Part shown: positions 1-64,000 of the stretch, one piece after another
Layout of the letters: each line of letters starts with the position of its first letter
Numbering within the stretch: the stretch's first letter is position 1
NCBI RefSeq assembly: GCF_003730195.1
Contig: NZ_QWGG01000002.1
Location: 124,001 to 188,000 of the forward strand
Reading direction: 5' to 3'
Length of the DNA: 64,000 bases
From: Halosimplex salinum
Lineage (GTDB): Archaea > Halobacteriota > Halobacteria > Halobacteriales > Haloarculaceae
Notes under the pieces: generated by a model
Seen by the model: only the letters and a program-made list of their open reading frames with translations
Database searches by the model: none
Told to the model about the DNA's origin: nothing
Position numbers and translations under genes: made by a program

Positions 1-1016
1 TCCGCCGACGGGTCTTCTACGCCGGGCGCGACGTCGACCCCTATCTCGGCGCCGCCGAGGCCGGCGAGACACACTCGATCGTCACCGGGATCGGACCCTC
101 CGGCCCGATGCACCTCGGGCACGTCCTCGTCTTCTACCTCGCGAAGCGACTGCAGGAGGCGACGGGCGCGTACGTCTACGTCCCGCTCTCGGACGACGAG
201 AAGTTCTACGCGAAGGACCTCTCCTTTTCGGAGATCGAGGCCGCGACCCGGAGCAACCTGCGGGACCTCCTCGCCGTCGGCTTCGACCCCGAGCGCACGC
301 GCATCGTCGTCGACCGCCTCGACGCCGACGCCCTCTACCCGCAGGCCGCGCGCGTCGCCGCGGACATCACGCAGTCCACCGTCGACGCGACCTACGGCGA
401 CCCCGACAACGTCGGTCTCTCCTTCTATCCGGCGATGCAGGCCACCCACCTGCTCCTCCCCCAGCTGGTCCACGGGCGCCACCCGACGCTGGTCCCCATC
501 GCCGTCGACCAGGACCCGCACGTCCGGGTCTGTCGCGACGTGGCCGCCAAGGAGCGATTTGCGGTGGACAAACCCGGCGCGCTCCTCGGGAAGTTCCTCC
601 CCGCCCTCGACGGACCGGGGAAGATGTCCTCCTCCTCGGACGCGCCTGCTATCGAGTTGACCGACGACCGCGACACCGTCCGGGAGAAGATCATGCAGTA
701 CGCCCACTCCGGGGGACGGGTCGATATCGAGGAACACCGCGAGCACGGCGGCGACCCCGCCGTGGACGTGGCCTACCAGTACCTGCACACGTTCTTCGAA
801 CCCGACGACGAGCGCGTCGAGGACCTCGCGGCGCAGTATCGCTCGGGCGAGTTGCTGACGGGCGAACTGAAGGAAGTCGCCGCCGAGCGGATCGGGGAGT
901 TCCTGGCCGAGCATCAGGAGCGTCGAGAGGCGCTCGGCGACCTGCGCGAGGAACTCGGCCCGTATCGGCTGACCGAGGAAGAGCGCGAGCGACTGCGGCC
1001 GTCGGTGTTCGACTGA
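1..1016 (+). CDS. trpS: Tryptophan--tRNA ligase (5' end missing)
   Basis: Class I aminoacyl-tRNA synthetase that charges tRNA-Trp in the cytoplasm. The gene enters from the left edge. The frame is open from base 3, so the N-terminal residues lie outside the window. The HIGH-type motif reads GPSGPMHLGH (around 93-122) and the KMSKS-type motif reads GKMSSSSD (around 618-641), both typical of archaeal TrpRS. An internal ATG at 108 lies inside the HIGH motif and cannot be the true start. The C-terminal part is acidic and charged, as expected in a halophile. The next gene is convergent, 27 bases away. Confidence 0.95.
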   Translation, partial: RRRVFYAGRDVDPYLGAAEAGETHSIVTGIGPSGPMHLGHVLVFYLAKRLQEATGAYVYVPLSDDEKFYAKDLSFSEIEAATRSNLRDLLAVGFDPERTRIVVDRLDADALYPQAARVAADITQSTVDATYGDPDNVGLSFYPAMQATHLLLPQLVHGRHPTLVPIAVDQDPHVRVCRDVAAKERFAVDKPGALLGKFLPALDGPGKMSSSSDAPAIELTDDRDTVREKIMQYAHSGGRVDIEEHREHGGDPAVDVAYQYLHTFFEPDDERVEDLAAQYRSGELLTGELKEVAAERIGEFLAEHQERREALGDLREELGPYRLTEEERERLRPSVFD

Positions 1017-1043
1017 GCGGGTCGGACGGTGGTCGACGCGAAG

Positions 1044-2195
1044 TCACCGGACCGCTTCGGCCAGTTCCACCAGTTCCGCCCGCGTGAGGTCGCCGACCAC
1101 CGCTCGCGTGACGCCGTCGTCCTCCCAGACGACCGCAGAGCCGTCGTCGCGCTCGACGTAGGTCGCGTTCTCGCCGTTCACGGAGACCGACTCTCCCTCG
1201 GTCGCGTTCAGTCCGCCGGGCAGGTCGTCGGCGGTGGCGACGACACTCACGTCCGCGTCGCCGGTGTACTCCTGCGCGACGACCGTCTGTCCGGCGCGGG
1301 TGACGACGGTCGCGCCGTCGAAGTCGTACCCCTCCGCGTCGAGGCGCTGGAGTGTGAGGTCGGTGCCCTCCTGTGCGGCCTCGAAGCTATCGTAACGCTC
1401 CTGCGAGACGGTCGTCACCGAGGCGTCGTCGGGCGGTCGAAACGTGCTCTCGTGGACGCTGGCGTTGAACTGCACCCCGTCGAAGGCGACGGTCGTTCGG
1501 TTCTCGCCGTAACTCGCCCGGAACTGGTGGACGCGGTAGTCGTCGGTGTCGACCCACAGCGTCGCGTTCCCGCGATACGACTCGTTGTCGTGTTCGAGCC
1601 CGACGACGTAGGTCTCGGCGCCGTCGAGCGTCGTCGTTCGGAGCAGTTCGGCGCTCACGTTCTCCTCGAGGAGTCGCTCGACGGAGACGTTCGCCGGGCC
1701 GTCGGTCCCGTTCTCGTCGGCCCAGGCGTGGGTCCCGTTCCAGGTGTGGTTTCCGTGCGCTTTCGAGTAGTTCCCGTACGCTTCGGAGTGATTCCACGCG
1801 CTCTCGTTGTCGGGGAGTTTGCGCACGCGGACGGTCTCGTTCGCGGGGTCGTAGGCCCACGCGACCGTGCCGTTCGTGCCGACGACGTACTCGCTTCCGT
1901 TTTTCACGACTGATAACCGGGTGCTGTTGGGTTTCTCGGCGACGAAGGAGACGTTCGCCGACCGCTCGGCGGTGGCGTTCTCGGTCGTGATCGTCGCGTC
2001 ACCGGCCAGCGTCTCGGCGCTGTCGTAGCGCTGTTCGACCCGGTCGAGTATCTCGTCGGCCGCCGGTGAATCGTCGGACGAGAGGGCGTCCGCGGGGAGG
2101 GCGCCGACCGCGACGACCGCCAGGAGGGCGACCACGACCACGCCGACGGCCAGCGGCGCGACCCGCGTGGCGAGAGATCCTCGCTCGTCTGTCAT
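1044..2195 (-). CDS. LolA-like outer-membrane-lipoprotein-sorting-type secreted protein
   Basis: A 383-residue exported protein with one hydrophobic segment at residues 13-35 acting as signal or anchor. The rest is acidic and rich in N-x-S/T sequons. Residues about 45-260 follow the pattern of haloarchaeal LolA/DUF2092-like proteins (an ADEILDRVEQRYDSAETL helix followed by beta-rich repeats), and the C-terminal ~110 residues look like a DUF4367-type domain. Archaea lack an outer membrane, so the role is not lipoprotein sorting as in bacteria; lipid or ligand binding at the cell surface is an inference. It is monocistronic and convergent with trpS. Confidence 0.75.
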   Translation of the reverse strand: MTDERGSLATRVAPLAVGVVVVALLAVVAVGALPADALSSDDSPAADEILDRVEQRYDSAETLAGDATITTENATAERSANVSFVAEKPNSTRLSVVKNGSEYVVGTNGTVAWAYDPANETVRVRKLPDNESAWNHSEAYGNYSKAHGNHTWNGTHAWADENGTDGPANVSVERLLEENVSAELLRTTTLDGAETYVVGLEHDNESYRGNATLWVDTDDYRVHQFRASYGENRTTVAFDGVQFNASVHESTFRPPDDASVTTVSQERYDSFEAAQEGTDLTLQRLDAEGYDFDGATVVTRAGQTVVAQEYTGDADVSVVATADDLPGGLNATEGESVSVNGENATYVERDDGSAVVWEDDGVTRAVVGDLTRAELVELAEAVR

Positions 2196-2398
2196 GATCC
2201 CAGATTGGGACTGCAGACGGTTAACGACACGGACGGGGAGCGGGTCGACGGCGAACCGACCGAAACGTCCCTCCCGCGCGGAGCTGTCGGGAAGTCAACG
2301 AGTCGGGGACGGGGCGCAGTATCCGGCTTCTGATCGGCTGATTACCGGACGCTCGCGGTTTACAATCAGCCCCAGAGCGCGATGAACTGTCTGAAGAC

Positions 2399-2406
2399 TT
2401 ATTATA
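2399..2406 (+). promoter_or_regulatory. TATA box for the DUF1508-repeat gene
   Basis: TTATTATA ends 22 bases before the ATG at 2428, in otherwise GC-rich DNA. This is the spacing that gives a leaderless haloarchaeal transcript, and it supports the chosen start. Confidence 0.65.
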
Positions 2407-2427
2407 CCCACCTCTGTTCGGTGGGCC

Positions 2428-5247
2428 ATGTCGACAGAAACGAACAGTCGGGGGACGCCCTACGACGGGCGGCTGTTCGAACTGTACACGAAGTACGTTC
2501 GAGAACCGGAGTCGAAGATAGACGTTTACGGGTACACCCTGCTCATGACGGGGTACCTCCTGGCGATCGGGGGGATGCTCGTCTACCTGATCGGGCCGAG
2601 CGGGTCGGGGGCGGCCACCGATACGCTGTACCTGGTGCGGAAGGTCGCGGTGCTCCTGGCCGCACCGGGGCTGGTGATCTCGTTGCTCGGGATCGTGTCG
2701 CTGTTACCGGTGACCAACCGGAGCCTCTACGCGGCCGTCATCGGGACGCTCGTCGGGCTCGCGGCGGTCGTGCTGTTCGCGATTCACTACCCGCAGAACT
2801 GGCACTTCGGGACGCCGAGCTACAGCGAGGAGATCATCGCCGTCTACACCGCGGGCGTCGCTATCGTGGCCGGGGTGGTGATCATGGTCCCGGTCGTCAC
2901 CGGCGAGCGGAGTTACTTCTCGGAGACGACGGTCGGCCACGAGTACGAGCACCCGGACATCGCCCTCGGGAAGACCGACCGCGGCGGGCTGTTCGCGGTG
3001 TTCAAACGGGGGACGGAGTGGAACTGGCGGTTCATCGACCAGAACGCCGTCGCGGGCAGCACGGGGTCGTTCCTCTCGCGGCTCGAGGCCGAGGAGCGGG
3101 TCGAGGCGGTCAAAGAGCAGGTCGCCGACGCGGGCCTGCTGGAGATCAAGCACGCGGCCTTCCGGCTGTACGAGAGCGGCGACGGCGAGTGGCAGTGGCA
3201 CCTCCTGCGCGACGACGGGGGCGCCGTGGCGGAAGGCGGGCGCGACTTCGAGTCGCGCGACACCGCGGAGTCGGTCATCAACGTGATCAAGGACCACGGA
3301 CCGGACGCCGACGTCATCGTCCGCGACGAGGCCGCCTTCGACGTCCAGCAGCGAGGCTCCGAGTTCTCCTGGCGACTCGTCGACGAGGACCGGACCCCGC
3401 TCGCCGAGTGCGTCGAGACCCAGGGCGACCGCTCGGGGGCCCGGGCCGACCTCGACGCGTTCCGCGACCGGGTCGGCGAGGCGACCGAACTCGTCGTCGA
3501 CTCCTACGGCGTCGAACTGCGCTCGGCCGACGACGGCTGGCGCTGGCATCTCCGGGACGACGGTCACCGCCGCCTCGCGTCGAGCACGGACGCCTACGAG
3601 TCGAAGGGCGTCGCCGAAGAGGCCGTCTACGACCTCCTCGAAACGGTCGAGGACGCGACCACCGTCGTCGCCGGCGAGCCGAGCTACGACGTCTACCGGA
3701 CCGGGAGCGACTGGGCGTGGCGCCTCGTCGACGACGCGGGCTCGCCGGTCGCTCGCGGCGTCGAGTCCGTCGGCGACGCGGAGACGGCCGCGGCCGGTGC
3801 CGGGGAGTTGAAGTCCCACGCCGGGTCGGCCGAGGTCGTCGAGATCGAGGACCGGGAGTTCGAGACGTACCGCCACGACGGCGCGTGGCACTGGCGGCTC
3901 GTCGACTCGGAGCGGGCGGTCCACGGCCGGAGCACGGACGACTACGAGTCCGAAGACGAGGCCGCCGCGGCGGTCGAGCGCGTCCGAACCGAGGCGCCCG
4001 AGGCGGACCTCATCGAGTTCGACACGGCCGCCTTCCAGGTGTACGAGGCCGAGGGCGGCGCCTGGCGGTGGCGCCTCATCGACGAGGACGGGACGGTCCT
4101 GGCCGACAGCGGCCAGGGCGAGTACGAGTCGAAGGACGACGCGATGAGCGCGATGATGACCCTGCAGGAGAACGCTCCCGACGCCGAGCACCTCGAGATC
4201 GAGAACGCGGCCTTCGAGCTGTTCCAGGACGACGGCGGCTGGGGCTGGCGGCTCGTCGACGACATCGGCGACACCATCGCGGACAGCGCGACGCGCTACG
4301 ACTCCGAGGAGGGCGCCCGGCAGGCGATGGACAGCCTCGTCGGCTCCGTCGGCGACGTCGAGGAGCGCCGGATGCGCGACGGTATCTTCCAGGTCTACGC
4401 CGACGGCGACGACGAGTGGTGGTGGCGGTTCGTCCGCCCCGACGGCCGGATCGTCGCCGAGTCGCCGTCGGAGTTCGGGACCCGCCACCAGGCCGAAGCG
4501 GCCGTCGAATCGATGACGGCCGACGCGACCGACGCGTCGGTGGCGACCGTCGGCAGACTCGCGGTCCGCCTCGACCCCGACGACTGGCACTGGGAACTCG
4601 TCGACGAGGACCGCGAGCCGGTGGCGACCGGTCGCGTGTCCTACGACGACCGAGACGCGGTCGCGGCGGCGATCTCGGACCTGCAGGCCTCGGCCGCGGA
4701 CACGACCGTCTACGAGATCAGGGACGCCGCGTTCGACTGTTACCGCACGGACGACGGCTGGACGTGGCGACTCGTCGACGCCGACCACCAGTCGCTCGCC
4801 CGCGCGTCGGCGACGTACGACGACCGCGAGGCCGTCGAGTCCGCGGTCGGCCGCGTGAGCGCGCTCGCACCGGACGCGGACGTTCTCGACTACGACGAAC
4901 TGGCCTTCGAACTCCAGGAGGACGAGGAGGGCTGGACCTGGCGCCTCGTCGACGAGGAACAGCGCGCCATCGGGGCCGCCGCCGGGTATCACGAGTCCCA
5001 GGCGGCCGCGGAGCGCGACATCGAGTCGGCCCGCGACGCGTTCGAGGACGCGAGCGTCCTCGAGATCGACTCCGCCGCCTTCGAGTTCCACCGGACGGAC
5101 GACGGCTGGACCTGGCGGCTCGTCGACGACCACGGCGTGGAACTCGCCGAGAGCATCGCGACCTTCCCGAGCCGCGTCGAGGCCCAGGAGGACCTCTCGA
5201 CGATCAAGGCGCTCGGCCCGGACGCCTGGGTCTCCACCGCGGAGTAG
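2428..5247 (+). CDS. Membrane protein with 13 tandem DUF1508/YegP-like repeats
   Basis: A 939-residue protein. The N-terminal ~165 residues hold about four membrane segments (around 34-56, 70-92, 97-118 and 133-156). From about residue 178 to the end there are thirteen repeats of 57-60 residues, each with a W-x-W-R/H-L-hydrophobic core (for example WTWRLVDD) followed by a Y-[ED]-S/D pattern, an Ala-rich helix and a [AP]-D-A-x-[VL] turn. This matches the DUF1508 (YegP-like) module that occurs as one or two copies in small haloarchaeal proteins. The repeats are divergent, so this is an old expansion rather than a recent one. Function is unknown; a membrane-tethered binding array is an inference. 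The gene is monocistronic with its own TATA box. Confidence 0.85.
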   Translation: MSTETNSRGTPYDGRLFELYTKYVREPESKIDVYGYTLLMTGYLLAIGGMLVYLIGPSGSGAATDTLYLVRKVAVLLAAPGLVISLLGIVSLLPVTNRSLYAAVIGTLVGLAAVVLFAIHYPQNWHFGTPSYSEEIIAVYTAGVAIVAGVVIMVPVVTGERSYFSETTVGHEYEHPDIALGKTDRGGLFAVFKRGTEWNWRFIDQNAVAGSTGSFLSRLEAEERVEAVKEQVADAGLLEIKHAAFRLYESGDGEWQWHLLRDDGGAVAEGGRDFESRDTAESVINVIKDHGPDADVIVRDEAAFDVQQRGSEFSWRLVDEDRTPLAECVETQGDRSGARADLDAFRDRVGEATELVVDSYGVELRSADDGWRWHLRDDGHRRLASSTDAYESKGVAEEAVYDLLETVEDATTVVAGEPSYDVYRTGSDWAWRLVDDAGSPVARGVESVGDAETAAAGAGELKSHAGSAEVVEIEDREFETYRHDGAWHWRLVDSERAVHGRSTDDYESEDEAAAAVERVRTEAPEADLIEFDTAAFQVYEAEGGAWRWRLIDEDGTVLADSGQGEYESKDDAMSAMMTLQENAPDAEHLEIENAAFELFQDDGGWGWRLVDDIGDTIADSATRYDSEEGARQAMDSLVGSVGDVEERRMRDGIFQVYADGDDEWWWRFVRPDGRIVAESPSEFGTRHQAEAAVESMTADATDASVATVGRLAVRLDPDDWHWELVDEDREPVATGRVSYDDRDAVAAAISDLQASAADTTVYEIRDAAFDCYRTDDGWTWRLVDADHQSLARASATYDDREAVESAVGRVSALAPDADVLDYDELAFELQEDEEGWTWRLVDEEQRAIGAAAGYHESQAAAERDIESARDAFEDASVLEIDSAAFEFHRTDDGWTWRLVDDHGVELAESIATFPSRVEAQEDLSTIKALGPDAWVSTAE

Positions 5248-5338
5248 GGCGTGAACCGTCTCCGAGTATTGCCGAACCGGACCGCCGGCCCGAGCGCCCG
5301 CGCCAACTGATTTCCGGGCGGGCGTCGAACCCACCGCC

Positions 5339-5686
5339 GTGAACGTGGACGCCAGAGCGGTCGCGGCCAGTGCCGTCTTCGCCGCGGTCGCGGCGCTCGT
5401 CCTCTGGCCGCCCGGCGCCGTCTACTGGACGGCGGTGGCCGCGGCGATCGGCGAGACCGCGACGCTCGTCGCGGTGTTTACCGCGGCGGTCGCGCTCGGC
5501 GCCGCGTTCGGGGCGCTCACCGGCGTCGGCGTTCGCGAGTTCGCGGCCGGCGCGGCGCTGGCCTACGTCGTCGTGATGGCCGGAATCGCGGTCGTCTTCA
5601 CGCCGGACAGTCCCGCGCACCTCGTCCTCTACGGAGTCGTCTTCGCCTGTCACGTCGCCGGGGTCGCCGGGACGACCGTCCGATGA
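5339..5686 (+). CDS. Small integral membrane protein upstream of ABC exporter
   Basis: A 115-residue protein starting at GTG. It is almost wholly hydrophobic, with about four membrane segments and very few charged residues. Its stop overlaps the ATG of the ABC ATPase gene by four bases (ATGA), so the two are translationally coupled and very likely part of one operon with the ATPase and permease. I do not recognise the family. A role with the exporter is inferred from position only. Confidence 0.7.
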   Translation: MNVDARAVAASAVFAAVAALVLWPPGAVYWTAVAAAIGETATLVAVFTAAVALGAAFGALTGVGVREFAAGAALAYVVVMAGIAVVFTPDSPAHLVLYGVVFACHVAGVAGTTVR

Positions 5687-6531
5687 TTAATCTGAGTGCG
5701 ACCCCTGGGACGGGTGTGACCGACGCGACCGAGCGGACGGAGGCGGGCACCGATCCGCCGCCGGGGGCGGCGGGACGGGACCCCGGCGACGCCGACACGG
5801 TGGTGGAACTGGCAGCCGTGACCCGGACGTACGAGGGCGGAGCCACGGTCGACGCGCTGTCGGACGTCTCGCTCTCGCTCCCCGAGGGCTCCTACACCGC
5901 GGTGATGGGCCCCAGCGGATCGGGCAAGAGCACGCTCCTCAACCTCGTCGGTGGGCTCGACACCCCCACCGCAGGAACGGTCAGGCTCGACGGACAGGAC
6001 CTGGCGGCGCTCTCGGAGGCCGAACGGGCGCGCGTCCGCGGGCGGACGGTCGGCTTCGTCTTCCAGACGTTCAACCTGATGCCGCGGCTCACCGCCGTCG
6101 AGAACGTCGCGCTCCCGCTGGTGTTCCAGGAGTGGCCCCGCGCGGACCGGCGAGAACGCGCCGAGGAACTGCTCGCGGACGTCGGACTGGGCGACCGACT
6201 CGACCACCAGCCGACGGAGCTCTCGGGCGGCCAGCGCCAGCGGGTCGCGATCGCCCGCGCGCTGGCGGCCGACCCCGCCCTCCTGCTGGCCGACGAACCC
6301 ACCGGGAACGTCGACACGGAGACCGGCGAGCGGATCATGGACCTCTTCGAGGAGTTGCACGAAGCGGGCAACACCATCCTGCTCGTCACCCACGAGCGCC
6401 ACATCGCCGAGCACGCCGACCGGATCGTCCACTTCCGCGACGGCGAGATCGAGGGCGTCGAGACCGTGGTCGAGACAGGGGACGGAGACAGTGAGGGGTC
6501 AGGGGCCGGCACAGAGACGGAGGACGCGTAG
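5683..6531 (+). CDS. ABC transporter ATP-binding protein (MacB/LolD type)
   Basis: The ATPase subunit of a MacB/LolD-family ABC system at the cytoplasmic face of the membrane. Walker A is GPSGSGKSTLLN, the signature motif is LSGGQRQR, Walker B is ALLLADEPT, and the switch His lies in LLVTHE. The 282 residues include an acidic N-terminal tail of about 40 residues and an acidic C-terminal tail. An alternative GTG start at 5716 would remove eleven residues. It overlaps the preceding membrane gene by four bases and the permease ATG follows its stop directly. The family exports or extracts lipoproteins, peptides or amphiphiles; the substrate here is unknown. Confidence 0.95.
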   Translation: MINLSATPGTGVTDATERTEAGTDPPPGAAGRDPGDADTVVELAAVTRTYEGGATVDALSDVSLSLPEGSYTAVMGPSGSGKSTLLNLVGGLDTPTAGTVRLDGQDLAALSEAERARVRGRTVGFVFQTFNLMPRLTAVENVALPLVFQEWPRADRRERAEELLADVGLGDRLDHQPTELSGGQRQRVAIARALAADPALLLADEPTGNVDTETGERIMDLFEELHEAGNTILLVTHERHIAEHADRIVHFRDGEIEGVETVVETGDGDSEGSGAGTETEDA

Positions 6532-7770
6532 ATGGACGCCGCGGAGACGCTCCGGATCAGCGTTCGCTCGCTGCGCGCCCACCGACTGCGGGCGGCGCTG
6601 ACGGTGATCGGCATCGTCATCGGCATCGCCGCGGTCGTCACGTTCGCTACTTTCGGCGCGAGCCTCAAGGCCGACGTCGTCTCGGAGATCGAGGGCTCCA
6701 GCGCCAACGAGATCTACCTCGTCGCGAGCGAGGCGGACGAGGGCGGTTTCGGCGGTGCGGGACAGCCGGTGTTCACCGAGTACGACCTCGGGCAGTTGCG
6801 CGATATCGAGGGGGTCCAGCGGGTCGTCCCGCGAGGGATCGTCCCGGTGAGCGCAATCGGCCACGGCGACCAGACTATCGCCCGCAGTCAGGTCACTGCG
6901 ACCAACGCCACCGCGTTCGCGACGGCCACGTTCGAGGAGGGGCGCTCGTTTCGCAACGGTGAGCGCGAAGCGGTCGTCAACCGGCCGGCCGCGCGGCTCT
7001 TCGACGGGAACCTCTCGGCCGGTGACCGGCTGACGGTCACGCGGGCCTCGGGCGACCGGGAGAACGTCACCGTCGTCGGCATCGTCAACGGCACCGGCGG
7101 GCAACTGCCCTTCAGCTCGTTCAGCGACCAGCCGCGCGTGTTCCTGCCCGCCGACCCGTTCTACCAGTCGGTCGTCGAGAGCCCCAACGCGGTCGGGAAC
7201 CAGTTCGTCTACCCGCAGGTGACCGTGGTCACCGACCCCGGCGACACGACCGCCACGAAAGAGCGCGTCCGCGGGTACTTCGCCGGCGACCGTTCCGACG
7301 CCGCGCTGCTCGTCCCCGACGGGTACGCGGTGTCGGCCCAGACCAACGACGACCTCGTCGACCGCATCGAGCGCATCGTCACGCGCCTCACCCGCTTCGT
7401 CACCGGCATCGCCGTCATCGCGCTGGTCGTCGGCGCCGTCGGCATCGCGAACATCATGCTCGTCAGCGTCACCGAGCGGACCCGCGAGATCGGGATCATG
7501 AAAGCCGTCGGCGCCCGCAGCCGCGACGTGATGCAGCTGTTCCTCGCCGAGGCGGTCCTGCTGGGCGCGCTCGGCGCCGTCCTCGGGGTGCCGCTCGGCG
7601 TCGCCGGCGGGTGGGTCGCGACCCGGTACGCCGAGATTCCGTTGACCCTCGCACCGGGCTGGGCCGCGCTCGCCGTCGTCGTCGGCGTCCTCGTGGGCGT
7701 GGTCGCGGGACTCTACCCGGCCTGGCGCGCGGCCCGGGTCGACCCGATCGACGCGTTGCGCTACGAGTGA
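6532..7770 (+). CDS. ABC transporter permease (MacB/FtsX family)
   Basis: A 412-residue permease that pairs with the ATPase gene ending one base upstream. The layout is that of MacB-like proteins: one membrane helix near residues 20-42 after an LRISVRSLRAHRLRAALT coupling segment, a large extracellular MacB-PCD-like domain (about 45-275), then three helices in the C-terminal FtsX domain (about 288-312, 335-362 and 375-398) with the conserved TERTREIGIMKAVGAR loop. The system probably drives mechanotransmission-type export across the single haloarchaeal membrane. Confidence 0.95.
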   Translation: MDAAETLRISVRSLRAHRLRAALTVIGIVIGIAAVVTFATFGASLKADVVSEIEGSSANEIYLVASEADEGGFGGAGQPVFTEYDLGQLRDIEGVQRVVPRGIVPVSAIGHGDQTIARSQVTATNATAFATATFEEGRSFRNGEREAVVNRPAARLFDGNLSAGDRLTVTRASGDRENVTVVGIVNGTGGQLPFSSFSDQPRVFLPADPFYQSVVESPNAVGNQFVYPQVTVVTDPGDTTATKERVRGYFAGDRSDAALLVPDGYAVSAQTNDDLVDRIERIVTRLTRFVTGIAVIALVVGAVGIANIMLVSVTERTREIGIMKAVGARSRDVMQLFLAEAVLLGALGAVLGVPLGVAGGWVATRYAEIPLTLAPGWAALAVVVGVLVGVVAGLYPAWRAARVDPIDALRYE

Positions 7771-7798
7771 CTCGGCGTGGATCGCTCGTCCGCCGCGG

Positions 7799-8470
7799 CT
7801 ACCCGCCGGCGGCCACACGGAGGCGCTGACCGCGGAGGACGAGCCACGCACCGGCGGCACCGAGCGTCCACTGCAGGAAGACGACGATGGTGCGGCGTTC
7901 GCCCGTCGTCGTCCGGGAACTGACCTCGGAGACGACGTAGTACGACCCGTCGTACACGACGAGTTCGTTCGCGCCGTCGAGCGGGTCGCTCGTTCGGTAC
8001 TCGCCGGTTTCGAGCGCGGTGCGGACGCCCTCCGTCGCCTCGCGACTCGGATCCGAGATCGAGTCGAGCGCCGCCGACTGCGAGACGGGGGCGAGCGTGT
8101 ACTCGACGGTCCCGTTGCCCGGGTCGTCGGCCACCGGTTCGAAGAATCCCTCGCCGTAGACGTAGACGAACCGGTAGTCGTGTCGGAGAAACGTCGACGA
8201 GAGCCCGTCGTACTGTACCCCACCGTTCGCGCGGATCGCCCGTTCGAGCATACAGGTCCGCTGCGGGATCGACTCGAAGCAGGCGACCGCCGGATCGATC
8301 TCCCCGACGCCGCCCGGCCGGTCGAGGGTTCCGTTGTCGTGGAACGTGACCTCCGTCGGTTCGTACGTGTGACTGTCCGGGTCGCCGATATCGAGTGCCC
8401 CTACGACGAACGGGTTCAGCAACAGCGCGAACCCTACGACGACGTAGAGCCCCCCGCGCTGTCTCCCCAT
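7799..8470 (-). CDS. Membrane-anchored exported protein of unknown function
   Basis: A 223-residue protein. I chose the ATG at 8470, which precedes a hydrophobic segment (GLYVVVGFALLLNPFVVGAL); the upstream extension to 8569 is Arg/Ser-rich and would overlap the KH-gene promoter side. A second hydrophobic segment near the C-terminus (VVFLQWTLGAAGAWLVL) suggests a type I membrane topology with an extracellular middle domain containing a Cys pair (CFESIPQRTCML). No family is recognised beyond similar two-helix haloarchaeal hypothetical proteins. It is convergent with the ABC operon. Confidence 0.65.
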   Translation of the reverse strand: MGRQRGGLYVVVGFALLLNPFVVGALDIGDPDSHTYEPTEVTFHDNGTLDRPGGVGEIDPAVACFESIPQRTCMLERAIRANGGVQYDGLSSTFLRHDYRFVYVYGEGFFEPVADDPGNGTVEYTLAPVSQSAALDSISDPSREATEGVRTALETGEYRTSDPLDGANELVVYDGSYYVVSEVSSRTTTGERRTIVVFLQWTLGAAGAWLVLRGQRLRVAAGG

Positions 8471-8592
8471 GAGCGACTGGACCACGACCGATAGTTTCTC
8501 CGAGCCGACATTACCGTGTCGGTTCGGTGAATCGCGCCGCCGCGACGACCGGTCGTGTGCCCCTGTCACACGCCGACGATGCCAGCAAAGCC

Positions 8593-8598
8593 TTAAAA
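8593..8598 (+). promoter_or_regulatory. TATA box for the KH-domain gene
   Basis: TTAAAA lies 25-30 bases before the ATG at 8623. This spacing supports a leaderless transcript starting at that ATG rather than at the upstream in-frame start at 8527. Confidence 0.6.
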
Positions 8599-8622
8599 CG
8601 GCGGAGTCACCTACGGTTGGGC

Positions 8623-9171
8623 ATGCAACACGTGAAGATTCCGCAGGACCGGATCGGTGCGCTCATCGGCGAAGGGGGTGAGACGTTGCGGCAGATCGAG
8701 GACCGAGCGGAGGTCCGACTCGACGTCGACAGCGAGACGGGGCAGGTCAAGGTCGAACAGACCGGCGACCCCATCACCGCCCTGAAAGGCCCGGACATCG
8801 TCAAGGCCATCGGACGCGGGTTCGCGCCCGACGAGGCCATGCGCCTGCTCGACGACGACATGATGATGTTCGACATCATCGACGTGGCCGCCGCGGCGCG
8901 CAACCAGAACGACCTCCAGCGCCACAAGGGCCGACTCATCGGCGAGGACGGCCGAACGCGCGAACTCATGGAGGAACTCAGCGGCGCATCCGTCGTCATC
9001 TACGGCTCGACCGTCGGCATCATCGGCGGCCCCGAACAGGTCGACGTGGTCCGCGAAGCCGCCGAGATGATCATCGAAGGTGCGCCCCACGGCACCGTCT
9101 ACTCCTTCCTCGAAGAGAAGCACAACGAGATGAAACACAAGGGCCTCGACTACCACAAGTTCACGGGCTAG
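8623..9171 (+). CDS. Pno1-like KH-domain RNA-binding protein
   Basis: A 182-residue archaeal homologue of Pno1/Dim2 with two KH domains. The first (residues about 3-60) contains IPQDRIGALIGEGG; the second (about 85-160) contains KGRLIGEDGRTRELMEELSG. Both carry the GxxG RNA-binding loop (GEGG and GEDG). In eukaryotes Pno1 acts in small-subunit ribosome maturation with Nob1 and Rio kinases; the same role in archaea is established for the family but inferred here. In many archaea the gene neighbours rio1, which is not adjacent here. The start was chosen from the TATA box and conserved N-terminus MQHVKIPQ. Confidence 0.92.
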   Translation: MQHVKIPQDRIGALIGEGGETLRQIEDRAEVRLDVDSETGQVKVEQTGDPITALKGPDIVKAIGRGFAPDEAMRLLDDDMMMFDIIDVAAAARNQNDLQRHKGRLIGEDGRTRELMEELSGASVVIYGSTVGIIGGPEQVDVVREAAEMIIEGAPHGTVYSFLEEKHNEMKHKGLDYHKFTG

Positions 9172-9292
9172 ACGTCCGACCCTGTCGTCGCTTCCGAGGA
9201 CTGTCCCTCTCGTTCTACCGTAGTGGCGACAGCCACGAACAGCGGCGTCCGGCGACGGAAACGATATACCGGACAGGAACGATCGAATCCAC

Positions 9293-9691
9293 GTGAACAG
9301 GCGGAAGTTTCTATCTCTCGTTTCCGTACCCGTCGCGGCACTGGTTTCCTCGGGGTGTTCGGAAGTGCTCGGTTCGGACGACGTCGATCTCGACGTCGAA
9401 AACACCGACGACCGGAGTCACGAGTTCAGGGTCGTCGCGTCGGGCGACTTCGAGGAACGGAGTACGGCGGGCGAACTGGACCCGAACCAGTCCGAGACCG
9501 TCTCCGACTTCGTCCCCCGACTCGATTACACCCACGCGGCGACACTCGCGATCCGGATCGACGGCGAACAGATCCGGGAACAAAGTGTCATCATCAGGTC
9601 TTCTGACGATATCACCGTCCGGATCGTCGCTTCGGACGACGTGGAGATCCGTCCGATCAACGTTATTTCACCCACGGGCGAGGGAGACTGA
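9293..9691 (+). CDS. Tat-exported lipoprotein, unknown function
   Basis: A 132-residue protein from a GTG start. The N-terminus RRKFLSL followed by a hydrophobic stretch and the lipobox SSGC (Cys at about residue 22) indicates Tat export and lipid anchoring outside the cell. The mature part is a short acidic beta-rich domain (DVDLDVENTDDRSHEF and onward) like many small haloarchaeal substrate- or ligand-associated lipoproteins. A GATATACC element about 30 bases upstream supports the start. No enzymatic motif is visible. Confidence 0.75.
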   Translation: MNRRKFLSLVSVPVAALVSSGCSEVLGSDDVDLDVENTDDRSHEFRVVASGDFEERSTAGELDPNQSETVSDFVPRLDYTHAATLAIRIDGEQIREQSVIIRSSDDITVRIVASDDVEIRPINVISPTGEGD

Positions 9692-9921
9692 CGGAACGGG
9701 ACGAGAACCGATACCTGAGTAGCCACGTCACTCCGCTGTGATCACTTCGGAAACCGACTGCCGGCTGGGCGTGGCACTACCGGCTCTCGGAGGGGCACGT
9801 CCGTCGGTCGCGCGTAACGCACCGCCGGTCGGCGGGGTTCACCGGTACCGTGGGTGTTCTGGACCGCCGAGTCGCGCCGGTTTGGCGAGACTATTTCACG
9901 GGCGACTCCGATGTCTCGGGT

Positions 9922-10983
9922 ATGCGAGCAGCAGTCTTCACGGACTACGGCGAACCGCTGGACGTGCGGGAGGTCGACGACCCGGAGCCCGAGCCCCACG
10001 GCGCGGTGGTCGCCGTCGAGGCCTGCGGCGTCTGCCGCAGCGACTGGCACGCCTGGCAGGGCGACTGGGAGTGGCGCGGCCTCGACCCCGTCCCCGGCCA
10101 CATCCTCGGGCACGAACCCGCCGGGCACGTCGTCGCCGTCGGCGACGAGGTCGACGGCGTCTCCGAGGGCGACCACGTCGCCGTCCCGTTCAACCTCGGC
10201 GACGGGTCGTGTCACCTCTGTCAGACCGGCCACTCCAACATCTGTGAGAACCGGCAGGCGCTGGGTCTCCAGCCCGCTGCACCGGGTGCCTTCGCCGAAC
10301 AGGTACCGGTGCCCCACGCCGACCACAACCTCGTCACCCTCCCCGAGGGCGTCTCCTCGGTCGACATGGCGGGGCTGGGCTGTCGGTTCATGACCGCCTT
10401 CCACGGGCTGGCCCACCGGGCGGACGTGGGCGCGGGCGACTGGTTCGTCGTCCACGGCTGTGGCGGCGTAGGCCTCTCTGCGGTCCAGATCGCCGACGCC
10501 ATCGGCGCCAACGTGATCGGCGTCGACCTCATGGACGAGAAACTCGACTTCGCCGAGGAGCAGGGCGCGGTCCACACGATCAACGCCGCCGAGGTCGAGG
10601 ATCCCGCTGCGGAAGTGCGGGCTATCACCGACGGCGGCGCCGACGTGTCGATGGACGCGCTGGGCATCGAGACGACCTGTCGCAACGCGGTCGCGAGCCT
10701 CGGCAAGACCGGCCAGCACGTTCAGGTGGGGCTGACGACGAAGGAAGCGGGCGGGAACCTCCCGCTCCCGACCGACGAGATGGTCACCAGCGAGATCGAC
10801 TTCCTCGGCGCGCTGGGGATGCCGCCCGAACGATACGACGAGATCTTCCGGATGGTCGCCACGGGGAAACTCGACCCCGCCGCGATCATCACCGAACGCA
10901 TCGGCCTCGAAGACGTCTCCGACGTCCTCGACGACATGACCGACTTCGAGACGGTCGGTATCCCCGTCATCGACAGCTTCTGA
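9922..10983 (+). CDS. Zinc-dependent alcohol dehydrogenase
   Basis: A medium-chain NAD(P)-dependent alcohol dehydrogenase of 353 residues. The catalytic zinc site is visible as Cys38 in CGVCRSD, His64-Glu65 in GHILGHEPAG and a later Cys in AGLGCRF. The Rossmann motif is HGCGGVGLSAVQ. The structural zinc lobe reads DGSCHLCQTGHSNIC: the first of the usual four Cys is Asp, so this site has three Cys plus one Asp, a variation also found in some other archaeal ADHs. The ATG at 9922 was preferred over 9850 because family members start at this MRAAVFTDYG segment and a CTATTT element lies about 30 bases upstream. Confidence 0.93.
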   Translation: MRAAVFTDYGEPLDVREVDDPEPEPHGAVVAVEACGVCRSDWHAWQGDWEWRGLDPVPGHILGHEPAGHVVAVGDEVDGVSEGDHVAVPFNLGDGSCHLCQTGHSNICENRQALGLQPAAPGAFAEQVPVPHADHNLVTLPEGVSSVDMAGLGCRFMTAFHGLAHRADVGAGDWFVVHGCGGVGLSAVQIADAIGANVIGVDLMDEKLDFAEEQGAVHTINAAEVEDPAAEVRAITDGGADVSMDALGIETTCRNAVASLGKTGQHVQVGLTTKEAGGNLPLPTDEMVTSEIDFLGALGMPPERYDEIFRMVATGKLDPAAIITERIGLEDVSDVLDDMTDFETVGIPVIDSF

Positions 10984-10995
10984 CGGGCTATCCGC

Positions 10996-11071
10996 GCCCC
11001 GCCCCCGCTCTGTCTTCTTCCGTTTTCGCCCCGCCCTCGCTCTGTCTTCTTCCGTCTTCGCCCCGCCCTCG
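10996..11071. repeat. 32-bp direct repeat (two copies plus a part)
   Basis: A unit of 32 bp beginning GCCCCGCC and containing CTCTGTCTTCTTCCG starts at 10996, 11028 and (first 12 bases only) 11060. The two full copies differ at two positions. It lies between the ADH gene and the RDD gene and has no coding potential. Confidence 0.8.
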
Positions 11072-11138
11072 AACCGTCCTTATCCCGACAGCCTCCAGAA
11101 CGGCAAGAAATATTGAGAGCTAGTGTCAATCGCGATGT

Positions 11139-11612
11139 ATGGGGGAACGCAGGGGGCACACAGCGGACGGTACAGAGCGATGCGGACCGGGGATCCGCGG
11201 CGTGGCGATGGCGATCGACACCGTCGTCTGGTTCTCGCTGGCGTTCGTCGCGGTGTACCCGGTCACGGCGATCACGGGGGATATCACGGCGACCGCGAGC
11301 GGGGTGGACGCCGACCTCAGCGGGACGCCGGCGCTCGTCGCGCTCGTGCTGTGGTTCGCACTGGGGATCGGATATCACACCGTCATGGAGTGGCGTTTCG
11401 GCAGGACGGTCGGAAAGTACCTCGTCAGGATCCGGGTGACCGACGCCGCCGACGGGTCGCCGCTCTCGCTGCGGGCGGCGGCGGTTCGGAACGTTCTCCG
11501 ATTCGTCGACTGGATCCCCGCGCTCTACGTCGTCGGGATCGCCGCGGTCGCCGCGTCCGACTCGGCCCAGCGGATCGGCGACCGCGTCGCCGACACCGTG
11601 GTCGTCAGGTGA
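11139..11612 (+). CDS. RDD family membrane protein
   Basis: A 157-residue protein with the RDD-domain pattern: a first helix with an early Asp (MAIDTVVWFSLAF), a second helix (ALVALVLWFALGIGYHTVMEW), the conserved loop FGRTVGKYLVRIRVTD, and a final helix ending in the D-RIGDRVADT motif. RDD proteins are polytopic; some are linked to Na+/H+ antiport, but function is mostly undefined. An AAATATT element about 30 bases before the ATG supports the start. The last codons are part of a 20-base sequence that is duplicated just after the stop. Confidence 0.88.
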   Translation: MGERRGHTADGTERCGPGIRGVAMAIDTVVWFSLAFVAVYPVTAITGDITATASGVDADLSGTPALVALVLWFALGIGYHTVMEWRFGRTVGKYLVRIRVTDAADGSPLSLRAAAVRNVLRFVDWIPALYVVGIAAVAASDSAQRIGDRVADTVVVR

Positions 11613-11635
11613 TCTACACCGTGGCCGTCAGGTGA
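11593..11635. repeat. Tandem duplication across the RDD stop codon
   Basis: The 20-base stretch ACACCGTGGTCGTCAGGTGA (11593-11612, containing the RDD stop) recurs at 11616-11635 with one mismatch, giving a period of 23. Confidence 0.75.
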
Positions 11636-11737
11636 CCGACAGTGCGAGAGTCAGACGCCACCGGCGTCCGCCGGCACGTCCGCTCCCGGAGCGTCGGTGT
11701 GCGGAAAATGAGCGACCGCTACCTCGGTGCGACTCGG

Positions 11738-12475
11738 TTACTTCTCCTTGCCGTTCGCGCCGCCGTTCCCGCCGCCGTTGTTGCCGCCGTTATCGTTCTT
11801 GTCGCCCTCTTCGTCGTCGTTGCCGCCGCCAGCGTGTTCGGGCGGGCCCTGCGTGCCGTTCTCGGAGTGGTTGCCACCGGCGTGGGCAGGCGGTCCCTGC
11901 GTCCCGTTCTCGGTCTTGTTGTTACCCGCGTGGGCCGGCGGCCCCTGCGTCTTGTTCGCGGTCTCGTTGCCCGGTCCGGCGTGCTCCGGCGGGCCGTTCC
12001 CGTTGCCGGGGTTGTTCGCCGTGACCCAGGCCGCGACCGCCTGACCGCGCGGCCCTTCGGTCTCGTTCAGCCCGGCCATGAAGTCGACGACCTGGAGTCC
12101 GAACGGCATCGTCGTCTCGTTCTCGCCGGTGGTCAGCTCGGCCGTGGTCGAGTCGGACACGCCGTCGATCTCGGCCGTGACCGACACCGTCACGGTCTGA
12201 TTGGGCGCCGGGAGGTCGACCGTCCCGTTCGGCCCGGTCTCGTACTCGCCCGCGCCCCCGTACGTGACGTTCTCGGTCACCGTCGTGACGTTGACCGTCG
12301 CGTTTTCGACCCCCGTGCCGTTGTCAGTCGTCCCGTTCGTGACCGTCACGGTAGCCCCGTCGCTCTGCGTCACGTCGACGCTCAGCGACTCCACCGTCGT
12401 CGCCCCCATCGCCGGTGCCGCCACCGAGACGACCATCAGTGCCGCCAGCACGATCGCGCGTGTGTGTGAACTCAT
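11738..12475 (-). CDS. Secreted protein with GPPxHAG glycosylation-rich repeats
   Basis: A 245-residue exported protein. Start MSSHTRAIVLAAL at 12475 gives a normal Sec signal ending near APAMGA. The extended 254-residue form only adds residues before the signal. The middle holds an immunoglobulin-like beta region with many N-x-T sequons. The C-terminal third has four units of about 16 residues, each starting GPPEHAG or GPPAHAG and carrying sequons such as NET, NKT, NGT, then a Gly/Asn/Asp tail. There is no membrane anchor at the C-terminus, so it is likely released or bound by other means. A CCTAAGT element (minus strand, near 12500) fits a leaderless start. Confidence 0.75.
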   Translation of the reverse strand: MSSHTRAIVLAALMVVSVAAPAMGATTVESLSVDVTQSDGATVTVTNGTTDNGTGVENATVNVTTVTENVTYGGAGEYETGPNGTVDLPAPNQTVTVSVTAEIDGVSDSTTAELTTGENETTMPFGLQVVDFMAGLNETEGPRGQAVAAWVTANNPGNGNGPPEHAGPGNETANKTQGPPAHAGNNKTENGTQGPPAHAGGNHSENGTQGPPEHAGGGNDDEEGDKNDNGGNNGGGNGGANGKEK

Positions 12476-12647
12476 ACGGACTACACCAGGACTGGATCCC
12501 ACTTAGGTACCGCTTACAGTTGCGCCAATTTGGCCCGATTTTGCCCGATTTAAGCCGTTCTTGGAAGTGAGAATCGACACGTTCGACCGCTGAAGCGTCC
12601 GAATCGGGGTCGCGTGCCCGTTCCGGTCGTCCGCCGGTTCGAACCGG

Positions 12648-13952
12648 TCAGTCGTCGGCTTCCGCTCGCGCGATAAGGTCTCGGGCGTGTTCGTTCGCGC
12701 GCTCGCGCACCGCGGCCTCGTCCAGCGTCAGGACTTCGCGGTCGCGCATCAGGACCTCGCCGTCACAGACGGTGTGGCGCACGTCGCTCCCGTGAACGGC
12801 GTAGGCGAGGTGGCTCACGAGGTCGTGAGCGGGCGTGAGGTGGGGCGCGTCGAGGTCGATCACGGCCAGGTCGGCGTTCGCGCCCGCTTCGACGCGGCCG
12901 CTGTCGAAGCCAAGCAGGTCGGCACTCCCCTGCGTGACCATCTCGACGACGGCCTCCGCGGGGACGGCGCTGGCGTCGTCGGCGGCGAGTTTGCCGATCA
13001 TCGCCGCGTCGCGCACCTCGTCGAAGGCGTCGAGGTCGTTGTTCGACGCGGCGCCGTCCGTGCCGATGCCGACGGTGACGCCCGCGTCGCGCAGGCGCTG
13101 GACCGGCGCCATCCCGCTGGCGAGTTTCATGTTCGAGGCCGGGCAGTGGGCGACGCCGGTGTCGCGCTCGGCGAGCAGTTCGATCTCCGTCTCGTCGACG
13201 TGGGCGCCGTGGGCGACGTAGGTGTCCTCGGCCAGGAGGTCGAGGTCGTCGGCGTATTCGAGCGGGCGCACGCCGTGTTCCTCGACGATGGGGGCGACCT
13301 CGTTCTCGGTCTCGTTGGCGTGGTAGTGGATCGGCAGGCCCGCCTCGCGGGCCTTCGGGACGAACTCGCGGAGGTACTCCTCGCCGACGGTCGTCAGCGA
13401 GTGGGGCTGGAAGGTCGTCGTGATCCGCCCGTCCGCCGCGCCGTCGAGTTCCGTCGCGACGTCGAGGCTCTGCTGGAGGTCCGCGCGCGCCGCCTCGTCG
13501 TCCTTACCGACGGTGACGGCCGTGTGGCCCAGCACCGCCCGGACGCCCGCTCGCTCGACCGCGTCGGCGGTCCGGTCGACGTGGAAGTACATGTCCGAGA
13601 GCGCCGTCGTCCCGGACTTGATCATCTCGACGAAGCCGAGTTCCGCGCCGACCTCGACATCGTCGGGGGTGAGTTCGCCCTCGACCGGCCAGACGTCCTC
13701 CTGGAGCCACGCGTCGAGCGCCTTGTCGTCGGCGTAGCCCCGCAGGAGTGTCATCGCGACGTGCGTGTGGGCGTTGACGAGTCCCGGGATCACCAGCCCG
13801 TCGCTCGCGTCGAGTTCGTCGTCGCCGTCGAGCGTTCCGGGGTCGGCCACGTCGACGATATCGCCGCTGTCGTCGTCGACGAGCACGTCCGCACGCTCGA
13901 CGGTGAGATCGGGTCGCAGTACCTGTCCACCGGCGACGAGACGTTCGGTCAT
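12648..13952 (-). CDS. 5-methylthioadenosine/S-adenosylhomocysteine deaminase
   Basis: Amidohydrolase of 434 residues that deaminates MTA, SAH or related adenosines in the methionine-salvage/SAM by-product route. Metal ligands are visible in NAHTHVAMT, in HYHANETENE, in VAHGAHVDETE and in GIGTDGAASNND, matching the MtaD/SAH deaminase group. The ATG at 13952 (MTERLVAGGQVL) fits family N-termini; the upstream extension to 14024 is Arg-rich. Exact substrate preference (MTA, SAH or 5'-deoxyadenosine) cannot be read from the sequence. Confidence 0.92.
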   Translation of the reverse strand: MTERLVAGGQVLRPDLTVERADVLVDDDSGDIVDVADPGTLDGDDELDASDGLVIPGLVNAHTHVAMTLLRGYADDKALDAWLQEDVWPVEGELTPDDVEVGAELGFVEMIKSGTTALSDMYFHVDRTADAVERAGVRAVLGHTAVTVGKDDEAARADLQQSLDVATELDGAADGRITTTFQPHSLTTVGEEYLREFVPKAREAGLPIHYHANETENEVAPIVEEHGVRPLEYADDLDLLAEDTYVAHGAHVDETEIELLAERDTGVAHCPASNMKLASGMAPVQRLRDAGVTVGIGTDGAASNNDLDAFDEVRDAAMIGKLAADDASAVPAEAVVEMVTQGSADLLGFDSGRVEAGANADLAVIDLDAPHLTPAHDLVSHLAYAVHGSDVRHTVCDGEVLMRDREVLTLDEAAVRERANEHARDLIARAEADD

Positions 13953-14016
13953 GGCCCGGAATTCGCCCGGCGGGTGCCTGAATCTATTCCTTCGCGGTCG
14001 GACCCGGTGACCGGAA

Positions 14017-15219
14017 TTACTCACGGGACGCGCGGTCCCGCAACCGGTCGATGCGGTCCGACAGTGACGGCTCCATCCGCCGGAGCGCGGCCACCCGCCC
14101 CCGCTCCAGCGGCGCGTCGTTGAGGTCCGCGTACCGCCGGATCGCCGCCTCGACCGCGTCCCGACTGGTTCGCTGGACGGCGGCGGCGTCTGCCCGGTAG
14201 ACCAGCCGCTGACCCGCCCACAGGGCGACAGCGGCGGCCGCGACGACGACCAGCGCGGCCGCGCCGGCGCCGACGCCAGGGACTGAGACCGAACCGGTGA
14301 ACAGCGCCACGAGGATGCTGAGCGCCCCCGCGACGACCGCCAGCCGCGCTTCGAGGTGACGGGTCTCCAGCCGCCCGGCCTTGAGCGCGAGATACGCCCG
14401 GAGGCGGTCGTCGTCGAGTTCGGCGAGCAGGTAGTCGGAGACGAAGAGGTGGCGGCGACCCGGGACGCCGCGCGCGAACGCGAACGCCTGTTTCGCGTCG
14501 GCCGTCTCGAGGACGCGCACGCCCCGGACGTTCAGTTCGACATCCTCGCGGAGGCGGTCGAGGCGGTCGCGTTCCGCGGCCGTCGGCGAGCGCGTCGACT
14601 GGAGGACGCGGACGAGCCACGGCGACGCGACCCAGACCGCGAGCACGACCGCACCCACGAGGGCGAAGAACGGGAACGCGACCGCGGGGCTGTCCCGGAG
14701 ACCGTCCAGCGCGACGACCAGCACGACGAACAGCAGGGTCATCCCGGCGGCGTAGCGGGCGAGGCGGGCGGCGGCGGCGACCGCCGACACGTCGGTCTCC
14801 CGGAGCGCCTGTGCCGCGGGGAACGCGCCGAAGTACGACGCGAACACCGCCACGAGCGGCGTCGCTATCGTGAGCGTCAGCGTGACGGCGTCGCCGACCT
14901 GCGTCGCCGCGCCCAGCACGGGATCGATCGCGGCCGCGACGACGGTCGCCCAGTCGGAGACGAGCATCCCGACGACCGTGACCGCGTAGACGACCGTCAG
15001 ACCGACTCTGAGCGCCCGACGGAGCCGGGACAGCGCCGCTCTCCGGTCGTCGGCCCGGAGCAAGTATCGGCCGTACAGGGAGAACGCGAGCGCGCCGACG
15101 ACCGACGCCGCGGCGAGCACACCGAGCGAGTCGACGAGCGCGCCGGCGTTCACCCCGGACTGGACCGGAGTCGATCCCGACGCGTCGATTCTTCGGAGGT
15201 GGGGCTGGAGGGCGGGCAC
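14017..15219 (-). CDS. M48-like membrane protein, catalytic residues lost
   Basis: A 400-residue polytopic protein from a GTG start with about seven membrane segments. Residues about 240-350 follow HtpX/Ste24-type M48 peptidases: a beta strand ending HLFVSDYLLAELDDDRLRAYLA, then the position of the zinc helix, then a later helix with RADAAAV. The active-site motif that should read HELGH is LKAGR (residues 279-283), and the downstream zinc-binding Glu of the ExxAD segment is Val340. All three zinc ligands and the general base are therefore replaced. The frame is intact, so it looks like a maintained pseudopeptidase rather than a decaying gene. Function unknown. Confidence 0.7.
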   Translation of the reverse strand: MPALQPHLRRIDASGSTPVQSGVNAGALVDSLGVLAAASVVGALAFSLYGRYLLRADDRRAALSRLRRALRVGLTVVYAVTVVGMLVSDWATVVAAAIDPVLGAATQVGDAVTLTLTIATPLVAVFASYFGAFPAAQALRETDVSAVAAAARLARYAAGMTLLFVVLVVALDGLRDSPAVAFPFFALVGAVVLAVWVASPWLVRVLQSTRSPTAAERDRLDRLREDVELNVRGVRVLETADAKQAFAFARGVPGRRHLFVSDYLLAELDDDRLRAYLALKAGRLETRHLEARLAVVAGALSILVALFTGSVSVPGVGAGAAALVVVAAAAVALWAGQRLVYRADAAAVQRTSRDAVEAAIRRYADLNDAPLERGRVAALRRMEPSLSDRIDRLRDRASRE

Positions 15220-15274
15220 GAGCGGCGGTGCGACCGGATCGCCGAAAAGGGTTGTGTGTCGACACGTTCGCCCC

Positions 15275-15562
15275 TCATGCGGTCCGGCTGTTCCCCCGTC
15301 GGACGCCGTCGGCGATCACTTTGTACAGCAACCCCATCGACCCGGCGTACAGCGTCAGTCCGCCGGTCAGCGACAGGACCGCACCCGCTATCAGCCGCGG
15401 CCAGTCCGTAGCCACTCCGCCGAGGTAGCTCACCGTCCGGGCGGTCGCGATCATGTTCGTACCCACCGCCGTCAGCACCGCTGCCACCGTGAGGACGACC
15501 CCGAACACTGCCATCACTTTGAACCCGTACGCGAGACCGTTCACCGCACTGACTGTCGTCAC
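15275..15562 (-). CDS. Small two- to three-helix membrane protein
   Basis: A 95-residue membrane protein from a GTG start at 15562. Hydrophobic segments lie around residues 12-35 ([20 protein letters not shown]) and 55-85 ([24 protein letters not shown]). The start is supported by a strong minus-strand TTTATAT element 25-31 bases upstream; the longer frame to 15694 would run through that element and the hisG start. It has no recognised family. Confidence 0.7.
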
Positions 15563-15586
15563 ACGAGCCGCTGGCCCCGCGTTCGG

Positions 15587-15593
15587 ATATAAA
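15587..15593 (-). promoter_or_regulatory. TATA box for the small membrane gene
   Basis: Minus-strand TTTATAT placed 25-31 bases before the GTG at 15562, fixing that start as leaderless. Confidence 0.6.
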
Positions 15594-15671
15594 CGTTCGC
15601 CCGACGGCCCCACCGCTCGTCGCCCGTGGAGAGAGGGAAAGACAGTTGCCCGCGGCCCGTCCAGTGGGCGT

Positions 15672-16520
15672 ATGCGCATCGCCGTCCCAAACAAGGGTCG
15701 CCTGCACGACCCAGCGATCGATCTCCTCGACCGGGCCGGCCTCCACGTCGTCGACGGGGCCGACCGGAAGCTCTACGCCCAGACCGTCGACCCCGACGTA
15801 ACTATCCTCTACGCGCGGGCCGCCGACATCCCCGAATACGTCGCCGACGGCGCCGCCGACGTGGGAATCACCGGTCTCGACCAGGCCCGCGAGGCCGACA
15901 CTGACTCCCTCGTCGACATGCTGGACCTCGACTTCGGCGCCTGTCGGCTCGTCCTCGCGGCCCCGGAGGACGGCGACATCGAGACCGTCGACGACCTCGA
16001 CGGCGGCCGCGTCGCCACCGAGTTCCCGAACGTCACGCGCGACTTCTTCGCCGAGCGCGACGTCGACGTCGACATCACGGAAGTGTCGGGCGCGACGGAG
16101 CTCACGCCGCACGTCGACATCGCCGACGCAATCGTCGACATCACCTCGACGGGGACGACCCTGCGGATGAACCGCCTCGCCGAGGTGGCGGACGTGCTGG
16201 AGTCGTCGGTTCGCCTCTTCGGCCGCGAGGACGTCGTCGACGACGAGAAGGTCCAGCAGACCCGGATGGCGCTCGAATCCGTGCTCTCGGCGGAGGGCAA
16301 GCGCTACCTGATGATGAACGTCCCCGAGGACAGTCTGGACGACGTGAAGGAGGTCCTGCCCGGGATGGGCGGCCCGACCGTGATGGACATCGCCGGCAAG
16401 GACGACGTGGCCGTTCACGCCGTCGTCGACGAGGACGCGGTGTTCGAGGCGATCAACGCGCTCAAAGGCGTCGGCGCCAGCGACGTGCTCGTCACCGAGA
16501 TCGAGCGACTCGTGGAGTGA
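15672..16520 (+). CDS. hisG: ATP phosphoribosyltransferase (HisG)
   Basis: Catalyses the first step of histidine biosynthesis: ATP plus PRPP to phosphoribosyl-ATP. The 282-residue size and C-terminal ACT-like domain (from about residue 210, including [19 protein letters not shown]) identify the long, self-contained HisG form that needs no His[17 protein letters not shown] is the family N-terminus, and [12 protein letters not shown] is the PRPP-binding loop. The in-frame region upstream to 15453 is shadow sequence opposite the divergent small membrane gene. Other his genes lie far away (hisI at 54.9 kb, hisA at 59.0 kb, hisB at 63.8 kb). Confidence 0.97.
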
Positions 16521-16538
16521 GTCTCCTCTTCGCACCGC

Positions 16539-17930
16539 TCACTCCAACCCCTTCCCCAGCCAGTCGAGGACTCTGGGCCAGGAGTCTGCCGCGGCGCGGG
16601 CGTTCCCGGCCGGCGTCCCGCCGAACGCCCACGTCCCGGACGACGTCGTCTCGGCGGTGGGGACGTATGGGATGCCGATACCGTGGCCCGCGTCCGCGTA
16701 CGAGCGGTGGTCGTAGTCGTGTTCGAATCCGTCCTCCGACAGCCGCTGGACGGCGACCTCGGCGAACCAGGCGGCGGGCCACATCTCGTCGTCCTCGCCG
16801 GTGATCAGCAGGACGGGAGCGTCGATATCTTCGACGGGGATCGTCGCCTGCGCGACGCGTTCGTCGTCGGCGGTCTCCACCGACTGGCGGTACATCGGCG
16901 CGAAACTCGTGCCGTTCTCGGTCACGGTCGGCGAGCCGAACCGGGGGACCGCCGGCAGTTCGTCGCCGTCCGCCTCCCACCCGCCCCAGAGATACACGCT
17001 CGGAACGTAGCCGACGACTGCACCCACGCGGTCGTCGCGAGCGCCGACTAGCAGCGCGGCCTCGCCACCGCGCGAGCTCCCGAGGACGCCGACGTCCCCG
17101 GTTCCGACGGACTCGCGGTCACGCAGCCAGGTGATCGCCCTCTCAAAGTACGACAGCGGAACGTCGACCAGTTCGTCGGGAATCGCCTCGTGGGGGCCGA
17201 AGTACCGGAGCGCCAGCGTCGCGTACCCGTGCGACGCCAGCATACGTCCGTGCCGTATCATGGGGTACCCCCGCGACCCGTGGAGCGCGACGACCCCGGG
17301 ATGCGGGCCGTCACCCGGCGGCACGAAGAACTCCCCGACCACGCCGTCCTCCTCGACGCTCGTCCGCTCGACTCCCTCGGCGACGAACCGTCGCGTCGTC
17401 GTCGCCGTCGTCCGCGTCTCGCCGTCGGTCCCCGCCCGGAGCGTCACGTCATAGGCGTCCGGTAACCCCGGATCCGCCGGGGTACCCGTCGCTATCGCCT
17501 CCGTCCGGGGTGTCGTCTTCGACGGTGTCGGCGATGGAGACGCCATTCCGTCGTCCCCCGTTCCGGTCGCTTCGCCCTCGTCGCGGACCATCGACCAGAA
17601 CAGCCCCATCCCGTCGGTTTCGTCGTAGGTTCCCGACGTCGGCGCCTGCGTCGTCAGGTCGACCTCGCCCCGGTCGTCCGCTTCGAACGTCGCTTCGGCC
17701 TCCCAGTGCGGACCACCGCCGAACGTCGTCGACGCGCGGACCGTCACGGTCGACGACGGTTCGAACCCGCGCAGTCGGATCTCGACGGGTTCGTCCCTGA
17801 GCGACTCCTCGGGGACCTCGATCCGCTGGTCCGCCGACCCGCCCAGCCGGTCACAGCCCGCCACCGCGACCGCGCCGACCGCCGACACCGCTCCGAGGAC
17901 GTCTCGCCGGGCGTACGCTCGCCTCTCCAT
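16539..17930 (-). CDS. BAAT C-terminal-domain hydrolase, exported lipoprotein
   Basis: A 463-residue protein with an acyl-CoA thioesterase/BAAT N-terminal beta domain (about residues 38-175) and a C-terminal alpha/beta-hydrolase domain. The triad is visible: nucleophile Ser in GSSRGGEAAL, Asp in TGEDDEMWP and His in DAGHGIGIP. BAAT-family members often use Cys; here it is Ser. The N-terminus has RR followed by a hydrophobic stretch and the lipobox AVAGC, so the enzyme is probably Tat-exported and lipid-anchored outside the cell. CoA thioesters are not expected there, so an extracellular ester or peptide substrate is more plausible than acyl-CoA. Confidence 0.85.
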   Translation of the reverse strand: MERRAYARRDVLGAVSAVGAVAVAGCDRLGGSADQRIEVPEESLRDEPVEIRLRGFEPSSTVTVRASTTFGGGPHWEAEATFEADDRGEVDLTTQAPTSGTYDETDGMGLFWSMVRDEGEATGTGDDGMASPSPTPSKTTPRTEAIATGTPADPGLPDAYDVTLRAGTDGETRTTATTTRRFVAEGVERTSVEEDGVVGEFFVPPGDGPHPGVVALHGSRGYPMIRHGRMLASHGYATLALRYFGPHEAIPDELVDVPLSYFERAITWLRDRESVGTGDVGVLGSSRGGEAALLVGARDDRVGAVVGYVPSVYLWGGWEADGDELPAVPRFGSPTVTENGTSFAPMYRQSVETADDERVAQATIPVEDIDAPVLLITGEDDEMWPAAWFAEVAVQRLSEDGFEHDYDHRSYADAGHGIGIPYVPTAETTSSGTWAFGGTPAGNARAAADSWPRVLDWLGKGLE

Positions 17931-18233
17931 ACGCAGTCCGAAATGTGTAGAATTGTTAATTATTTCGGTCGGCTCCGCCGGTTCCGAGTCAGTCGCCGAC
18001 GACTTATCGGCGACCCGTCGCCCCGCCCGAGCGCCGTGGTCGGTACCGCTCTATCGGCGGAGCGCGCACGCTCAGTTTCCCCGCAAATGGAGCGTCCGCG
18101 GTGGGACGGGCGTCTCCGTCAGTCGCCCGACCGCTGGAAACGCCGGATTAGGACGGGCTGGCTATCTCTTAGCGACCGTGCGCGCTGTCGGCTGCGGCGG
18201 ACGGGGTTCGACGCCGGTCGGAACCAGACGGAC
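17931..18233. other. Intergenic stretch without a visible gene
   Basis: This 303-base gap separates the BAAT_C gene, transcribed to the left, from the end of the next minus-strand gene. Near 17948-17965 the AT-rich TTGTTAATTATTTC is a likely minus-strand promoter for the BAAT_C gene. Overlapping open frames here have shadow-like Arg/Ser/Pro-rich composition. I see nothing else. Confidence 0.5.
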
Positions 18234-18677
18234 TCAGAAGAAGCCGAAGATGTTGTTCAGCGCGAAGCCGAGGACGGCGGCGAACGCGAGGTGGAGCGCG
18301 GTGAGGACCGCGGTCGGCCGCCAGGAGATGCGGTAGGAGACGCTGATGGCGATAGCGTCGGCGACCATCGTCGCCAGCAAGACGATGACGATGCCGAGGC
18401 CCGGCGTGACGAAGCCGATGCTCTCCACGCCGTAGCGGCCCAGCAGGATGGAGACGAGCGCGGGGACGGGGCCGACGTAGGCCGCCCGCTGGCTGGGCAC
18501 GTCGCCGATGAAGAAGGTCGCCGCGAGGTGGAGCGTCACGGCGTAGAAGAGCGCGGTGAGCAGAAAGGTGACGAGAAGTGCGAACAGTCCCCCGCCGGTG
18601 ACGTCGGTCTGGAGCGGAGCGAGCGCGGTCGACGGGCCGACGGCGTCGACGGCCGAGTGCTGCGCTACGATGTCCAT
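18234..18677 (-). CDS. Haloarchaeal conserved membrane protein
   Basis: A 147-residue integral membrane protein with about four hydrophobic helices (around 32-58, 67-82, 92-115 and 122-146). The pattern GGGLFALLVTFLLTALFYAVTLHLAATFFIGDVPSQRAA is one I associate with a conserved haloarchaeal family of unknown role. It lies just upstream, in the direction of transcription, of nothing related, and downstream of tbp on the same strand with a 112-base gap, so co-transcription with tbp is possible but not required. Confidence 0.75.
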   Translation of the reverse strand: MDIVAQHSAVDAVGPSTALAPLQTDVTGGGLFALLVTFLLTALFYAVTLHLAATFFIGDVPSQRAAYVGPVPALVSILLGRYGVESIGFVTPGLGIVIVLLATMVADAIAISVSYRISWRPTAVLTALHLAFAAVLGFALNNIFGFF

Positions 18678-18789
18678 GCCGGCGGTAGGGAGGGGGGCCG
18701 CTTGTAGCCTGCTATCGCTGGCGAGCGCGGGCCAGCGCGCTGCCGCTCCGACCGACAGGCGAGGTCACCGGTCTCCGCGAGCGGACGGC

Positions 18790-19350
18790 TTACTCGAGCA
18801 GACCGAGATCTTCGAGCCGGGAGACGATCTTGTCGACGGCCTCCTCGGCGTCCTCGGGCTGTTTGCCGCCGGTGATGACGAGTTTGCCCGAGCCGAACAG
18901 CAGCGCGACCACGTCGGGGTCGTCGAGGCGGTAGACGAGGCCGGGGAACTGCTCCGGTTCGTACTCGATGTTCTCCAGACCGAGCCCGATAGCGATCGCG
19001 TTGAGGTTGAGGTTGCGACCGAGGTCGGCGGAGGTGACGATGTTCTGCACGACGATCTCCGGGTCCTCGTCGACCTGGATGTTCAGGTCGCGCAGTTTGT
19101 CGAAGACGATGCGCAGGCTCTCGTGCACGTCGTCGGTGCTCTTGGCGCCGGTGCAGACGATCTTGCCCGAGCGGAAGATGAGCGCCGCCGATTTGGGCTC
19201 CTGGGTGCGGTAGACGAGGCCGGGGAACTGCTCGGGGTCGTAGTCCGCCCCTTCAAGGTCCATCGCCACGCTCTGCAGGTCGAGCTCCTGCCCGATTCCA
19301 GTCGAGGCGACGACGTTTTCGATATTGATTGTCTCCTTGGGGTCAACCAT
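18790..19350 (-). CDS. tbp: TATA-box-binding protein (TBP)
   Basis: General transcription factor that binds promoter TATA boxes and recruits TFB and RNA polymerase. The 186 residues form the two direct repeats of the saddle fold; EQFPGLVYR occurs once in each half, and GSGKLVITG / RSGKIVCTG mark the paired strands. It is highly acidic. Haloarchaea often have several tbp copies; this one has the canonical sequence expected of the main chromosomal gene. Its own promoter has two overlapping AT-rich elements. Confidence 0.97.
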   Translation of the reverse strand: MVDPKETINIENVVASTGIGQELDLQSVAMDLEGADYDPEQFPGLVYRTQEPKSAALIFRSGKIVCTGAKSTDDVHESLRIVFDKLRDLNIQVDEDPEIVVQNIVTSADLGRNLNLNAIAIGLGLENIEYEPEQFPGLVYRLDDPDVVALLFGSGKLVITGGKQPEDAEEAVDKIVSRLEDLGLLE

Positions 19351-19367
19351 GTCTCGACTTAAACGTT

Positions 19368-19386
19368 GTATTTAAGGTTTATAAAC
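19368..19386 (-). promoter_or_regulatory. tbp promoter with two overlapping TATA-like elements
   Basis: On the minus strand TTTATAAACC (19377-19386) and CCTTAAATAC (19368-19377) sit back to back, centred 32 and 22 bases before the tbp ATG. The first has the better spacing for a leaderless or near-leaderless mRNA; the second could be a competing TBP site. Confidence 0.55.
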
Positions 19387-19603
19387 TTTCATACGATGGA
19401 CTAACAAGTCACGCCCGGAAACCCGTCAACTTCGTGACGTAGCCACCCCCGGAATCCCCGTAAAAACGCCTTTTAATGGGGATAGGAGTGGGTTTTATGA
19501 GGGGTCGGTAGTCGGAGGGGTGACGGATCGTCGCGTGCGAGGCGTCGGCGCGGACCGCCCGGTCACCGGTGGGTTCTTGGGCGGCGGCGGGCGACTGTCG
19601 GGC

Positions 19604-20647
19604 GTGTACGTCCTCGAACTCGGCGGCCAGGACGACGGTTTCGCGGCGTGTGAGGCCGCGAGCGCCGCCTCCGGCGTCGAAGTCGTCGGCGCGGGACTAG
19701 CGACCGCGCGCGCGGTCACCGAGCGCGTGCGCGATCTCGCGTTCGTCCACCGCGCGAGCGAGGTGGTCGGCCACACCGACCCCGGCGTGGCGAACGCCCG
19801 CGCGCTCCTCGCGGCCGCGAGCGTCGAGCGCACCGGGAGCGTCGCCGTCCGCGCCGTCGACGTGCGCGCGACGACCGGCGTCGACACCCAGCGAGTCGAG
19901 CGCGAACTCGGGCAGGTGCTCGTCGACCGCGGCTTCGCCGTCGACCTGGACGACCCCGACCACGAACTCCGGGCGCTGTTCGCGGGTCCGCCCGGCGCCG
20001 ACAGCACTGCGGAGAACAGTGCCGAACCGGACGCGACAGACGCCGCGGACGGGACGGGAATCTGCGTCCTCGGGTGGCTCACCGCGGAGAGCCGGCGGGA
20101 CTTCGGCGAGCGCCGACCCACGGACCGCCCCTTCTTCCAGCCCGGGAGCATGGACCCGCTGCTGGCCCGCGCGCTGGTCAACGTCGCCGGCGCGCGCGAG
20201 GGAGCGACCGTCGTCGACCCGATGTGCGGCACCGGCGGCCTCCTTCTGGAGGCCGGACTCGTCGGCGCGCGCGTCGTCGGGTCGGACGCACAGGCGAAGA
20301 TGGCCCGCGGGACGCGCGCGAACCTGCGCGACGCGCTCGGCGCCGACGGGGCGTTCGACGTGTGCCGCGGCGACGTGACGCGCCTCCCGCTGGCCGACGA
20401 CTGCGCCGACGCCGCGGTCTTCGACGTCCCGTACGGCCGCCAGTCGAAGATCGAGGGCGACTCGCTCGAAGCGCTGGTCGGCGACGCGCTCGCGGAGGCC
20501 CGACGGATCGCACCGCGCGCCGTCGTCGTCGCCGACCGGTCGTGGACCGAGGCGGCGGTCGACGCCGGGTGGGTAGTCACGGAACACTTCGAACGCCGCG
20601 TCCACCGCTCGCTCGTCCGCCACGTGCTCGTCCTCGACCGCGAGTGA
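19604..20647 (+). CDS. tRNA (guanine-10-N2)-methyltransferase, TrmG10 type
   Basis: SAM-dependent methyltransferase that modifies G10 of tRNA. A THUMP-like N-terminal half leads into a Rossmann methyltransferase with SAM motif DPMCGTGG and catalytic motif DVPYG, where most relatives have DPPYG. The start is uncertain: family proteins begin at (V)YVLELGGQDD, which gives a GTG at 19604 and 347 residues. However, a GTTTTATGA TATA-like element near 19491-19499 is spaced for a transcript starting at the upstream GTG at 19520, which would add 28 residues or a short leader. It is followed by a tRNA gene, though there is no known functional link. Confidence 0.9.
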   Translation: MYVLELGGQDDGFAACEAASAASGVEVVGAGLATARAVTERVRDLAFVHRASEVVGHTDPGVANARALLAAASVERTGSVAVRAVDVRATTGVDTQRVERELGQVLVDRGFAVDLDDPDHELRALFAGPPGADSTAENSAEPDATDAADGTGICVLGWLTAESRRDFGERRPTDRPFFQPGSMDPLLARALVNVAGAREGATVVDPMCGTGGLLLEAGLVGARVVGSDAQAKMARGTRANLRDALGADGAFDVCRGDVTRLPLADDCADAAVFDVPYGRQSKIEGDSLEALVGDALAEARRIAPRAVVVADRSWTEAAVDAGWVVTEHFERRVHRSLVRHVLVLDRE

Positions 20648-20730
20648 GCGGTTCGCGCTGTTTCGACCGCCCCGAATCCCCGATACAGAACGAAAGCCAT
20701 TAACCGACCGACTGCGGTATCTTCACCTGA

Positions 20731-20811
20731 GCCAGGATGGCCGAACGGTAAGGCGCACGCCTGGAAAGCGTGTTCCCTTTGGGATTCAGGGTTCAAATCC
20801 CTGTCCTGGCG
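20731..20811 (+). tRNA. tRNA-Ser (anticodon GGA)
   Basis: A complete class II tRNA of 81 bases including the discriminator G and no encoded CCA. The acceptor stem pairs GCCAGGA (20731-20737) with TCCTGGC (20804-20810). The anticodon stem is CACGC/GCGTG with loop CTGGAAA, placing anticodon GGA at 20763-20765. A long variable arm (GTTCCCTTTGGGATT region) and T arm CAGGG-TTCAAAT-CCCTG confirm serine identity. It reads UCC and UCU. There is no intron. Confidence 0.97.
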
Positions 20812-21230
20812 CTTCTGACGCGAACAACTTCGGCGAGCACCGCGTGTGCTCGACATCGTGAGCGTCGAACCGCGTTCGGCCGGGATTTGAACCCCTGGAA
20901 GTCTTGCGAGCGTAGCGAGCAAGACGTTGTCAGAGCGTAGCTCTGACAGAAGTCGCAGCCCCGCAACGGTCGAGCGGAGCGAGACCGCACGCCCGGAACG
21001 TCTTCCTCTGGTTCAAACACCGCGGGACGTACGCGTCCCGCGAGGTGAGCGAACGCGACGCGTTCGCTCGCTCCCAGTTCTGGCGTACCGGGGCAAAAAG
21101 CCGGACGCTCGGCTACGCCTCGCGTCCGGTGAAACCGCGCTCACTCCGTTCGCGCGGTACGTTTCTGCCCGACACTGTGTCCGTCCAGCTGGAGAACCCC
21201 AGTACGAGTGGCGACACGTATCTTCACCGC
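20812..21230. other. Non-coding stretch downstream of tRNA-Ser
   Basis: These 419 bases contain no convincing gene. They hold a run of short hairpins (annotated separately) and an inverted T-arm-like fragment: the reverse complement of 20884-20897 reads CAGGGGTTCAAATC, close to the T arm of the tRNA just upstream. No integrase or att duplication is visible, so an integration scar is possible but unproven. Confidence 0.6.
20834..21157. repeat. Cluster of seven short hairpins after tRNA-Ser
   Basis: Successive inverted repeats: 20834-20840/20846-20852 (7 bp), 20901-20907/20919-20925 (GTCTTGC), 20928-20936/20940-20948 (perfect TGTCAGAGC stem, 3-base loop), 21021-21029/21034-21042 (CGCGGGACG), 21047-21056/21060-21069 (GAGCGAACGC, 10 bp), 21101-21108/21122-21129 (CCGGACGC) and 21135-21140/21152-21157. 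TTTGAACC (20886-20893) and GGTTCAAA (21010-21017) form an outer inverted pair. Confidence 0.8.
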
Positions 21231-22421
21231 TCAATCGGCGAACGTCGCCGTCCGGCCCACGTCGAGTCGCAGGAACACGGGGAGCGTCGCGAGCGCGACG
21301 AGGACCTCCATGCCGCCGGCGACGAGGAAGGCGGCGGGATAGCCGAACGCGCCAGCGACGCTGCCGCCGACGACGACGCCAGCGAGGAAGCCCAGACTCC
21401 CGAAGACGTTGAAGCCGGCCATCGCGACGCCGCGCTCGGTCTCCGCGGCGAGGTCGGTCACGAGTGCCATCGTCGCGGGAGACATCAGCGCGCCGAGGAC
21501 GCCGACTGCGAGCATTCCGGCCCCGGCGAGCGCGACCGTCGGCGCCTGCCCGATCGCGATCACGACGAGTCCGTAACACGCCGACCCGGCGACGATCGGG
21601 ACCGTGCGACCCACGCGGTCCGAGAGGAGCCCCATCGGGTACTGGAGGAGCGCGAAGGGAGCGAAGAACAGCGCGAGCAGCAGGCCGGTGGCGCCCGGCC
21701 CCAGTTCGAACGCCGAGCGGAAGTAGAGGGTGCCGACGAGCGCGAAGAAGCCGGCCGTGAGGCGGTCGAGGAAGCCGAAGGCGTAGGGGACGCCGAGTGC
21801 GGGCGTCCGCCGGAGTCCTGCCAGCGCGCGGGCGAGCGAGTCCCGGTCGCCGGCGGGCGCCCGGTCGGCGACGATCAGCGCGAGCGCGGCGACGCCCGCG
21901 AGAAGCGCGCTCGCCAGATACAGCGGCACGAACGGACCGATCTCGTAGAGCTGTCCGCCCAGCGGCGCGCCGAGCGCCGTCCCGCCGCCGATGGCGGCGC
22001 CGGCGGCGGCCATGTTCCGACCGTGTCCCCCCTCGAGGTCCATCAGCATCGTCATCGCGAGCGAGAAGGCGCCGATGGTCGCCGCCCCCTGGAGCGCGCG
22101 GACGACGAGCACGGCGCCGAAGGTGAGCCCGGCGAGTCCGGGGAGTATCGCGAGCGCGAGGTAGCCGACGCTCCCGCCCAGCGCGCCGGCGGCGATGAAG
22201 GGGGTGCGCCTGCCGGTCCGGTCGCTCGCGGCGCCCCAGACGCCGGCGAAGGCGACGAAGGCCGCGAACTCCGCCGCGAGGAACCACATGCTGGCGTCGA
22301 GGTCCGTCGTCGCCCCGAGCACGCCGACCAGTCGGTCGATTCCCGGGTAGAGGAGCACCTGCGCGAGCAGGACGAGGAAGACCATCGCCGCCAGCGACCA
22401 CCGGTCGCGCGAACCCGTCAT
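21231..22421 (-). CDS. MFS transporter
   Basis: A 396-residue major facilitator with twelve predicted helices in two six-helix halves. The conserved loop between helices 2 and 3 is recognisable as GAASDRTGRRTPFIAAG, and its counterpart in the second half as GLLSDRVGRTVPIVAG. The sequence resembles drug/proton antiporters of the DHA1 group, but the substrate cannot be read from the sequence. The gene is monocistronic and its 3' end abuts the hairpin cluster. Confidence 0.9.
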   Translation of the reverse strand: MTGSRDRWSLAAMVFLVLLAQVLLYPGIDRLVGVLGATTDLDASMWFLAAEFAAFVAFAGVWGAASDRTGRRTPFIAAGALGGSVGYLALAILPGLAGLTFGAVLVVRALQGAATIGAFSLAMTMLMDLEGGHGRNMAAAGAAIGGGTALGAPLGGQLYEIGPFVPLYLASALLAGVAALALIVADRAPAGDRDSLARALAGLRRTPALGVPYAFGFLDRLTAGFFALVGTLYFRSAFELGPGATGLLLALFFAPFALLQYPMGLLSDRVGRTVPIVAGSACYGLVVIAIGQAPTVALAGAGMLAVGVLGALMSPATMALVTDLAAETERGVAMAGFNVFGSLGFLAGVVVGGSVAGAFGYPAAFLVAGGMEVLVALATLPVFLRLDVGRTATFAD

Positions 22422-22512
22422 TCACTCGGACGAAGGGACGAACGACCTATCGATGTGTCGATGCGCTGCGGCCGTGACGGGTCGCGGACGCCGCGCGGCG
22501 ACCGCCCGCGCC

Positions 22513-23160
22513 TCAGAACGGCGTTTGCGACCCGTCACGGCCGGGCGCCCCGGGGACCTCGCTGTCGTCGATCTCCGTGTCCGGCCCCGCCCCGCCGTCG
22601 TCGGACGGTTCGGGCAGTTCGCCGGTCTCGACGAAGGTCGCCTCCAGATCCCGGAGAGCGGCGTTGATCTGCGCCGCGCGCTGGTGCATCGGCGCGACGC
22701 GGACGCGCACGAGGTCGAACTCGTGGCGGTCCGCGAGGCCGTTCCACGCGCGAAAGGAACCCTTCGTGAGCGTGTCGCTCTGCGGGCAAAAGGCCGTCGT
22801 CGGCGTGAACTCGGCGCGCAACACCCTCGCGTCCTCGTCGACCGTCGAGAGGCCGTCTTCGCCCTCGTCCATCGCGTCCGGGACTCGGTCGGGGTTCTCG
22901 ACGGCGTAGCGGTAGCCCGCGTCGGGGTGGCGAGTGTCGCAGTTGAGCCGCGCGAGGTTGTACCCGAACGTCATGTCGTACACCGCCCGCTCCTCGAACA
23001 GTTCGCGTGACACCCTGTGGAACGCGAGATGTCGGCGCCCGGCGAGCGTGTCGTGGCCCTCGAGAAACTCGCCCGGTACCGGGACGTGCTCCGGGACGAA
23101 CTCGTCGTAGGCGTCGAAGGAGTCGTCGCTCCCGCCGAACGGCGATGGGACGCTGACCAT
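22513..23160 (-). CDS. Conserved haloarchaeal protein with a CP motif
   Basis: A 215-residue soluble acidic protein. The central segment ...AEFTPTTAFCPQSDTLTKGSFRAWNGL... followed by a beta-strand segment FDLVRVRVAP is reminiscent of MIP18/PaaD-like (DUF59) domains, where a Thr/Pro-Cys-Pro segment precedes a V-x-V strand. The match is weak and based on pattern only. The N- and C-terminal thirds are low in complexity and acidic. It might act in Fe-S assembly if the resemblance is real; otherwise unknown. Confidence 0.65.
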   Translation of the reverse strand: MVSVPSPFGGSDDSFDAYDEFVPEHVPVPGEFLEGHDTLAGRRHLAFHRVSRELFEERAVYDMTFGYNLARLNCDTRHPDAGYRYAVENPDRVPDAMDEGEDGLSTVDEDARVLRAEFTPTTAFCPQSDTLTKGSFRAWNGLADRHEFDLVRVRVAPMHQRAAQINAALRDLEATFVETGELPEPSDDGGAGPDTEIDDSEVPGAPGRDGSQTPF

Positions 23161-23252
23161 ACAGGCGGTTGGTCCTCCGTCCGACTACGTGTCTTCCCGA
23201 ACGTGTTCGACCACCGCTGCGACGGAGGAGAGCGCGTCGACCGCTCGTGCGC

Positions 23253-23498
23253 TCACTCGCCCTCGGCGTGGCTGACGAACACGTGCCACTCGTCGTCGGC
23301 GACCTGTTCGGTCTCGTGGACGAACCCGCGCTCGGCGAGCACCCCGTACAGCGGCTCCGGCTCGAAGTTGTTCACGAGCTCCAGTGTCCCGTCTTCCGGG
23401 AGTTCCTGCAGAGCTGCCACGATGTCGCCGAACGGTTCGCCCTCGATCTCTCTGGCGTCGAGCGTCCGCGTCGCGTCTGTCGATCCCTCGCTGGCCAT
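23253..23498 (-). CDS. DUF2249 domain protein
   Basis: An 81-residue protein starting at the ATG at 23498. The pattern LDAREIEGEPFGDIVAALQELPEDGTLELVNNFEPEPLYGVL is typical of DUF2249 domains, which have a TusA-like fold and often occur near respiratory or denitrification genes in haloarchaea. No such genes are adjacent here. The role is unknown; a sulfur or redox role is inferred from fold relatives. A longer frame to 23633 has Arg/Ser-rich shadow-like sequence. Confidence 0.85.
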   Translation of the reverse strand: MASEGSTDATRTLDAREIEGEPFGDIVAALQELPEDGTLELVNNFEPEPLYGVLAERGFVHETEQVADDEWHVFVSHAEGE

Positions 23499-23662
23499 AC
23501 CCGTAGTTGGGCGCGACCGGGCGAGCGCGTTGTGCCGAAGACGTTCGGGTGCCCTGTCGACGCTTCGGAGTCCGACAGAACCTGTGAGGGAGGGCGTCGA
23601 CGGGCGGTTCGCCGAACCGGTACGGCGTGACACCTACGGTGCTGGGGCGTGTCCGGTCGCGT

Positions 23663-24103
23663 ATGCAGACGGTCACGGTGTCGCGACGGCTGGACGCGTC
23701 GCCCGAGCGAGTCCGCGAAGCGATGGAGGACTTAGAGGAGTTCATGCTCGCCGCGGGCTTCACCGACGTGTCCGTCGACGGCGCCGACATGCACCTGGAG
23801 AACCAGGTCGGACTGGCGACGGTCACGCTCGACCTGCGCGTCGTCGACAGCGAGGCCGACCTCGCGTACGAACAGGCCGACGGCTTCTTCGAGGTGATGG
23901 ACACGGAGTACTGGGTCGAGGCGGTCGACGGCGGCTCAGAGATCACCGCGACGACCGACTTCGCACTCGACGTGGCGCTGGTGGGGCAGATTCTCGACGC
24001 GACCGTCATCAAGCGCCAGCGCCGCCACGAACTCGAACAGCAGTTCGACTGGCTGGCCGAGGAACTCGAGGCGGAGACGCCGTCGTCCGAGTCGTCACCC
24101 TGA
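23663..24103 (+). CDS. SRPBCC (START-like) family protein
   Basis: A 146-residue protein that fits the helix-grip SRPBCC pattern: MQTVTVSRRLDASPERVREAMEDL opens with the beta strand and helix of the fold, and the end carries a long amphipathic helix (VIKRQRRHELEQQFDWLAEEL). The family binds small hydrophobic ligands. The ATG at 23663 was chosen because it starts the first conserved strand. It is divergent from the DUF2249 gene and convergent with glmM. Confidence 0.82.
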   Translation: MQTVTVSRRLDASPERVREAMEDLEEFMLAAGFTDVSVDGADMHLENQVGLATVTLDLRVVDSEADLAYEQADGFFEVMDTEYWVEAVDGGSEITATTDFALDVALVGQILDATVIKRQRRHELEQQFDWLAEELEAETPSSESSP

Positions 24104-24154
24104 GCTGTTGACGGGCGGGTTCGACACGAAACGAAGGGGGTTCGGGACGGCGAG

Positions 24155-25531
24155 TCAGTCGACGCGGACGCCGGCGACGGCGTCGTACAGCTGGTCGGCG
24201 AGGTCCTCGGCGCGGTCGGCCGAGCGGGCCTCCGCGTAGATGCGGACGACGGGCTCAGTCCCGGAGGGGCGGGCGAGCACCCAGCCGTCGCCGTAGTCGA
24301 GGCGGTAGCCGTCGGTGGTGTCGAGGTCGGCGACGGAGTCGCGAGCGGCCCGCTCGATGGCGTCGAGCATGGCCTCGCGCTGGTGGTCCTCGTCGTACTC
24401 GACGTCGCGGCGGACGTTCACGTAATCGTCGTAGCGCGCGACGACGTCGCTGGCGGACCCGTCGCTCCGGGCGAGGAGTTCGCAGAACCGCGCGGCGGTG
24501 TAGGCGCCGTCGCGAGCGATCCGGAACCCCGGGAAGAGGATGCCACCGTTGCCCTCGCCGGCGACGGAGACCGACTCGCCGGTCGCCTGCAGGTCGCGGA
24601 TGCGCGAGACGATGTACGTGCTCCCGATGGGCGTCAGCGTGAGGTCCGCACCGGCGGCGGCGGCCACGTCGACCAGGCGCTGTGAGGCGTTGACCGCCGA
24701 GACGACGGTGTCGCCCTCGTCGATGGCGGCGGCCGTCAGCGCGGCCAGCGCGGCGTCGCCCTCGACGAACTCGCCGCGCTCGTCGACGAAGATGGCGCGG
24801 TCGGCGTCGCCGTCGTGCGCGACCCCGAGGTCGGCGTCGGTCGCGCGGACGAACCGCCGGAGGTCGCCGAGGTTGTCCGCGACCGGTTCGGGGTCGCGCC
24901 CGGGGAAGTGGCCGTCGGGCTGGGCGTGGATCGTCTTGACGTGACAGCCCAGTCGACGGAAGAAGTCGGGACTCGTGACGGAGCCCGCACCGTGACCCGG
25001 GTCGAGCGCGACGGTCAGGTCCGCGTCGGCGATCCCCTCGCGGTCGACGGCGGCCAGCAGGTCGTCGACGTAGGTCCGGCCGGCGCCGTCGACGCGGCGA
25101 CTGTCGCCGGTCTCGCCCCACGGGACGCGGTCGACCGACTCGTCGAGGAGGCGCGTCTCGATGGCTTCGAGGCGCTCGCGGGGGAGTTCCACCCCGTCGG
25201 CGCCGACGAGTTTGATCCCGTTGTACTCGGGCGGGTTGTGCGAGGCAGTCACCATGAGACCGGGGACGCTCTCGCGTTCGGCGTACGCCTGGAGGCCGGG
25301 TGTGGGGACGACGCCGAGGCGGTCGACGTCGATGCCGACGCTCGCGAGGCCGCTCGCGACGGCGTCGACGAGCATCTCGCCGGTCGCTCGCGTGTCTCGC
25401 GCGACGGCCGCGCGGTCGATCCCGTCGGCGGTCCAGACGGCTCCGGTGGCCTGGGCGACCGCCGTCGCGTCCTCCGGTGTGAGGTCGTCGTTGACCACGC
25501 CGCGTACGCCGCTGGACCCGAAGACCCTCAT
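24155..25531 (-). CDS. glmM: Phosphoglucosamine mutase
   Basis: A 458-residue alpha-D-phosphohexomutase that interconverts glucosamine-6-phosphate and glucosamine-1-phosphate for UDP-GlcNAc synthesis. All four active-site loops are visible: phosphoserine loop TASHNPP (Ser97), metal loop DGDADR, sugar loop GEGNGG and phosphate loop RPSGTEP. The GEGNGG sugar loop and the short N-terminus [11 protein letters not shown] match archaeal GlmM rather than phosphomannomutase, but activity on other hexose phosphates is possible. Confidence 0.93.
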
Positions 25532-25649
25532 TGTCGTCTACTCGGCGGTCAGGCCGCATAGTGGTTCCGGACACCCTCCGCGGCCACCGCACCCGGGGAC
25601 AGCGCCCGATATCGAACCGTCTAAACGCCGGGGTGTCGACAGCACGCGT

Positions 25650-26204
25650 ATGGACAAGCAGGGACTCATCGACGCGCTCCGGGCCGCCGACGCCGTGAAG
25701 TTCGGCGAGTTCGAGCTCTCCCACGGCGGCACCTCGAACTACTACGTCGACAAGTACGTCTTCGAGACCGACCCCCATTCCCTGGAACTCATCGCCGAGG
25801 CGTTCGCCGAGCGCGTCGGCGGCCAGCAGGGAGGCGACACGACACTCGCCGGCGTCGCGCTCGGCGCCGTTCCGCTCGTCGCCGTCACGAGCGTCGAATC
25901 CGGCAACCCCTACGTCATCGTCCGCAAGCAGAAGAAGGAGTACGGCACCGGGAACCTCGTCGAGGGGGAACTCACCGAGGGCGAGGAGGTCGTCGTCCTC
26001 GAGGACATCGCGACGACCGGCCAGAGCGCCGTCGACGCCGCCGAGGCCCTGCGCGAGGCGGGCGCCGTCGTCGACCGCGTGGTCGTCGTCGTCGACCGAC
26101 AGGAGGGCGCCGCCGAGAACCTCGCCGACCACGACCTCGAACTCCAGTCGCTGTTGACCGCCGACGACCTGCTCGCCGACGCGCCCGACGAGGTGGACGT
26201 CTGA
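25650..26204 (+). CDS. pyrE: Orotate phosphoribosyltransferase
   Basis: Catalyses orotate plus PRPP to OMP in pyrimidine synthesis. The 184-residue protein contains the PRPP-binding loop [19 protein letters not shown] and the [10 protein letters not shown] catalytic loop. ATG at 25650 was chosen because it begins the conserved N-terminal helix ([20 protein letters not shown]) and has a CTAAAC element about 30 bases upstream. The much longer open frame from 25161 is antisense to glmM. Divergent from glmM. Confidence 0.96.
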
Positions 26205-26310
26205 CCGGCGCGAGCGCGACTTCCGACGGGTCGAACCCGAGACCCGTATCGGCCGAGATCGGGCGTGGTAATGACTAACAAAGCCGTTCGACGGCCGTCG
26301 CACGTCACAA

Positions 26311-26458
26311 CTCTTATACCCGATTGCGCGTTAGCCGAGTGCAAGATGGCAGGTGTCTGTTTTACAGGCGGGCTCTCCGCCCTCTAATCAGTCACTGCCA
26401 CGTTCTCACGCTCGCAACCGGTTGACAAGCGACGCGTGGCGGTCAGGAGGCCGATGAT
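26311..26458 (+). promoter_or_regulatory. thrS promoter and ~115-base leader with Shine-Dalgarno
   Basis: A TATA-like TCTTATACC at 26311-26319 predicts a transcript start near 26342, about 115 bases before the thrS ATG. The leader holds a 13-codon ORF (26346-26387), a hairpin GGCGG-GCTCT-CCGCC near its end, and an unusually strong AGGAGG at 26445-26450, eight bases before the thrS ATG. Most other genes here look leaderless, so this mRNA is exceptional. A regulatory role is inferred. Confidence 0.5.
26346..26387 (+). CDS. Possible 13-residue leader peptide before thrS
   Basis: ATG to TAA in 14 codons encodes MAGVCFTGGLSAL. It starts only a few bases after the predicted transcript start, so it could be translated from a near-leaderless 5' end. 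The last codons form one arm of a short GC-rich hairpin. It has a single Thr codon, so classic attenuation by a Thr codon run is not supported. Confidence 0.3.
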   Translation: MAGVCFTGGLSAL

Positions 26459-28450
26459 ATGTCACGACAGGAATCCTCAGTCACGGTGGAACTGCCCGAT
26501 GGAAACACGCTCGACGTTCCGTCGGGCACCACAGTCGAGGGTGTGGCCTACGAGATCGGTCCCGGCCTCGGCGACGACACCGTCGCGGGGAAACTCGACG
26601 GCGAACTCGTCTCGAAGGCCGACCCCGTCTACGACGGCGCGACCATCGAGATCGTCACGCCCTCGGCCGACGAGTACCTGCAGGTGATGCGCCACTCCGC
26701 GGCCCACGTCCTCGCGCAGGCCGTCCTGCGGCGCTACCCCGACGCCAAACTCGCCACCGGCCCGCCCACCGAGGAGGGGTTCTACTACGACTTCGACGGC
26801 GTCGACGTCGACGAGGACGAACTCGACGACCTGGTCGCCGAGATGGAGTCGATACTCGAGGACGACCTCGCGATCGAACGCGAGGAGGTCTCGATCGAGG
26901 AGGCCCGCGAGCGCGTCGCGGGCGACCCGTACAAGGAGGAGATCCTCGAGGACCTCGCCAGCGGCGAGCGCGGCGCGGACGAGGACATCGAGACGGTCTC
27001 CTTCTACAGTCAGGGGGAGTTCTCGGACCTCTGTGCCGGCCCCCACGTCGCCTCGACCGGACAGATCGGCGCGGTCGACCTCCGTGAGATCGCCGCCACC
27101 AACTGGCGCGGCGACGAGGACGAGGCGCCCCTCACCCGCGTCTACGGCACCGCGTTCGAGTCCGAGTCCGATCTGGAGGAGTACTGGGAGCGCAAGGAGG
27201 AGGCCGAACGCCGCGACCACCGCCGCATCGGTCGCGAGATGGATCTCTTCTCCATCCCCGACCACTCTCCGGGCTGTGTCCACTTCCACCCGGACGGGAT
27301 GGCCATCCGCCGGGAACTGGAGGAGTACATCCGCGAGAAGAACGACGAACTCGGCTACGAGGAGGTGTGGACGCCCGAACTCAACAAGACGGACCTGTGG
27401 AAGACCTCGGGCCACTACGAGCACTTCTGCGAGGAGGACGAGATGTTCCACTGGGAGCAGGCCAGCGCCCGCACGGAGAGCGACGAGGGCGACGAGTACG
27501 GCCTGAAGCCGATGAACTGCGCCAACCACGTCCACCTCTACCAGCGCGAACGGCGCTCCTATCGGGAGCTGCCGAAGCGCTACTCGGAGTTCGGCACCTG
27601 CTACCGCAACGAGCGCTCGGGCGAGCTCTCGGGCATGCTCCGCGTGCGCGGCTTCACGCAGGACGACGGCCACGCGTTCGTCCGCCGCGACCAGATCCAG
27701 AGCGAGGTCACCCGCACCCTCGAGGTCATCGACGAGGTGCTCGACGACTTCGGGCTCGACGTGACCTTCAAGCTGGAGACCCAGCCCGACGACTCCTTCG
27801 GCGACGACGCCCTCTGGGAGCGCGCCGAGGAGGACCTCCGTAGCTCGCTCGACGCGCTCGGCGAGGGGTACGAGGTCGAGGCCGGCGAGGGCGCCTTCTA
27901 CGGCCCGAAGATCGCCGCGGACGCCGAGGACGCCATCGGTCGCGAGTGGACCGTCGGCACGGTCCAGCTGGACTTCGTCCAGCCAGAGCGGTTCGACCTG
28001 AACTACGTCGGCGAGGACAACGACGAGCACACGCCGGTGATGATCCACCGCGCCCTCCTCGGAACGTTCGAGCGGTTCATGGGCGTCATGATCGAGCACT
28101 TTGCGGGTCGGTTCCCGCTGTGGCTCGCGCCCGAACAGGTGCGCGTGCTCCCGCTCAACGAGGAGGTGCTGGGCTACGCGCACCGCCTCAAGAACGACTT
28201 CCACGCGGACGGCTTCCGCGCCTCCGTCGCCGACGGCGACGACACGCTCCAGCGGAAGATCCGCCGCGCCCACGACGAGAACGTCCCGTACATGCTGATC
28301 GTCGGTCCCGACGAGGAAGCGGCCGGGACCGTCTCGGTCCGCGACCGGGCCGAACGCGAGGGGCGCGACGTGGACCCCGACGAGTTCCGCGAGCACCTCC
28401 GGGCCGAGCGCGAAGAGAAGCGCCTCGACCCCGACTTCCTCGACGAGTAA
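26459..28450 (+). CDS. thrS: Threonine--tRNA ligase
   Basis: Class II synthetase that charges tRNA-Thr. The 663 residues have the full domain order: N-terminal TGS domain (about 8-68), the bacterial-type editing domain with HSAAHVLAQAV (HxxxH) from about 78, the catalytic core with the zinc-site Cys in MNCANHVHLY and motif 2 FGTCYRNERSGELSG, and the C-terminal anticodon-binding domain (from about residue 560). Many archaea have ThrRS with a different editing domain; the bacterial-type domain here suggests ancient transfer, as in other haloarchaea. The start is fixed by AGGAGG eight bases upstream; another ATG at 26454 is out of frame. Confidence 0.97.
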   Translation: MSRQESSVTVELPDGNTLDVPSGTTVEGVAYEIGPGLGDDTVAGKLDGELVSKADPVYDGATIEIVTPSADEYLQVMRHSAAHVLAQAVLRRYPDAKLATGPPTEEGFYYDFDGVDVDEDELDDLVAEMESILEDDLAIEREEVSIEEARERVAGDPYKEEILEDLASGERGADEDIETVSFYSQGEFSDLCAGPHVASTGQIGAVDLREIAATNWRGDEDEAPLTRVYGTAFESESDLEEYWERKEEAERRDHRRIGREMDLFSIPDHSPGCVHFHPDGMAIRRELEEYIREKNDELGYEEVWTPELNKTDLWKTSGHYEHFCEEDEMFHWEQASARTESDEGDEYGLKPMNCANHVHLYQRERRSYRELPKRYSEFGTCYRNERSGELSGMLRVRGFTQDDGHAFVRRDQIQSEVTRTLEVIDEVLDDFGLDVTFKLETQPDDSFGDDALWERAEEDLRSSLDALGEGYEVEAGEGAFYGPKIAADAEDAIGREWTVGTVQLDFVQPERFDLNYVGEDNDEHTPVMIHRALLGTFERFMGVMIEHFAGRFPLWLAPEQVRVLPLNEEVLGYAHRLKNDFHADGFRASVADGDDTLQRKIRRAHDENVPYMLIVGPDEEAAGTVSVRDRAEREGRDVDPDEFREHLRAEREEKRLDPDFLDE

Positions 28451-28519
28451 CGTCGTCGCGACGGGCCGCACCGGTAGCGTTTTTTCGGCGGCAGTCGCAC
28501 TGTCCCGATAGTTCCCCGC

Positions 28520-29800
28520 ATGAACCCCCGCACGCGAGCGCTGGGGGTCGTCGCGGTCGCCCTCCTCTGCCTGACGGCCGCCGTCGGCGCCCTGGCGCTG
28601 TCGGTCCCCGACGCCACCGGCAGTCCCGGACAGCAGCGCCACCCGACCGACACCGGCCTGCAGAACCTCCACGACGCCGGGATCACCGGCGAGAACGTCA
28701 CCGTCGGCGTCGTCGGCGTCACCGGTTTCGACACCGACCACCCGGCCCTCGCGGGGCGGGTCGCCGCGGCGCGCGCCTTCGGCGACGGGACGGTGACGAA
28801 CGGCGGCCGGAACCGTCACGGGACGGCGACGGCGGCCGTCCTCGCGCGGACCGCGCCCGACGCCGACCTGTACCTCGCGACCTTCGACGGGACGACCGAC
28901 TTCCGTCGCGCGGTGACGTGGCTCGTCACCGCCGACGTGGACGTGGTCGTGACGCCGGTGTCGTTCTACGGGACGCTCGGCGACGGGAGCGCCGCCGTCG
29001 AGCGACTGGGCGACTGGGCGCGCCGGCAGGGGACCGTCTTCGTCGCGCCGACCGGCAACCTCGCCCGCGGGCACTGGCGCGGCCGCTACGACGACGTCCG
29101 CGACGGGCGCGTCCGCTTCGACGACACGACGCGCAACTACGTCGCCGGCCGGGGGAGTCAGACGGAGATCTGGCTCGCCTGGGACCGCGCGCACGCGAAC
29201 GAGAGTTACAGCGTCGAGCTCTACCGGGCGGCGGGGAACGAGTCGCGACTGGTCGCCCGCTCGCAGCCCTACGAGGACGACGACGTGCCCAACGCCCGGA
29301 TCAACGCCCAACTCGAAGGCGGGACCTACTACGTCGCGGTCAGCGGACCGGCGAACGCGACCGGCGCGCGGCTCCGACTCACGTCGCCGACCCACCGCTT
29401 CCAGCAGGCGCTCCCCGCCGGGAGCGTGGCCGCACCGGCGACCGGCGAGGGCGTCGTCGGCGTCGGCGCGTACGACCCCGTCGCCGAGCGGGTCGAACCG
29501 TTCAGCTCCCGCGGGCCCACCGTCGACGGCCGCCTCGGCGTCGACGTGGTCGCGCCCGCTCGACACGAAATCAGGGGGTACGACGACCCCCTCGTCGGCT
29601 CGTCGGCGGCGACGCCCTACGTCGGCGGCCTCGCCGCGCTCCTCCTCGACGCCCGGCCGGACGCGACGCCGACACAGGTCGAACACCGCCTCGAACGGAC
29701 GGCCGTCGACGTCGGCCCGAACGGCACCGACACCGTCGCCGGTCACGGCCTCGTCGTCCCCGGTCGCGCGGTCGACCTCACCTCGAACGCAACCGGGTGA
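28520..29800 (+). CDS. Subtilase-family (S8) exported protein, altered Asp site
   Basis: A 426-residue exported protein with a signal sequence (residues 7-28). The subtilase pattern is clear: His100 in NRHGTATA, oxyanion Asn180 in APTGN, and Ser362 in GSSAATPYVGG. The catalytic Asp segment should read close to D-[TV]-TG or DTG, but here it is VVGVTGFD, with Gly66 at the expected Asp. Between Asn180 and Ser362 there is an inserted beta domain (about 200-295), perhaps a P/PPC-like module. It may be inactive, or Asp71 may compensate. Its 70-base gap after thrS suggests separate transcription. Confidence 0.8.
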   Translation: MNPRTRALGVVAVALLCLTAAVGALALSVPDATGSPGQQRHPTDTGLQNLHDAGITGENVTVGVVGVTGFDTDHPALAGRVAAARAFGDGTVTNGGRNRHGTATAAVLARTAPDADLYLATFDGTTDFRRAVTWLVTADVDVVVTPVSFYGTLGDGSAAVERLGDWARRQGTVFVAPTGNLARGHWRGRYDDVRDGRVRFDDTTRNYVAGRGSQTEIWLAWDRAHANESYSVELYRAAGNESRLVARSQPYEDDDVPNARINAQLEGGTYYVAVSGPANATGARLRLTSPTHRFQQALPAGSVAAPATGEGVVGVGAYDPVAERVEPFSSRGPTVDGRLGVDVVAPARHEIRGYDDPLVGSSAATPYVGGLAALLLDARPDATPTQVEHRLERTAVDVGPNGTDTVAGHGLVVPGRAVDLTSNATG

Positions 29801-29919
29801 CGGGGCTGGTCCGTATCCATCCGCTACGGTCGCCGATCGACTGGGCGGCCGCCGCTTAAATCGCGCTTTGAGCTACGGATAGGGCTATATGACTGCCGTC
29901 TGGATCGATTCCAAGAACC

Positions 29920-30528
29920 ATGTCCGGACTCATCGGCCGCATCCAGGACCGGTCGGCCACGAGCGACGAAGCGTTGCGAGTCCTCGACGTCGAGGGCGAG
30001 GAGACCGACGACGTCCTCGACGCGCTCGCGACGGACACGCGGCGGGCGGTCTACCGGTCGCTGTTCGAGGAGCCTCGCACCGCCTCGGAGATCGCAGAGC
30101 GGATCGACAGCTCCGTCCAGAACGTCCACTACCACCTCTCGAACCTCGAATCGGCCGGCCTCGTCGAGGAGATCGACACCCGCTACTCGGAGAAGGGCAA
30201 CGAGATGACCGTCTACGGCCCGGCGAGCGACCCGCTCGTCATCGTCGGGAACAGCGAGATGCGACCGCGCGTCCACCGGACGCTGACCGACGTGGTCGGC
30301 GGCATCGGCCTGCTCTCGGTCGCGGCCGTGTTCGTCCAGTGGGGCGCCGAACGGATCGCCCGACCGGCGGTCGGCGGGAACGGTGCCGGCCCGGCCAGCC
30401 CGAACGCGACGCTGGGCGAGCCCGGCTCGCTCGGCTGGCTCGTCTTCGACGTGATCGAACCCGGCGTCCTCTTCTTCTTCGCCTGTCTCGCCCTCGCCGC
30501 CGTCGTGGCGCTCGCGCTCGACCGGTGA
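29920..30528 (+). CDS. ArsR-like winged-helix regulator with C-terminal membrane helices
   Basis: A 202-residue protein. Residues about 30-95 form an ArsR-type winged helix (LATDTRRAVYRSLFEEPRTASEIAERIDSSVQNVHYHLSNLESAGLVEE). Two hydrophobic segments follow (about 125-142 and 170-198), so the DNA-binding domain is tied to the membrane. This is common among haloarchaeal wHTH proteins; signals and targets are unknown. A GCTATATGA element near 29883 supports a start at or near the ATG. Confidence 0.87.
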   Translation: MSGLIGRIQDRSATSDEALRVLDVEGEETDDVLDALATDTRRAVYRSLFEEPRTASEIAERIDSSVQNVHYHLSNLESAGLVEEIDTRYSEKGNEMTVYGPASDPLVIVGNSEMRPRVHRTLTDVVGGIGLLSVAAVFVQWGAERIARPAVGGNGAGPASPNATLGEPGSLGWLVFDVIEPGVLFFFACLALAAVVALALDR

Positions 30529-30564
30529 GCGACTGTTCGGTGCGGTGAACTCTGGCGGCGGGCT

Positions 30565-30622
30565 CGTTCGGAAATCATTTCTGAGGGACGTTCGGAAAAT
30601 CGCTTCTGAAGCTCGTTCGGAG
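30565..30622. repeat. Imperfect 24-25-base repeat (three starts)
   Basis: CGTTCGGAAATCATTTCTGA, then a variant starting CGTTCGGAAAATCGCTTCTG, then CGTTCGGAGCG begin at 30565, 30589 and 30614. They lie between the wHTH gene and the convergent surface-protein gene. Confidence 0.55.
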
Positions 30623-30704
30623 CGAGAGACGGAACAGTCGACGGAGTCAGAGTCAGAGCAACAGACGGAGAGCGGAACGGAGAGACGCGTTCGACCAGTG
30701 CCGA

Positions 30705-32174
30705 CTACCCGCGGACGAAGCCGAGGAAGACGGCGATGCCGCCGAAGGCGATCAGGCCGCCGAGCGCGAGCGCGCCGACGCCGGTGAGGAAGGCGCCGGA
30801 GCTGTCGTCGGCGGCGACGGTCACGGCCGGGGAGTCGCCCGACGCGGCGTCGGTCGCGTCGGACTCGTCGCTACCGGCGTCGTCGGACCCGTCCGCGCTC
30901 CCGTCGGCCGCTTCGACGACGAGCGTGCCGATATCGGCCGGGTTCCCGTCCGTGCTGGGGCCGCTGTACACGTCTATCGAGTACGGCGCGGGGTCGACCG
31001 GCGAGTCGAGCGTCGTCTCGCTCGTGACGTTCACCGGCCGGGACTCCCCGTTCTCCTCGACGGCGAGCGCCGGCCTGTCGGCGTCGGCCGTCGCGTTCGT
31101 GCGGAACAGGACGACCGCACGGCCGTCGCCGTCGGTGTCGCGGACGACGGCAGTCGTCTGGTAGTTGACGGCCTCCTCGTCGCCGACGGTGATCGTCAGC
31201 GCGTCGGCGTCGCCGAACGTGACCGGGATCCGAGCGACGTCACCCCGGTCGACCCGGTTGATGTCACGGACCTGGATCTCGTCTGCGTCGAGCGGCGCGG
31301 GCGTCGCGGTCTCGCCGTCGCCCCCGCCGGACGTCGCCGTCGCCGCCGGACAGTCGGTCTCGCAGTCCGTAACCAGTCCGGAGCCGCGGGCGAGGGTCCT
31401 GTCGCCGTCGCGGACGGTCACGTCGAACGGCGTCCCGGACGACATCCCGCTGAAGTCGAACGTGCCCGCGAAGGTGCCGTCGTCGTCGACGGTCGCCTCG
31501 ACCGTCATGAGGAACGGTGACGACGACGAGGCGGAGGTCACGCGGATCGAGACGGTGGTCCCGGGGTCCAGCGTCGTCTCGCCGGAGATCGTCTGCTCGC
31601 TCGCGGGGGCGACGCGGACCTCACCGTCGGTCGTGTCCAGCGTCGTCCCGTCGTGCGTCGGCTTCGGCGTCGCTGTGCCGTCGCTCGGCGTCCCATCCCC
31701 CTCGTCCGTCCCGTCGCCGGCCAGTAGCGCCAGCGAGGCGATCGAGTGCGGGTCGTCGGCGTCGCCCAGCGAGAGGTCGTAGGAGGCGGGGTCGAGCGGG
31801 CTGACGACGCCGGCGACCTCGGTCCGGTTGTCGATCGCGTCGTCGCCGGCGACGGTGAGGTACGACCCGGGCCCGGACTCGTGGACCGCGCCCGTGTCGA
31901 ACCGGACCGTCACGGTGCCGTCGCCGTCGGCGTCGGTGACCGTCGCCCGGACCTCGAAGTTCGTCTCGGCGGCGTCGCCGACGGTGAGTCGAGCAGTGTC
32001 GTCGGCGTCGGTCGTGTTGATCGCGATCTCGGCCGTCTCGCCCTGGTGGACGGAGTAGATGGACTCCTCGAAGGAGGGCGTCGCGGCCGTGCCGTCGGCG
32101 GTGACGACGCCGGCCAGCGGCGCGGTGACCAGCGTCGCGACGACGAGCGCGGCGAGGACGCGTCTGGCGATCAC
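30705..32174 (-). CDS. BGTF-type surface protein with C-terminal membrane anchor
   Basis: A 489-residue exported protein with a signal peptide (residues 5-25) and a C-terminal helix (LTGVGALALGGLIAFGGIAVFLGFV) followed by RG, so it is anchored with most mass outside. Two copies of a beta domain are visible: about residues 34-150 and about 305-415. Each has a dynamic DADGDG or DTDGDG segment before a V-x-F strand and ends in a DPAxY segment, as in haloarchaeal BGTF/surface-glycoprotein modules. A Thr/Pro/Ser-rich linker and an Asp/Ser-rich stalk are likely glycosylated. Role: cell envelope, inferred. Confidence 0.78.
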   Translation of the reverse strand: MIARRVLAALVVATLVTAPLAGVVTADGTAATPSFEESIYSVHQGETAEIAINTTDADDTARLTVGDAAETNFEVRATVTDADGDGTVTVRFDTGAVHESGPGSYLTVAGDDAIDNRTEVAGVVSPLDPASYDLSLGDADDPHSIASLALLAGDGTDEGDGTPSDGTATPKPTHDGTTLDTTDGEVRVAPASEQTISGETTLDPGTTVSIRVTSASSSSPFLMTVEATVDDDGTFAGTFDFSGMSSGTPFDVTVRDGDRTLARGSGLVTDCETDCPAATATSGGGDGETATPAPLDADEIQVRDINRVDRGDVARIPVTFGDADALTITVGDEEAVNYQTTAVVRDTDGDGRAVVLFRTNATADADRPALAVEENGESRPVNVTSETTLDSPVDPAPYSIDVYSGPSTDGNPADIGTLVVEAADGSADGSDDAGSDESDATDAASGDSPAVTVAADDSSGAFLTGVGALALGGLIAFGGIAVFLGFVRG

Positions 32175-32438
32175 GCGACCACCCCCGATCGGGTCGAGCG
32201 GGCGTCGCGCGGTCGTTTGCGGGCGATACGTCGGTCGATGGAGGACGGCCCCGGAGGGGACCGGTCAGGGTGGCGTCTGGTTGCCATCGCACTCGGAGTG
32301 TCTCCCGGCGCACAAATACCTCACCCGGTAGCTTCAAACTGGCTTTGAACGGCGGCCGCGGTACTCGGGCCAGACGCTCCTGTACGGCCGATGCACGCGA
32401 CCGGTGGGCTCTTGGCCGTCGATCCCCAACTCCGGGTG

Positions 32439-32687
32439 ATGGCAAACCTCGAACTGTACGAACTCGAAGGGTGTCCCTACTGCGCGAAAGTCATCGAGAA
32501 ACTCGACGAGCTCGGGCTGGAGTACGAGTCCCACATGGTCCCCCGCTCGCACTCCGAGCGGACCGAAGTGGAAGAAGTGAGCGGCCAGACCGGCGTCCCG
32601 GTCCTCGTCGACCACGACAACGACGTCGACGGGATGCCCGAGAGCGACGATATCGTGGAGTATCTCGAGAAGCAGTACGGTAGTTAA
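32439..32687 (+). CDS. Glutaredoxin family protein
   Basis: An 82-residue thioredoxin-fold protein with the glutaredoxin active site CPYC in LEGCPYCAKVIEKLDEL and the cis-Pro segment TGVPVLVD. It reduces disulfides or mixed disulfides in the cytoplasm; in haloarchaea the thiol partner is gamma-glutamylcysteine rather than glutathione, which is established for the group and inferred here. The ATG at 32439 gives the standard N-terminus MANLELYEL; upstream starts at 32391 add non-conserved residues. Confidence 0.93.
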   Translation: MANLELYELEGCPYCAKVIEKLDELGLEYESHMVPRSHSERTEVEEVSGQTGVPVLVDHDNDVDGMPESDDIVEYLEKQYGS

Positions 32688-32722
32688 AGCCCACCTCTGT
32701 GCCGTTTTCGCGACTCGATCCG

Positions 32723-34177
32723 CTATAGGTAGTCGACGGTCTGTCCGCCGACGCCGTCGAAGCCCTGGCGTTCGTGCGACCACTCGGAGACGCCCTCGTC
32801 GCGGCGTTCTGCGAGGAAGTCGACGATGCGCTCGCCCACGGCCTCGCCGTAGAGGTCGGGACCGGACTGCAGTCGCTCGCGCACGTCGGGCGAATCGAGC
32901 GCGTGCGTGACCATCTCGTGGACGAACTCGCCGGAGACCGGCGGGACGAGCAGGTTCGTGTTCGCCTCGAAGACGGTCTCCGGGCGGTCGGTGTTGAACC
33001 GCGCGGTGAGACAGCACGCCTCGTCGATGTGGTTGAGTTCCTCCTGCATGCTCCCGGAGTCGGTCAGCTCCGCGAGGCACTGCCCCGATTCGAGGAACTC
33101 GTAGACGTGGGCGTGTTTTTTCCAGAGCCCGGTGAACAGGAAGTTCTCGCGCTCGTCGGCCAGCCGCTGCAGGCGCTCGCGGTAGCCGTGGCGTTCGAGC
33201 GCGTGGCGCGTCGCGGTCAGTTCGACGAAGTTGACGTTGCGGCCGTCCTCGACGAGTCCCAGGACGCCCTCGACGAGCGCCTCGAAACGGCCGGGCAGGA
33301 GGTTCGCCCGGCGGTGGATGTCGACGCGGATCCAGTCGTCCCGGTCTTCGAGGACGGGGTAGACGTCGAAGACGCTCTCACCGTCGTGACCGCGCTTCAT
33401 CTCGATGGCGTCGACGACGGAGTTGCCGACCACCGGCACGCGCTCGCGGCCGTCGACGGTTCGAGGGTACCCCTCCGATTCGAGGTGCTCGTGGTTCAAC
33501 TCGACCGGCGCGAAGTGATACCGGGCGGCCGCCGACCCGACGAACGTGTCGTACTGCTCGGGGAACGGTTCGGTCCGGTCGACCGTCCACTCGCCGTTCC
33601 ACTGCTCGTCGACGAAGGCTTCGGGGTCGGGGTAGTCGCCGTCGGCGTGGTCGTGGGCGGCGTCGGCGTCGGCGGCGTCGGTGGCGGTGGTGGTCCCCGC
33701 CCCTGCGGTCGGGACCGCGTCGTAGTCGGGTGCCATCCCGCGGAGACCGGCCTCGTTGTGCGCGACCTGCTGGTTCGTGGCGAACAGCCACGCCTGCGGG
33801 AAGATAGCCGCGGCGTGGGTGTCGCCGTGGACCAGCGGCAGGACGGTCGTGTCCGGCCACTCCTCCAGGCGCTCGGCGAGTTGCCGAACGGCGAGCATCA
33901 TCTGGGCGGTCTTCTCGCTGAGGTCCCCTCGAATACCCAGGTCGGCGACGATGGCCGGTTCGAGGTCGTACTCTTCGAGGCCGTGGCCGAGTACGTCGTC
34001 GTAGTGCTGGCCGGTGTGGATCACGAAGCAGGGGAACCCGCGCTCGCGAGCGGCGGCGACCACCGGCGCTTGCTTGTAGAAGTCGGGCTTGGTGGCGGTG
34101 ACGACCGCGAGCACGAACTCGCCGCGCTCCATCTCGGCGGCGAGTCGTTCGTCGTAGATCGTCGGATCGGCGTCCAT
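32723..34177 (-). CDS. UDP-N-acetylglucosamine 2-epimerase-like protein
   Basis: A 484-residue protein of the WecB-like epimerase group, recognised by ATKPDFYKQAPVVAAARERGFPCFVIHTGQHYDD near the N-terminus and a DSGSMQEE segment in the second Rossmann half. Related enzymes convert UDP-GlcNAc to UDP-ManNAc for surface glycans. It is about 100 residues longer than WecB because of an inserted Ala/Asp/His-rich segment (about residues 155-215) between the halves, with a charged WTVDRTEPFPEQYDTF stretch. The ATG at 34177 precedes the conserved N-terminus; the frame upstream lies in the hairpin-rich gap. Confidence 0.82.
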   Translation of the reverse strand: MDADPTIYDERLAAEMERGEFVLAVVTATKPDFYKQAPVVAAARERGFPCFVIHTGQHYDDVLGHGLEEYDLEPAIVADLGIRGDLSEKTAQMMLAVRQLAERLEEWPDTTVLPLVHGDTHAAAIFPQAWLFATNQQVAHNEAGLRGMAPDYDAVPTAGAGTTTATDAADADAAHDHADGDYPDPEAFVDEQWNGEWTVDRTEPFPEQYDTFVGSAAARYHFAPVELNHEHLESEGYPRTVDGRERVPVVGNSVVDAIEMKRGHDGESVFDVYPVLEDRDDWIRVDIHRRANLLPGRFEALVEGVLGLVEDGRNVNFVELTATRHALERHGYRERLQRLADERENFLFTGLWKKHAHVYEFLESGQCLAELTDSGSMQEELNHIDEACCLTARFNTDRPETVFEANTNLLVPPVSGEFVHEMVTHALDSPDVRERLQSGPDLYGEAVGERIVDFLAERRDEGVSEWSHERQGFDGVGGQTVDYL

Positions 34178-34701
34178 TGTGTCGACTGACACGACGGCGG
34201 GACCGGTGTTTACAGTTCCGACTGATCGTGTTCGTGGCCGTGGAGTCGGTCTGACCGTCGCGGCCCGTACGCGGCGAACGCCCTCGACCCGCTCGCTAGG
34301 AGTCTCTGCTCTCGCCCTTTCAGTCCACCAGGAGAGCAAGCGCTCCTGAGCCCTGGCTCGCTTCGCTCGCCAGGACACCAGGAAACCGGAATCCGCACCG
34401 CACAGCACCGCGCCTCACGCCTCCCCAACCGATTCCCTCGGTCGCTGCGCTCCCTCGGTCATTCACCGGAAGACTCCCTCCGGTCGTCTTCCGAGCCTTC
34501 GCTCGTTTCACTCGCGAAGACCTCGCACGACTGCTGTCGCGAGATGAAACTCGCCAACGTCAGAGCACAGCTCTGACGGCCCTCGGAATCGCTCGCGATT
34601 CCGAGACGACAGCGCGCGCCACGGTACAAAGACGAGAGTCCCTGCTACCGCCGAACGACGCTCACGCCGAAGCGCCAACCCCGACGGTCCGTCGACGCTC
34701 C
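34178..34701. other. Long non-coding gap before nirK
   Basis: These 524 bases separate the epimerase start from the end of nirK. No reading frame has haloarchaeal-like composition. The middle is a hairpin cluster (annotated separately). The minus-strand promoter of the epimerase gene should lie near 34200-34215 (GTGTTTACAG), but the signal is weak. Confidence 0.55.
34352..34605. repeat. Cluster of five short hairpins
   Basis: Inverted repeats at 34352-34357/34369-34374 (CCTGGC), 34468-34474/34486-34492 (GGAAGAC), 34497-34502/34514-34519 (CTTCGC), 34558-34566/34570-34578 (CGTCAGAGC, perfect, 3-base loop) and 34582-34592/34595-34605 (CTCGGAATCGC, 11 bp, 2-base centre). The fourth has the same GTCAGAGC stem as a hairpin in the tRNA-Ser cluster at 20928-20948. 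Confidence 0.78.
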
Positions 34702-35784
34702 TCAGGCGTCGGGGTCGAAGATTTCGGGGTCTTCCTCGCCCTGGACGTCGATCACGGCCAGTGCGCCCTTGCGGGCGACCCGCGAGAGCGAGTGGTCGAC
34801 GAGCTTGACCGGCCCGGGAACCGGGTAGTGCATCGTCGCGATGGCGGTGCTGCCCGGCTGGACGGGGGTCGTCTGGATGTTCCGCTGGGGCCGGCCGCCG
34901 ATACCGCCCTGCGGGTACACCTCGTCCCAGACGCTCCCGATGGGGTGAAAGCTGCTGGCGAGGTTCGGGCCGCCCACGCAGTAGTACACGCGGGCGGTCT
35001 CGCCCGTCTGGGCGGTCATGTCGGCGTAGTTGTCGGGCGTGATGGCGAACTTCTCGCCGTTGATGAGGACGTAGGTGGGGTCCTCGCGGGCCATCGCGCC
35101 CATGTCGAAGGTGTGGTGGCCCTCCTGACCGGTCTCGCCGTCGGTGTACACCTCGTGCTGGCCGAGGTAGAACTCGTTGTCCACCGCGGGCAGACCCTCT
35201 TCGGGCTCGACGAGGATGATGCCGAACATCCCCGAGGAGATGTGGTAGTCCATGTTCGCGACGGCGCAGTGGTAGATGAACGCGCCCGGGTAGGTGACCT
35301 TGAAGCGGACGCGCTCGGTCTCGCCGGGGGCGACCATCGTCGCCTCGGCGCCGCCGCCGGGGCCCCGCACCGCGTGCAGGTCGACGTTGTGGGGCATCCC
35401 GTTGTCCTCGGCGTTGTGGATGGTCAGATCGACCGTGTCACCCACGCGCGTTCGGATCATCGGGCCGGGGACCTGCCCGTCGAAGGTCATGTACTCGAAG
35501 GTGACGCCGGGCTCGATCTCCGCGGTGACCTCCTTCGTCGTCAGCTCGACCTCGACGGTCGCGGGCTCGTCACGGTCGATGGGAGCCGGGATGTCGGTGG
35601 GGTCGGCGGCGACGCGGTCGACGGTCGTCGATCGCGCGGCGTCGAGCGACCGGGGGTCGCTGTCGGCCTCCGTGTAGGTGACCTTGTCCGCGGGAATCTC
35701 GCCGGCACAGCCGGCGACTGCGGCGGCGCCCGCCGCAGCGCTGGTCTTCAGGAACGTTCGACGGGTGGCCGTGGATTGGGTCAT
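34702..35784 (-). CDS. nirK: Copper-containing nitrite reductase
   Basis: Reduces nitrite to nitric oxide outside the membrane in denitrification. The 360 residues carry two cupredoxin domains. Type 1 copper ligands: His132, Cys173, His181, Met186. Type 2 copper ligands: His137, His172 and His331. The catalytic pair is Asp135 and His280. The Cys-to-Met loop is short (YHCAVANMDYHISSGMFG). The N-terminus is a Tat signal (RRTFLK) with lipobox-like AVAGC (Cys26), so the enzyme is probably lipid-anchored. The start at 35784 is supported by a minus-strand TATATA 30-36 bases upstream. It is divergent from the halocyanin gene. Confidence 0.95.
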   Translation of the reverse strand: MTQSTATRRTFLKTSAAAGAAAVAGCAGEIPADKVTYTEADSDPRSLDAARSTTVDRVAADPTDIPAPIDRDEPATVEVELTTKEVTAEIEPGVTFEYMTFDGQVPGPMIRTRVGDTVDLTIHNAEDNGMPHNVDLHAVRGPGGGAEATMVAPGETERVRFKVTYPGAFIYHCAVANMDYHISSGMFGIILVEPEEGLPAVDNEFYLGQHEVYTDGETGQEGHHTFDMGAMAREDPTYVLINGEKFAITPDNYADMTAQTGETARVYYCVGGPNLASSFHPIGSVWDEVYPQGGIGGRPQRNIQTTPVQPGSTAIATMHYPVPGPVKLVDHSLSRVARKGALAVIDVQGEEDPEIFDPDA

Positions 35785-35942
35785 GGCTCTACCTGAACGT
35801 GGGGGGTGTGCGGATATATACCGATAAGCGGGTTCTCGCCGGCGTGTTAGAGGGGCGAACATGTTCGGGACCCCGGATCGGGCTTCCCAGTTCTCGGGAA
35901 CCCCCGGAGGAGGTTATTTAGGAAAGGCGGCTATCCGCAGGT
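35785..35942. promoter_or_regulatory. nirK/halocyanin divergent promoter with CGAA-N4-TTCG
   Basis: Minus-strand TATATA (about 35814-35820) serves nirK; plus-strand TTATTTA (35913-35919) serves the halocyanin gene, 24-30 bases before its ATG. Between them is a perfect 12-bp palindrome CGAACATGTTCG at 35856-35867. The CGAA-N4-TTCG form is the one associated with NarO-dependent denitrification promoters in Haloferax volcanii. A second palindrome-like GTTCTCGGGAAC lies at 35890-35901. Confidence 0.6.
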
Positions 35943-37040
35943 ATGAACTCCGACGACGGTATCGACGAGGGGCGGCGTACGGTGATGAAGACCCTCGCTA
36001 TCGGGGCGACGGTCGGCGGGCTCTCCGCGGCGGGGGCCGCGCCCGCGTCCGCGCAGTCGTCAGACCTGGGCGAGTGGTTCTCGAACGTGAGCAACTTCGA
36101 CGGCGTCGTCGACGAGACCGGCAAGGACGAAGTGACGGTCGACGTCGGGTCACAGGCCAACAACGGCGCGTTCGGCTTCGGTCCGCCCGCGGTCCGGGTC
36201 GACCCCGGGACGACCGTCGTCTGGGAGTGGACCGGCGAGGGCACGCCGCACAACGTCGTCGCCGAGGACGGCAGTTTCGAGAGCGACATGATCACCGAAG
36301 CGGGTGCCACCTTCACGCACACCTTCGAGGAGGCGGGCGTCACGAAGTACGTCTGCGTCCCCCACCAGGCGATGGGGATGAAAGGCGCCGTGATCGTCGG
36401 CGACTTCGAGGTGGACGTCTCCGCCGGGAGCTCGACCGCGACGCCCGCCGGGGACGTGAGCGAGGAGACGAGCGGCGGCGACGGAGGCGACGGGAGCGGC
36501 GGGGACGGCGAGTTCGTCGAGCCGGACTACGAGGGCTGGTTCGACGGCGTCGGCAACTTCGACGGCACCGTCGACAGGACGGGGCAGGACGAGGTGACCA
36601 TCGAGGTCGGGGCCGAGGGCAACGACGGCCCGTTCGCGTTCGGTCCCGCCGCGGTGCGGGTCGACCCCGGGACGAAAGTCGTCTGGGAGTGGACCGGCAA
36701 GGGCGGCCAGCACAACGTCGCCGGCGAGACCCACGACTTCGAGAGCGAGATGCAAGGGTCGGAGGGCGACACCTACGCGCTACAGTTCGACGGTCAGGGC
36801 GTCGTCAAGTACGCCTGTACGCCCCACAAAGCGGCGGGGATGAAAGGGGCTATCGTCGTCGGCAACCCCGCCGGCGCCGCCGCGGGCGGCGGTGGCGGGA
36901 TCGACCTGTTCCAGACCTCGCTGTGGGGACTGGTCGGCGCCATCGTCGCCGCGCCGTTCGTCGCCAGCGAGGTCGTCGCCCGACGCCGGCGCAAGGACGA
37001 CGAGGACGAGCGCCGACTGCCGACTCATTCCGCGGACTGA
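35943..37040 (+). CDS. Two-domain halocyanin (blue copper protein)
   Basis: A 365-residue exported redox protein. A Tat-like signal (RRTVMK, residues 11-38) is followed by two plastocyanin-like domains. Domain one (about 45-155) has copper ligands His103, Cys138, His141 and Met146 or 144; domain two (about 195-307) has His257, Cys292, His295 and Met300. They are joined by a Ser/Thr/Gly-rich linker, and a C-terminal helix (about 326-345) with a following Arg cluster anchors it. The neighbouring nirK makes it a likely electron donor for nitrite reduction, an inference. The stop codon lies in the first unit of a 20-bp tandem repeat. Confidence 0.93.
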   Translation: MNSDDGIDEGRRTVMKTLAIGATVGGLSAAGAAPASAQSSDLGEWFSNVSNFDGVVDETGKDEVTVDVGSQANNGAFGFGPPAVRVDPGTTVVWEWTGEGTPHNVVAEDGSFESDMITEAGATFTHTFEEAGVTKYVCVPHQAMGMKGAVIVGDFEVDVSAGSSTATPAGDVSEETSGGDGGDGSGGDGEFVEPDYEGWFDGVGNFDGTVDRTGQDEVTIEVGAEGNDGPFAFGPAAVRVDPGTKVVWEWTGKGGQHNVAGETHDFESEMQGSEGDTYALQFDGQGVVKYACTPHKAAGMKGAIVVGNPAGAAAGGGGGIDLFQTSLWGLVGAIVAAPFVASEVVARRRRKDDEDERRLPTHSAD

Positions 37041-37142
37041 GGGACCGCTCTACGGACTGAGGGACCGCTCCACGGACTGAGGGACCGCTCCACGGACTGA
37101 GGGACCGCTCCACGGACTGAGGGACCGCTCCACGGACTGAGG
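37033..37142. repeat. 20-bp tandem repeat, five full copies plus part
   Basis: Unit CGGACTGAGGGACCGCTCCA begins at 37033, 37053, 37073, 37093 and 37113; a 10-base partial unit follows at 37133. The first copy differs only at position 19 (T for C). It contains the halocyanin stop codon (37038-37040). Unlike CRISPR repeats there are no spacers. Confidence 0.95.
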
Positions 37143-37242
37143 AGACGAGGGCGGGGGGCCGGCCGGACGCGGTCGTGCTCGTTCGGGTCGTCGGAACTGC
37201 TGCTATCCGAACAGTTACGTCGGAGACGGCTGAACGGCGGCT

Positions 37243-38550
37243 ATGCGACCGCCAGTGGAGCGCAGCGTAGCGTCCGCGGTCACGGTCGACGACGTGTGGG
37301 CCGGCCACCCCGTCGGATTCGACCTGTCGACCGACGACGGCCGACAGTTCGTCGCGTACTACGACGCCGAGCGCCGGCTGACCGTTGCTCAGCGCGACCT
37401 CGGGGCGAGCCACCGGGACCCGGAGAGTCAGTGGACGCGGACGCGACTGGACGAACGGGTCGGGTGGGACAGTCACAACGACGTCGTGCTGGCGGTCGAC
37501 GACGCCGGCCACGTCCACGTCAGCGGGAACATGCACGTCGACCCGCTGGTCTACTTCCGGAGCGCCGACCCGCTCGACGCGACGACGCTCCGGCGCGTGG
37601 ACGGGCTCGTGGGTCGCGACGAGGACGCGGTCACCTATCCGACGTTCCTGTCGGGACCGGACGGCGACCTCGTCTTCGGGTACCGCGACGGCGGGAGCGG
37701 CGACGGTCGACGCCTGCTGAACGGGTACGACCCCGAGACCGAGACGTGGCGACGGCTCCTCGACGAGCCGCTGCTGGACGGCCGCGGCGAGATGAACGCC
37801 TATCCGACCGGTCCGACGCGCGGGCTCGACGGCGACTACCACCTCGCGTGGGTGTGGCGAAACACGCCCGACGCGGCGACGAACCACGACCTCTCCTACG
37901 CGCGGAGCCCGAACCTCGTCGACTGGGAGCGAGCGGACGGGACGGCCCTCGACCTGCCGATCACCGCCGACGACGGCGCGGTCGTCGACCCCGTCCCGCC
38001 GGGCGAGGGACTGCTCAACAGCAACGTCGCGCTCGGATTCGACGCCGACGGGCGACCCGTCCTGTCGTATCACAGGTTCGGCGACGAGGGGCACACGCAG
38101 GTCTACGCCGCCCGACTCGACGGCGACGGCGACGCGGCTGGCGCCGACGAGTGGACGATTACGCAGATCAGCGACTGGGCGTATCGCTGGGAGTTCGGCG
38201 GACAGGGGACGCTCGACGACGAGATTCTGGTCGACCCCGTCCGCGTCGTCGACGGCGACCTCGTGCAGACGTTCTGGCACGCCGAATACGGGCCGGGACG
38301 GTGGCTCCTCGACGGAAAGACGCTGACGCCCCAGCGGACCGACGCGCCGTGGCACGGGCTCCCCGACGAACTGCGTCGACCGGCGGAGCGCGACGACTAC
38401 GAGGTCCAGTGGGCCGTGGACTCGTCCGCCGGAGCGGGCGACGACGGACGGACGCGCGCCCTCCGCTGGGAGACGCTCCCGGCGAATCGGGACAGGGCGC
38501 GCGCGGAGCGGCCCGAACCGACGACGCTGTCGCTCTACACGCTGTCGTAG
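37243..38550 (+). CDS. BNR_4-type beta-propeller protein (possible polysaccharide lyase relative)
   Basis: A 435-residue protein without an obvious signal peptide. Segments such as GWDSHNDVVLAVDDAGHVHVSGNMHVDPLVYFR and TYPTFLSGPDGDLVFGYRDGGSGDGRRLLNGYD resemble BNR_4 beta-propeller proteins, some of which are ulvan or related polysaccharide lyases (PL24/PL25-type). The repeated D-G-x-L/V blades and conserved SHND, HMHVDPL-like and YRDGGSG stretches support the fold. Enzyme activity and substrate are not shown; lack of an export signal argues for an intracellular role or degradation of imported oligosaccharides. Confidence 0.75.
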   Translation: MRPPVERSVASAVTVDDVWAGHPVGFDLSTDDGRQFVAYYDAERRLTVAQRDLGASHRDPESQWTRTRLDERVGWDSHNDVVLAVDDAGHVHVSGNMHVDPLVYFRSADPLDATTLRRVDGLVGRDEDAVTYPTFLSGPDGDLVFGYRDGGSGDGRRLLNGYDPETETWRRLLDEPLLDGRGEMNAYPTGPTRGLDGDYHLAWVWRNTPDAATNHDLSYARSPNLVDWERADGTALDLPITADDGAVVDPVPPGEGLLNSNVALGFDADGRPVLSYHRFGDEGHTQVYAARLDGDGDAAGADEWTITQISDWAYRWEFGGQGTLDDEILVDPVRVVDGDLVQTFWHAEYGPGRWLLDGKTLTPQRTDAPWHGLPDELRRPAERDDYEVQWAVDSSAGAGDDGRTRALRWETLPANRDRARAERPEPTTLSLYTLS

Positions 38551-38568
38551 TCGAGAATCGGGCCGGGC

Positions 38569-39537
38569 CTACGCGGAACTGCCTTCGGGGTCGGCGCGTT
38601 CGCGGATGATGTCGCGGAGTTCGTCGGCCTCCTCGATGTTCTCCATCTCCGCTTCCTCGACGATGGCGGTACCTTCGATCGATTCGCGCGTGGCCCGGTC
38701 GACGACGTACACCGAGCGGGTCCGGGTGACTTTGCCGACGGAGGACATGATCCGGGCGCGCTTCTCGGCGGTCTTCGTGAGTTCCGAGTGACCCGTCAGC
38801 ATCTCCTCCTCCCGGCGCTCGTTCTCGCTGACCGTTTTGAACGGCGCGCGGTCCGTCGGGTGGACGTCGAAGCCGACGCGGGTGAGGACGGCGACGATGG
38901 GTTCGTCCTCGGGGTCGACCTCGGGGTCTTCGGGCGTGGGTTCGTCGTCGCGGACCTCCTCGGCGCCGTCGAGCACCTCGACGGGCGCCGTGAGCGGCGC
39001 GTCGAAGAGCTCCTCGAGCTGGCTGGCCACCTCGACGGAGGCGTCCATGCCGTCCTCGTACTTCGAGACCGTCCGTCTGGAGACGCCGAGTTCGTTGGCG
39101 AGTCGCCCGAGCGACCAGTCTCTGTTCTCGCGGACGTCCGCGAGGACTTCGCTGTCGATGTTGACGTAGAGGCCGCCGGGCGCGGCGTAGATGAGCGGCG
39201 GGACCTCCTCGACGAAGAGATCCATGGCCGTGTCGGGCGAGAGCACCGGGACGCCGTGGCGGAAGTACGTGACGCCCGGTTTCAGCTCTTCGTCCCTCGT
39301 TCGGAGACCGATGACCATCGGCGTGGCGCCGAGATAGGTGCCGAGCCGGCGCATCTCCGCGCCGGTGTGGCCGTCGAACGCGTCGATGTTTCCGAGTATC
39401 TTCACGAGGAGGGTCTCCTCCCCGCGGCGGGCCGCGATGTCGAAGCTCTTGGGCCGGATGGCACAGCGTTCGCTCACCACGAAGCCCGCGTCCTCCAACA
39501 TCGCGGTGACGTTGCCGACCAGTGCCGACCGTGACAT
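38569..39537 (-). CDS. Archaeal HTH-type transcriptional regulator
   Basis: A 322-residue protein matching a conserved archaeal family of putative HTH regulators. An N-terminal nuclease-fold-like region ([25 protein letters not shown]) is followed by a Cro/C1-type helix-turn-helix (about residues 125-180, [21 protein letters not shown]) and an acidic C-terminal domain. The ATG at 39537 is preferred over upstream starts because minus-strand TATATAT lies 25-31 bases before it. Targets are unknown. Confidence 0.87.
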
Positions 39538-39561
39538 AGTCGTAGGTAAGTACGTCACTGC

Positions 39562-39568
39562 ATATATG
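39562..39568 (-). promoter_or_regulatory. TATA box for the HTH regulator
   Basis: ATATATG/CATATAT at this position is 25-31 bases from the ATG at 39537 on the minus strand, giving a leaderless mRNA. Confidence 0.6.
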
Positions 39569-39681
39569 CGTTGTGCCGCCCGTAGACTGGCCGTGCGCCC
39601 CGATTTCTCTATCTAATCGATAGATTGATATACAGTTTCGCGGTCGAAACCCGTTTGGCGTCGACCGCGCTACGGGTCTCC

Positions 39682-40953
39682 GTGACCGTCATCGGCCTCG
39701 ACGACACGGATTCCCGCGAGCGCGGGATGTGTACGACCTACGTCGCCGCGACCCTCGCCCAGCGGGTGCGGGCCGCCGGCGGGACCGTCGAGCGCCGGGT
39801 GCTCGTCCGACTCAACCCCGGCGTCGAGCACAAGACCCGCGGTAACGCCGCGCTCGCGGTGCATACCGACCTCGACCCGGCCTCCGCCCTCGACCTCGCC
39901 CGGGAACACCTCGACCTGGCCGAGACCGCCGACCCGCGGACGAATCCCGGCGTCGTCGTCGCGCCCGGCGACCCCGAAGCCGTGCCCGCGGCCGTCGCCG
40001 ACTTCTCGCGTGCGGCCGTTCGCGACTACCACGACATCGACGACGCGGTGGATCTGGCGGCGGAGGCGGGGTATCGGACCGCCCACGCCGGCAACGGCCG
40101 CGGCCGCATCGGCGCGCTCGCGGCCGTCGGCGCCTGGCGCGCGTTCGACGACTGGACCTACGAGTGCATCTCCTACCGCGAGCGCGACCGCTGGGGTACC
40201 GAGCGGGACGTCGATCGGGAGTCGGTGTTTGCCGCCGCCGAGCGTGCGTACCCCGCCGTCTGGGACACCGTCGACCACGGCGAGGGCTACCCCGTCTGCG
40301 TCCCGCGAACGCCCTGTCCCATCCTCCACGGCATCCGCGGCGACGACCCGGAGAACGTGCGGTCCGTGGCCGAGTCTATCGACGGCGAACCCGTCGCGAG
40401 TCGCGCGCTGTTCGTGACGAACCAGGGGACCGACGCACATCTACAGTCCGCGGACGGGTTCGGGGCCGTCTCGGAAGGGCGAGCGTTTCGAGTCGACGCC
40501 GAAGTCGTCGGACCGCCGGAGACCCGGGAGGGAGGCCACGTGTTCTGCGAACTGCGGAGTTCCGACGGCGAGCGACTGGAAGCCGCTGCCTTCGAGCCCA
40601 CGAAGCGCTTTCGGGACCGGGTGCGGGCGCTCCGCGCCGGCGACCGCCTGACCGTCTGCGGCGAAGTGAGCGACGGGACGCTAAAGCTGGAGAAGTTCGC
40701 GGTACGGGAGCTCGTGACGACGGAGCGCGCAAATCCCGACTGCCCGGAGTGTGGCCGGTCGATGAGTTCCGCGGGGGCCGGACAGGGGTACCGGTGTCGC
40801 GACTGCGGGACGAGCGCCGACGGGAAAGTCGACGTGCCCGTGGAGCGGGCGCTGGAGGAGGGGTGGTACGAGGTGCCGCCGTGTGCGCGCCGACACGTCG
40901 CGAAACCGCTCGTCAGGGGCGGGTTCGACGCACCGACGCATCCCGAACGGTAG
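39682..40953 (+). CDS. tiaS: tRNA(Ile2) 2-agmatinylcytidine synthetase TiaS
   Basis: Modifies C34 of tRNA-Ile(CAU) with agmatine so it reads AUA. The 423 residues begin with the family signature VIGLDDTDSRERGMCTTYVA, include GNGRGRIGALAAVG, an OB-fold region (about 270-350) and a C-terminal zinc ribbon CPECG...YRCRDCG. The start GTG at 39682 matches the conserved N-terminus; the frame is open to a TTG at 39625, but a GATATAC TATA-like element at 39626-39632 lies inside that extension, so the extension is not translated. Confidence 0.94.
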   Translation: MTVIGLDDTDSRERGMCTTYVAATLAQRVRAAGGTVERRVLVRLNPGVEHKTRGNAALAVHTDLDPASALDLAREHLDLAETADPRTNPGVVVAPGDPEAVPAAVADFSRAAVRDYHDIDDAVDLAAEAGYRTAHAGNGRGRIGALAAVGAWRAFDDWTYECISYRERDRWGTERDVDRESVFAAAERAYPAVWDTVDHGEGYPVCVPRTPCPILHGIRGDDPENVRSVAESIDGEPVASRALFVTNQGTDAHLQSADGFGAVSEGRAFRVDAEVVGPPETREGGHVFCELRSSDGERLEAAAFEPTKRFRDRVRALRAGDRLTVCGEVSDGTLKLEKFAVRELVTTERANPDCPECGRSMSSAGAGQGYRCRDCGTSADGKVDVPVERALEEGWYEVPPCARRHVAKPLVRGGFDAPTHPER

Positions 40954-41043
40954 CGAATCGGCGATAGCTGTGACGTCGAGACTCAGGTGGATCGGTCGTG
41001 ATTCCGAGAAGACAGCGCGCCGGAACGGTGGATTAGTCGGGTC

Positions 41044-41460
41044 CTACGCGTCCAGCACTTCGATCAGGTTCCCCTCGGGGTCGCGGACGAAGAGGATGGT
41101 CGTGCCGGTCGAGGAGGTCTGGGGCTCGCTGACCGTCTCCACGTCCTCGGGGAGGCCCTCGTAGAACGCCTCGACGTCGTCGACGCCGAAGCCGAGGTGT
41201 TTGGCACCCTGGTCGTTGACGGAGTCGGCGCGGGCGTCCCCGCCCTCGGGCTCGTACTCGACGAGTTCGACGCGGGTGCCGTCGCCGTCGAGGTGGGCGA
41301 AGCGGCCGGTGGCGTTCTCGACGCCGACGCCGGTCGAGAACGCCTCGCCGGACGATTCGAACTCGGCGAGCACGTCGAGGTCGAACACGTCGGTGTAGAA
41401 GTCGACGGCGCGGTCCAGGTCGGCGACGGTCGTCCCGGTGTGGTGGACGCTTCCTGTCAT
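41044..41460 (-). CDS. VOC family protein (glyoxalase/lactoylglutathione-lyase-like)
   Basis: A 138-residue protein with the paired beta-alpha-beta-beta-beta units of the vicinal oxygen chelate fold. MTGSVHHTGTTVADLDRAVDFYTDVF is the typical first module with a metal-binding His, and KHLGFGVDDVEAFYEGL and LFVRDPEGNLIEVLDA mark the second, with its His and Glu ligands. Members act as glyoxalases, dioxygenases or epimerases; the substrate here is not evident. Monocistronic. Confidence 0.92.
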   Translation of the reverse strand: MTGSVHHTGTTVADLDRAVDFYTDVFDLDVLAEFESSGEAFSTGVGVENATGRFAHLDGDGTRVELVEYEPEGGDARADSVNDQGAKHLGFGVDDVEAFYEGLPEDVETVSEPQTSSTGTTILFVRDPEGNLIEVLDA

Positions 41461-41599
41461 GTGCGTGCTCGCGACTCCCAGCGACGAAACGGTGTCGGTC
41501 GAGCGCCGGACGGGCGACCGATTCGCGGCGGTACACGGCCGTGCGGTCCCGGATGGCGGGCGTTAATGGGTCCTGATCGCCGGTAGCGCGCTCGTAACA

Positions 41600-41851
41600 A
41601 TGATCGGAGAGAGCCTGTGTCGAGATATGGAGAAGGAGTCCTCCGAGAGTCGCGAGGGTCGCGTCGTGGTCGGGCCGCCGCCGCCGGCCGGTGCGGAACC
41701 GGACGACGTCCTCCCGGCGGTCGTCAGGACGCGGAGCGACGACAGCCGTCGCTACATCCTCTACTCGGACGCGCCGGACCGCGACGGCGTCGCCGAGACC
41801 AGACTCTCGGTCGACGCCGACTCCGTCGTCGAACGCGAACTCTGGCGCTAG
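41600..41851 (+). CDS. Small acidic hypothetical protein
   Basis: An 83-residue soluble protein, ending with a compact conserved-looking segment RYILYSDAPDRDGVAETRLSVDADSVVERELW. The start is uncertain: ATG at 41600, or ATG at 41627 giving 74 residues. TTAATGG near 41563 could be its promoter element. The stop overlaps that of the convergent Nudix gene by four bases. I do not recognise the family with confidence. Confidence 0.6.
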   Translation: MIGESLCRDMEKESSESREGRVVVGPPPPAGAEPDDVLPAVVRTRSDDSRRYILYSDAPDRDGVAETRLSVDADSVVERELWR

Positions 41852-42447
41852 TCGGTCTCGAAACGCAGTTCCTCCCCGCGCAACCGCTCGACGGCGGCCT
41901 CGACCCGCCGCAGGTCGACCGATCGGACCCACTCCGCCTCGCCCGGCAGTTCGCCGAGCGACCAGAACCGGGCGTCGGTCACTTCTGGTCCGATGTCGAC
42001 CGTCCCGCGAGTGTCGTCGCGCTCGACGGCGAACGTGATCGAGAGATACGAGCCGTCGTCGGGGTCCTCGACGTCGAAATCCGTGTGAGCGAGTTCGAGT
42101 GCATCGGGATCGACCGAGAGACCGGTCTCCTCTTCGAGTTCTCTCGCGGCGCCCAGCCGCGCCGATTCGTCGACTTCGAGGATGCCGCCGGGCACCGCCC
42201 ACGCGCCCACGTCGGGTTCGATACCGCGCTCGATCAGGAGGACGGAGTCGCCGTCGTGCGGCGTCGCCGCACTGTCCGGGGGACTCCGTCCCCCGCTGTC
42301 GAGGACGACGACGTGCGCTCCGGGGAACGGGTTCTGGAAGACGAACTCCTCGCAGTCGGGACAGAACCGGCGGTCGCGTCCGTCGAACCCCTTCGTTTCC
42401 AGTGCGCTCCCGCAGTACGGGCAGTTGCTAGCTCGTCGCTTGGTCAT
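41848..42447 (-). CDS. Nudix hydrolase with N-terminal zinc ribbon
   Basis: A 199-residue protein. The N-terminal zinc ribbon has CPYCG and CPDCEEF; the Nudix box is complete, GILEVDESARLGAARELEEETGL, fitting Gx5Ex7REUxEExGU. Zinc-ribbon Nudix enzymes are often NADH pyrophosphatase-like or hydrolyse other nucleoside diphosphate derivatives; the substrate is not defined. Its ATG overlaps the vapC stop (ATGA arrangement), so vapB, vapC and this gene probably form one transcript. Confidence 0.92.
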   Translation of the reverse strand: MTKRRASNCPYCGSALETKGFDGRDRRFCPDCEEFVFQNPFPGAHVVVLDSGGRSPPDSAATPHDGDSVLLIERGIEPDVGAWAVPGGILEVDESARLGAARELEEETGLSVDPDALELAHTDFDVEDPDDGSYLSITFAVERDDTRGTVDIGPEVTDARFWSLGELPGEAEWVRSVDLRRVEAAVERLRGEELRFETD

Positions 42448-42854
42448 CAGTACGCCTTGACCGGAACGCCGAGCGCTTCGAAGTCGTCGACGTTCTCGGT
42501 GACGACCGTCGCGTCGCGGCGGTCCGCGACGCCCGCGATCAGCACGTCGCCCGCGAGCGCGTTGATCCGGTCCTGTCCGACGCCGTCGTCGTCGAGCAGT
42601 TCGGCCTCGATGGCGGCCGCTGCGAACGCGTCCTCGTCCTCGAACGGTGTCACTCTGAGCCAGCCGAGATCCGCGAGCAGCGATTCCAGCGACGGGTCGT
42701 CCTCGACGGTGTGGACGCCGACCGCGATCTCCTCGACGTTGATAGTCGAGGTGAACAGGTCCTCGTCACCGTCCTCGTGGGCCGAGAGGAACGATTCGAC
42801 GCGCGGATCTCCGCGGTAGTAGTGCGCCAGGAACGTCGTGTCGAGTAGCTTCAC
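42447..42854 (-). CDS. vapC: PIN-domain ribonuclease toxin VapC
   Basis: A 135-residue PIN-domain toxin predicted to cleave RNA. The acidic catalytic residues are in place: Asp5 in MKLLDTTFLAHYY, Glu in TINVEEIAVG, and the Asp residues in LAGDVLIAGVADRRDATVVTENVDDF. It overlaps vapB by four bases upstream and the Nudix start by one to three bases downstream. Coupled translation with the antitoxin is the usual arrangement. Confidence 0.93.
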   Translation of the reverse strand: MKLLDTTFLAHYYRGDPRVESFLSAHEDGDEDLFTSTINVEEIAVGVHTVEDDPSLESLLADLGWLRVTPFEDEDAFAAAAIEAELLDDDGVGQDRINALAGDVLIAGVADRRDATVVTENVDDFEALGVPVKAY

Positions 42855-43183
42855 GGCTCGGCCCCGGAGCCGTCGGCGTCTCGGTCCTCGGTGTTCCCCT
42901 CGGCGTCTCGACCCCCGGCGTCCGCATCGTCCCCGGCCAGCGCCGCGACAGTCTCCGCCTGTCGCGTCGTGAGTCCGCGGCCCGCCCTCTTCCGACTCTC
43001 ACGAGCGGCCCGTTCCAGTCGGTCACCGTCCGCGTCGTCGTACTTCCCGAACCCACGCCGCCAGTCCCGCCGAACCGCCTCGGTCACTCGTTTGACCACG
43101 TCGCTGAAGCTCTCGTCCTCCCGTTTCTCGGCACTGAGACGCTCGTAGGCTTCGTCGTCGAGCCCGATCGTCTTCGTCCCCAT
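42851..43183 (-). CDS. vapB: VapB-type antitoxin
   Basis: A 110-residue protein. The N-terminus MGTKTIGLDDEAYERLSAEKREDESFSDVVKRV is the haloarchaeal/archaeal antitoxin pattern that pairs with PIN toxins, with a ribbon-helix-helix-like strand for operator binding. A charged C-terminal tail (DDADAGGRDAEGNTEDRD) would wrap the toxin. A perfect 22-bp palindrome begins five bases upstream of the ATG, where RHH antitoxins bind. A longer frame to 43747 is antisense to threonine synthase. Confidence 0.9.
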   Translation of the reverse strand: MGTKTIGLDDEAYERLSAEKREDESFSDVVKRVTEAVRRDWRRGFGKYDDADGDRLERAARESRKRAGRGLTTRQAETVAALAGDDADAGGRDAEGNTEDRDADGSGAEP

Positions 43184-43187
43184 ATTC

Positions 43188-43209
43188 TGTGTTTGTGTAC
43201 ACAAACACA
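43188..43209. promoter_or_regulatory. 22-bp perfect palindrome, vapBC operator
   Basis: The sequence is TGTGTTTGTGT followed directly by its exact reverse complement ACACAAACACA, sitting between the vapB ATG (43183) and the end of threonine synthase (43225). Position and symmetry fit autoregulation by VapB. No other copy was noticed in the window. Confidence 0.75.
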
Positions 43210-43224
43210 AGTACGTTCGGTGGG

Positions 43225-44310
43225 CTACCCTTTGAGCCCCGTCCCCGTCAGCGCGACAACTACGTCGTCCCCGGGGGCGACGACGCCGCGCTCGCGGTAC
43301 TCGGCGAGCGCCGCCGTCGCCGTCGCGCAGGTCGGTTCCACGTGAAACCCCGCCCGTGCCAGGCGGTCGTGCTCGGCCTCGGTCGCTTCGGCGCCCACCG
43401 CCAGCGCGTCGCCGCCGCTCTCTCGGAGCGCGGCGAGTATCTGGTCGCCGCGGGCGGGCTCGCGGATCTGGATGCCGTCGGCCGCGGTGTTGGATTCGCC
43501 GCCGTCGGCCGCTCCACCGTGGAGTTCGTCGGTGATCGGTGCCGCGCCGGTAGCCTGCGCGCCCAGTAGTTTCGGCACCGAGTCGGTCCACCCCGCCGCT
43601 TCGAGCGCCCGAAAGCCCCGATAGGCGCCGAGCAGGAGCGTCCCGTGGCCCAGCGGCGTGACGAACGCGTCTGGAACTTGCCAGTCGCGCTGCGCGGCGA
43701 GTTCGAGCGCGACCGTCGCCGTCCCGCGGAAGAACGCGGGGTTCCACGCGTGGCTCGCGTACCAGCCCTCCCCCCGCTCTACCGCCTCGATACAGGCGTC
43801 GGTCACGTCGCCTCGACTCCCCTCGACCCGGACCACGTCCGCACCGGTCCGCTCGATGGCCCGGAGTTTCCCCGGCTTGGCGTCCGCTGGCACGTAGATT
43901 TCAGCGTCGATGCCCGCACGAGCGGCGTAGGTGGCGATGGCGAGGCCGGCGTTCCCCGAGGAGTCTTCGAGCACCCGGTCCACGCCGAGTTCGGCCGCCC
44001 GCGAGACCGTCAGCGCCGCGCCGCGGTCCTTGAAACTCCCCGTCGGGAATATCGATTCGAGTTTGAACGCGGCGTCCCACGCCGGCGCGTCGACGACCGG
44101 GGTCCACCCTTCGCCCAGCGTGACCGCGCGTTCGGTATCGAGGAACGGATCGAACGCCCAGAGCCCCCGGTCGCGGTCGAGGTGGTCGGGCGGGTCGTTC
44201 GAGTCCGGGAGCGGCCGGTTCGCGTAGTCGAGCGCGTGGCCGCAGTCACAGCGCCAGGGCGCGTCCGGGCCGTCCGTGTATTCGCGGCCGCAGTCGCCGC
44301 AGGTGAGCAT
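43225..44310 (-). CDS. thrC: Threonine synthase
   Basis: PLP enzyme converting O-phosphohomoserine to threonine. The 361 residues start with a zinc-ribbon-like CGDCG...CDCG segment, then FPTGSFKDRG with the PLP Lys94, a phosphate cradle (DSSGNAGLAIA) and GHGTLLLGAYRGF. This N-terminal ribbon is common in archaeal threonine synthases. A related PLP ligase function cannot be wholly excluded, but the combined motifs point to ThrC. The palindrome downstream of its stop belongs to vapBC. Confidence 0.9.
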   Translation of the reverse strand: MLTCGDCGREYTDGPDAPWRCDCGHALDYANRPLPDSNDPPDHLDRDRGLWAFDPFLDTERAVTLGEGWTPVVDAPAWDAAFKLESIFPTGSFKDRGAALTVSRAAELGVDRVLEDSSGNAGLAIATYAARAGIDAEIYVPADAKPGKLRAIERTGADVVRVEGSRGDVTDACIEAVERGEGWYASHAWNPAFFRGTATVALELAAQRDWQVPDAFVTPLGHGTLLLGAYRGFRALEAAGWTDSVPKLLGAQATGAAPITDELHGGAADGGESNTAADGIQIREPARGDQILAALRESGGDALAVGAEATEAEHDRLARAGFHVEPTCATATAALAEYRERGVVAPGDDVVVALTGTGLKG

Positions 44311-44398
44311 GGACGAGTCGTGGGGCGGGTCGGTCCTGTAGGTGACGGTCCGGGAAGATACGAGTTAAAAACGGACGCTCACTACGTTCGCGTCCGGA

Positions 44399-45535
44399 CT
44401 ATCGATCCTCGACGTCGACGAACTGCTGGTCCTCGGGACCGGTGTAGCGGGCCCGCGGACGGATGAGGCGATTGTCCTCGACGTACTCGGTGGCGTGGGC
44501 GATCCAGCCGGCCGAGCGGCTCATGGCGAAGATGGGCGTGTAGATGTCGATCGGGATGCCCATCTGGTAGTACGTCGACGCGGAGTAGAAGTCGACGTTG
44601 GGGGCCAGGCCCTTCTCCTCGAGCATGTACTCCTCGACCTTCGTGGAGTACTCGTACCACTTGGGCGTCCCGGCGGCCTCACCGAGTTCCTGGGAGCGCT
44701 CGCCGAGGATCTTGGCGCGGGGGTCCTTGACGTTGTAGACGCGGTGGCCGAACCCGGAGATGCGGCGGCCCTCCTCGAGGGCGTTCTCGACCCAGCCGAT
44801 CGGGTCGCGGTCGCTGTCGTCGACCTCCTTGAGCATCTCCATCACGTCCTGGTTGGCGCCGCCGTGGAGCGGGCCTTTCAGGGTGCCGATGGCGGAGGTG
44901 ACGGAGCTGTGGAGGTCCGAGAGCGTCGAGGCCGTGACGATGGCCGAGAAGGTCGACGCGTTGAGCCCGTGGTCGGCGTGGAGTACGAGCGCCATGTCGA
45001 ACGTCTCGGCGAGCACGTCGTCCGGTTCCTCGCCGTTGAGCATGTAGAGGAAGTTCGCGGCGTGATCCAGGTCCTCGCGGGGTTCGACGGGGTTCTGTCC
45101 GTCGCGTTCGCGGGCGTAGGCTGCGAGGATCGTCGGGATCTTGGCGACGATGCGCCTGCCCTTCCGGAGCGTGGCGGCCTCGTCCGTGGCGGGCGCATCG
45201 GCGTCGGGGTCGTAGGCGGAGAGCATCGAGACCGCCGTGCGGAGGGCGGCCATCGGGTTCTCGTCGGCCGCGGCGAGCTGGCCGACGGTCTCGAGCACGT
45301 CCTCGTCGACGGAGCGCTCGGCGACCATCGAGTCGGTGAACGAGTCGAGTTCACCGGCGTCCGGTAACTCGCCGTGCCAGAGGAGGTAGATGACCTCCTC
45401 GTAGCTCGCGTGCTTTGCGAGGTCCTCGATCCCGTAGCCGCGATAGATGAGTCGCCCCTCGTCGCCGTCGATCTTGCTGAGATCGGACTCGGCGACGAGC
45501 ACACCCTCGAGCCCTTTCTGAAGCTCGTCAGTCAT
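44399..45535 (-). CDS. gltA: Citrate synthase
   Basis: Condenses oxaloacetate and acetyl-CoA to citrate in the TCA cycle. The 378-residue archaeal/Gram-positive-type short form is recognised by GRLIYRGYGIEDLAKHASYEEVIYLLW, DHGLNASTFSAIVTAST, HGGANQDVMEML with a catalytic His, and GFGHRVYNVKDPR. The last active-site Asp region VDFYSASTYY is present. It is monocistronic; a TTTTGG element upstream of the ATG on the minus strand is a plausible promoter. Methylcitrate synthase activity is an alternative. Confidence 0.96.
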   Translation of the reverse strand: MTDELQKGLEGVLVAESDLSKIDGDEGRLIYRGYGIEDLAKHASYEEVIYLLWHGELPDAGELDSFTDSMVAERSVDEDVLETVGQLAAADENPMAALRTAVSMLSAYDPDADAPATDEAATLRKGRRIVAKIPTILAAYARERDGQNPVEPREDLDHAANFLYMLNGEEPDDVLAETFDMALVLHADHGLNASTFSAIVTASTLSDLHSSVTSAIGTLKGPLHGGANQDVMEMLKEVDDSDRDPIGWVENALEEGRRISGFGHRVYNVKDPRAKILGERSQELGEAAGTPKWYEYSTKVEEYMLEEKGLAPNVDFYSASTYYQMGIPIDIYTPIFAMSRSAGWIAHATEYVEDNRLIRPRARYTGPEDQQFVDVEDR

Positions 45536-45889
45536 ACCACTACGATACTCCTGGCCCGGCCAAAAGGGTTACCGTTCGCCGGTGGACGCGTACGGAATCA
45601 CCGAACGTCTTCCTGGACGAACGTCTACCGAACCCGCACCGACCCCGTCCCCGAATTTGACGCCTCCGAACCGAACTCCCCCACAGGCCGGCGTCTCAGT
45701 CGTCGATACACGTTTCGTCGTTTGTCGTTTTCCACGGGACCGATCGACGATCTGTTCGGTTTTCCCGAACGGCGCGCCGGCGCCTGTTCGGTGGGAGTGC
45801 GGCGAAGCGGCTGACCGTGTAAACAGCTGTTTCAACCGCTGTTTCGGCCAATTTCTGGACTCGTGGATCGAAATCCAATGAGCGCAGAG
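45536..45889. other. Intergenic stretch between citrate synthase and membrane gene
   Basis: 354 bases without a convincing gene; open frames here have Arg/Pro-rich shadow composition. The left end should hold the citrate synthase promoter. A perfect 12-bp palindrome AAACAGCTGTTT lies at 45821-45832 near a second CTGTTTC copy. No terminator-like T run or RNA gene was recognised. Confidence 0.5.
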
Positions 45890-46189
45890 TTACAGTTCCC
45901 GCGAGAGTCGGACGGCGCGGCCGAGCGTCAGGAGGAAGGCGACGAAGCCGGCCGTGGACATGGCCAGGACGAAGCCCAGCGCGACGTACCAGAGGGGCGA
46001 CCGCAGTGCGCCCGGAATCGCGACGAAGAGGACGAACGCGGCGACGGTGAGCGCGACGCCGACCACGACGCCCCACTTGGCGTTCCGGCGGACCCGGAGC
46101 GCGGCGACGAACGCCGCCTTCCCGCTCTCGGCCTCTGCGACCTCGGGCGCTATCGGCGAGTCCTCCCCGTCGGCTCGCTCGCGTGCCAT
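45890..46189 (-). CDS. Small membrane protein with two helices
   Basis: A 99-residue protein. After an acidic N-terminus (about 35 residues) two hydrophobic helices follow, roughly residues 38-60 (WGVVVGVALTVAAFVLFVAI) and 65-92 (SPLWYVALGFVLAMSTAGFVAFLLTL), ending with RAVRLSREL. This layout is common in haloarchaeal small conserved membrane proteins of unknown role. The ATG at 46189 is favoured over the Arg-rich upstream extension to 46273. Divergent from the next gene. Confidence 0.75.
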   Translation of the reverse strand: MARERADGEDSPIAPEVAEAESGKAAFVAALRVRRNAKWGVVVGVALTVAAFVLFVAIPGALRSPLWYVALGFVLAMSTAGFVAFLLTLGRAVRLSREL

Positions 46190-46311
46190 AGTCGCGTTTA
46201 GGTCACGATCGGCAAAGTCGCGTCGATCGGTCGGCGAGCGGCGGACGCGGTACTCCCGGCGCGCGGGACACACCGAACCGCTAAAGAACGGCCGGTCCCG
46301 CAGTTGTGGTA

Positions 46312-47268
46312 ATGACGACGCTCGGTACGGCCCAGGCGGCCCCCGGCGAGATGGACACGGGTCGTCTTCGGGTCGGCGAAACGCGGGACGGCACCGAGGT
46401 CGGCCTCCCGGTCGCGGTGATAAACGGTGCCGCGGACGGCGACACTCTCTACATGCAGGCCGCGAGCGACGGCGACGAACTCAACGGCGTCGGCGTCATC
46501 CAGCGGGTCGTCCCGCAGCTCGACCCGCGCGAGATATCCGGGACCATCCTCGTGGTCGGCATCGTCAACTACCACGCCTTCCAGGTCGCCGAACACCGCA
46601 ACCCCATCGACGACACGAAGACGAACCGCACCTACCCCGGCGACGAGACCGGCACCTCCACCGAACGCATCGCCGCCGCGACCTTCTCGGCCGCCCGCCG
46701 CGCCGACCTCGTCCTCGACCTCCACCAGGGGTCGACCTCCCACATGATCGAGGAGTGTCGCGTCCGCTGTGGCCCCCGCCACCGCCTCCACGACGCCTGC
46801 CTCGAACTCGCGAAAGTGTTCGACTGCGGCTACGTCCTCGACCAGAAGGGTCCCGACGGCCAGCTGGCCCGCGCCGCCCCCGACGAGGGCATCCCCACCA
46901 TCGACCCCGAACTGGGGGGCTGCGTCGGCTGGGACGAGAACTCCATCCAGATCGGCGTCGAAGGCGTGTTCAACGTCCTCTCCTACTACGGGTTCACCGA
47001 CGGACAGGTCGACCTGTCCCCCCAGACCCGCGCCAACGGCTTCGAGCAGTACGGCGCGCCCGCCGGCGGCCTGATCGACCGACAGGTCGAACTCGGCCAG
47101 CGCGTCTCCCGCGGCGACACCCTCTTCGAGATCACCGACGCCTTCGGCGGCGTCAAGGAGACCGTCACCGCCGATTCGTCGGGCGTCTTCTGGCGCGCCC
47201 GCCGCCTCCCGCAGGTCGCCACCGGCGAGTACGTCTGTTCGGTCGGGACGGACGTGGACAGTTACTAG
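46312..47268 (+). CDS. Succinylglutamate desuccinylase/aspartoacylase family protein
   Basis: A 318-residue M14-like deacylase of the AstE/AspA superfamily. The sequence has the arrangement YMQAASDGDELNGVG, VVGIVNYHAFQVAEHRNPIDDTKTNRTYPGD, a zinc-site DLHQGSTSHM, and a C-terminal beta/biotinyl-lipoyl-like part (PAGGLIDRQVELGQRVSRGDTLFEI). Such enzymes cleave N-acyl amino acids; the substrate is undefined. The ATG at 46312 was chosen; a GTG at 46306 adds two residues. A CTAAAG element about 30 bases upstream supports it. Confidence 0.88.
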   Translation: MTTLGTAQAAPGEMDTGRLRVGETRDGTEVGLPVAVINGAADGDTLYMQAASDGDELNGVGVIQRVVPQLDPREISGTILVVGIVNYHAFQVAEHRNPIDDTKTNRTYPGDETGTSTERIAAATFSAARRADLVLDLHQGSTSHMIEECRVRCGPRHRLHDACLELAKVFDCGYVLDQKGPDGQLARAAPDEGIPTIDPELGGCVGWDENSIQIGVEGVFNVLSYYGFTDGQVDLSPQTRANGFEQYGAPAGGLIDRQVELGQRVSRGDTLFEITDAFGGVKETVTADSSGVFWRARRLPQVATGEYVCSVGTDVDSY

Positions 47269-47280
47269 GTCGGCGCACAA

Positions 47281-47709
47281 TCACTCGAACGGATTATCTG
47301 CCGTCGTCAACCGTGTTACTCCGTCGAACCTGTCGAAATCGTCGTCGAAACTATAGATGAACTCCGTATCCGTCCGTCGCATGTGGGCTACCAGTATCGC
47401 GTCCGTGATTTCCAGCCCACCCTTTCGGCGGAACAGCGACCGTCCCCGTTCGAAATCCTCCTGTGCGACTTGCCTGACCCGAAAGCCGCGGCTCTCGGTC
47501 AGAAAGTCGATCGTTTCGACAGCCCGGTCGTGTCCGGCGAACTTGGCGATCGGATTCAAAATTTCGGGGACAGCGTAGTTGGTGACGACGCCACGAGGGA
47601 GCTCGCCGGCGTCCATCCCTTCGACGATCGGCGTCGCTCGGTCGTGATACTGGTCGCGGCTATTCCGATACGCCAGAACGACGTTCGAGTCGACGAGCGC
47701 TTCGGCCAT
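47281..47709 (-). CDS. vapC: PIN-domain toxin VapC (second pair)
   Basis: A 142-residue PIN-domain protein with acidic catalytic residues Asp7 (MAEALVDSNVVLAYRN), Glu in NYAVPEILN, and Asp in ITDAILVAHM and IYSFDDDFDRFDGV. It shows little similarity to the first VapC. It shares a one-base junction with the upstream AbrB-type antitoxin gene, indicating one transcript. The 3' end lies 12 bases from the end of the convergent deacylase gene. Confidence 0.9.
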   Translation of the reverse strand: MAEALVDSNVVLAYRNSRDQYHDRATPIVEGMDAGELPRGVVTNYAVPEILNPIAKFAGHDRAVETIDFLTESRGFRVRQVAQEDFERGRSLFRRKGGLEITDAILVAHMRRTDTEFIYSFDDDFDRFDGVTRLTTADNPFE

Positions 47710-47945
47710 TACGACCAGTCGTAGCTTTCCGTCACTTCGACGGCGTCAGTTTCGCCCATGTCGACGGGTTCGAGGTCCTCGGCGGCACCGTACCGTTCGC
47801 GGACAATTTCGGCAACGAGCCGACCGTCGTCGTCGACGTCCCATCGTAGCTGATCACCGGGTTCCAGGTCAAGATCCTCCCGGACCGACGCAGGGATCGT
47901 GACTGCGTAACTCCTGTTGACTGTCGTCTCGTCCTCGACGGCCAT
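47709..47945 (-). CDS. vapB: AbrB/SpoVT-type antitoxin (second pair)
   Basis: A 78-residue protein with the swapped-hairpin AbrB fold: VNRSYAVTIPASVREDLDLEPGDQLRWDVDDDGRLVAEI is characteristic. The C-terminal region contains an acidic segment ending ESYDWS, probably the toxin-binding tail. It pairs with the adjacent PIN gene, and uses a different DNA-binding fold from the VapB at 43 kb. No strong palindrome was found upstream of its start. Confidence 0.9.
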   Translation of the reverse strand: MAVEDETTVNRSYAVTIPASVREDLDLEPGDQLRWDVDDDGRLVAEIVRERYGAAEDLEPVDMGETDAVEVTESYDWS

Positions 47946-48013
47946 ACGAGCCGGTACCGCTCCCAGACTGAAAACAATTTCCCGGATAATTGGACGGCGT
48001 GCCGGGGGAAGGA

Positions 48014-48499
48014 TTAGGCGCTATCGTTCGATTTCCGCTCCCAGAACTCCACGGTGAAGTGCTCGTACTCCTCGGTCCCCATCAGCGTCCACTCGTCCTC
48101 GTCCCAGTCGGGATAGTAGCTGTCGCCCTCGTACTCGCCGGGCACCCGTGAGAGGACCATCCGGTAGAGGTGGGGCTGGAAGAGGTCGTAGATGCCGCCG
48201 CCGCCGAGGACGTACGCCCGGTCGGCGCCGAGCGACTCGGCGATCTCGACCGCTTCCGCGACGCCGGAGGCGTGGTAGGCGTTCTCCCGCTCGAACTCTC
48301 GTTCGGACCGGCTGAGGACGATGTAGGCGCTCCCCGGCGGGTCGCCGAACATCTCGTAGGTGCGACGGCCGAAGATTGTGGGGTGGCCGGCGACGCGTTC
48401 GCGGTACTGCTCCTTGTCCTCCGGGAGGTCCCACGGCACCTCGTCGTTTTTCCCGATGACGCCGTTCTCGGAGACCGCGGCGACCGAAACGAGTTCCAT
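48014..48499 (-). CDS. folA: Dihydrofolate reductase
   Basis: Reduces dihydrofolate with NADPH. The 161 residues carry MELVSVAAVSENGVIGKNDEVPWDLPEDKEQYRE (substrate and NADPH loops, catalytic Asp), TIFGRRTYEMF and YVLGGGGIYDLF (the cis Gly-Gly), all typical of archaeal DHFR. The halophilic version is strongly acidic. Some haloarchaea have two DHFR genes. Monocistronic. Confidence 0.95.
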   Translation of the reverse strand: MELVSVAAVSENGVIGKNDEVPWDLPEDKEQYRERVAGHPTIFGRRTYEMFGDPPGSAYIVLSRSEREFERENAYHASGVAEAVEIAESLGADRAYVLGGGGIYDLFQPHLYRMVLSRVPGEYEGDSYYPDWDEDEWTLMGTEEYEHFTVEFWERKSNDSA

Positions 48500-48544
48500 A
48501 CCGCGCGTTCGGCCGGGAGGGGGATAACGGGTCGTGTCTCCCGC

Positions 48545-49984
48545 TCAGTCCGTCGGGCCGGACGGCGCCTCCTCGTCCCCGCCGTCCCCGCCACCGCCGT
48601 CGACGTCGACATCGACGCTCCCGCGGGCGTCCATCATCGCCGCCGCTTTCGACGCCCAGTCGCCGCGGGCGAAGCCCCACGCGACGACCGCGAGCGCCCA
48701 GAACTGCTGGAGCGCGACGGCGATGTAGATCCCCGGGACGCCCCATCCGAGGACGACGCTCGTCAGGTAGCTAAATCCGAGCAGGAAGCCGAAGAGGCCC
48801 GACACCTGCGCGACGAAGGGCGTCTTCGTGTCGCTGCCGCCCTGTAACGAGCCGGAGAGCGCGAGGTAGGCCCCGATCGCCGGTGCGGCGACGGCGTAGG
48901 CGCGAGCGAAGCCGACCGCGTAGCCGGTCGTCGACGGGTCGCTCGTGAAGAAGCCGACGAACCAGTCCGCGCCGGCGAACAGCACGACGCCGATGGCACC
49001 CATCGTCAGCACCGCCAGCGCAGTGGTCGCCCACCCCTGGAAGCGGGCCTGCGCGACGTCGCCGTCGCCGAGCGACTGCCCGACGACGACGCTCGCGGCG
49101 GTGTGGTAGGCCCGCCCCAGCGGCGACGTGACCTGCTGGTACATCCGCCGGCCGATCTGGTAGGCGGCGTTCACGTCCGTCCCGAAGGTGAGGAGCAGGG
49201 CGTTGAACGGGAACTCCGCTAGCGTCCGCACCAGTCCCTCGCCGATCCGGGGGGCGCTCACCGCCAGCAGTTGCCTGGCGATGACGAGGTCGCGCGGGCG
49301 GGTGAACGACGCCTCCGTCCGGGAGCTCCAGATGGCCAGCGTCAGCGCGCCCGCGGTGGCGGTGTTGCCCAGTGCGGTCGCGATACCGACGCCGACGATG
49401 GCGAGTCTGGGCGCGCCGAAGAGGCCGAGCCCCAGCACCAGCGACCCGGCGATGTTGAGTATCGACGAGGTCACGTCGACGTACATCGGTGTCCGGGTGT
49501 CGCCGGTGCCCTGGAGCGAGCGAGCGGCGACCAGCGCGACGTGTCTCGCCGGCGCGCTCGCGAAGACGATCGCGAGGTAGGTACCCCCCATCTCCGCGAC
49601 GTTCGCCGGCGCGCCCAGGAGCGCGATGGCCTGCCGACCGAAGAGAAACCCGAACGCGACGAAGGGGATCCCCGAGAGCAGGCCGAGGAGGAGCGCCTGC
49701 GTGACCGCCTGGTCGCGGTTCTCGACGGCCGACCCGCCGGTGTCCTGGCTGGAGAGGGCGATGGCCCCGCTCCCGAGCCCCAGGCCGATCCGGAGCGGGA
49801 AGCGGGCGTACAGGTCCGCGAGGCCGACCGCGGCGACGGCAGCGGGCGAGAACAGGCCGGTGACGACCACGTCGGTCGTCCGCATGAGCGTCCGGAAGAC
49901 GTGCTGGATCATCACCGGCCAGGAGAGTCCGAGGACTCGCCGCCAGACAGACAGCCCCCGCTCACGGACGCTCTCCCCCGACAT
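48545..49984 (-). CDS. MATE family efflux transporter
   Basis: A 479-residue multidrug/toxin exporter of the MATE fold with twelve helices in two halves; AARSLQGTGDTRTPMYVDV is the characteristic segment after helix 5, with its counterpart LSGSLQGGSDTKTPFVAQV in the second half. Driven by H+ or Na+; substrate unknown. The C-terminal tail is Gly/Asp-rich. ATG at 49984 was chosen because it directly precedes the first conserved helix segment. Divergent from the cyclotransferase gene. Confidence 0.92.
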   Translation of the reverse strand: MSGESVRERGLSVWRRVLGLSWPVMIQHVFRTLMRTTDVVVTGLFSPAAVAAVGLADLYARFPLRIGLGLGSGAIALSSQDTGGSAVENRDQAVTQALLLGLLSGIPFVAFGFLFGRQAIALLGAPANVAEMGGTYLAIVFASAPARHVALVAARSLQGTGDTRTPMYVDVTSSILNIAGSLVLGLGLFGAPRLAIVGVGIATALGNTATAGALTLAIWSSRTEASFTRPRDLVIARQLLAVSAPRIGEGLVRTLAEFPFNALLLTFGTDVNAAYQIGRRMYQQVTSPLGRAYHTAASVVVGQSLGDGDVAQARFQGWATTALAVLTMGAIGVVLFAGADWFVGFFTSDPSTTGYAVGFARAYAVAAPAIGAYLALSGSLQGGSDTKTPFVAQVSGLFGFLLGFSYLTSVVLGWGVPGIYIAVALQQFWALAVVAWGFARGDWASKAAAMMDARGSVDVDVDGGGGDGGDEEAPSGPTD

Positions 49985-50111
49985 TGCCCCGTCTCGGGAC
50001 TCCCCGGGATTGAAGCTACCGGTGGCGGAACTGTGGGACGGTAGTGGTTCGGGGCGAGAGCACTCGGCGGCAGCGCAACGCCGATACCGCTCGCGTCCCC
50101 TCGGTTTCCCC

Positions 50112-50528
50112 ATGGACGTGTTCGTCTACGGGACCCTCACCGACTCGGACCAGGCCGCGGCGGTCCTCGGTGACCTCGAGTACCGCGGGCCGGCGACGCT
50201 GGCGGGACTCCACCGCGTCGACGGTGCGTATCCGACGCTGGCCCCCGGCGGCAGCGTCGAGGGCCGACTCCTTCGGACGGCGGACCGGGCGGCGCTCGAC
50301 CGCTACGAGGGCGTCGAGAGCGGACTGTACGTTCGAGTGACCGTTCCGCTGGCGGATAGCCGCCGCGGCGAAGACGGCGACGAGAGTCCCCGCGACCGCA
50401 CCGTCGAGACCTACGTCGGCGACCCCCAGCGGCTCGACGCACCGGTCGAGTGGCCGGGCGAGGGGCCGTTCGCCGAGCGAATCAGGTCGTACGTGGCCGA
50501 ACGCGGCGTGACCGTGACGGTCGAGTGA
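50112..50528 (+). CDS. Gamma-glutamylcyclotransferase-like protein
   Basis: A 138-residue protein with the AIG2/GGCT fold: MDVFVYGTLTDSD holds the VYGTL glutamyl-binding loop, and DRYEGVESGLYVRVTV holds the catalytic Glu. Family members cleave gamma-glutamyl peptides or amines to 5-oxoproline. Because haloarchaea use gamma-glutamylcysteine, a role in thiol turnover is possible but only inferred. The ATG at 50112 begins the family motif; longer frames upstream are shadows of the MATE gene. Confidence 0.9.
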   Translation: MDVFVYGTLTDSDQAAAVLGDLEYRGPATLAGLHRVDGAYPTLAPGGSVEGRLLRTADRAALDRYEGVESGLYVRVTVPLADSRRGEDGDESPRDRTVETYVGDPQRLDAPVEWPGEGPFAERIRSYVAERGVTVTVE

Positions 50529-50589
50529 GTCGCCCCTGCGAGCGCAACGCGGAGGTTGATTCGTCACGTATTCGTCGTTTCTCGGTGAG

Positions 50590-51549
50590 ATGATAGAGGA
50601 ACTACAGCGGCCGACCGCCCCGGCGGACGCGTCGAGTTCGGCCGACTCGAGCGCGGAGACGGCGAGCGAGTACGCCGCTCGACGGCTGGTCGCTCCGGGC
50701 CGCGACGAGACGGTCTTCGGGGGGACAGCGTTCACGGCCGAGGCGGCCGTCAGCAGCCTCGACTTCCAGACGGTCGACCTGCCCCGCGAGACGCTCGGAC
50801 TGGCCCGGGTCGAGCCGGCCGACTCGATGCCGGGCGGGGGCGTCGAGACGACCGGTGCGAGGACGACCGACGCACCGGCCGGAGAGCCCGGCCGCAATCG
50901 AGCGCGGACGAGGGCGGCCAGCCCGCCCCCACCGCGTCCCTCGGGCCGAATCAACTTCGGTCACGCTCACGTCGAGGCGCTCGACCCGCGGCAGTTCGCG
51001 TTCGCGTCCGACCCGCGGTTCGACTACTACATCCTCGGGGTGCCGTTCACCATCGAGCGACCGCCGTCGTTCCGGGAGTTCCGGAGCGTCGAGGTTCTAT
51101 TCGACCTGGCCACGCCGGACGCGACCGCCCACGGGCTCGCGCCCGACCAGAGTTCGACCGTCGACGCGACGGGCCAGCGGACCGTGTCCAACAAGTACTG
51201 GCTGGCGCCCGACCTGAGCCTGTCGACCGGCGCGGTCTCGCTGGGCGGCGCCGAGAAGGTCGTCACCTTCACGACGCCCGTCACCGCCGTCAGAGCCATG
51301 AACCACTATCGACCGGACCCCTACTGGGTGTACGAGCGCCCCGGCGGCGTCGAGTACGGCTCCCGCTGGGCGGTGATGGTCGTCTCGACGCCCGTCGGCG
51401 CCGAGACCCTGTCGGGCACCGCCTCCGCACTGGCCGAGTTCCGCCCGTTCGGCGGTGACTTCTCGGGCCCGCTCCCCTTCGACCTGCCGCTCCCCGAGGA
51501 GGGCGTCCGCATCGATCCGTTCCTCTCCCGACACCCGCCGGCGTCCTGA
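50590..51549 (+). CDS. Hypothetical protein with disordered N-terminus
   Basis: A 319-residue protein I do not recognise. The first ~115 residues are low in complexity (Ala/Ser/Thr/Pro-rich, with SPPPPRPSGRINFGHAHVEALDPRQFAF as a junction), without a signal peptide or membrane helix. The remaining ~200 residues look globular and beta-rich, with aromatic segments such as FDYYILGVPFTIERPP, NKYWLAPDLSL, AMNHYRPDPYWVYERP and GSRWAVMVVST. GGTGA-like sequence precedes the ATG. It may be a cargo or structural protein, but there is no supporting evidence. Confidence 0.7.
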   Translation: MIEELQRPTAPADASSSADSSAETASEYAARRLVAPGRDETVFGGTAFTAEAAVSSLDFQTVDLPRETLGLARVEPADSMPGGGVETTGARTTDAPAGEPGRNRARTRAASPPPPRPSGRINFGHAHVEALDPRQFAFASDPRFDYYILGVPFTIERPPSFREFRSVEVLFDLATPDATAHGLAPDQSSTVDATGQRTVSNKYWLAPDLSLSTGAVSLGGAEKVVTFTTPVTAVRAMNHYRPDPYWVYERPGGVEYGSRWAVMVVSTPVGAETLSGTASALAEFRPFGGDFSGPLPFDLPLPEEGVRIDPFLSRHPPAS

Positions 51550-51674
51550 CCGCGCCGTCTTCCGATTCCACTTTCACTCCGGTTGGCTCGCCTTGAAGTA
51601 CCATCCAGTCCCAGTGTGGGTCGTCACACGCCGTCTTCCCCTACAGCTAACTCCCGTCGAGCGGTAGCAGTGGT

Positions 51675-52886
51675 ATGATCGAACTCGCGGACGTGCTCGA
51701 CGCGCGCGAGCGGGTCGCCGAGACGGCCCGGCACACGCCGCTCGACTACTCGCACACGTTCTCGGCGATGACCGGCGCCGAGGTGCACCTGAAACTGGAG
51801 ACGTTCCAGCGGACCGGTTCGTTCAAGATCCGCGGCGCGACCAACAAGATCGCGACCCTCTCCGACGAGGAACAGGCGGCAGGCGTCGTCACGGCCTCCG
51901 CCGGCAACCACGCCCAGGGAGTCGCACTCGCCGCGACGCGCATCGGCGTCGATTCGAAGATCGTCATGCCCGAGCACGCCCCCGTCTCGAAGGTCAAGGC
52001 GACCCGTAACTACGGCGCCGAGGTCGTCCTCCACGGCGCCGACTACGACGACGCCGCCGAGAAGGCCCACCAGATCGAACGCGAGGAGGGCCGCGTGTAC
52101 GTCCACGCCTTCGACGACCCGATGGTGATGGCCGGCCAGGGCACCATCGGCCTCGAGATCCTCGAGGACATCCCGCCGGTCGAGACCGTCGTCGTCCCTA
52201 TCGGTGGCGGCGGCCTCATCAGCGGCATCGCCACCGCGGTCAAGGCGAAATCCCCGGACACCCGCGTCGTCGGCGTGCAGGCCGAAGGCGCCTCCAGCGT
52301 CGCCGACTCCCTCCAGAAAGGCCAGATCGTCGAGCGCGACTCCGTGGACACGATCGCCGACGGCATCGCCACCCGGAAGGTCGGGACGCGGACCTTCGAG
52401 GTGATCCGGGAACGGGTCGACGAGGTCGTCACCGTCTCGGACGACGAGATCGCCGTCGCGCTGACGACGCTGCTCGAACGCGGGAAGACCCTCGTCGAGG
52501 GCGCCGGCGCCGTCCCGCTCGCGGCCCTCCTCGAGGAGAAGTTCGACTTCGAGGCCGACGAGGTGATCGTGCCCGCGCTGTGTGGCGGAAACATCGACCT
52601 GAACGTCCTCACGACGGTGATCATGCGCGGTCTCGTCGAGACCGGGCGCTACCTGCGGATCCGGACGACGCTCAAGGACCGCCCGGGCCAGCTCGAGCGC
52701 CTCGTCGAGGTGATCAGCGACGCCCGCGCCAACATCCACGCCATCGAGCACGACCGCGCCGGCAAGGACATCGCGATGAACGCCGCAGAGGTCGAACTTG
52801 ACCTGGAGACGAAAGGACCGGACCACGCCGACGCGCTGTTGACGGCGCTCCGGGAGGAGGGCTACGAGGTCGACGTGCTGGTGTGA
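51675..52886 (+). CDS. ilvA: Threonine ammonia-lyase
   Basis: PLP enzyme that deaminates threonine to 2-oxobutanoate, leading to isoleucine, or in catabolism. The 403 residues include Lys51 in TGSFKIRGATNKIA (PLP site), a glycine loop GGGGLISGIATAV, and a C-terminal ACT domain (from about residue 330, IRTTLKDRPGQLERLVEVISDARANIHAIEHDR). The short form with one ACT domain resembles TdcB-plus-ACT enzymes of archaea. Regulation by isoleucine or other effectors cannot be read. Confidence 0.95.
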   Translation: MIELADVLDARERVAETARHTPLDYSHTFSAMTGAEVHLKLETFQRTGSFKIRGATNKIATLSDEEQAAGVVTASAGNHAQGVALAATRIGVDSKIVMPEHAPVSKVKATRNYGAEVVLHGADYDDAAEKAHQIEREEGRVYVHAFDDPMVMAGQGTIGLEILEDIPPVETVVVPIGGGGLISGIATAVKAKSPDTRVVGVQAEGASSVADSLQKGQIVERDSVDTIADGIATRKVGTRTFEVIRERVDEVVTVSDDEIAVALTTLLERGKTLVEGAGAVPLAALLEEKFDFEADEVIVPALCGGNIDLNVLTTVIMRGLVETGRYLRIRTTLKDRPGQLERLVEVISDARANIHAIEHDRAGKDIAMNAAEVELDLETKGPDHADALLTALREEGYEVDVLV

Positions 52887-52905
52887 GGCCGAGACCGGGG
52901 AGCGG

Positions 52906-53166
52906 TCACTCCGGCGCGTCGACCTCGTAGGCGACCGCGAAGCGAACGTCGCAGTTCGGGCACATGGTCGGCGACGACCCGTCGGCCGCTTCGACGGCGT
53001 CTGCGGCATCGGTGACGGCGTCGTCAGTGGCGACGGCCTCGTCGACGATCCGACTCCCGCTGGGAACCGGGACGCCGGTCGCTCGCCCGCACCGCGGACA
53101 CGACACGATCCGCCCGACGGTCGCCGTGTCGGGCCCCCACCGGTGACCGGACTCGGGTGCTGTCAT
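52906..53166 (-). CDS. Small zinc-ribbon protein
   Basis: An 86-residue protein with two CxxC pairs, CPRCG (about residue 23) and CPNC (about residue 69), separated by an Ala/Asp-rich helix-like spacer. The pairs could form one split zinc ribbon. Haloarchaea have many such proteins; they may bind nucleic acids or other proteins. It is convergent with ilvA. Function unknown. Confidence 0.75.
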   Translation of the reverse strand: MTAPESGHRWGPDTATVGRIVSCPRCGRATGVPVPSGSRIVDEAVATDDAVTDAADAVEAADGSSPTMCPNCDVRFAVAYEVDAPE

Positions 53167-53449
53167 ACTACCAGTACGTACACATCTATCTAAAAGAAAT
53201 GAATACCAAACACGTTTGGAATCGATCGTGTCGGGCGCGGCGGCTCCGGGCCGGTCGGAATCGAGGCGGCTCGGAGTCCCGTGTCGTCACAAGGGGCTCG
53301 GAGGGGTAACCATTCGTCATCGCCGCCGGGAGGAGAGTCGCCCCGCAGTCGTATGAATCTCCCGTCTCGGTCGGGCGACGGGCGGTGGGCCGCCCGAGAC
53401 CGTCCCGCCAGTGGCAAGCGTTTTTCCGCTCGCCCGCCTCGCCTCGGGT

Positions 53450-53695
53450 ATGGATTTCGATGCGTTCGAAGCACTCATCGAGGAGTCGATCGCCGACGCC
53501 GAGGCGACCGTCACCCGCGCCCGCGGCGCCGACGACGACGACCACCTCGCCGCCACCGTCGTCTCGCCCGCCTTCGCCGACGAGTCGCTCGTCGACCGCC
53601 ACCAGATGGTGTACGACGCGCTCGGCGACCACATGACCACCGACATCCACGCCTTAGAGGTCGAGACGTACACGCCCGAGGAACGCGAGGAGTAG
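53450..53695 (+). CDS. BolA family protein
   Basis: An 81-residue protein fitting the BolA fold (MDFDAFEALIEESIADAEATV, HLAATVVSPAFADESLVDRHQMVYDALGDHM, ending HALEVETYTP). In other organisms BolA works with monothiol glutaredoxins in Fe-S or iron handling; the glutaredoxin gene here is 20 kb away. Start ATG at 53450; a GTG at 53411 would add 13 residues. The region between 53167 and 53449 holds its promoter but no gene. Confidence 0.88.
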   Translation: MDFDAFEALIEESIADAEATVTRARGADDDDHLAATVVSPAFADESLVDRHQMVYDALGDHMTTDIHALEVETYTPEEREE

Positions 53696-53735
53696 ACTCC
53701 CTCGCCCGTACCGATCGGTCCGCGCCCTCGATCGA

Positions 53736-54908
53736 CTACAGCGGCGGATACTCCTCCAGCGCGTCCTCCAGCCGTTCCACTGCGTCGCGACAGGCCGCCA
53801 GTTCCTCGGCCACCTCACCGCTCGCCAGCCGGTCGCGTTCCGCCGCCCCGAGCTGTTCCCGGGCCTGCGCGCTGTCGCGGAGCCGCTCGTAGTCGGTCTC
53901 GCGGGGCAGGTCACGCACTCGTCGCAACGCCACCAGCACCTCGTCGCCGTCCTCGACGTGGTCGGCGAACCGGGCGACGACGCTCGTCAGCTCCCGGATC
54001 TGGTATCGCAGGGTCTCAGCGGCTGGCGGCGGCCAGCCGACGGTCAGTGGCTCCGCGTCGAGCCTGCGCAGGTAGGTCCGCCGGGTCGAGACGTTGCGCT
54101 TCAGCGCGTCCGGGTCGTTCACGTAGTGGTCGAGCTTCGACTTCGAGTAGTCGGCGTACTCCAGCAGTTGCCCCATCGGCTCCTCGCCGGCCTCGTGGGT
54201 CTCGACGTACGCGCGGAGGTCGTCGGGCGGCGACTCGAAGTCCACCAGCGGGAACGAGTCGGTCTTCGCGACGAATTCCAGGAGTTCGCGGGCGCTTGCC
54301 GAGGACCGGAACTCGGCGAACGCCTCCCGGACGCGGTCGTCGTACGTCTCGATGGGGTCGCGCAGGCGTTCGGTCGGGGCGTCGAGGTCCGCGTCGCCGA
54401 GGCGCTGGAGGTCCTCGCGGTCGGCGATGCGGTCTTCGAGCGCGTCGAGGCGGCGCTCGATGGCGAAGCGGGCGTCCGCGTAGCGCTGGCGGGCCTCGCG
54501 TCGCTCGTCGAGTCGGGCCGCGTCGTCGCGGACGGGGTCGAGCGCCGAGCGGACCTTCTCCCAGTCGGACTCGGTGAGTCGGCGCTGCTGGAGGAGGTCG
54601 TCGACCCGTTCGAACACGTCGCGGTGGCGCACGTCCTCGGGTAGTTCTTCGGTGATCGCGGCGATTCCGCTCTGGAACTCGATGAACGTCTTGAAGTCGC
54701 CGTCGCCGGTCACCTCCTCCTCGTAGCGGTCGAACAGGGTCGTGAGGTCGTCGTAGGTGTCGGCGACGGTTCGAAGCTCCGACTCGCCGACGGCGTCGAC
54801 GCGGTCGCGGGCGCGTTCGAGGGCCTCGCGAGCCGCGGAGAGTTCGGTCAGGAGGGTGTCGGCGGCGGCGCGGGGGTCGTCGGTCGCGGGGCGGGCGGCG
54901 TCGCTCAT
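53736..54908 (-). CDS. Haloarchaeal coiled-coil protein
   Basis: A 390-residue, highly charged, nearly all-helical protein with several heptad-like coiled-coil stretches (about residues 15-55, 115-175 and 340-385). No signal or membrane helix. A middle segment (TDSFPLVDFESPPDDLRAYVETHEAGEEPMGQLLEYADYSKSKLDHYV) is a conserved-looking module in haloarchaeal proteins of unknown function. Its stop codon is 8 bases from hisI on the same strand, so the two may be co-transcribed with hisI first. Confidence 0.8.
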   Translation of the reverse strand: MSDAARPATDDPRAAADTLLTELSAAREALERARDRVDAVGESELRTVADTYDDLTTLFDRYEEEVTGDGDFKTFIEFQSGIAAITEELPEDVRHRDVFERVDDLLQQRRLTESDWEKVRSALDPVRDDAARLDERREARQRYADARFAIERRLDALEDRIADREDLQRLGDADLDAPTERLRDPIETYDDRVREAFAEFRSSASARELLEFVAKTDSFPLVDFESPPDDLRAYVETHEAGEEPMGQLLEYADYSKSKLDHYVNDPDALKRNVSTRRTYLRRLDAEPLTVGWPPPAAETLRYQIRELTSVVARFADHVEDGDEVLVALRRVRDLPRETDYERLRDSAQAREQLGAAERDRLASGEVAEELAACRDAVERLEDALEEYPPL

Positions 54909-54915
54909 GGGCGGG

Positions 54916-55284
54916 TTACTCGTAGACCTCGTCGGGGTCGAACACCTGCTCGCCGACGACCTCGCCGTCGACGGTGCGGTGGAAACACGACTCGTAGCCG
55001 GTGTGGCAGGCGCCGCCCGTCTGGTCGACGAGATAGAGGAGCGCGTCGCCGTCGCAGTCGACGCGGACCTCCTCGACTTCCTGGACGTGCCCGCTCGTCC
55101 CGCCTTTCTTCCAGAGTTCGTCGCGACTGCGGGAGTAGTAGTGGGCCAGTCCGGTCTCGCGGGTGCGTTCGAGGGCCTCGCTGGTGACGTACGCGAGCAT
55201 GAGCACCTCGCCGGTGTCGGCGTCCTGGGCGACAGCGGGGATGCGCTCGTGCTCGTCGAACGCCAGATCCACCTCGTCGGTCAT
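54916..55284 (-). CDS. hisI: Phosphoribosyl-AMP cyclohydrolase
   Basis: Opens the adenine ring of phosphoribosyl-AMP, the third step of histidine synthesis. The 122-residue stand-alone enzyme has the metal motif [29 protein letters not shown] with zinc Cys residues and Asp-x-Asp-x-Asp for Mg, and [19 protein letters not shown] for substrate. The ATG at 55284 was chosen over upstream frames of low-complexity Arg/Ala. There is no fused HisE domain. Confidence 0.96.
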
Positions 55285-55439
55285 ACCCGCAACTGGGTGG
55301 GTCCAGTGAATAGGTCTTTTGTCGTGCCGCGCCGCCGCGCCGCCTCGCCGCATCGCCGCCGCGCCGTCTCGCCGACGAACGCGCGGACCGATCCGACGGC
55401 CGCCCACACTTATGCCGACCGGCACACAACCTCCGGGCG

Positions 55440-55703
55440 ATGATCGGCTACCGGATCCAGCAGTTCCTCGCGGCCTGGCGCGAGGAGGGGCGGGCGATGC
55501 AGGCGTTCCTCCTCTGGAACGCCGGCAACACCGTCGTCGCGGTCGGCCTCCTCGTCGGCGCGTTCGCCCTGCTGGTCGTGACGAACGCCCCCGGCTTCCA
55601 GCGAGGCGTCCTGCTCGGCTACATCGTCGTCGCCGTCCTGTGGCTCGTCTCTATCTTCACTATCGGTCCGGCCTACGACCGGTTTGTGCCCCCCGAAGAG
55701 TAG
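55440..55703 (+). CDS. Small two-helix membrane protein
   Basis: An 87-residue protein with helices around residues 22-47 ([25 protein letters not shown]) and 55-78 ([21 protein letters not shown]). The N-terminal basic [18 protein letters not shown] would be cytoplasmic. CTTATG 28-33 bases before the ATG is a likely TATA element. It resembles small haloarchaeal conserved membrane proteins; role unknown. Confidence 0.72.
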
Positions 55704-55795
55704 CGAGACGCGAACGGAGTGAGCGCCTCGGAAATGCGAACGGGGAGCGAAGCGACCCGTGAGAAGTAGCGTCCGAGGGTCAGCGAGCACCGCGT

Positions 55796-56899
55796 TCAGA
55801 CGAACAGAGAGACGAGTTCGAAGAACAGGTCGCCGTAGATCAGGCTGACGAGCAGCGCGACGAACATCGGGACGATGAACGGCATCCCCGGAGAGATCCA
55901 CACTTCCTCCTCGACGACGAGCACGTCGAGTCCGTCGCGTAGCCCCTCGGCGGTCGTCCCGTAGGCCGACCCCTCGATGTCGTCGAGGAACGCCTCGGCG
56001 CCCCAGGGGTCGTCGAACGCCGGTTCGTCCGCGGCGTCGTCGTCTCCGTCCGCGGGACCGGTGTTCGCTCCGTCCGTCGCGTCCTCCGCAGGGTCCACCG
56101 GTTCCCCGCCGTCGGTCGCCACGTCGGCGCCGCCGCTCTCGACCGGGCCGCCGCTGTCGGGGATGGACCCGTCGCCGGGCGGGTTGGGTTCGTCGGGGAG
56201 GGTGGCGGGGTCGCGGTAGCGGTCGGGGTCCTCGCGGAGGGCGGCGAGCGTCGTCCCGCGCCAGCGCAGGTACATGCGGAGGGCGTCCAGGTCGAGGCCG
56301 CGGCGGGTGAACCCCTCGGGCGTCTGGAGCAGGGAGCCGTAGGCCTCGACGACCGCGGCGGCCGGGATCGGTTTGCCGATGAACATGATCGGCGCGCGGT
56401 GGCCAGTGAGCGCGTTGCGGAGCGTGACGAAGACGGGGTAGGCCGCGCCGACGAGCACCGTGTTCGAGAGGATCGTCAGCGAGAACACGCCGACGGTCGT
56501 GCGAGTCAGCGGCAGCGCCGTGTTCGGGAGGATGTACGCCGGGAACGTCGGGAAGAGGACGGCGAGGACGATCAGCGCCTTCGCGTCGGCGCCGCCGAAG
56601 CCGCCGAACCAGTAGAACAGGTAGCCGATCGAGCCGACGAGCCCGAGTGACATGGCGACGCGGAGGAAAAAGCGCTCCTGTGCGGCGATACCGCCGACGG
56701 CGGCGCCGGTCGAGTAGCGGTACACCTCCCAGGAGAGCAAGACGATCCCGAGGAGGGCGAGCGGGAGCCACGTCCGGTTGGGCACTCGTCGCGTGCGGAT
56801 ATCGCGGTAGGCGGCCCATCCGAAGACTGGGACGGCGACCAGTCGGAGCAGGTCCGGGGCCGGCGTGCTCGTCAGGAACGTCTCCAGCCAGTCGATCAC
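55796..56899 (-). CDS. pibD: Preflagellin/prepilin peptidase PibD
   Basis: Aspartic membrane peptidase that cleaves signal peptides of type IV pilins and archaellins. The active-site Asp residues are Asp33 in [13 protein letters not shown] and Asp105 in FGGADAKAL (GxGD-like, here GGAD). The 367 residues are long for the family, with a Pro/Asp/Gly-rich disordered insert (about 225-300) on one side of the membrane before a final helix (about 338-362). It has no pilin genes next to it. Confidence 0.92.
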
Positions 56900-57071
56900 G
56901 AGCGAAAGAGCGCGATGGAGGGAGTTAGTGGTTTCGGCGAGAAGCGAGCGGGGCGGTCGGGCCGGCGGTCACCGGGTCGACGACTGCCGGGGGGCGCTGT
57001 CGCTCGCGAGAGGGCGGAAAGTCGGGACGGGTCCCGATAGTCGAATAGTACGACCGCGTCGGTGTGACGCG

Positions 57072-57461
57072 TTATATAACGCGGTTCTGCAGGTAGTCGA
57101 GGTGCTTGGCGTTGTAGACGATCTTGACTTCGTCCTCCGCCGCGCTGCCGATGCAGGTCAGGCGGACGTTCTTCTCCTCGACCTCCTCGTCGGAGAGGAT
57201 CTGCTGCATGTCCATGTCGATCTCGCCGTCGACGACGATGGCGGCGCAGTTGGCACACGCACCGGCGCGACACGAGAAGGGCCAGTCGTAGCCCTGGGCC
57301 TCGGCGGCCTCGAGGATGTACTCGCCTTCGTTGACCTCCAGCGTGCCGTAGTCCTCGTCGGAGAGGTCGGCGTCGGCGGCCTTGTCGAAGGTCGCGTCGT
57401 CGTACATGTCCCAACCCTGGTCGTCCAGTACTTCGTAATTCAGGTACTCTACGGTGGGCAT
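57072..57461 (-). CDS. fer: 2Fe-2S ferredoxin
   Basis: A 129-residue halophilic plant-type ferredoxin. Cluster ligands: Cys64, Cys69, Cys72 and Cys103, in CRAGACANC and LTC. The acidic N-terminal insertion after strand 1 ([24 protein letters not shown]) is the haloarchaeal hyperacidic domain. It carries electrons for oxoacid:ferredoxin oxidoreductases and other soluble redox enzymes in the cytoplasm. The ATG at 57461 gives the mature N-terminus [10 protein letters not shown] after Met removal; a GTG one codon earlier is less likely. Confidence 0.97.
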
Positions 57462-57627
57462 CACTTGCGAGGTTCGCCTTCCTGACTGTTAGACCTTGCT
57501 GTTTCCGTTACCACCGCTCGGCGTGAAACGCGTGATCTCCTAGCCGAGATCCGGTCTCGGTGGACGTACGTCCGCACACGTTCGGGGACTCGATCACAGA
57601 CGGAGCGGACCCGGGCGGGTGCGCTGA

Positions 57628-58827
57628 TCACAGCGGGACGAACCTGAACAGGAGGAACGACGCGACGGTCGCGATCGCGGGGACGACGTTCTGGAGGAAG
57701 ATGACGCGCGCGGTCGTCTCCGGTTCGAACAGGTCGGCGGCACGCGGGATGTCGTCGCTCTCCTCGTCGCCGATGTCCGGGGAGTCGATCGGGTCCGGCG
57801 TTCCGCCCTCGCCGCCGACCGTCGTCTCGTCGGGCGCGTCGGCGGCCAGCGCGCCGACCGACACCTCCGGCGCGTCGCCCTGCCGGGCGTCCGAGAGCGT
57901 GACCGTCCGCGTCGCGCGGCCCCAGCCCAGCCCGACGATGCTCATCGTCGCGATGATGACGAAGCTCGCGGGCACGCCCAGCGCCGAGAGGCCGGTGACG
58001 ATCGTCGAACTGACGGCGGCGACGACCAGCGCGGCCAGCAGCGGGAGTTCGGTGAGGTCGTTGCCGACGGTGTCCATCGTCCGCCGGGCGATCGTGAACG
58101 CGCCCAGCCCGATGGCGCCGCCGCCCAGCAGGAGCGCGGGGTTCATCCCCAGCGAGTCGCTGCCGACCAGCGGCGCGACGGCGTTGGCGACGTTCGACGC
58201 GCCCGCGGAGAACGCCATGTAACAGCCGATCCCGACGACCGAGAGCGTCCCGACGAGCTCTCGACGGGTCGTGTTCGGGCCGAGCGTCGGTCGGGGGACC
58301 GCCCCGGAGCGGTCGAGGACGAGCAGGGACCCCTCGGTCTGGGTGACCGCGAACCACTCGACCAGTCGCGGGTAGTAGTAGCGGCCGACGACCGCGCTGA
58401 CCCAGAACGCGAGGACGGGCGAGACGAGCCACCAGGTGACGATCTGGCCCATCTCCGCCCAGTTGAGCGTCCCGCGGGCCAGCCCGAGTCCCGCCATCGA
58501 CCCGACGGCCGTCATCGACGTCGAGGCCGGGACCCCCGCGATGTTCGAGAGGAAGAGCGCGAGTCCGATGAAGAAGAGGACGCCGATGCTGATCTCCAGC
58601 GTGAACGTCGTCGTGACGATGTCGCTCCCGAGCGTGTCGACGACCTCTCGCCCGACCGTCCAGCCGCCCAGCAGCGCGAATATCGTCATCAGCGCCGCCG
58701 CCGTGACCTTCGAGATTGTGTCGCTCCCGACCGCCGGCCCGAAGGCAACGCCCGTCGAGGAGCCCCCGATGTTGAACCCGACGAAGACGGCGACGAACAG
58801 GCCAACGAGGAGGAGCGCTTCGACCAT
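57628..58827 (-). CDS. PitA-type inorganic phosphate transporter
   Basis: A 399-residue PiT-family carrier (phosphate:cation symport). The duplicated signature is visible: GFNIGGSSTGVAFGPAVGSDTISK near the N-terminus and FSAGASNVANAVAPLVGSDS in the second half, with about ten helices. A hydrophilic acidic loop (about 305-365) precedes the last helix. The protein could also move sulfate in some relatives. The ATG at 58827 was chosen; the longer frame continues through the divergent hisA promoter and is not coding. Confidence 0.88.
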   Translation of the reverse strand: MVEALLLVGLFVAVFVGFNIGGSSTGVAFGPAVGSDTISKVTAAALMTIFALLGGWTVGREVVDTLGSDIVTTTFTLEISIGVLFFIGLALFLSNIAGVPASTSMTAVGSMAGLGLARGTLNWAEMGQIVTWWLVSPVLAFWVSAVVGRYYYPRLVEWFAVTQTEGSLLVLDRSGAVPRPTLGPNTTRRELVGTLSVVGIGCYMAFSAGASNVANAVAPLVGSDSLGMNPALLLGGGAIGLGAFTIARRTMDTVGNDLTELPLLAALVVAAVSSTIVTGLSALGVPASFVIIATMSIVGLGWGRATRTVTLSDARQGDAPEVSVGALAADAPDETTVGGEGGTPDPIDSPDIGDEESDDIPRAADLFEPETTARVIFLQNVVPAIATVASFLLFRFVPL

Positions 58828-58998
58828 ACCGGTGTCTCGACCACCGATACGTAAAATGTACCGACAGCGGCAGGGGCGTGAGCGTCGTCTGCCGTCTCGG
58901 TATCGATCGGACGACGAGGCTGTCCCGGAAACGGGGAGGCGGCGGGCGGTTCTCGACCGATCGACACGCTTTCCGCCCCCGCTCGCGCATCGGCGGGT

Positions 58999-59718
58999 AT
59001 GTTCTCCGAGTTCGAAGTCGTGCCCGCCGTCGACGTACAGGACGGGCAGGTCGTCCAACTGGTCGGCGGCGAGCGCGGCACCGGCAAACAGTACGGCGAT
59101 CCGGTCGAGGCCGCAGCGCGCTGGGTCGAACAGGGCGCGCGCACGCTCCATCTCGTCGACCTCGACGGGGCGTTCGAGGGCGAGCGAGCCAACGCCGACG
59201 CCATCGAAGCCGTCGTCGAGAGCGTCGACGTGGACACGCAACTCGGCGGCGGCATCCGCACCGTCGCGGACGCGACCGCGCTCCTCGACGCGGGACTCGA
59301 CCGCGTCATCCTCGGCACGGCCGCCGTCGAGAACCCCGACATCGTCGCCGAGATCAGCGAGGAGTACCCCGGAACCGTCCTCGTGAGCCTCGACGCGAAA
59401 GACGGCGAGGTCGTCGTCTCCGGGTGGACCGAGGGCACCGGGCTCGACCCCGCCGAGGCCGCCGAACGCTACGAGGAACTCGGTGCGGGCGGGATCCTCT
59501 TCACCGACGTGGACGTCGAGGGCCAACTGGAGGGAGTCCGAACCGACCCCGTCGAGCGGGTCGTCGACGCCGTCGACATCCCTGTGGTCGCCAGCGGGGG
59601 CGTGGCGACGCTGGACGACGTGCGCGCCCTGAAGGCGGCCGGCGCCAGCGCCGTCGTCGTCGGGAGCGCCCTCTACGAGGGCGAGTTCACGCTCGAAGAA
59701 GCGATCGAGGCCGTCTGA
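58999..59718 (+). CDS. hisA: Phosphoribosylformimino-AICAR-P isomerase (HisA)
   Basis: Amadori isomerase in histidine synthesis with a (beta/alpha)8 barrel of 239 residues. Key features: VPAVDVQDGQVVQL with the catalytic Asp, THLHLVDLDGAFEG-like strand two (RTLHLVDLDGAFEG), and phosphate-binding loops LGGGIRTV and ASGGVATLDDV. hisB lies 4.1 kb downstream on the same strand, with unrelated genes between. Confidence 0.97.
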   Translation: MFSEFEVVPAVDVQDGQVVQLVGGERGTGKQYGDPVEAAARWVEQGARTLHLVDLDGAFEGERANADAIEAVVESVDVDTQLGGGIRTVADATALLDAGLDRVILGTAAVENPDIVAEISEEYPGTVLVSLDAKDGEVVVSGWTEGTGLDPAEAAERYEELGAGGILFTDVDVEGQLEGVRTDPVERVVDAVDIPVVASGGVATLDDVRALKAAGASAVVVGSALYEGEFTLEEAIEAV

Positions 59719-59737
59719 GCGCGTCCTCCTACCCGAC

Positions 59738-60535
59738 TCAGCACCCGCCCAACCGGCTCGCGTCCGGATCGTGGAGGTTCCCGTCGAGGTACTCCCAGTC
59801 GTCGAAGTCGCCGGGGCCGTTCGACCCGTTCGAGAAGTCGAGCGCGTCCGTCTGTCGGGCGACCTCCCCGTTCATGACGCTCGGGTACTGCTCGATCGGC
59901 GTGTCCCAGCTGTCGATCCCGGCGAAGACATCCGGCGTCAGCCCCAGCGAGTGCCCCAGTTCGTGGGCGAACAGCTGGGTCGTGAACCGCTCGGACCGGT
60001 CGGGAACACCGCTCTGGACGACCAGCGTTCCGTTCTCTCCGTGTCCGAGGGCGTCCCCGCGGATCTCGTCCACGAACAGCGCGTAGTGTGACCCGCGACC
60101 GTCGTTGTCGAAGTGTCGCGCCGCGTAGTCGGAGTGGTTCTCGACGGGCAGCGGCCGCTCGCGAGCCGGGAGCGCGTCGTCGAACGCGAGATGCAGGGCG
60201 ACCCCCGTCTCGCCGGCCGGGTTGTGGACCGGCGCCCCGTCGTAGACCGCACGCAGGCGGTCGAGGTCTTCCGGGTCGGGTTTCGCACCGGTCGTCCAGT
60301 CGATCTCGACGAACACGTCCATCCGGCCCGGGTCGGCCCCATCCAGCGCGTGCTCCTGACACGCCGCGAGCCCGTCCCCGTCGAGGTCCGACGTCGGAGG
60401 GTACGGCGGTTCGATCACCGTCCTGGCTGGGGTGTCGATCGGCGTGGATCCGGTCCCGACGGCCTGACACCCGGCGAGGAGGACGAGCGCGACCAGGAGG
60501 ACGTGGCGGATCGACGACACGGGTTCCACGCACAT
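59738..60535 (-). CDS. Metzincin-like metalloprotease lipoprotein
   Basis: A 265-residue exported protein with a signal peptide ending in lipobox LLAGC (Cys23). Near the N-terminus of the mature part is a DLDGDGL calcium-type motif. The zinc motif is HELGHSLGL (His191, Glu192, His195) and Met221 in QYPSVM could be the Met-turn. The third metzincin ligand should be at the eleventh position of the motif; here that is Pro201 with Asp202 next to it, so it may be a snapalysin-like Asp site with a one-residue shift. Substrates unknown. Confidence 0.82.
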   Translation of the reverse strand: MCVEPVSSIRHVLLVALVLLAGCQAVGTGSTPIDTPARTVIEPPYPPTSDLDGDGLAACQEHALDGADPGRMDVFVEIDWTTGAKPDPEDLDRLRAVYDGAPVHNPAGETGVALHLAFDDALPARERPLPVENHSDYAARHFDNDGRGSHYALFVDEIRGDALGHGENGTLVVQSGVPDRSERFTTQLFAHELGHSLGLTPDVFAGIDSWDTPIEQYPSVMNGEVARQTDALDFSNGSNGPGDFDDWEYLDGNLHDPDASRLGGC

Positions 60536-60694
60536 GTCCCATCTCCGTTGACAAGTGCACTGTGGTGCCGATACGCGCAGGATACCATCAGGTAGGGTAC
60601 GTATACCGACCGGGTACGGGCGGTTTTCGGATTCCTGCGAACCGGATACTCACGAAAAGTGAACCACTATACCGGGAGCGCGGAGTGGACGCCC

Positions 60695-60961
60695 ATGGGC
60701 CTGAAGCAGATCGCATCGCTGGACACCGATTTCGCCGACCAACTCGCCGGCGTCGCGGGGCTGGGGTGGACCACCTCGACGCTCGGATTTCTCGGGACCG
60801 TCCTCGGATACGGGAACAGTGTCGTGAGTCGACTCGTGACCGAACCGAGTTCCCTGCTGTACGTCGGATTCGTCTGCTTTCTCGCGACGCTCGGGCTGGA
60901 CCGAGTCGCCAAGCGAGCGACGGAGGACGAAACGGAGGACGAGCGCGACGCGGCCGCCTGA
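60695..60961 (+). CDS. Small membrane protein
   Basis: An 88-residue protein with two hydrophobic stretches (about 18-40, AGVAGLGWTTSTLGFLGTVLGYG, and 52-70, LLYVGFVCFLATLGL) and a highly charged acidic/basic C-terminus. The ATG at 60695 was chosen because a CTATACC element at 60667-60673 has leaderless spacing; the GTG at 60659 would lie before that element. No recognised family. Confidence 0.68.
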   Translation: MGLKQIASLDTDFADQLAGVAGLGWTTSTLGFLGTVLGYGNSVVSRLVTEPSSLLYVGFVCFLATLGLDRVAKRATEDETEDERDAAA

Positions 60962-60967
60962 GGAGCG

Positions 60968-62047
60968 CTACGCCTCTCGCAGCGTGATTCGGCGGGCGGC
61001 GAACGCCTCGAAGTAGGGGTCGAAGCCGGGGGAGTCGCCGCCGATGCTGACGGGACCGCTCTCGGCCTCGACGACCAGCGCGTTCTCGACGGGGAAGTCG
61101 CTCGTGACGGGCGGGACGAGCCCCTGTTTGGCCTCCAGGACGGGGACGCCGTCGAGGTCGAGTTCGTGGTCGTGGTCGCTCCCGGTGTCTGCGACGGTCA
61201 CGTCGGCGACGAGGTCGCGGTCGGCCGCGAGCTGCTGGGCGGCGGTCGTGACGCCGTTGCGGAAGTACTCGAAGGTCGCCGGGAGTTCGGGCGGGTCCGA
61301 GACGTGGCGCAGGTCGCCCATCGGCCAGACGTTGCTGACCATATTCCCGTAGAAACCGTTGGCGACCTCCGGCTGGCCGAAGGAGACGGCGTACTCGTCC
61401 CCGTGGCGGCCGGTGAGCACACCGTGGGACCCGACCAGCCCGGCGCGAGCGTCCCGGAGGACGATCACCTGCGGCCGGGCCTCCCAGGTGCGGACGACGT
61501 GGGCGTACTCGCCGAAGTCGGCGACGGCGTCGGCGACCACGTCGGTGTCCGGCGCGACGAGCATGCAGTAGACGAACACGCCGCGGTCGACCGCCCCGGC
61601 CATCGCCGGTTTCAGGTCGCCGAAGGAGGTCGCGGGGACGACGACGAACGCCTCGTGGGTCGCGTCCGCGAGGAACCGCTTCGCGCGCCGCTCGACGGTC
61701 TGACGCGAACGCACGACTTCGAAGCCCACGTCGGTCGCCGCCGGTTCGCTGTAGGCGTCCTCGACGGCCGACTGGAGGTCCGAGAGCCGCGTCGACAGCT
61801 CCGCGACCGCCTCGGCGGCCGGCCGGGCGCGCAGGACGGTCGGCGTGGCGCTCTCGTCGACGGTCACCAGCCCGCGGTCCACGAGCGTCTCGGCCACGTC
61901 GTACACGTAACCCTGTGACACGTCCGCGGCGGCGGCCACGTCCCCCGTCGTCGCCCGTCCGCGTCGCAACACCGCCAGGTACGTCTCTATCTCCGTCGAC
62001 GAGAGCCCGAAGGCCGCCAGATGCTCCCTGATCCGCTCCTCGCTCAT
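60968..62047 (-). CDS. TrmB family transcriptional regulator
   Basis: A 359-residue regulator. The N-terminal winged helix (about 8-75) has the TrmB pattern LSSTEIETYLAVLRRGRATTGDVAAAADVSQGYVYDVAETLVDRGLV. A coiled linker and the TrmB C-terminal domain follow, where sugars bind in characterised members. Divergently arranged with an MFS transporter whose start is about 105 bases away, which suggests it controls that gene. Binding sites resembling the known Halobacterium TrmB motif were not evident. Confidence 0.93.
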   Translation of the reverse strand: MSEERIREHLAAFGLSSTEIETYLAVLRRGRATTGDVAAAADVSQGYVYDVAETLVDRGLVTVDESATPTVLRARPAAEAVAELSTRLSDLQSAVEDAYSEPAATDVGFEVVRSRQTVERRAKRFLADATHEAFVVVPATSFGDLKPAMAGAVDRGVFVYCMLVAPDTDVVADAVADFGEYAHVVRTWEARPQVIVLRDARAGLVGSHGVLTGRHGDEYAVSFGQPEVANGFYGNMVSNVWPMGDLRHVSDPPELPATFEYFRNGVTTAAQQLAADRDLVADVTVADTGSDHDHELDLDGVPVLEAKQGLVPPVTSDFPVENALVVEAESGPVSIGGDSPGFDPYFEAFAARRITLREA

Positions 62048-62152
62048 TGGCGAGCTTTCTTGGACTATCTACAAAAGCGTTTTCCGATACGGTCCGGTAC
62101 GGGGAGCCATGCAACCGACGAGCGAGTGGTACGTGACGCGGGAGGACGCCCA

Positions 62153-63457
62153 GTGAGCGGGCCAGCGGCGGACGGCGAAGGGGCAGACGGCCCGCCCCCG
62201 AGTGGTGACACCGGCGGTGGCGCGCCACCGAGCGACGACACCGACGGCGACGGTTCGGCCGCGGCGGACGCCCGCAACCGACGGCTGTGGACGGTCGCCA
62301 TCTTCCTGATGATGGCGTGTACGGGCGCGGTGATGCAGGTCCGCGGCGCGGTGTTACCGACGCTGGGAGGGTATTTCACCGTCCCGGAGTGGCAACTCGG
62401 ACTCGTCGCGCCCGCGGGGACGGCCGGCTACCTGCTGGTCATCCTCGTCGTCGGGTCGAGCGCGGGTCGTGTCGACGCGCGGCGGTTCATCGCCGGCGGC
62501 GCGTTCCTGACGGCGGGCGCGCTCATCGCGATGGGGCTGGCTCCCTCCTTTCCCGTGTTCCTCGGCGCGCTCGTCGTCCAGGGCGCGGCCGTCGGGGTGT
62601 TCCGCGCGCTCGACCGGCCGCTCCTCAGCCACTTCTATCCGAACCAGCGCGGGCGCGTGTACAACCGCTACGACGCGACCTGGGCGGTCGGCGCCGCGCT
62701 CGGGCCACTGGCCGTCGTGCTCGCGCTCCGAGCGGGATCGTGGCGGCTCGTCTACGGCGCGGTCGGCGTCGGCGTGCTCGCCCTCGCCGTCGTCTTCCGG
62801 TCGCTCCGTGCGCCCGCGGTCGAGTCGAACGAGGAGCCGCTCACCCGTGCGGGTCTGGCCGAACTGGTCCGCCGACCCGAGGTGCTCGCCCTGCTCGCCG
62901 CCCTCTTTTTCGTGACCGGCGTCGAGGGCGGCCTGTTCACCTGGCTCCCCTACTACGCGCGGGCCGAACTCCCGGCCGGGTGGGCGGAGCTGACGCTGAC
63001 GGCCATGCTCGTCGCCTACATCCCCGGCCGATTCGCCTGCGGCGCGCTGACCGACCGGCTGGGACCGCTCACGCTCCTGATGGGCGTGCTCGGCCTGCTC
63101 GTCCCGGCGTTCGCGTTCACCTTCTTCGTCGCCGAGGGCCCGGTCGTGCTGGCGGGCGTCGTCGTCATCGGCCTGCTCGTCTCCGGCGTGTTCCCGACGA
63201 TGATGGCCTACGCGACCGACGCCGTCCCGGAACACAGCGGCCCGGTGAACGCCCTCGCGTCGGCGGTTTCCTCGATCTCGGTCGGCGGCGTGCCCGCGCT
63301 CATGGGCGTCGTCGTCGGCGGGGCCGACGCCGCGACGGCGATGCGCCTGCTCCTCGTCCCCGTGGTCGCCGCGCTGGGCGTCGTCTCACTCGCACGGGTG
63401 GCTGAGGGACGCCGACTCGCCAGCGAGACCGGCGGCTCGACGGCCGTCGACGACTGA
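62153..63457 (+). CDS. MFS transporter divergent from TrmB
   Basis: A 434-residue major facilitator with about twelve helices after a disordered Gly/Asp/Ser-rich N-terminus (about 40 residues, ending ADARNRRLW). The second half contains YYARAELPAGWAELTLTAMLVAYIPGRFACGALTDRLGP, the loop 8-9 equivalent of the MFS signature. The GTG at 62153 is favoured; a GTG at 62126 adds nine residues, and the ATG at 62021 would lie inside the divergent trmB gene and is rejected. Substrate unknown; sugar or oligosaccharide import is inferred from the regulator. Confidence 0.87.
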   Translation: MSGPAADGEGADGPPPSGDTGGGAPPSDDTDGDGSAAADARNRRLWTVAIFLMMACTGAVMQVRGAVLPTLGGYFTVPEWQLGLVAPAGTAGYLLVILVVGSSAGRVDARRFIAGGAFLTAGALIAMGLAPSFPVFLGALVVQGAAVGVFRALDRPLLSHFYPNQRGRVYNRYDATWAVGAALGPLAVVLALRAGSWRLVYGAVGVGVLALAVVFRSLRAPAVESNEEPLTRAGLAELVRRPEVLALLAALFFVTGVEGGLFTWLPYYARAELPAGWAELTLTAMLVAYIPGRFACGALTDRLGPLTLLMGVLGLLVPAFAFTFFVAEGPVVLAGVVVIGLLVSGVFPTMMAYATDAVPEHSGPVNALASAVSSISVGGVPALMGVVVGGADAATAMRLLLVPVVAALGVVSLARVAEGRRLASETGGSTAVDD

Positions 63458-63468
63458 AAACGCGGGCG

Positions 63469-63642
63469 TCAGCGGGGACTGGCCCGACGACCGGACCCGA
63501 CGAACTCGGGGAGGACGAGCGCGAAGGCGCCGGCGGCGGCGACCACGCCCGCCAGCGGGACTGTTTCGCCGGCCGTGAAGAGGACGAACCCGGCGAGGAT
63601 CCCCGACAGCGCCACGACGTCGAGCGTCCAGTGTCGGTCCAT
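63469..63642 (-). CDS. Very small membrane protein
   Basis: A 57-residue protein starting at MDRHWTLDVV. It has two hydrophobic stretches (residues about 8-25 and 28-48) joined by a GETVP turn, ending with RR. The longer frame on this strand to 63984 is antisense to hisB and has shadow composition. Small two-helix proteins of this sort are common and uncharacterised in haloarchaea. Confidence 0.6.
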   Translation of the reverse strand: MDRHWTLDVVALSGILAGFVLFTAGETVPLAGVVAAAGAFALVLPEFVGSGRRASPR

Positions 63643-63823
63643 ACTCGTGTCATCGCCCCAACCAGACAAAAAGGCCGGGCAGACGAGCGGCTGACGCGCG
63701 TCAGACGTGCGGTCGTCCAGTGGGTGTGAGAGCGGCGGTCGGGGACGGCGAACGGCCGGCGGCGGTCGCGCGACGAGGCGAACGAACACAACGGCCAAAT
63801 ACGCGGGTGTGCTTGGTCGAGAC

Positions 63824-64000
63824 ATGACAACGCGGACGGCGGCGGTAACCCGAGAGACCGCCGAGACGGCGATAGAGGTGACGCTGGACGTCGACGGCGA
63901 CGGCGACGCAACCGTCGAGACGGGCGTCGGCTTCTTCGACCACATGCTCGGCGCCTTCGCCACCCACGGGCTGTTCGACCTCACAGTCCAGTGCGACGGC
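63824..64000 (+). CDS. hisB: Imidazoleglycerol-phosphate dehydratase, 5' end
   Basis: Start of HisB, sixth step of histidine synthesis, cut by the right edge after 59 codons. The visible part is diagnostic: [27 protein letters not shown] followed by [20 protein letters not shown] with the first manganese-binding His residues. AAATA at 63797-63801 is a likely promoter element, 23-27 bases before the ATG. It is transcribed in the same direction as hisA. Confidence 0.95.

Follow-up and report, generated by a model that had tools for sequence, protein, structure and literature searches.

A conserved threonine-codon leader peptide frame upstream of thrS in haloarchaea and its proposed role in sensing threonyl-tRNA supply

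The thrS locus and its leader

The window, a 64,000-nucleotide stretch of the Halosimplex salinum genome, encodes a 663 amino acid bacterial-type threonyl-tRNA synthetase (ThrRS), thrS (26459-28450; the gene and all parts of its leader lie on the + strand), whose mRNA is predicted to carry a leader of ~115 nt. What does such a leader do in front of a synthetase gene? The thrS product scores 611.9 bits against TIGR00418, contains TGS, SAD, class II core, and anticodon-binding domains, and is 94% identical to its closest named relative, from Halosimplex aquaticum. An earlier note made from the sequence had described a leadered gene with a 13-codon small ORF near the predicted 5' end, a GC hairpin, and a strong Shine-Dalgarno sequence, and had read the whole as regulatory. 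The parts of such a leader are indeed all present: a TATA-like TTATA (26314-26318), from which the start site is predicted; the small upstream ORF (uORF), encoding the putative leader peptide MAGVCFTGGLSAL (26346-26387, with ATG at 26346-26348 and the stop TAA at 26385-26387); AGGAGG (26445-26450); and the thrS ATG at 26459, 8 nt beyond the Shine-Dalgarno sequence. Overlooked at that stage were a rare threonine codon (ACA, uORF codon 7, 26364-26366), which we propose to be the sensor, a helix flanking it, and the recurrence of the same design at other synthetase genes. The genome also encodes an archaeal-type ThrRS (L293, G000:C11:557835), which has no thrS-type leader.

Distribution of the leader

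Comparison of ThrRS homologues in public genomes found the same small frame 5' of thrS in Halosimplex, Haladaptatus, Halovenus, Halomicrococcus, Haloferax larsenii, H. elongans, and H. mucosum, and Nanohaloarchaea. By this comparison the predicted frame, whose lack of conservation had been named in the earlier note as grounds for abandoning its reading, is conserved across many haloarchaeal families and Nanohaloarchaea. A covariance model built from 27 leaders matched 124 of 391 Halobacteria genomes, with one match per genome, leaving 267 without a match; in the genus of H. mucosum, three of 15 genomes have the leader. The sole match outside the order in a sample of the phylum was borderline (E=0.004). 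Ninety-five of the 96 model matches that were fetched precede a bacterial-type thrS and the remaining one precedes an archaeal-type ThrRS. The leader stands before a full-length archaeal-type ThrRS gene (PF08915, NF003068) in one genome (L202/L288, G041:C1, ~741300, minus strand), the bacterial-type thrS of which (L047) has no leader. On a midpoint-rooted ThrRS tree, the leader requires eight changes, at least five of them on strong branches, and is present on deep lineages. This pattern is compatible with an old leader that has repeatedly been lost, and with the midpoint root some gains by transfer may also have occurred. Many thrS genes that have no leader instead have a TATA-like box directly before thrS.

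Reading frame and promoter

The frame was examined using the conserved core GGTGNN[CTA][AG][CT]TTTAC[ACT] as an anchor, which does not require an ATG. At every one of the 115 anchors an ATG lies in the frame of the threonine codon, compared with five and none for the two alternative frames, and every one also reaches an in-frame stop within 16 codons, compared with none and 27. Loci found with the covariance model were preselected, as the model contains an ATG, but those found by protein similarity are free of that bias and gave the same result. Additions at the N-terminus come as whole codons (MTV.., MSLLV.., MHTTQ.., MSNTML..) among the 118 distinct leaders tabulated, a tabulation that itself required an in-frame ATG.

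In 99 of 117 leaders, the hexamer richest in A/T begins 32 or 33 nt upstream of the uORF ATG, and no comparable peak lies upstream of the thrS ATG in these 117, including at the ~30 nt expected had transcription started right before thrS, the alternative that the earlier note had set against its own reading. With a promoter element 27-32 nt before the uORF ATG and none before thrS, the uORF is expected to have little or no leader of its own, being transcribed from a single predicted promoter just before it that would start the transcript a few bases 5' of the uORF ATG. As in leader-peptide attenuators, a short conserved frame thus lies between the predicted promoter and the synthetase gene.

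The threonine codon

Most leaders have threonine at codon 7, and those with N-terminal additions have it at codon 8, 10, or 11. The codon is ACA at 113 of the 115 anchors, comprising all the haloarchaeal ones, and ACT and ACC at the two nanohaloarchaeal anchors. Both this codon and the TTT that precedes it are rare in the window, where ACA makes up 2.3% of threonine codons and TTT 4.4% of phenylalanine codons. Two Halovenus leaders have lost TTT and retained ACA (MAGIQLT and MAEVSVT). The peptide is variable outside its conserved positions, which, with the threonine codon kept, favours decoding over peptide-specific arrest. Sensing of tRNA supply through the cognate codon is a well-supported reading of these comparisons: as in leader-peptide attenuators, a cognate codon occupies a conserved position in the putative peptide, codon 7 for threonine, with parallels for valine, isoleucine, and tryptophan.

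RNA structure

uORF codons 1-5 pair with the bases just past the stop to form a helix, P1, the arms of which lie at 26348-26359 (5' arm, inside the uORF) and 26389-26399 (3' arm). P1 covaries, with a score of 0.305 across 27 leaders against 0.175 for shuffled sequences and at most 0.085 when slid; the column pair 17-57 occurs as AU 11 times, UA ten times, GU twice, and GC once in this set. In the Halovenus leader encoding MAEVSVT, both arms have changed together (GGCAGAA/UUCUGCC). Of 69 non-redundant leaders, 55 form P1 better than their dinucleotide shuffles do (p<0.05). In the window leader, a single U-U mismatch holds the value at p=0.11. A control in which arms were swapped between leaders was weaker, a median of 25% of other leaders pairing equally well, as expected given the conservation of the sequence. 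An insert of ~80 nt near the end of the uORF distinguishes L190 from its close relative L123, and the P1 3'-arm sequence is kept past the insert. Five nanohaloarchaeal leaders (L045, L062, L071, L076, and L077) have a second hairpin with a UUUAAC loop 3' of the uORF.

The GC hairpin of the earlier note, placed there after the small ORF, lies within it, between the threonine codon and the stop (P2, 26367-26371 with 26377-26381). This predicted inner hairpin is weak across leaders (six of 57 at p<0.05), and the fold of the whole leader is not unusually stable in the window species (z = -0.59). The strong Shine-Dalgarno sequence is real and well spaced in the window, but a similar motif precedes thrS in just 19 of the 69 non-redundant leaders, so sequestration of the Shine-Dalgarno cannot be the general output. 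Neither the hairpin nor the Shine-Dalgarno finds support as the core of the mechanism. When a stalled or terminating ribosome was modelled, the predicted accessibility of the start changed without consistency, rising in 19 and falling in 38 of 118 leaders. None of 69 leaders showed a signal for the thrS start pairing with the 5' arm in the uORF, and no U-run was seen in the window leader. Modelled stalling did raise the mean unpaired probability of the 3'-arm region from 0.50 to 0.61 across the 118 leaders. In 21 of 67 leaders, the freed 3' side of P1 can pair further downstream better than chance would predict; an example in the window, read by eye and tentative, is helix B (26395-26402 with 26435-26442), which would be an alternative partner for the end of the P1 3' arm.

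Proposed mechanism

A ribosome translating the uORF probably senses the supply of threonyl-tRNA and thereby sets thrS expression (we hold this with good, though not full, confidence). The thrS mRNA would begin a few bases 5' of a leader-peptide frame with one rare threonine codon, and ribosomes loading on this nearly leaderless uORF would meet it as codon 7 and there gauge the supply of threonyl-tRNA. Under a shortage of charged tRNA-Thr, the ribosome would wait at this codon; with ACA in the A site, its footprint, estimated from typical footprints, would span ~26346-26376 and so cover the entire P1 5' arm, freeing the 3' arm. When charged tRNA-Thr is plentiful, the ribosome would end at the stop, where its footprint would take in most of the 3' arm of P1, and then leave, allowing P1 to form. 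This difference would set thrS expression, presumably higher when threonyl-tRNA is short. Both uORF translation and stalling are inferred from the conserved features, and the last step may act via thrS translation, mRNA stability, or early termination of transcription.

What comparison between genomes establishes are the uORF, its frame and stop, its threonine codon, the position of the predicted promoter, P1, and the link to ThrRS function. We regard the sensing uORF as the best explanation because frame and stop are conserved, the threonine codon is kept both through synonymous change and despite change in its neighbour, the promoter position and P1 covariation fit, the leader tracks ThrRS genes, a different uORF with tandem ACA ACA precedes another archaeal-type thrS, and cognate uORFs stand before TrpRS, IleRS, and ValRS. 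Counted against it are the lack of a consistent start-site switch and of pairing between the 5' arm and the thrS start, the single threonine codon, a Shine-Dalgarno sequence that is not general, and the many haloarchaea that lack the leader.

Other synthetase genes with cognate uORFs

A composition-blind scan for conserved short ORFs was run upstream of a subset of the other synthetase genes. In Halosimplex, TrpRS (..SALxWRWR..), ValRS (..SVAVTVRVGAP), and a second copy of IleRS (MTRHVVPAATIIIAPSGA and relatives) each proved to have a conserved uORF, with a TATA-like sequence immediately 5' of it; the identities of the downstream genes were confirmed. The window's genome encodes two TrpRS and two IleRS, one of each having a uORF. 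The same scan gave no conserved uORF for TyrRS, for the second TrpRS, or for the main IleRS, and a match before a LeuRS-like group was set aside because it is likely to be coding sequence read out of frame.

The trpS gene whose 3' part occupies window positions 1-1013 has its uORF ~365 nt before window position 1 (L217, 1068-1151). This uORF is conserved (also in L218, L219, and L227) and contains two tryptophan codons (WRW) between the helix arms GUCCGCUCUC and GAGAGCGGAC. The uORF of the second IleRS, encoding MTRHVVPAATIIIAPSGA (L236, 1099-1155; also L237-L241 and L250), has two or three isoleucine codons, an inner hairpin, and a downstream arm past the stop. It is limited to the second IleRS copy and was found solely in Halosimplex: a model of this leader (R2) searched across the class returned its own genome and one weak match without sign of an adjacent IleRS, and the main IleRS genes have no such uORF apart from one distant chance match.

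The valine case is broader. A uORF with at least two GTA codons lies ~70-290 nt 5' of ValRS at 24 of 30 haloarchaeal loci (L340-L369), from two ValRS types, and by this count the predicted Val uORF is general among haloarchaea. Tandem GTA occurs at 12 of these 30 loci and at none of 202 other synthetase loci; at least two GTA codons are found in 13 of 118 thrS leaders and in three of 84 loci in the other four control groups. GTA makes up 1.2% of the valine codons in the window. An unrelated uORF, MSVLF[G/R]TTRGLASF, with tandem ACA ACA (L299, 1389-1433; L300, 1388-1432) and a TATA-like sequence ~30 nt upstream, precedes two of the 17 archaeal-type ThrRS genes compared, both from a single genus.

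Comparison with known systems and alternative explanations

Reading of cognate leader-peptide codons by a ribosome is a textbook mechanism for controlling synthetase genes in bacteria, with attenuators of this kind at pheST in E. coli and at the auxiliary TrpRS gene of Streptomyces. The haloarchaeal leader resembles these in placing a short cognate-codon peptide right 5' of a synthetase gene and in flanking those codons with RNA helices. It differs in being archaeal, in having a nearly leaderless uORF with a single rare threonine codon instead of a run, and in showing neither a terminator (the window leader having no U-run) nor consistent Shine-Dalgarno sequestration.

Firmicutes and Actinobacteria control thrS genes with T-box riboswitches, where, as here, a cognate triplet sits in a structured synthetase leader, in the present case too presumably sensing tRNA charging. 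A T-box-like RNA, in which the ACA, ACC, or ACU in the P1 loop acts as a specifier that pairs with the anticodon of uncharged tRNA-Thr without any translation, would account for a triplet that is unpaired in a conserved loop and varies synonymously, as T-box specifiers do. We nevertheless consider it quite improbable. The triplet is a codon within a conserved open frame, with an in-frame ATG and a near stop in every case and N-terminal additions in whole codons, and the Val, Ile, and Trp leaders have a uORF but not the thrS-leader RNA. An Rfam scan of window positions 24000-30000 returned no T-box match up to E=1, its only matches being sub-threshold and irrelevant, in agreement with the earlier note, which had set T-boxes aside; no conserved UGGN element was noticed in the leaders, by eye only. 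The E. coli thrS leader is likewise structured and contains a translational operator bound by ThrRS. Binding and repression of the haloarchaeal leader by its own product would suit a conserved structure found only before ThrRS genes, yet the conserved loop (YRYUUUACA) has no conserved NGU anticodon-like triplet, no E. coli-type anticodon-arm mimic was found, and the leader precedes both bacterial-type and archaeal-type ThrRS. Such autorepression, which would also leave the conservation of frame and stop unexplained, is very unlikely.

Two further explanations keep the uORF and dispense with decoding of charged tRNA. The conservation of G3, F6, and T7 in most leaders could mean that free threonine acts through the nascent peptide, which would itself halt the ribosome, but the other residues vary widely (MAGVCFT, MKGGRPT, MAEVSVT, MSVLFGTT), just ~six residues precede the threonine codon, and the third bases of the unpaired TTT and ACA codons are conserved although a peptide effect would not need them; we give this little credence. 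A rare-codon uORF at the start of the transcript would compete for ribosomes regardless of which codons it used, and might simply lower thrS translation by a fixed amount. This simpler account predicts neither the invariant threonine codon nor the match of codon to synthetase for Thr, Val, Ile, and Trp, and we judge it improbable.

A 2016 study of Haloferax volcanii start sites found translational control by structured leaders to be untypical of haloarchaea (PMC4983044), and a Methanosarcina mazei Ribo-seq paper mentions uORFs in general terms only (PMC11456600). Searches of open-licence literature turned up no earlier account of leader-peptide control in Archaea, or of the thrS leader, an absence that argues only weakly for novelty.

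Implications

Taken with the other synthetase genes, the sensing uORF at thrS likely belongs to a general haloarchaeal system in which nearly leaderless uORFs with cognate, often rare codons (ACA for Thr and GTA for Val, with Ile and Trp codons as well) adjust synthetase genes to the charging of tRNA. This would make it the first such leader-peptide control described in Archaea, with an output step unlike bacterial terminators or Shine-Dalgarno sequestration. This logic recurs at four or more synthetase genes, on near-leaderless uORFs, and as it occurs in culturable genera (among them Haladaptatus, Halovenus, Halosimplex, and Haloferax, in H. mucosum), it is directly testable. It also prompts a further question: by what means could a ribosome at the very 5' end of an archaeal mRNA signal to a start codon ~70-270 nt downstream?
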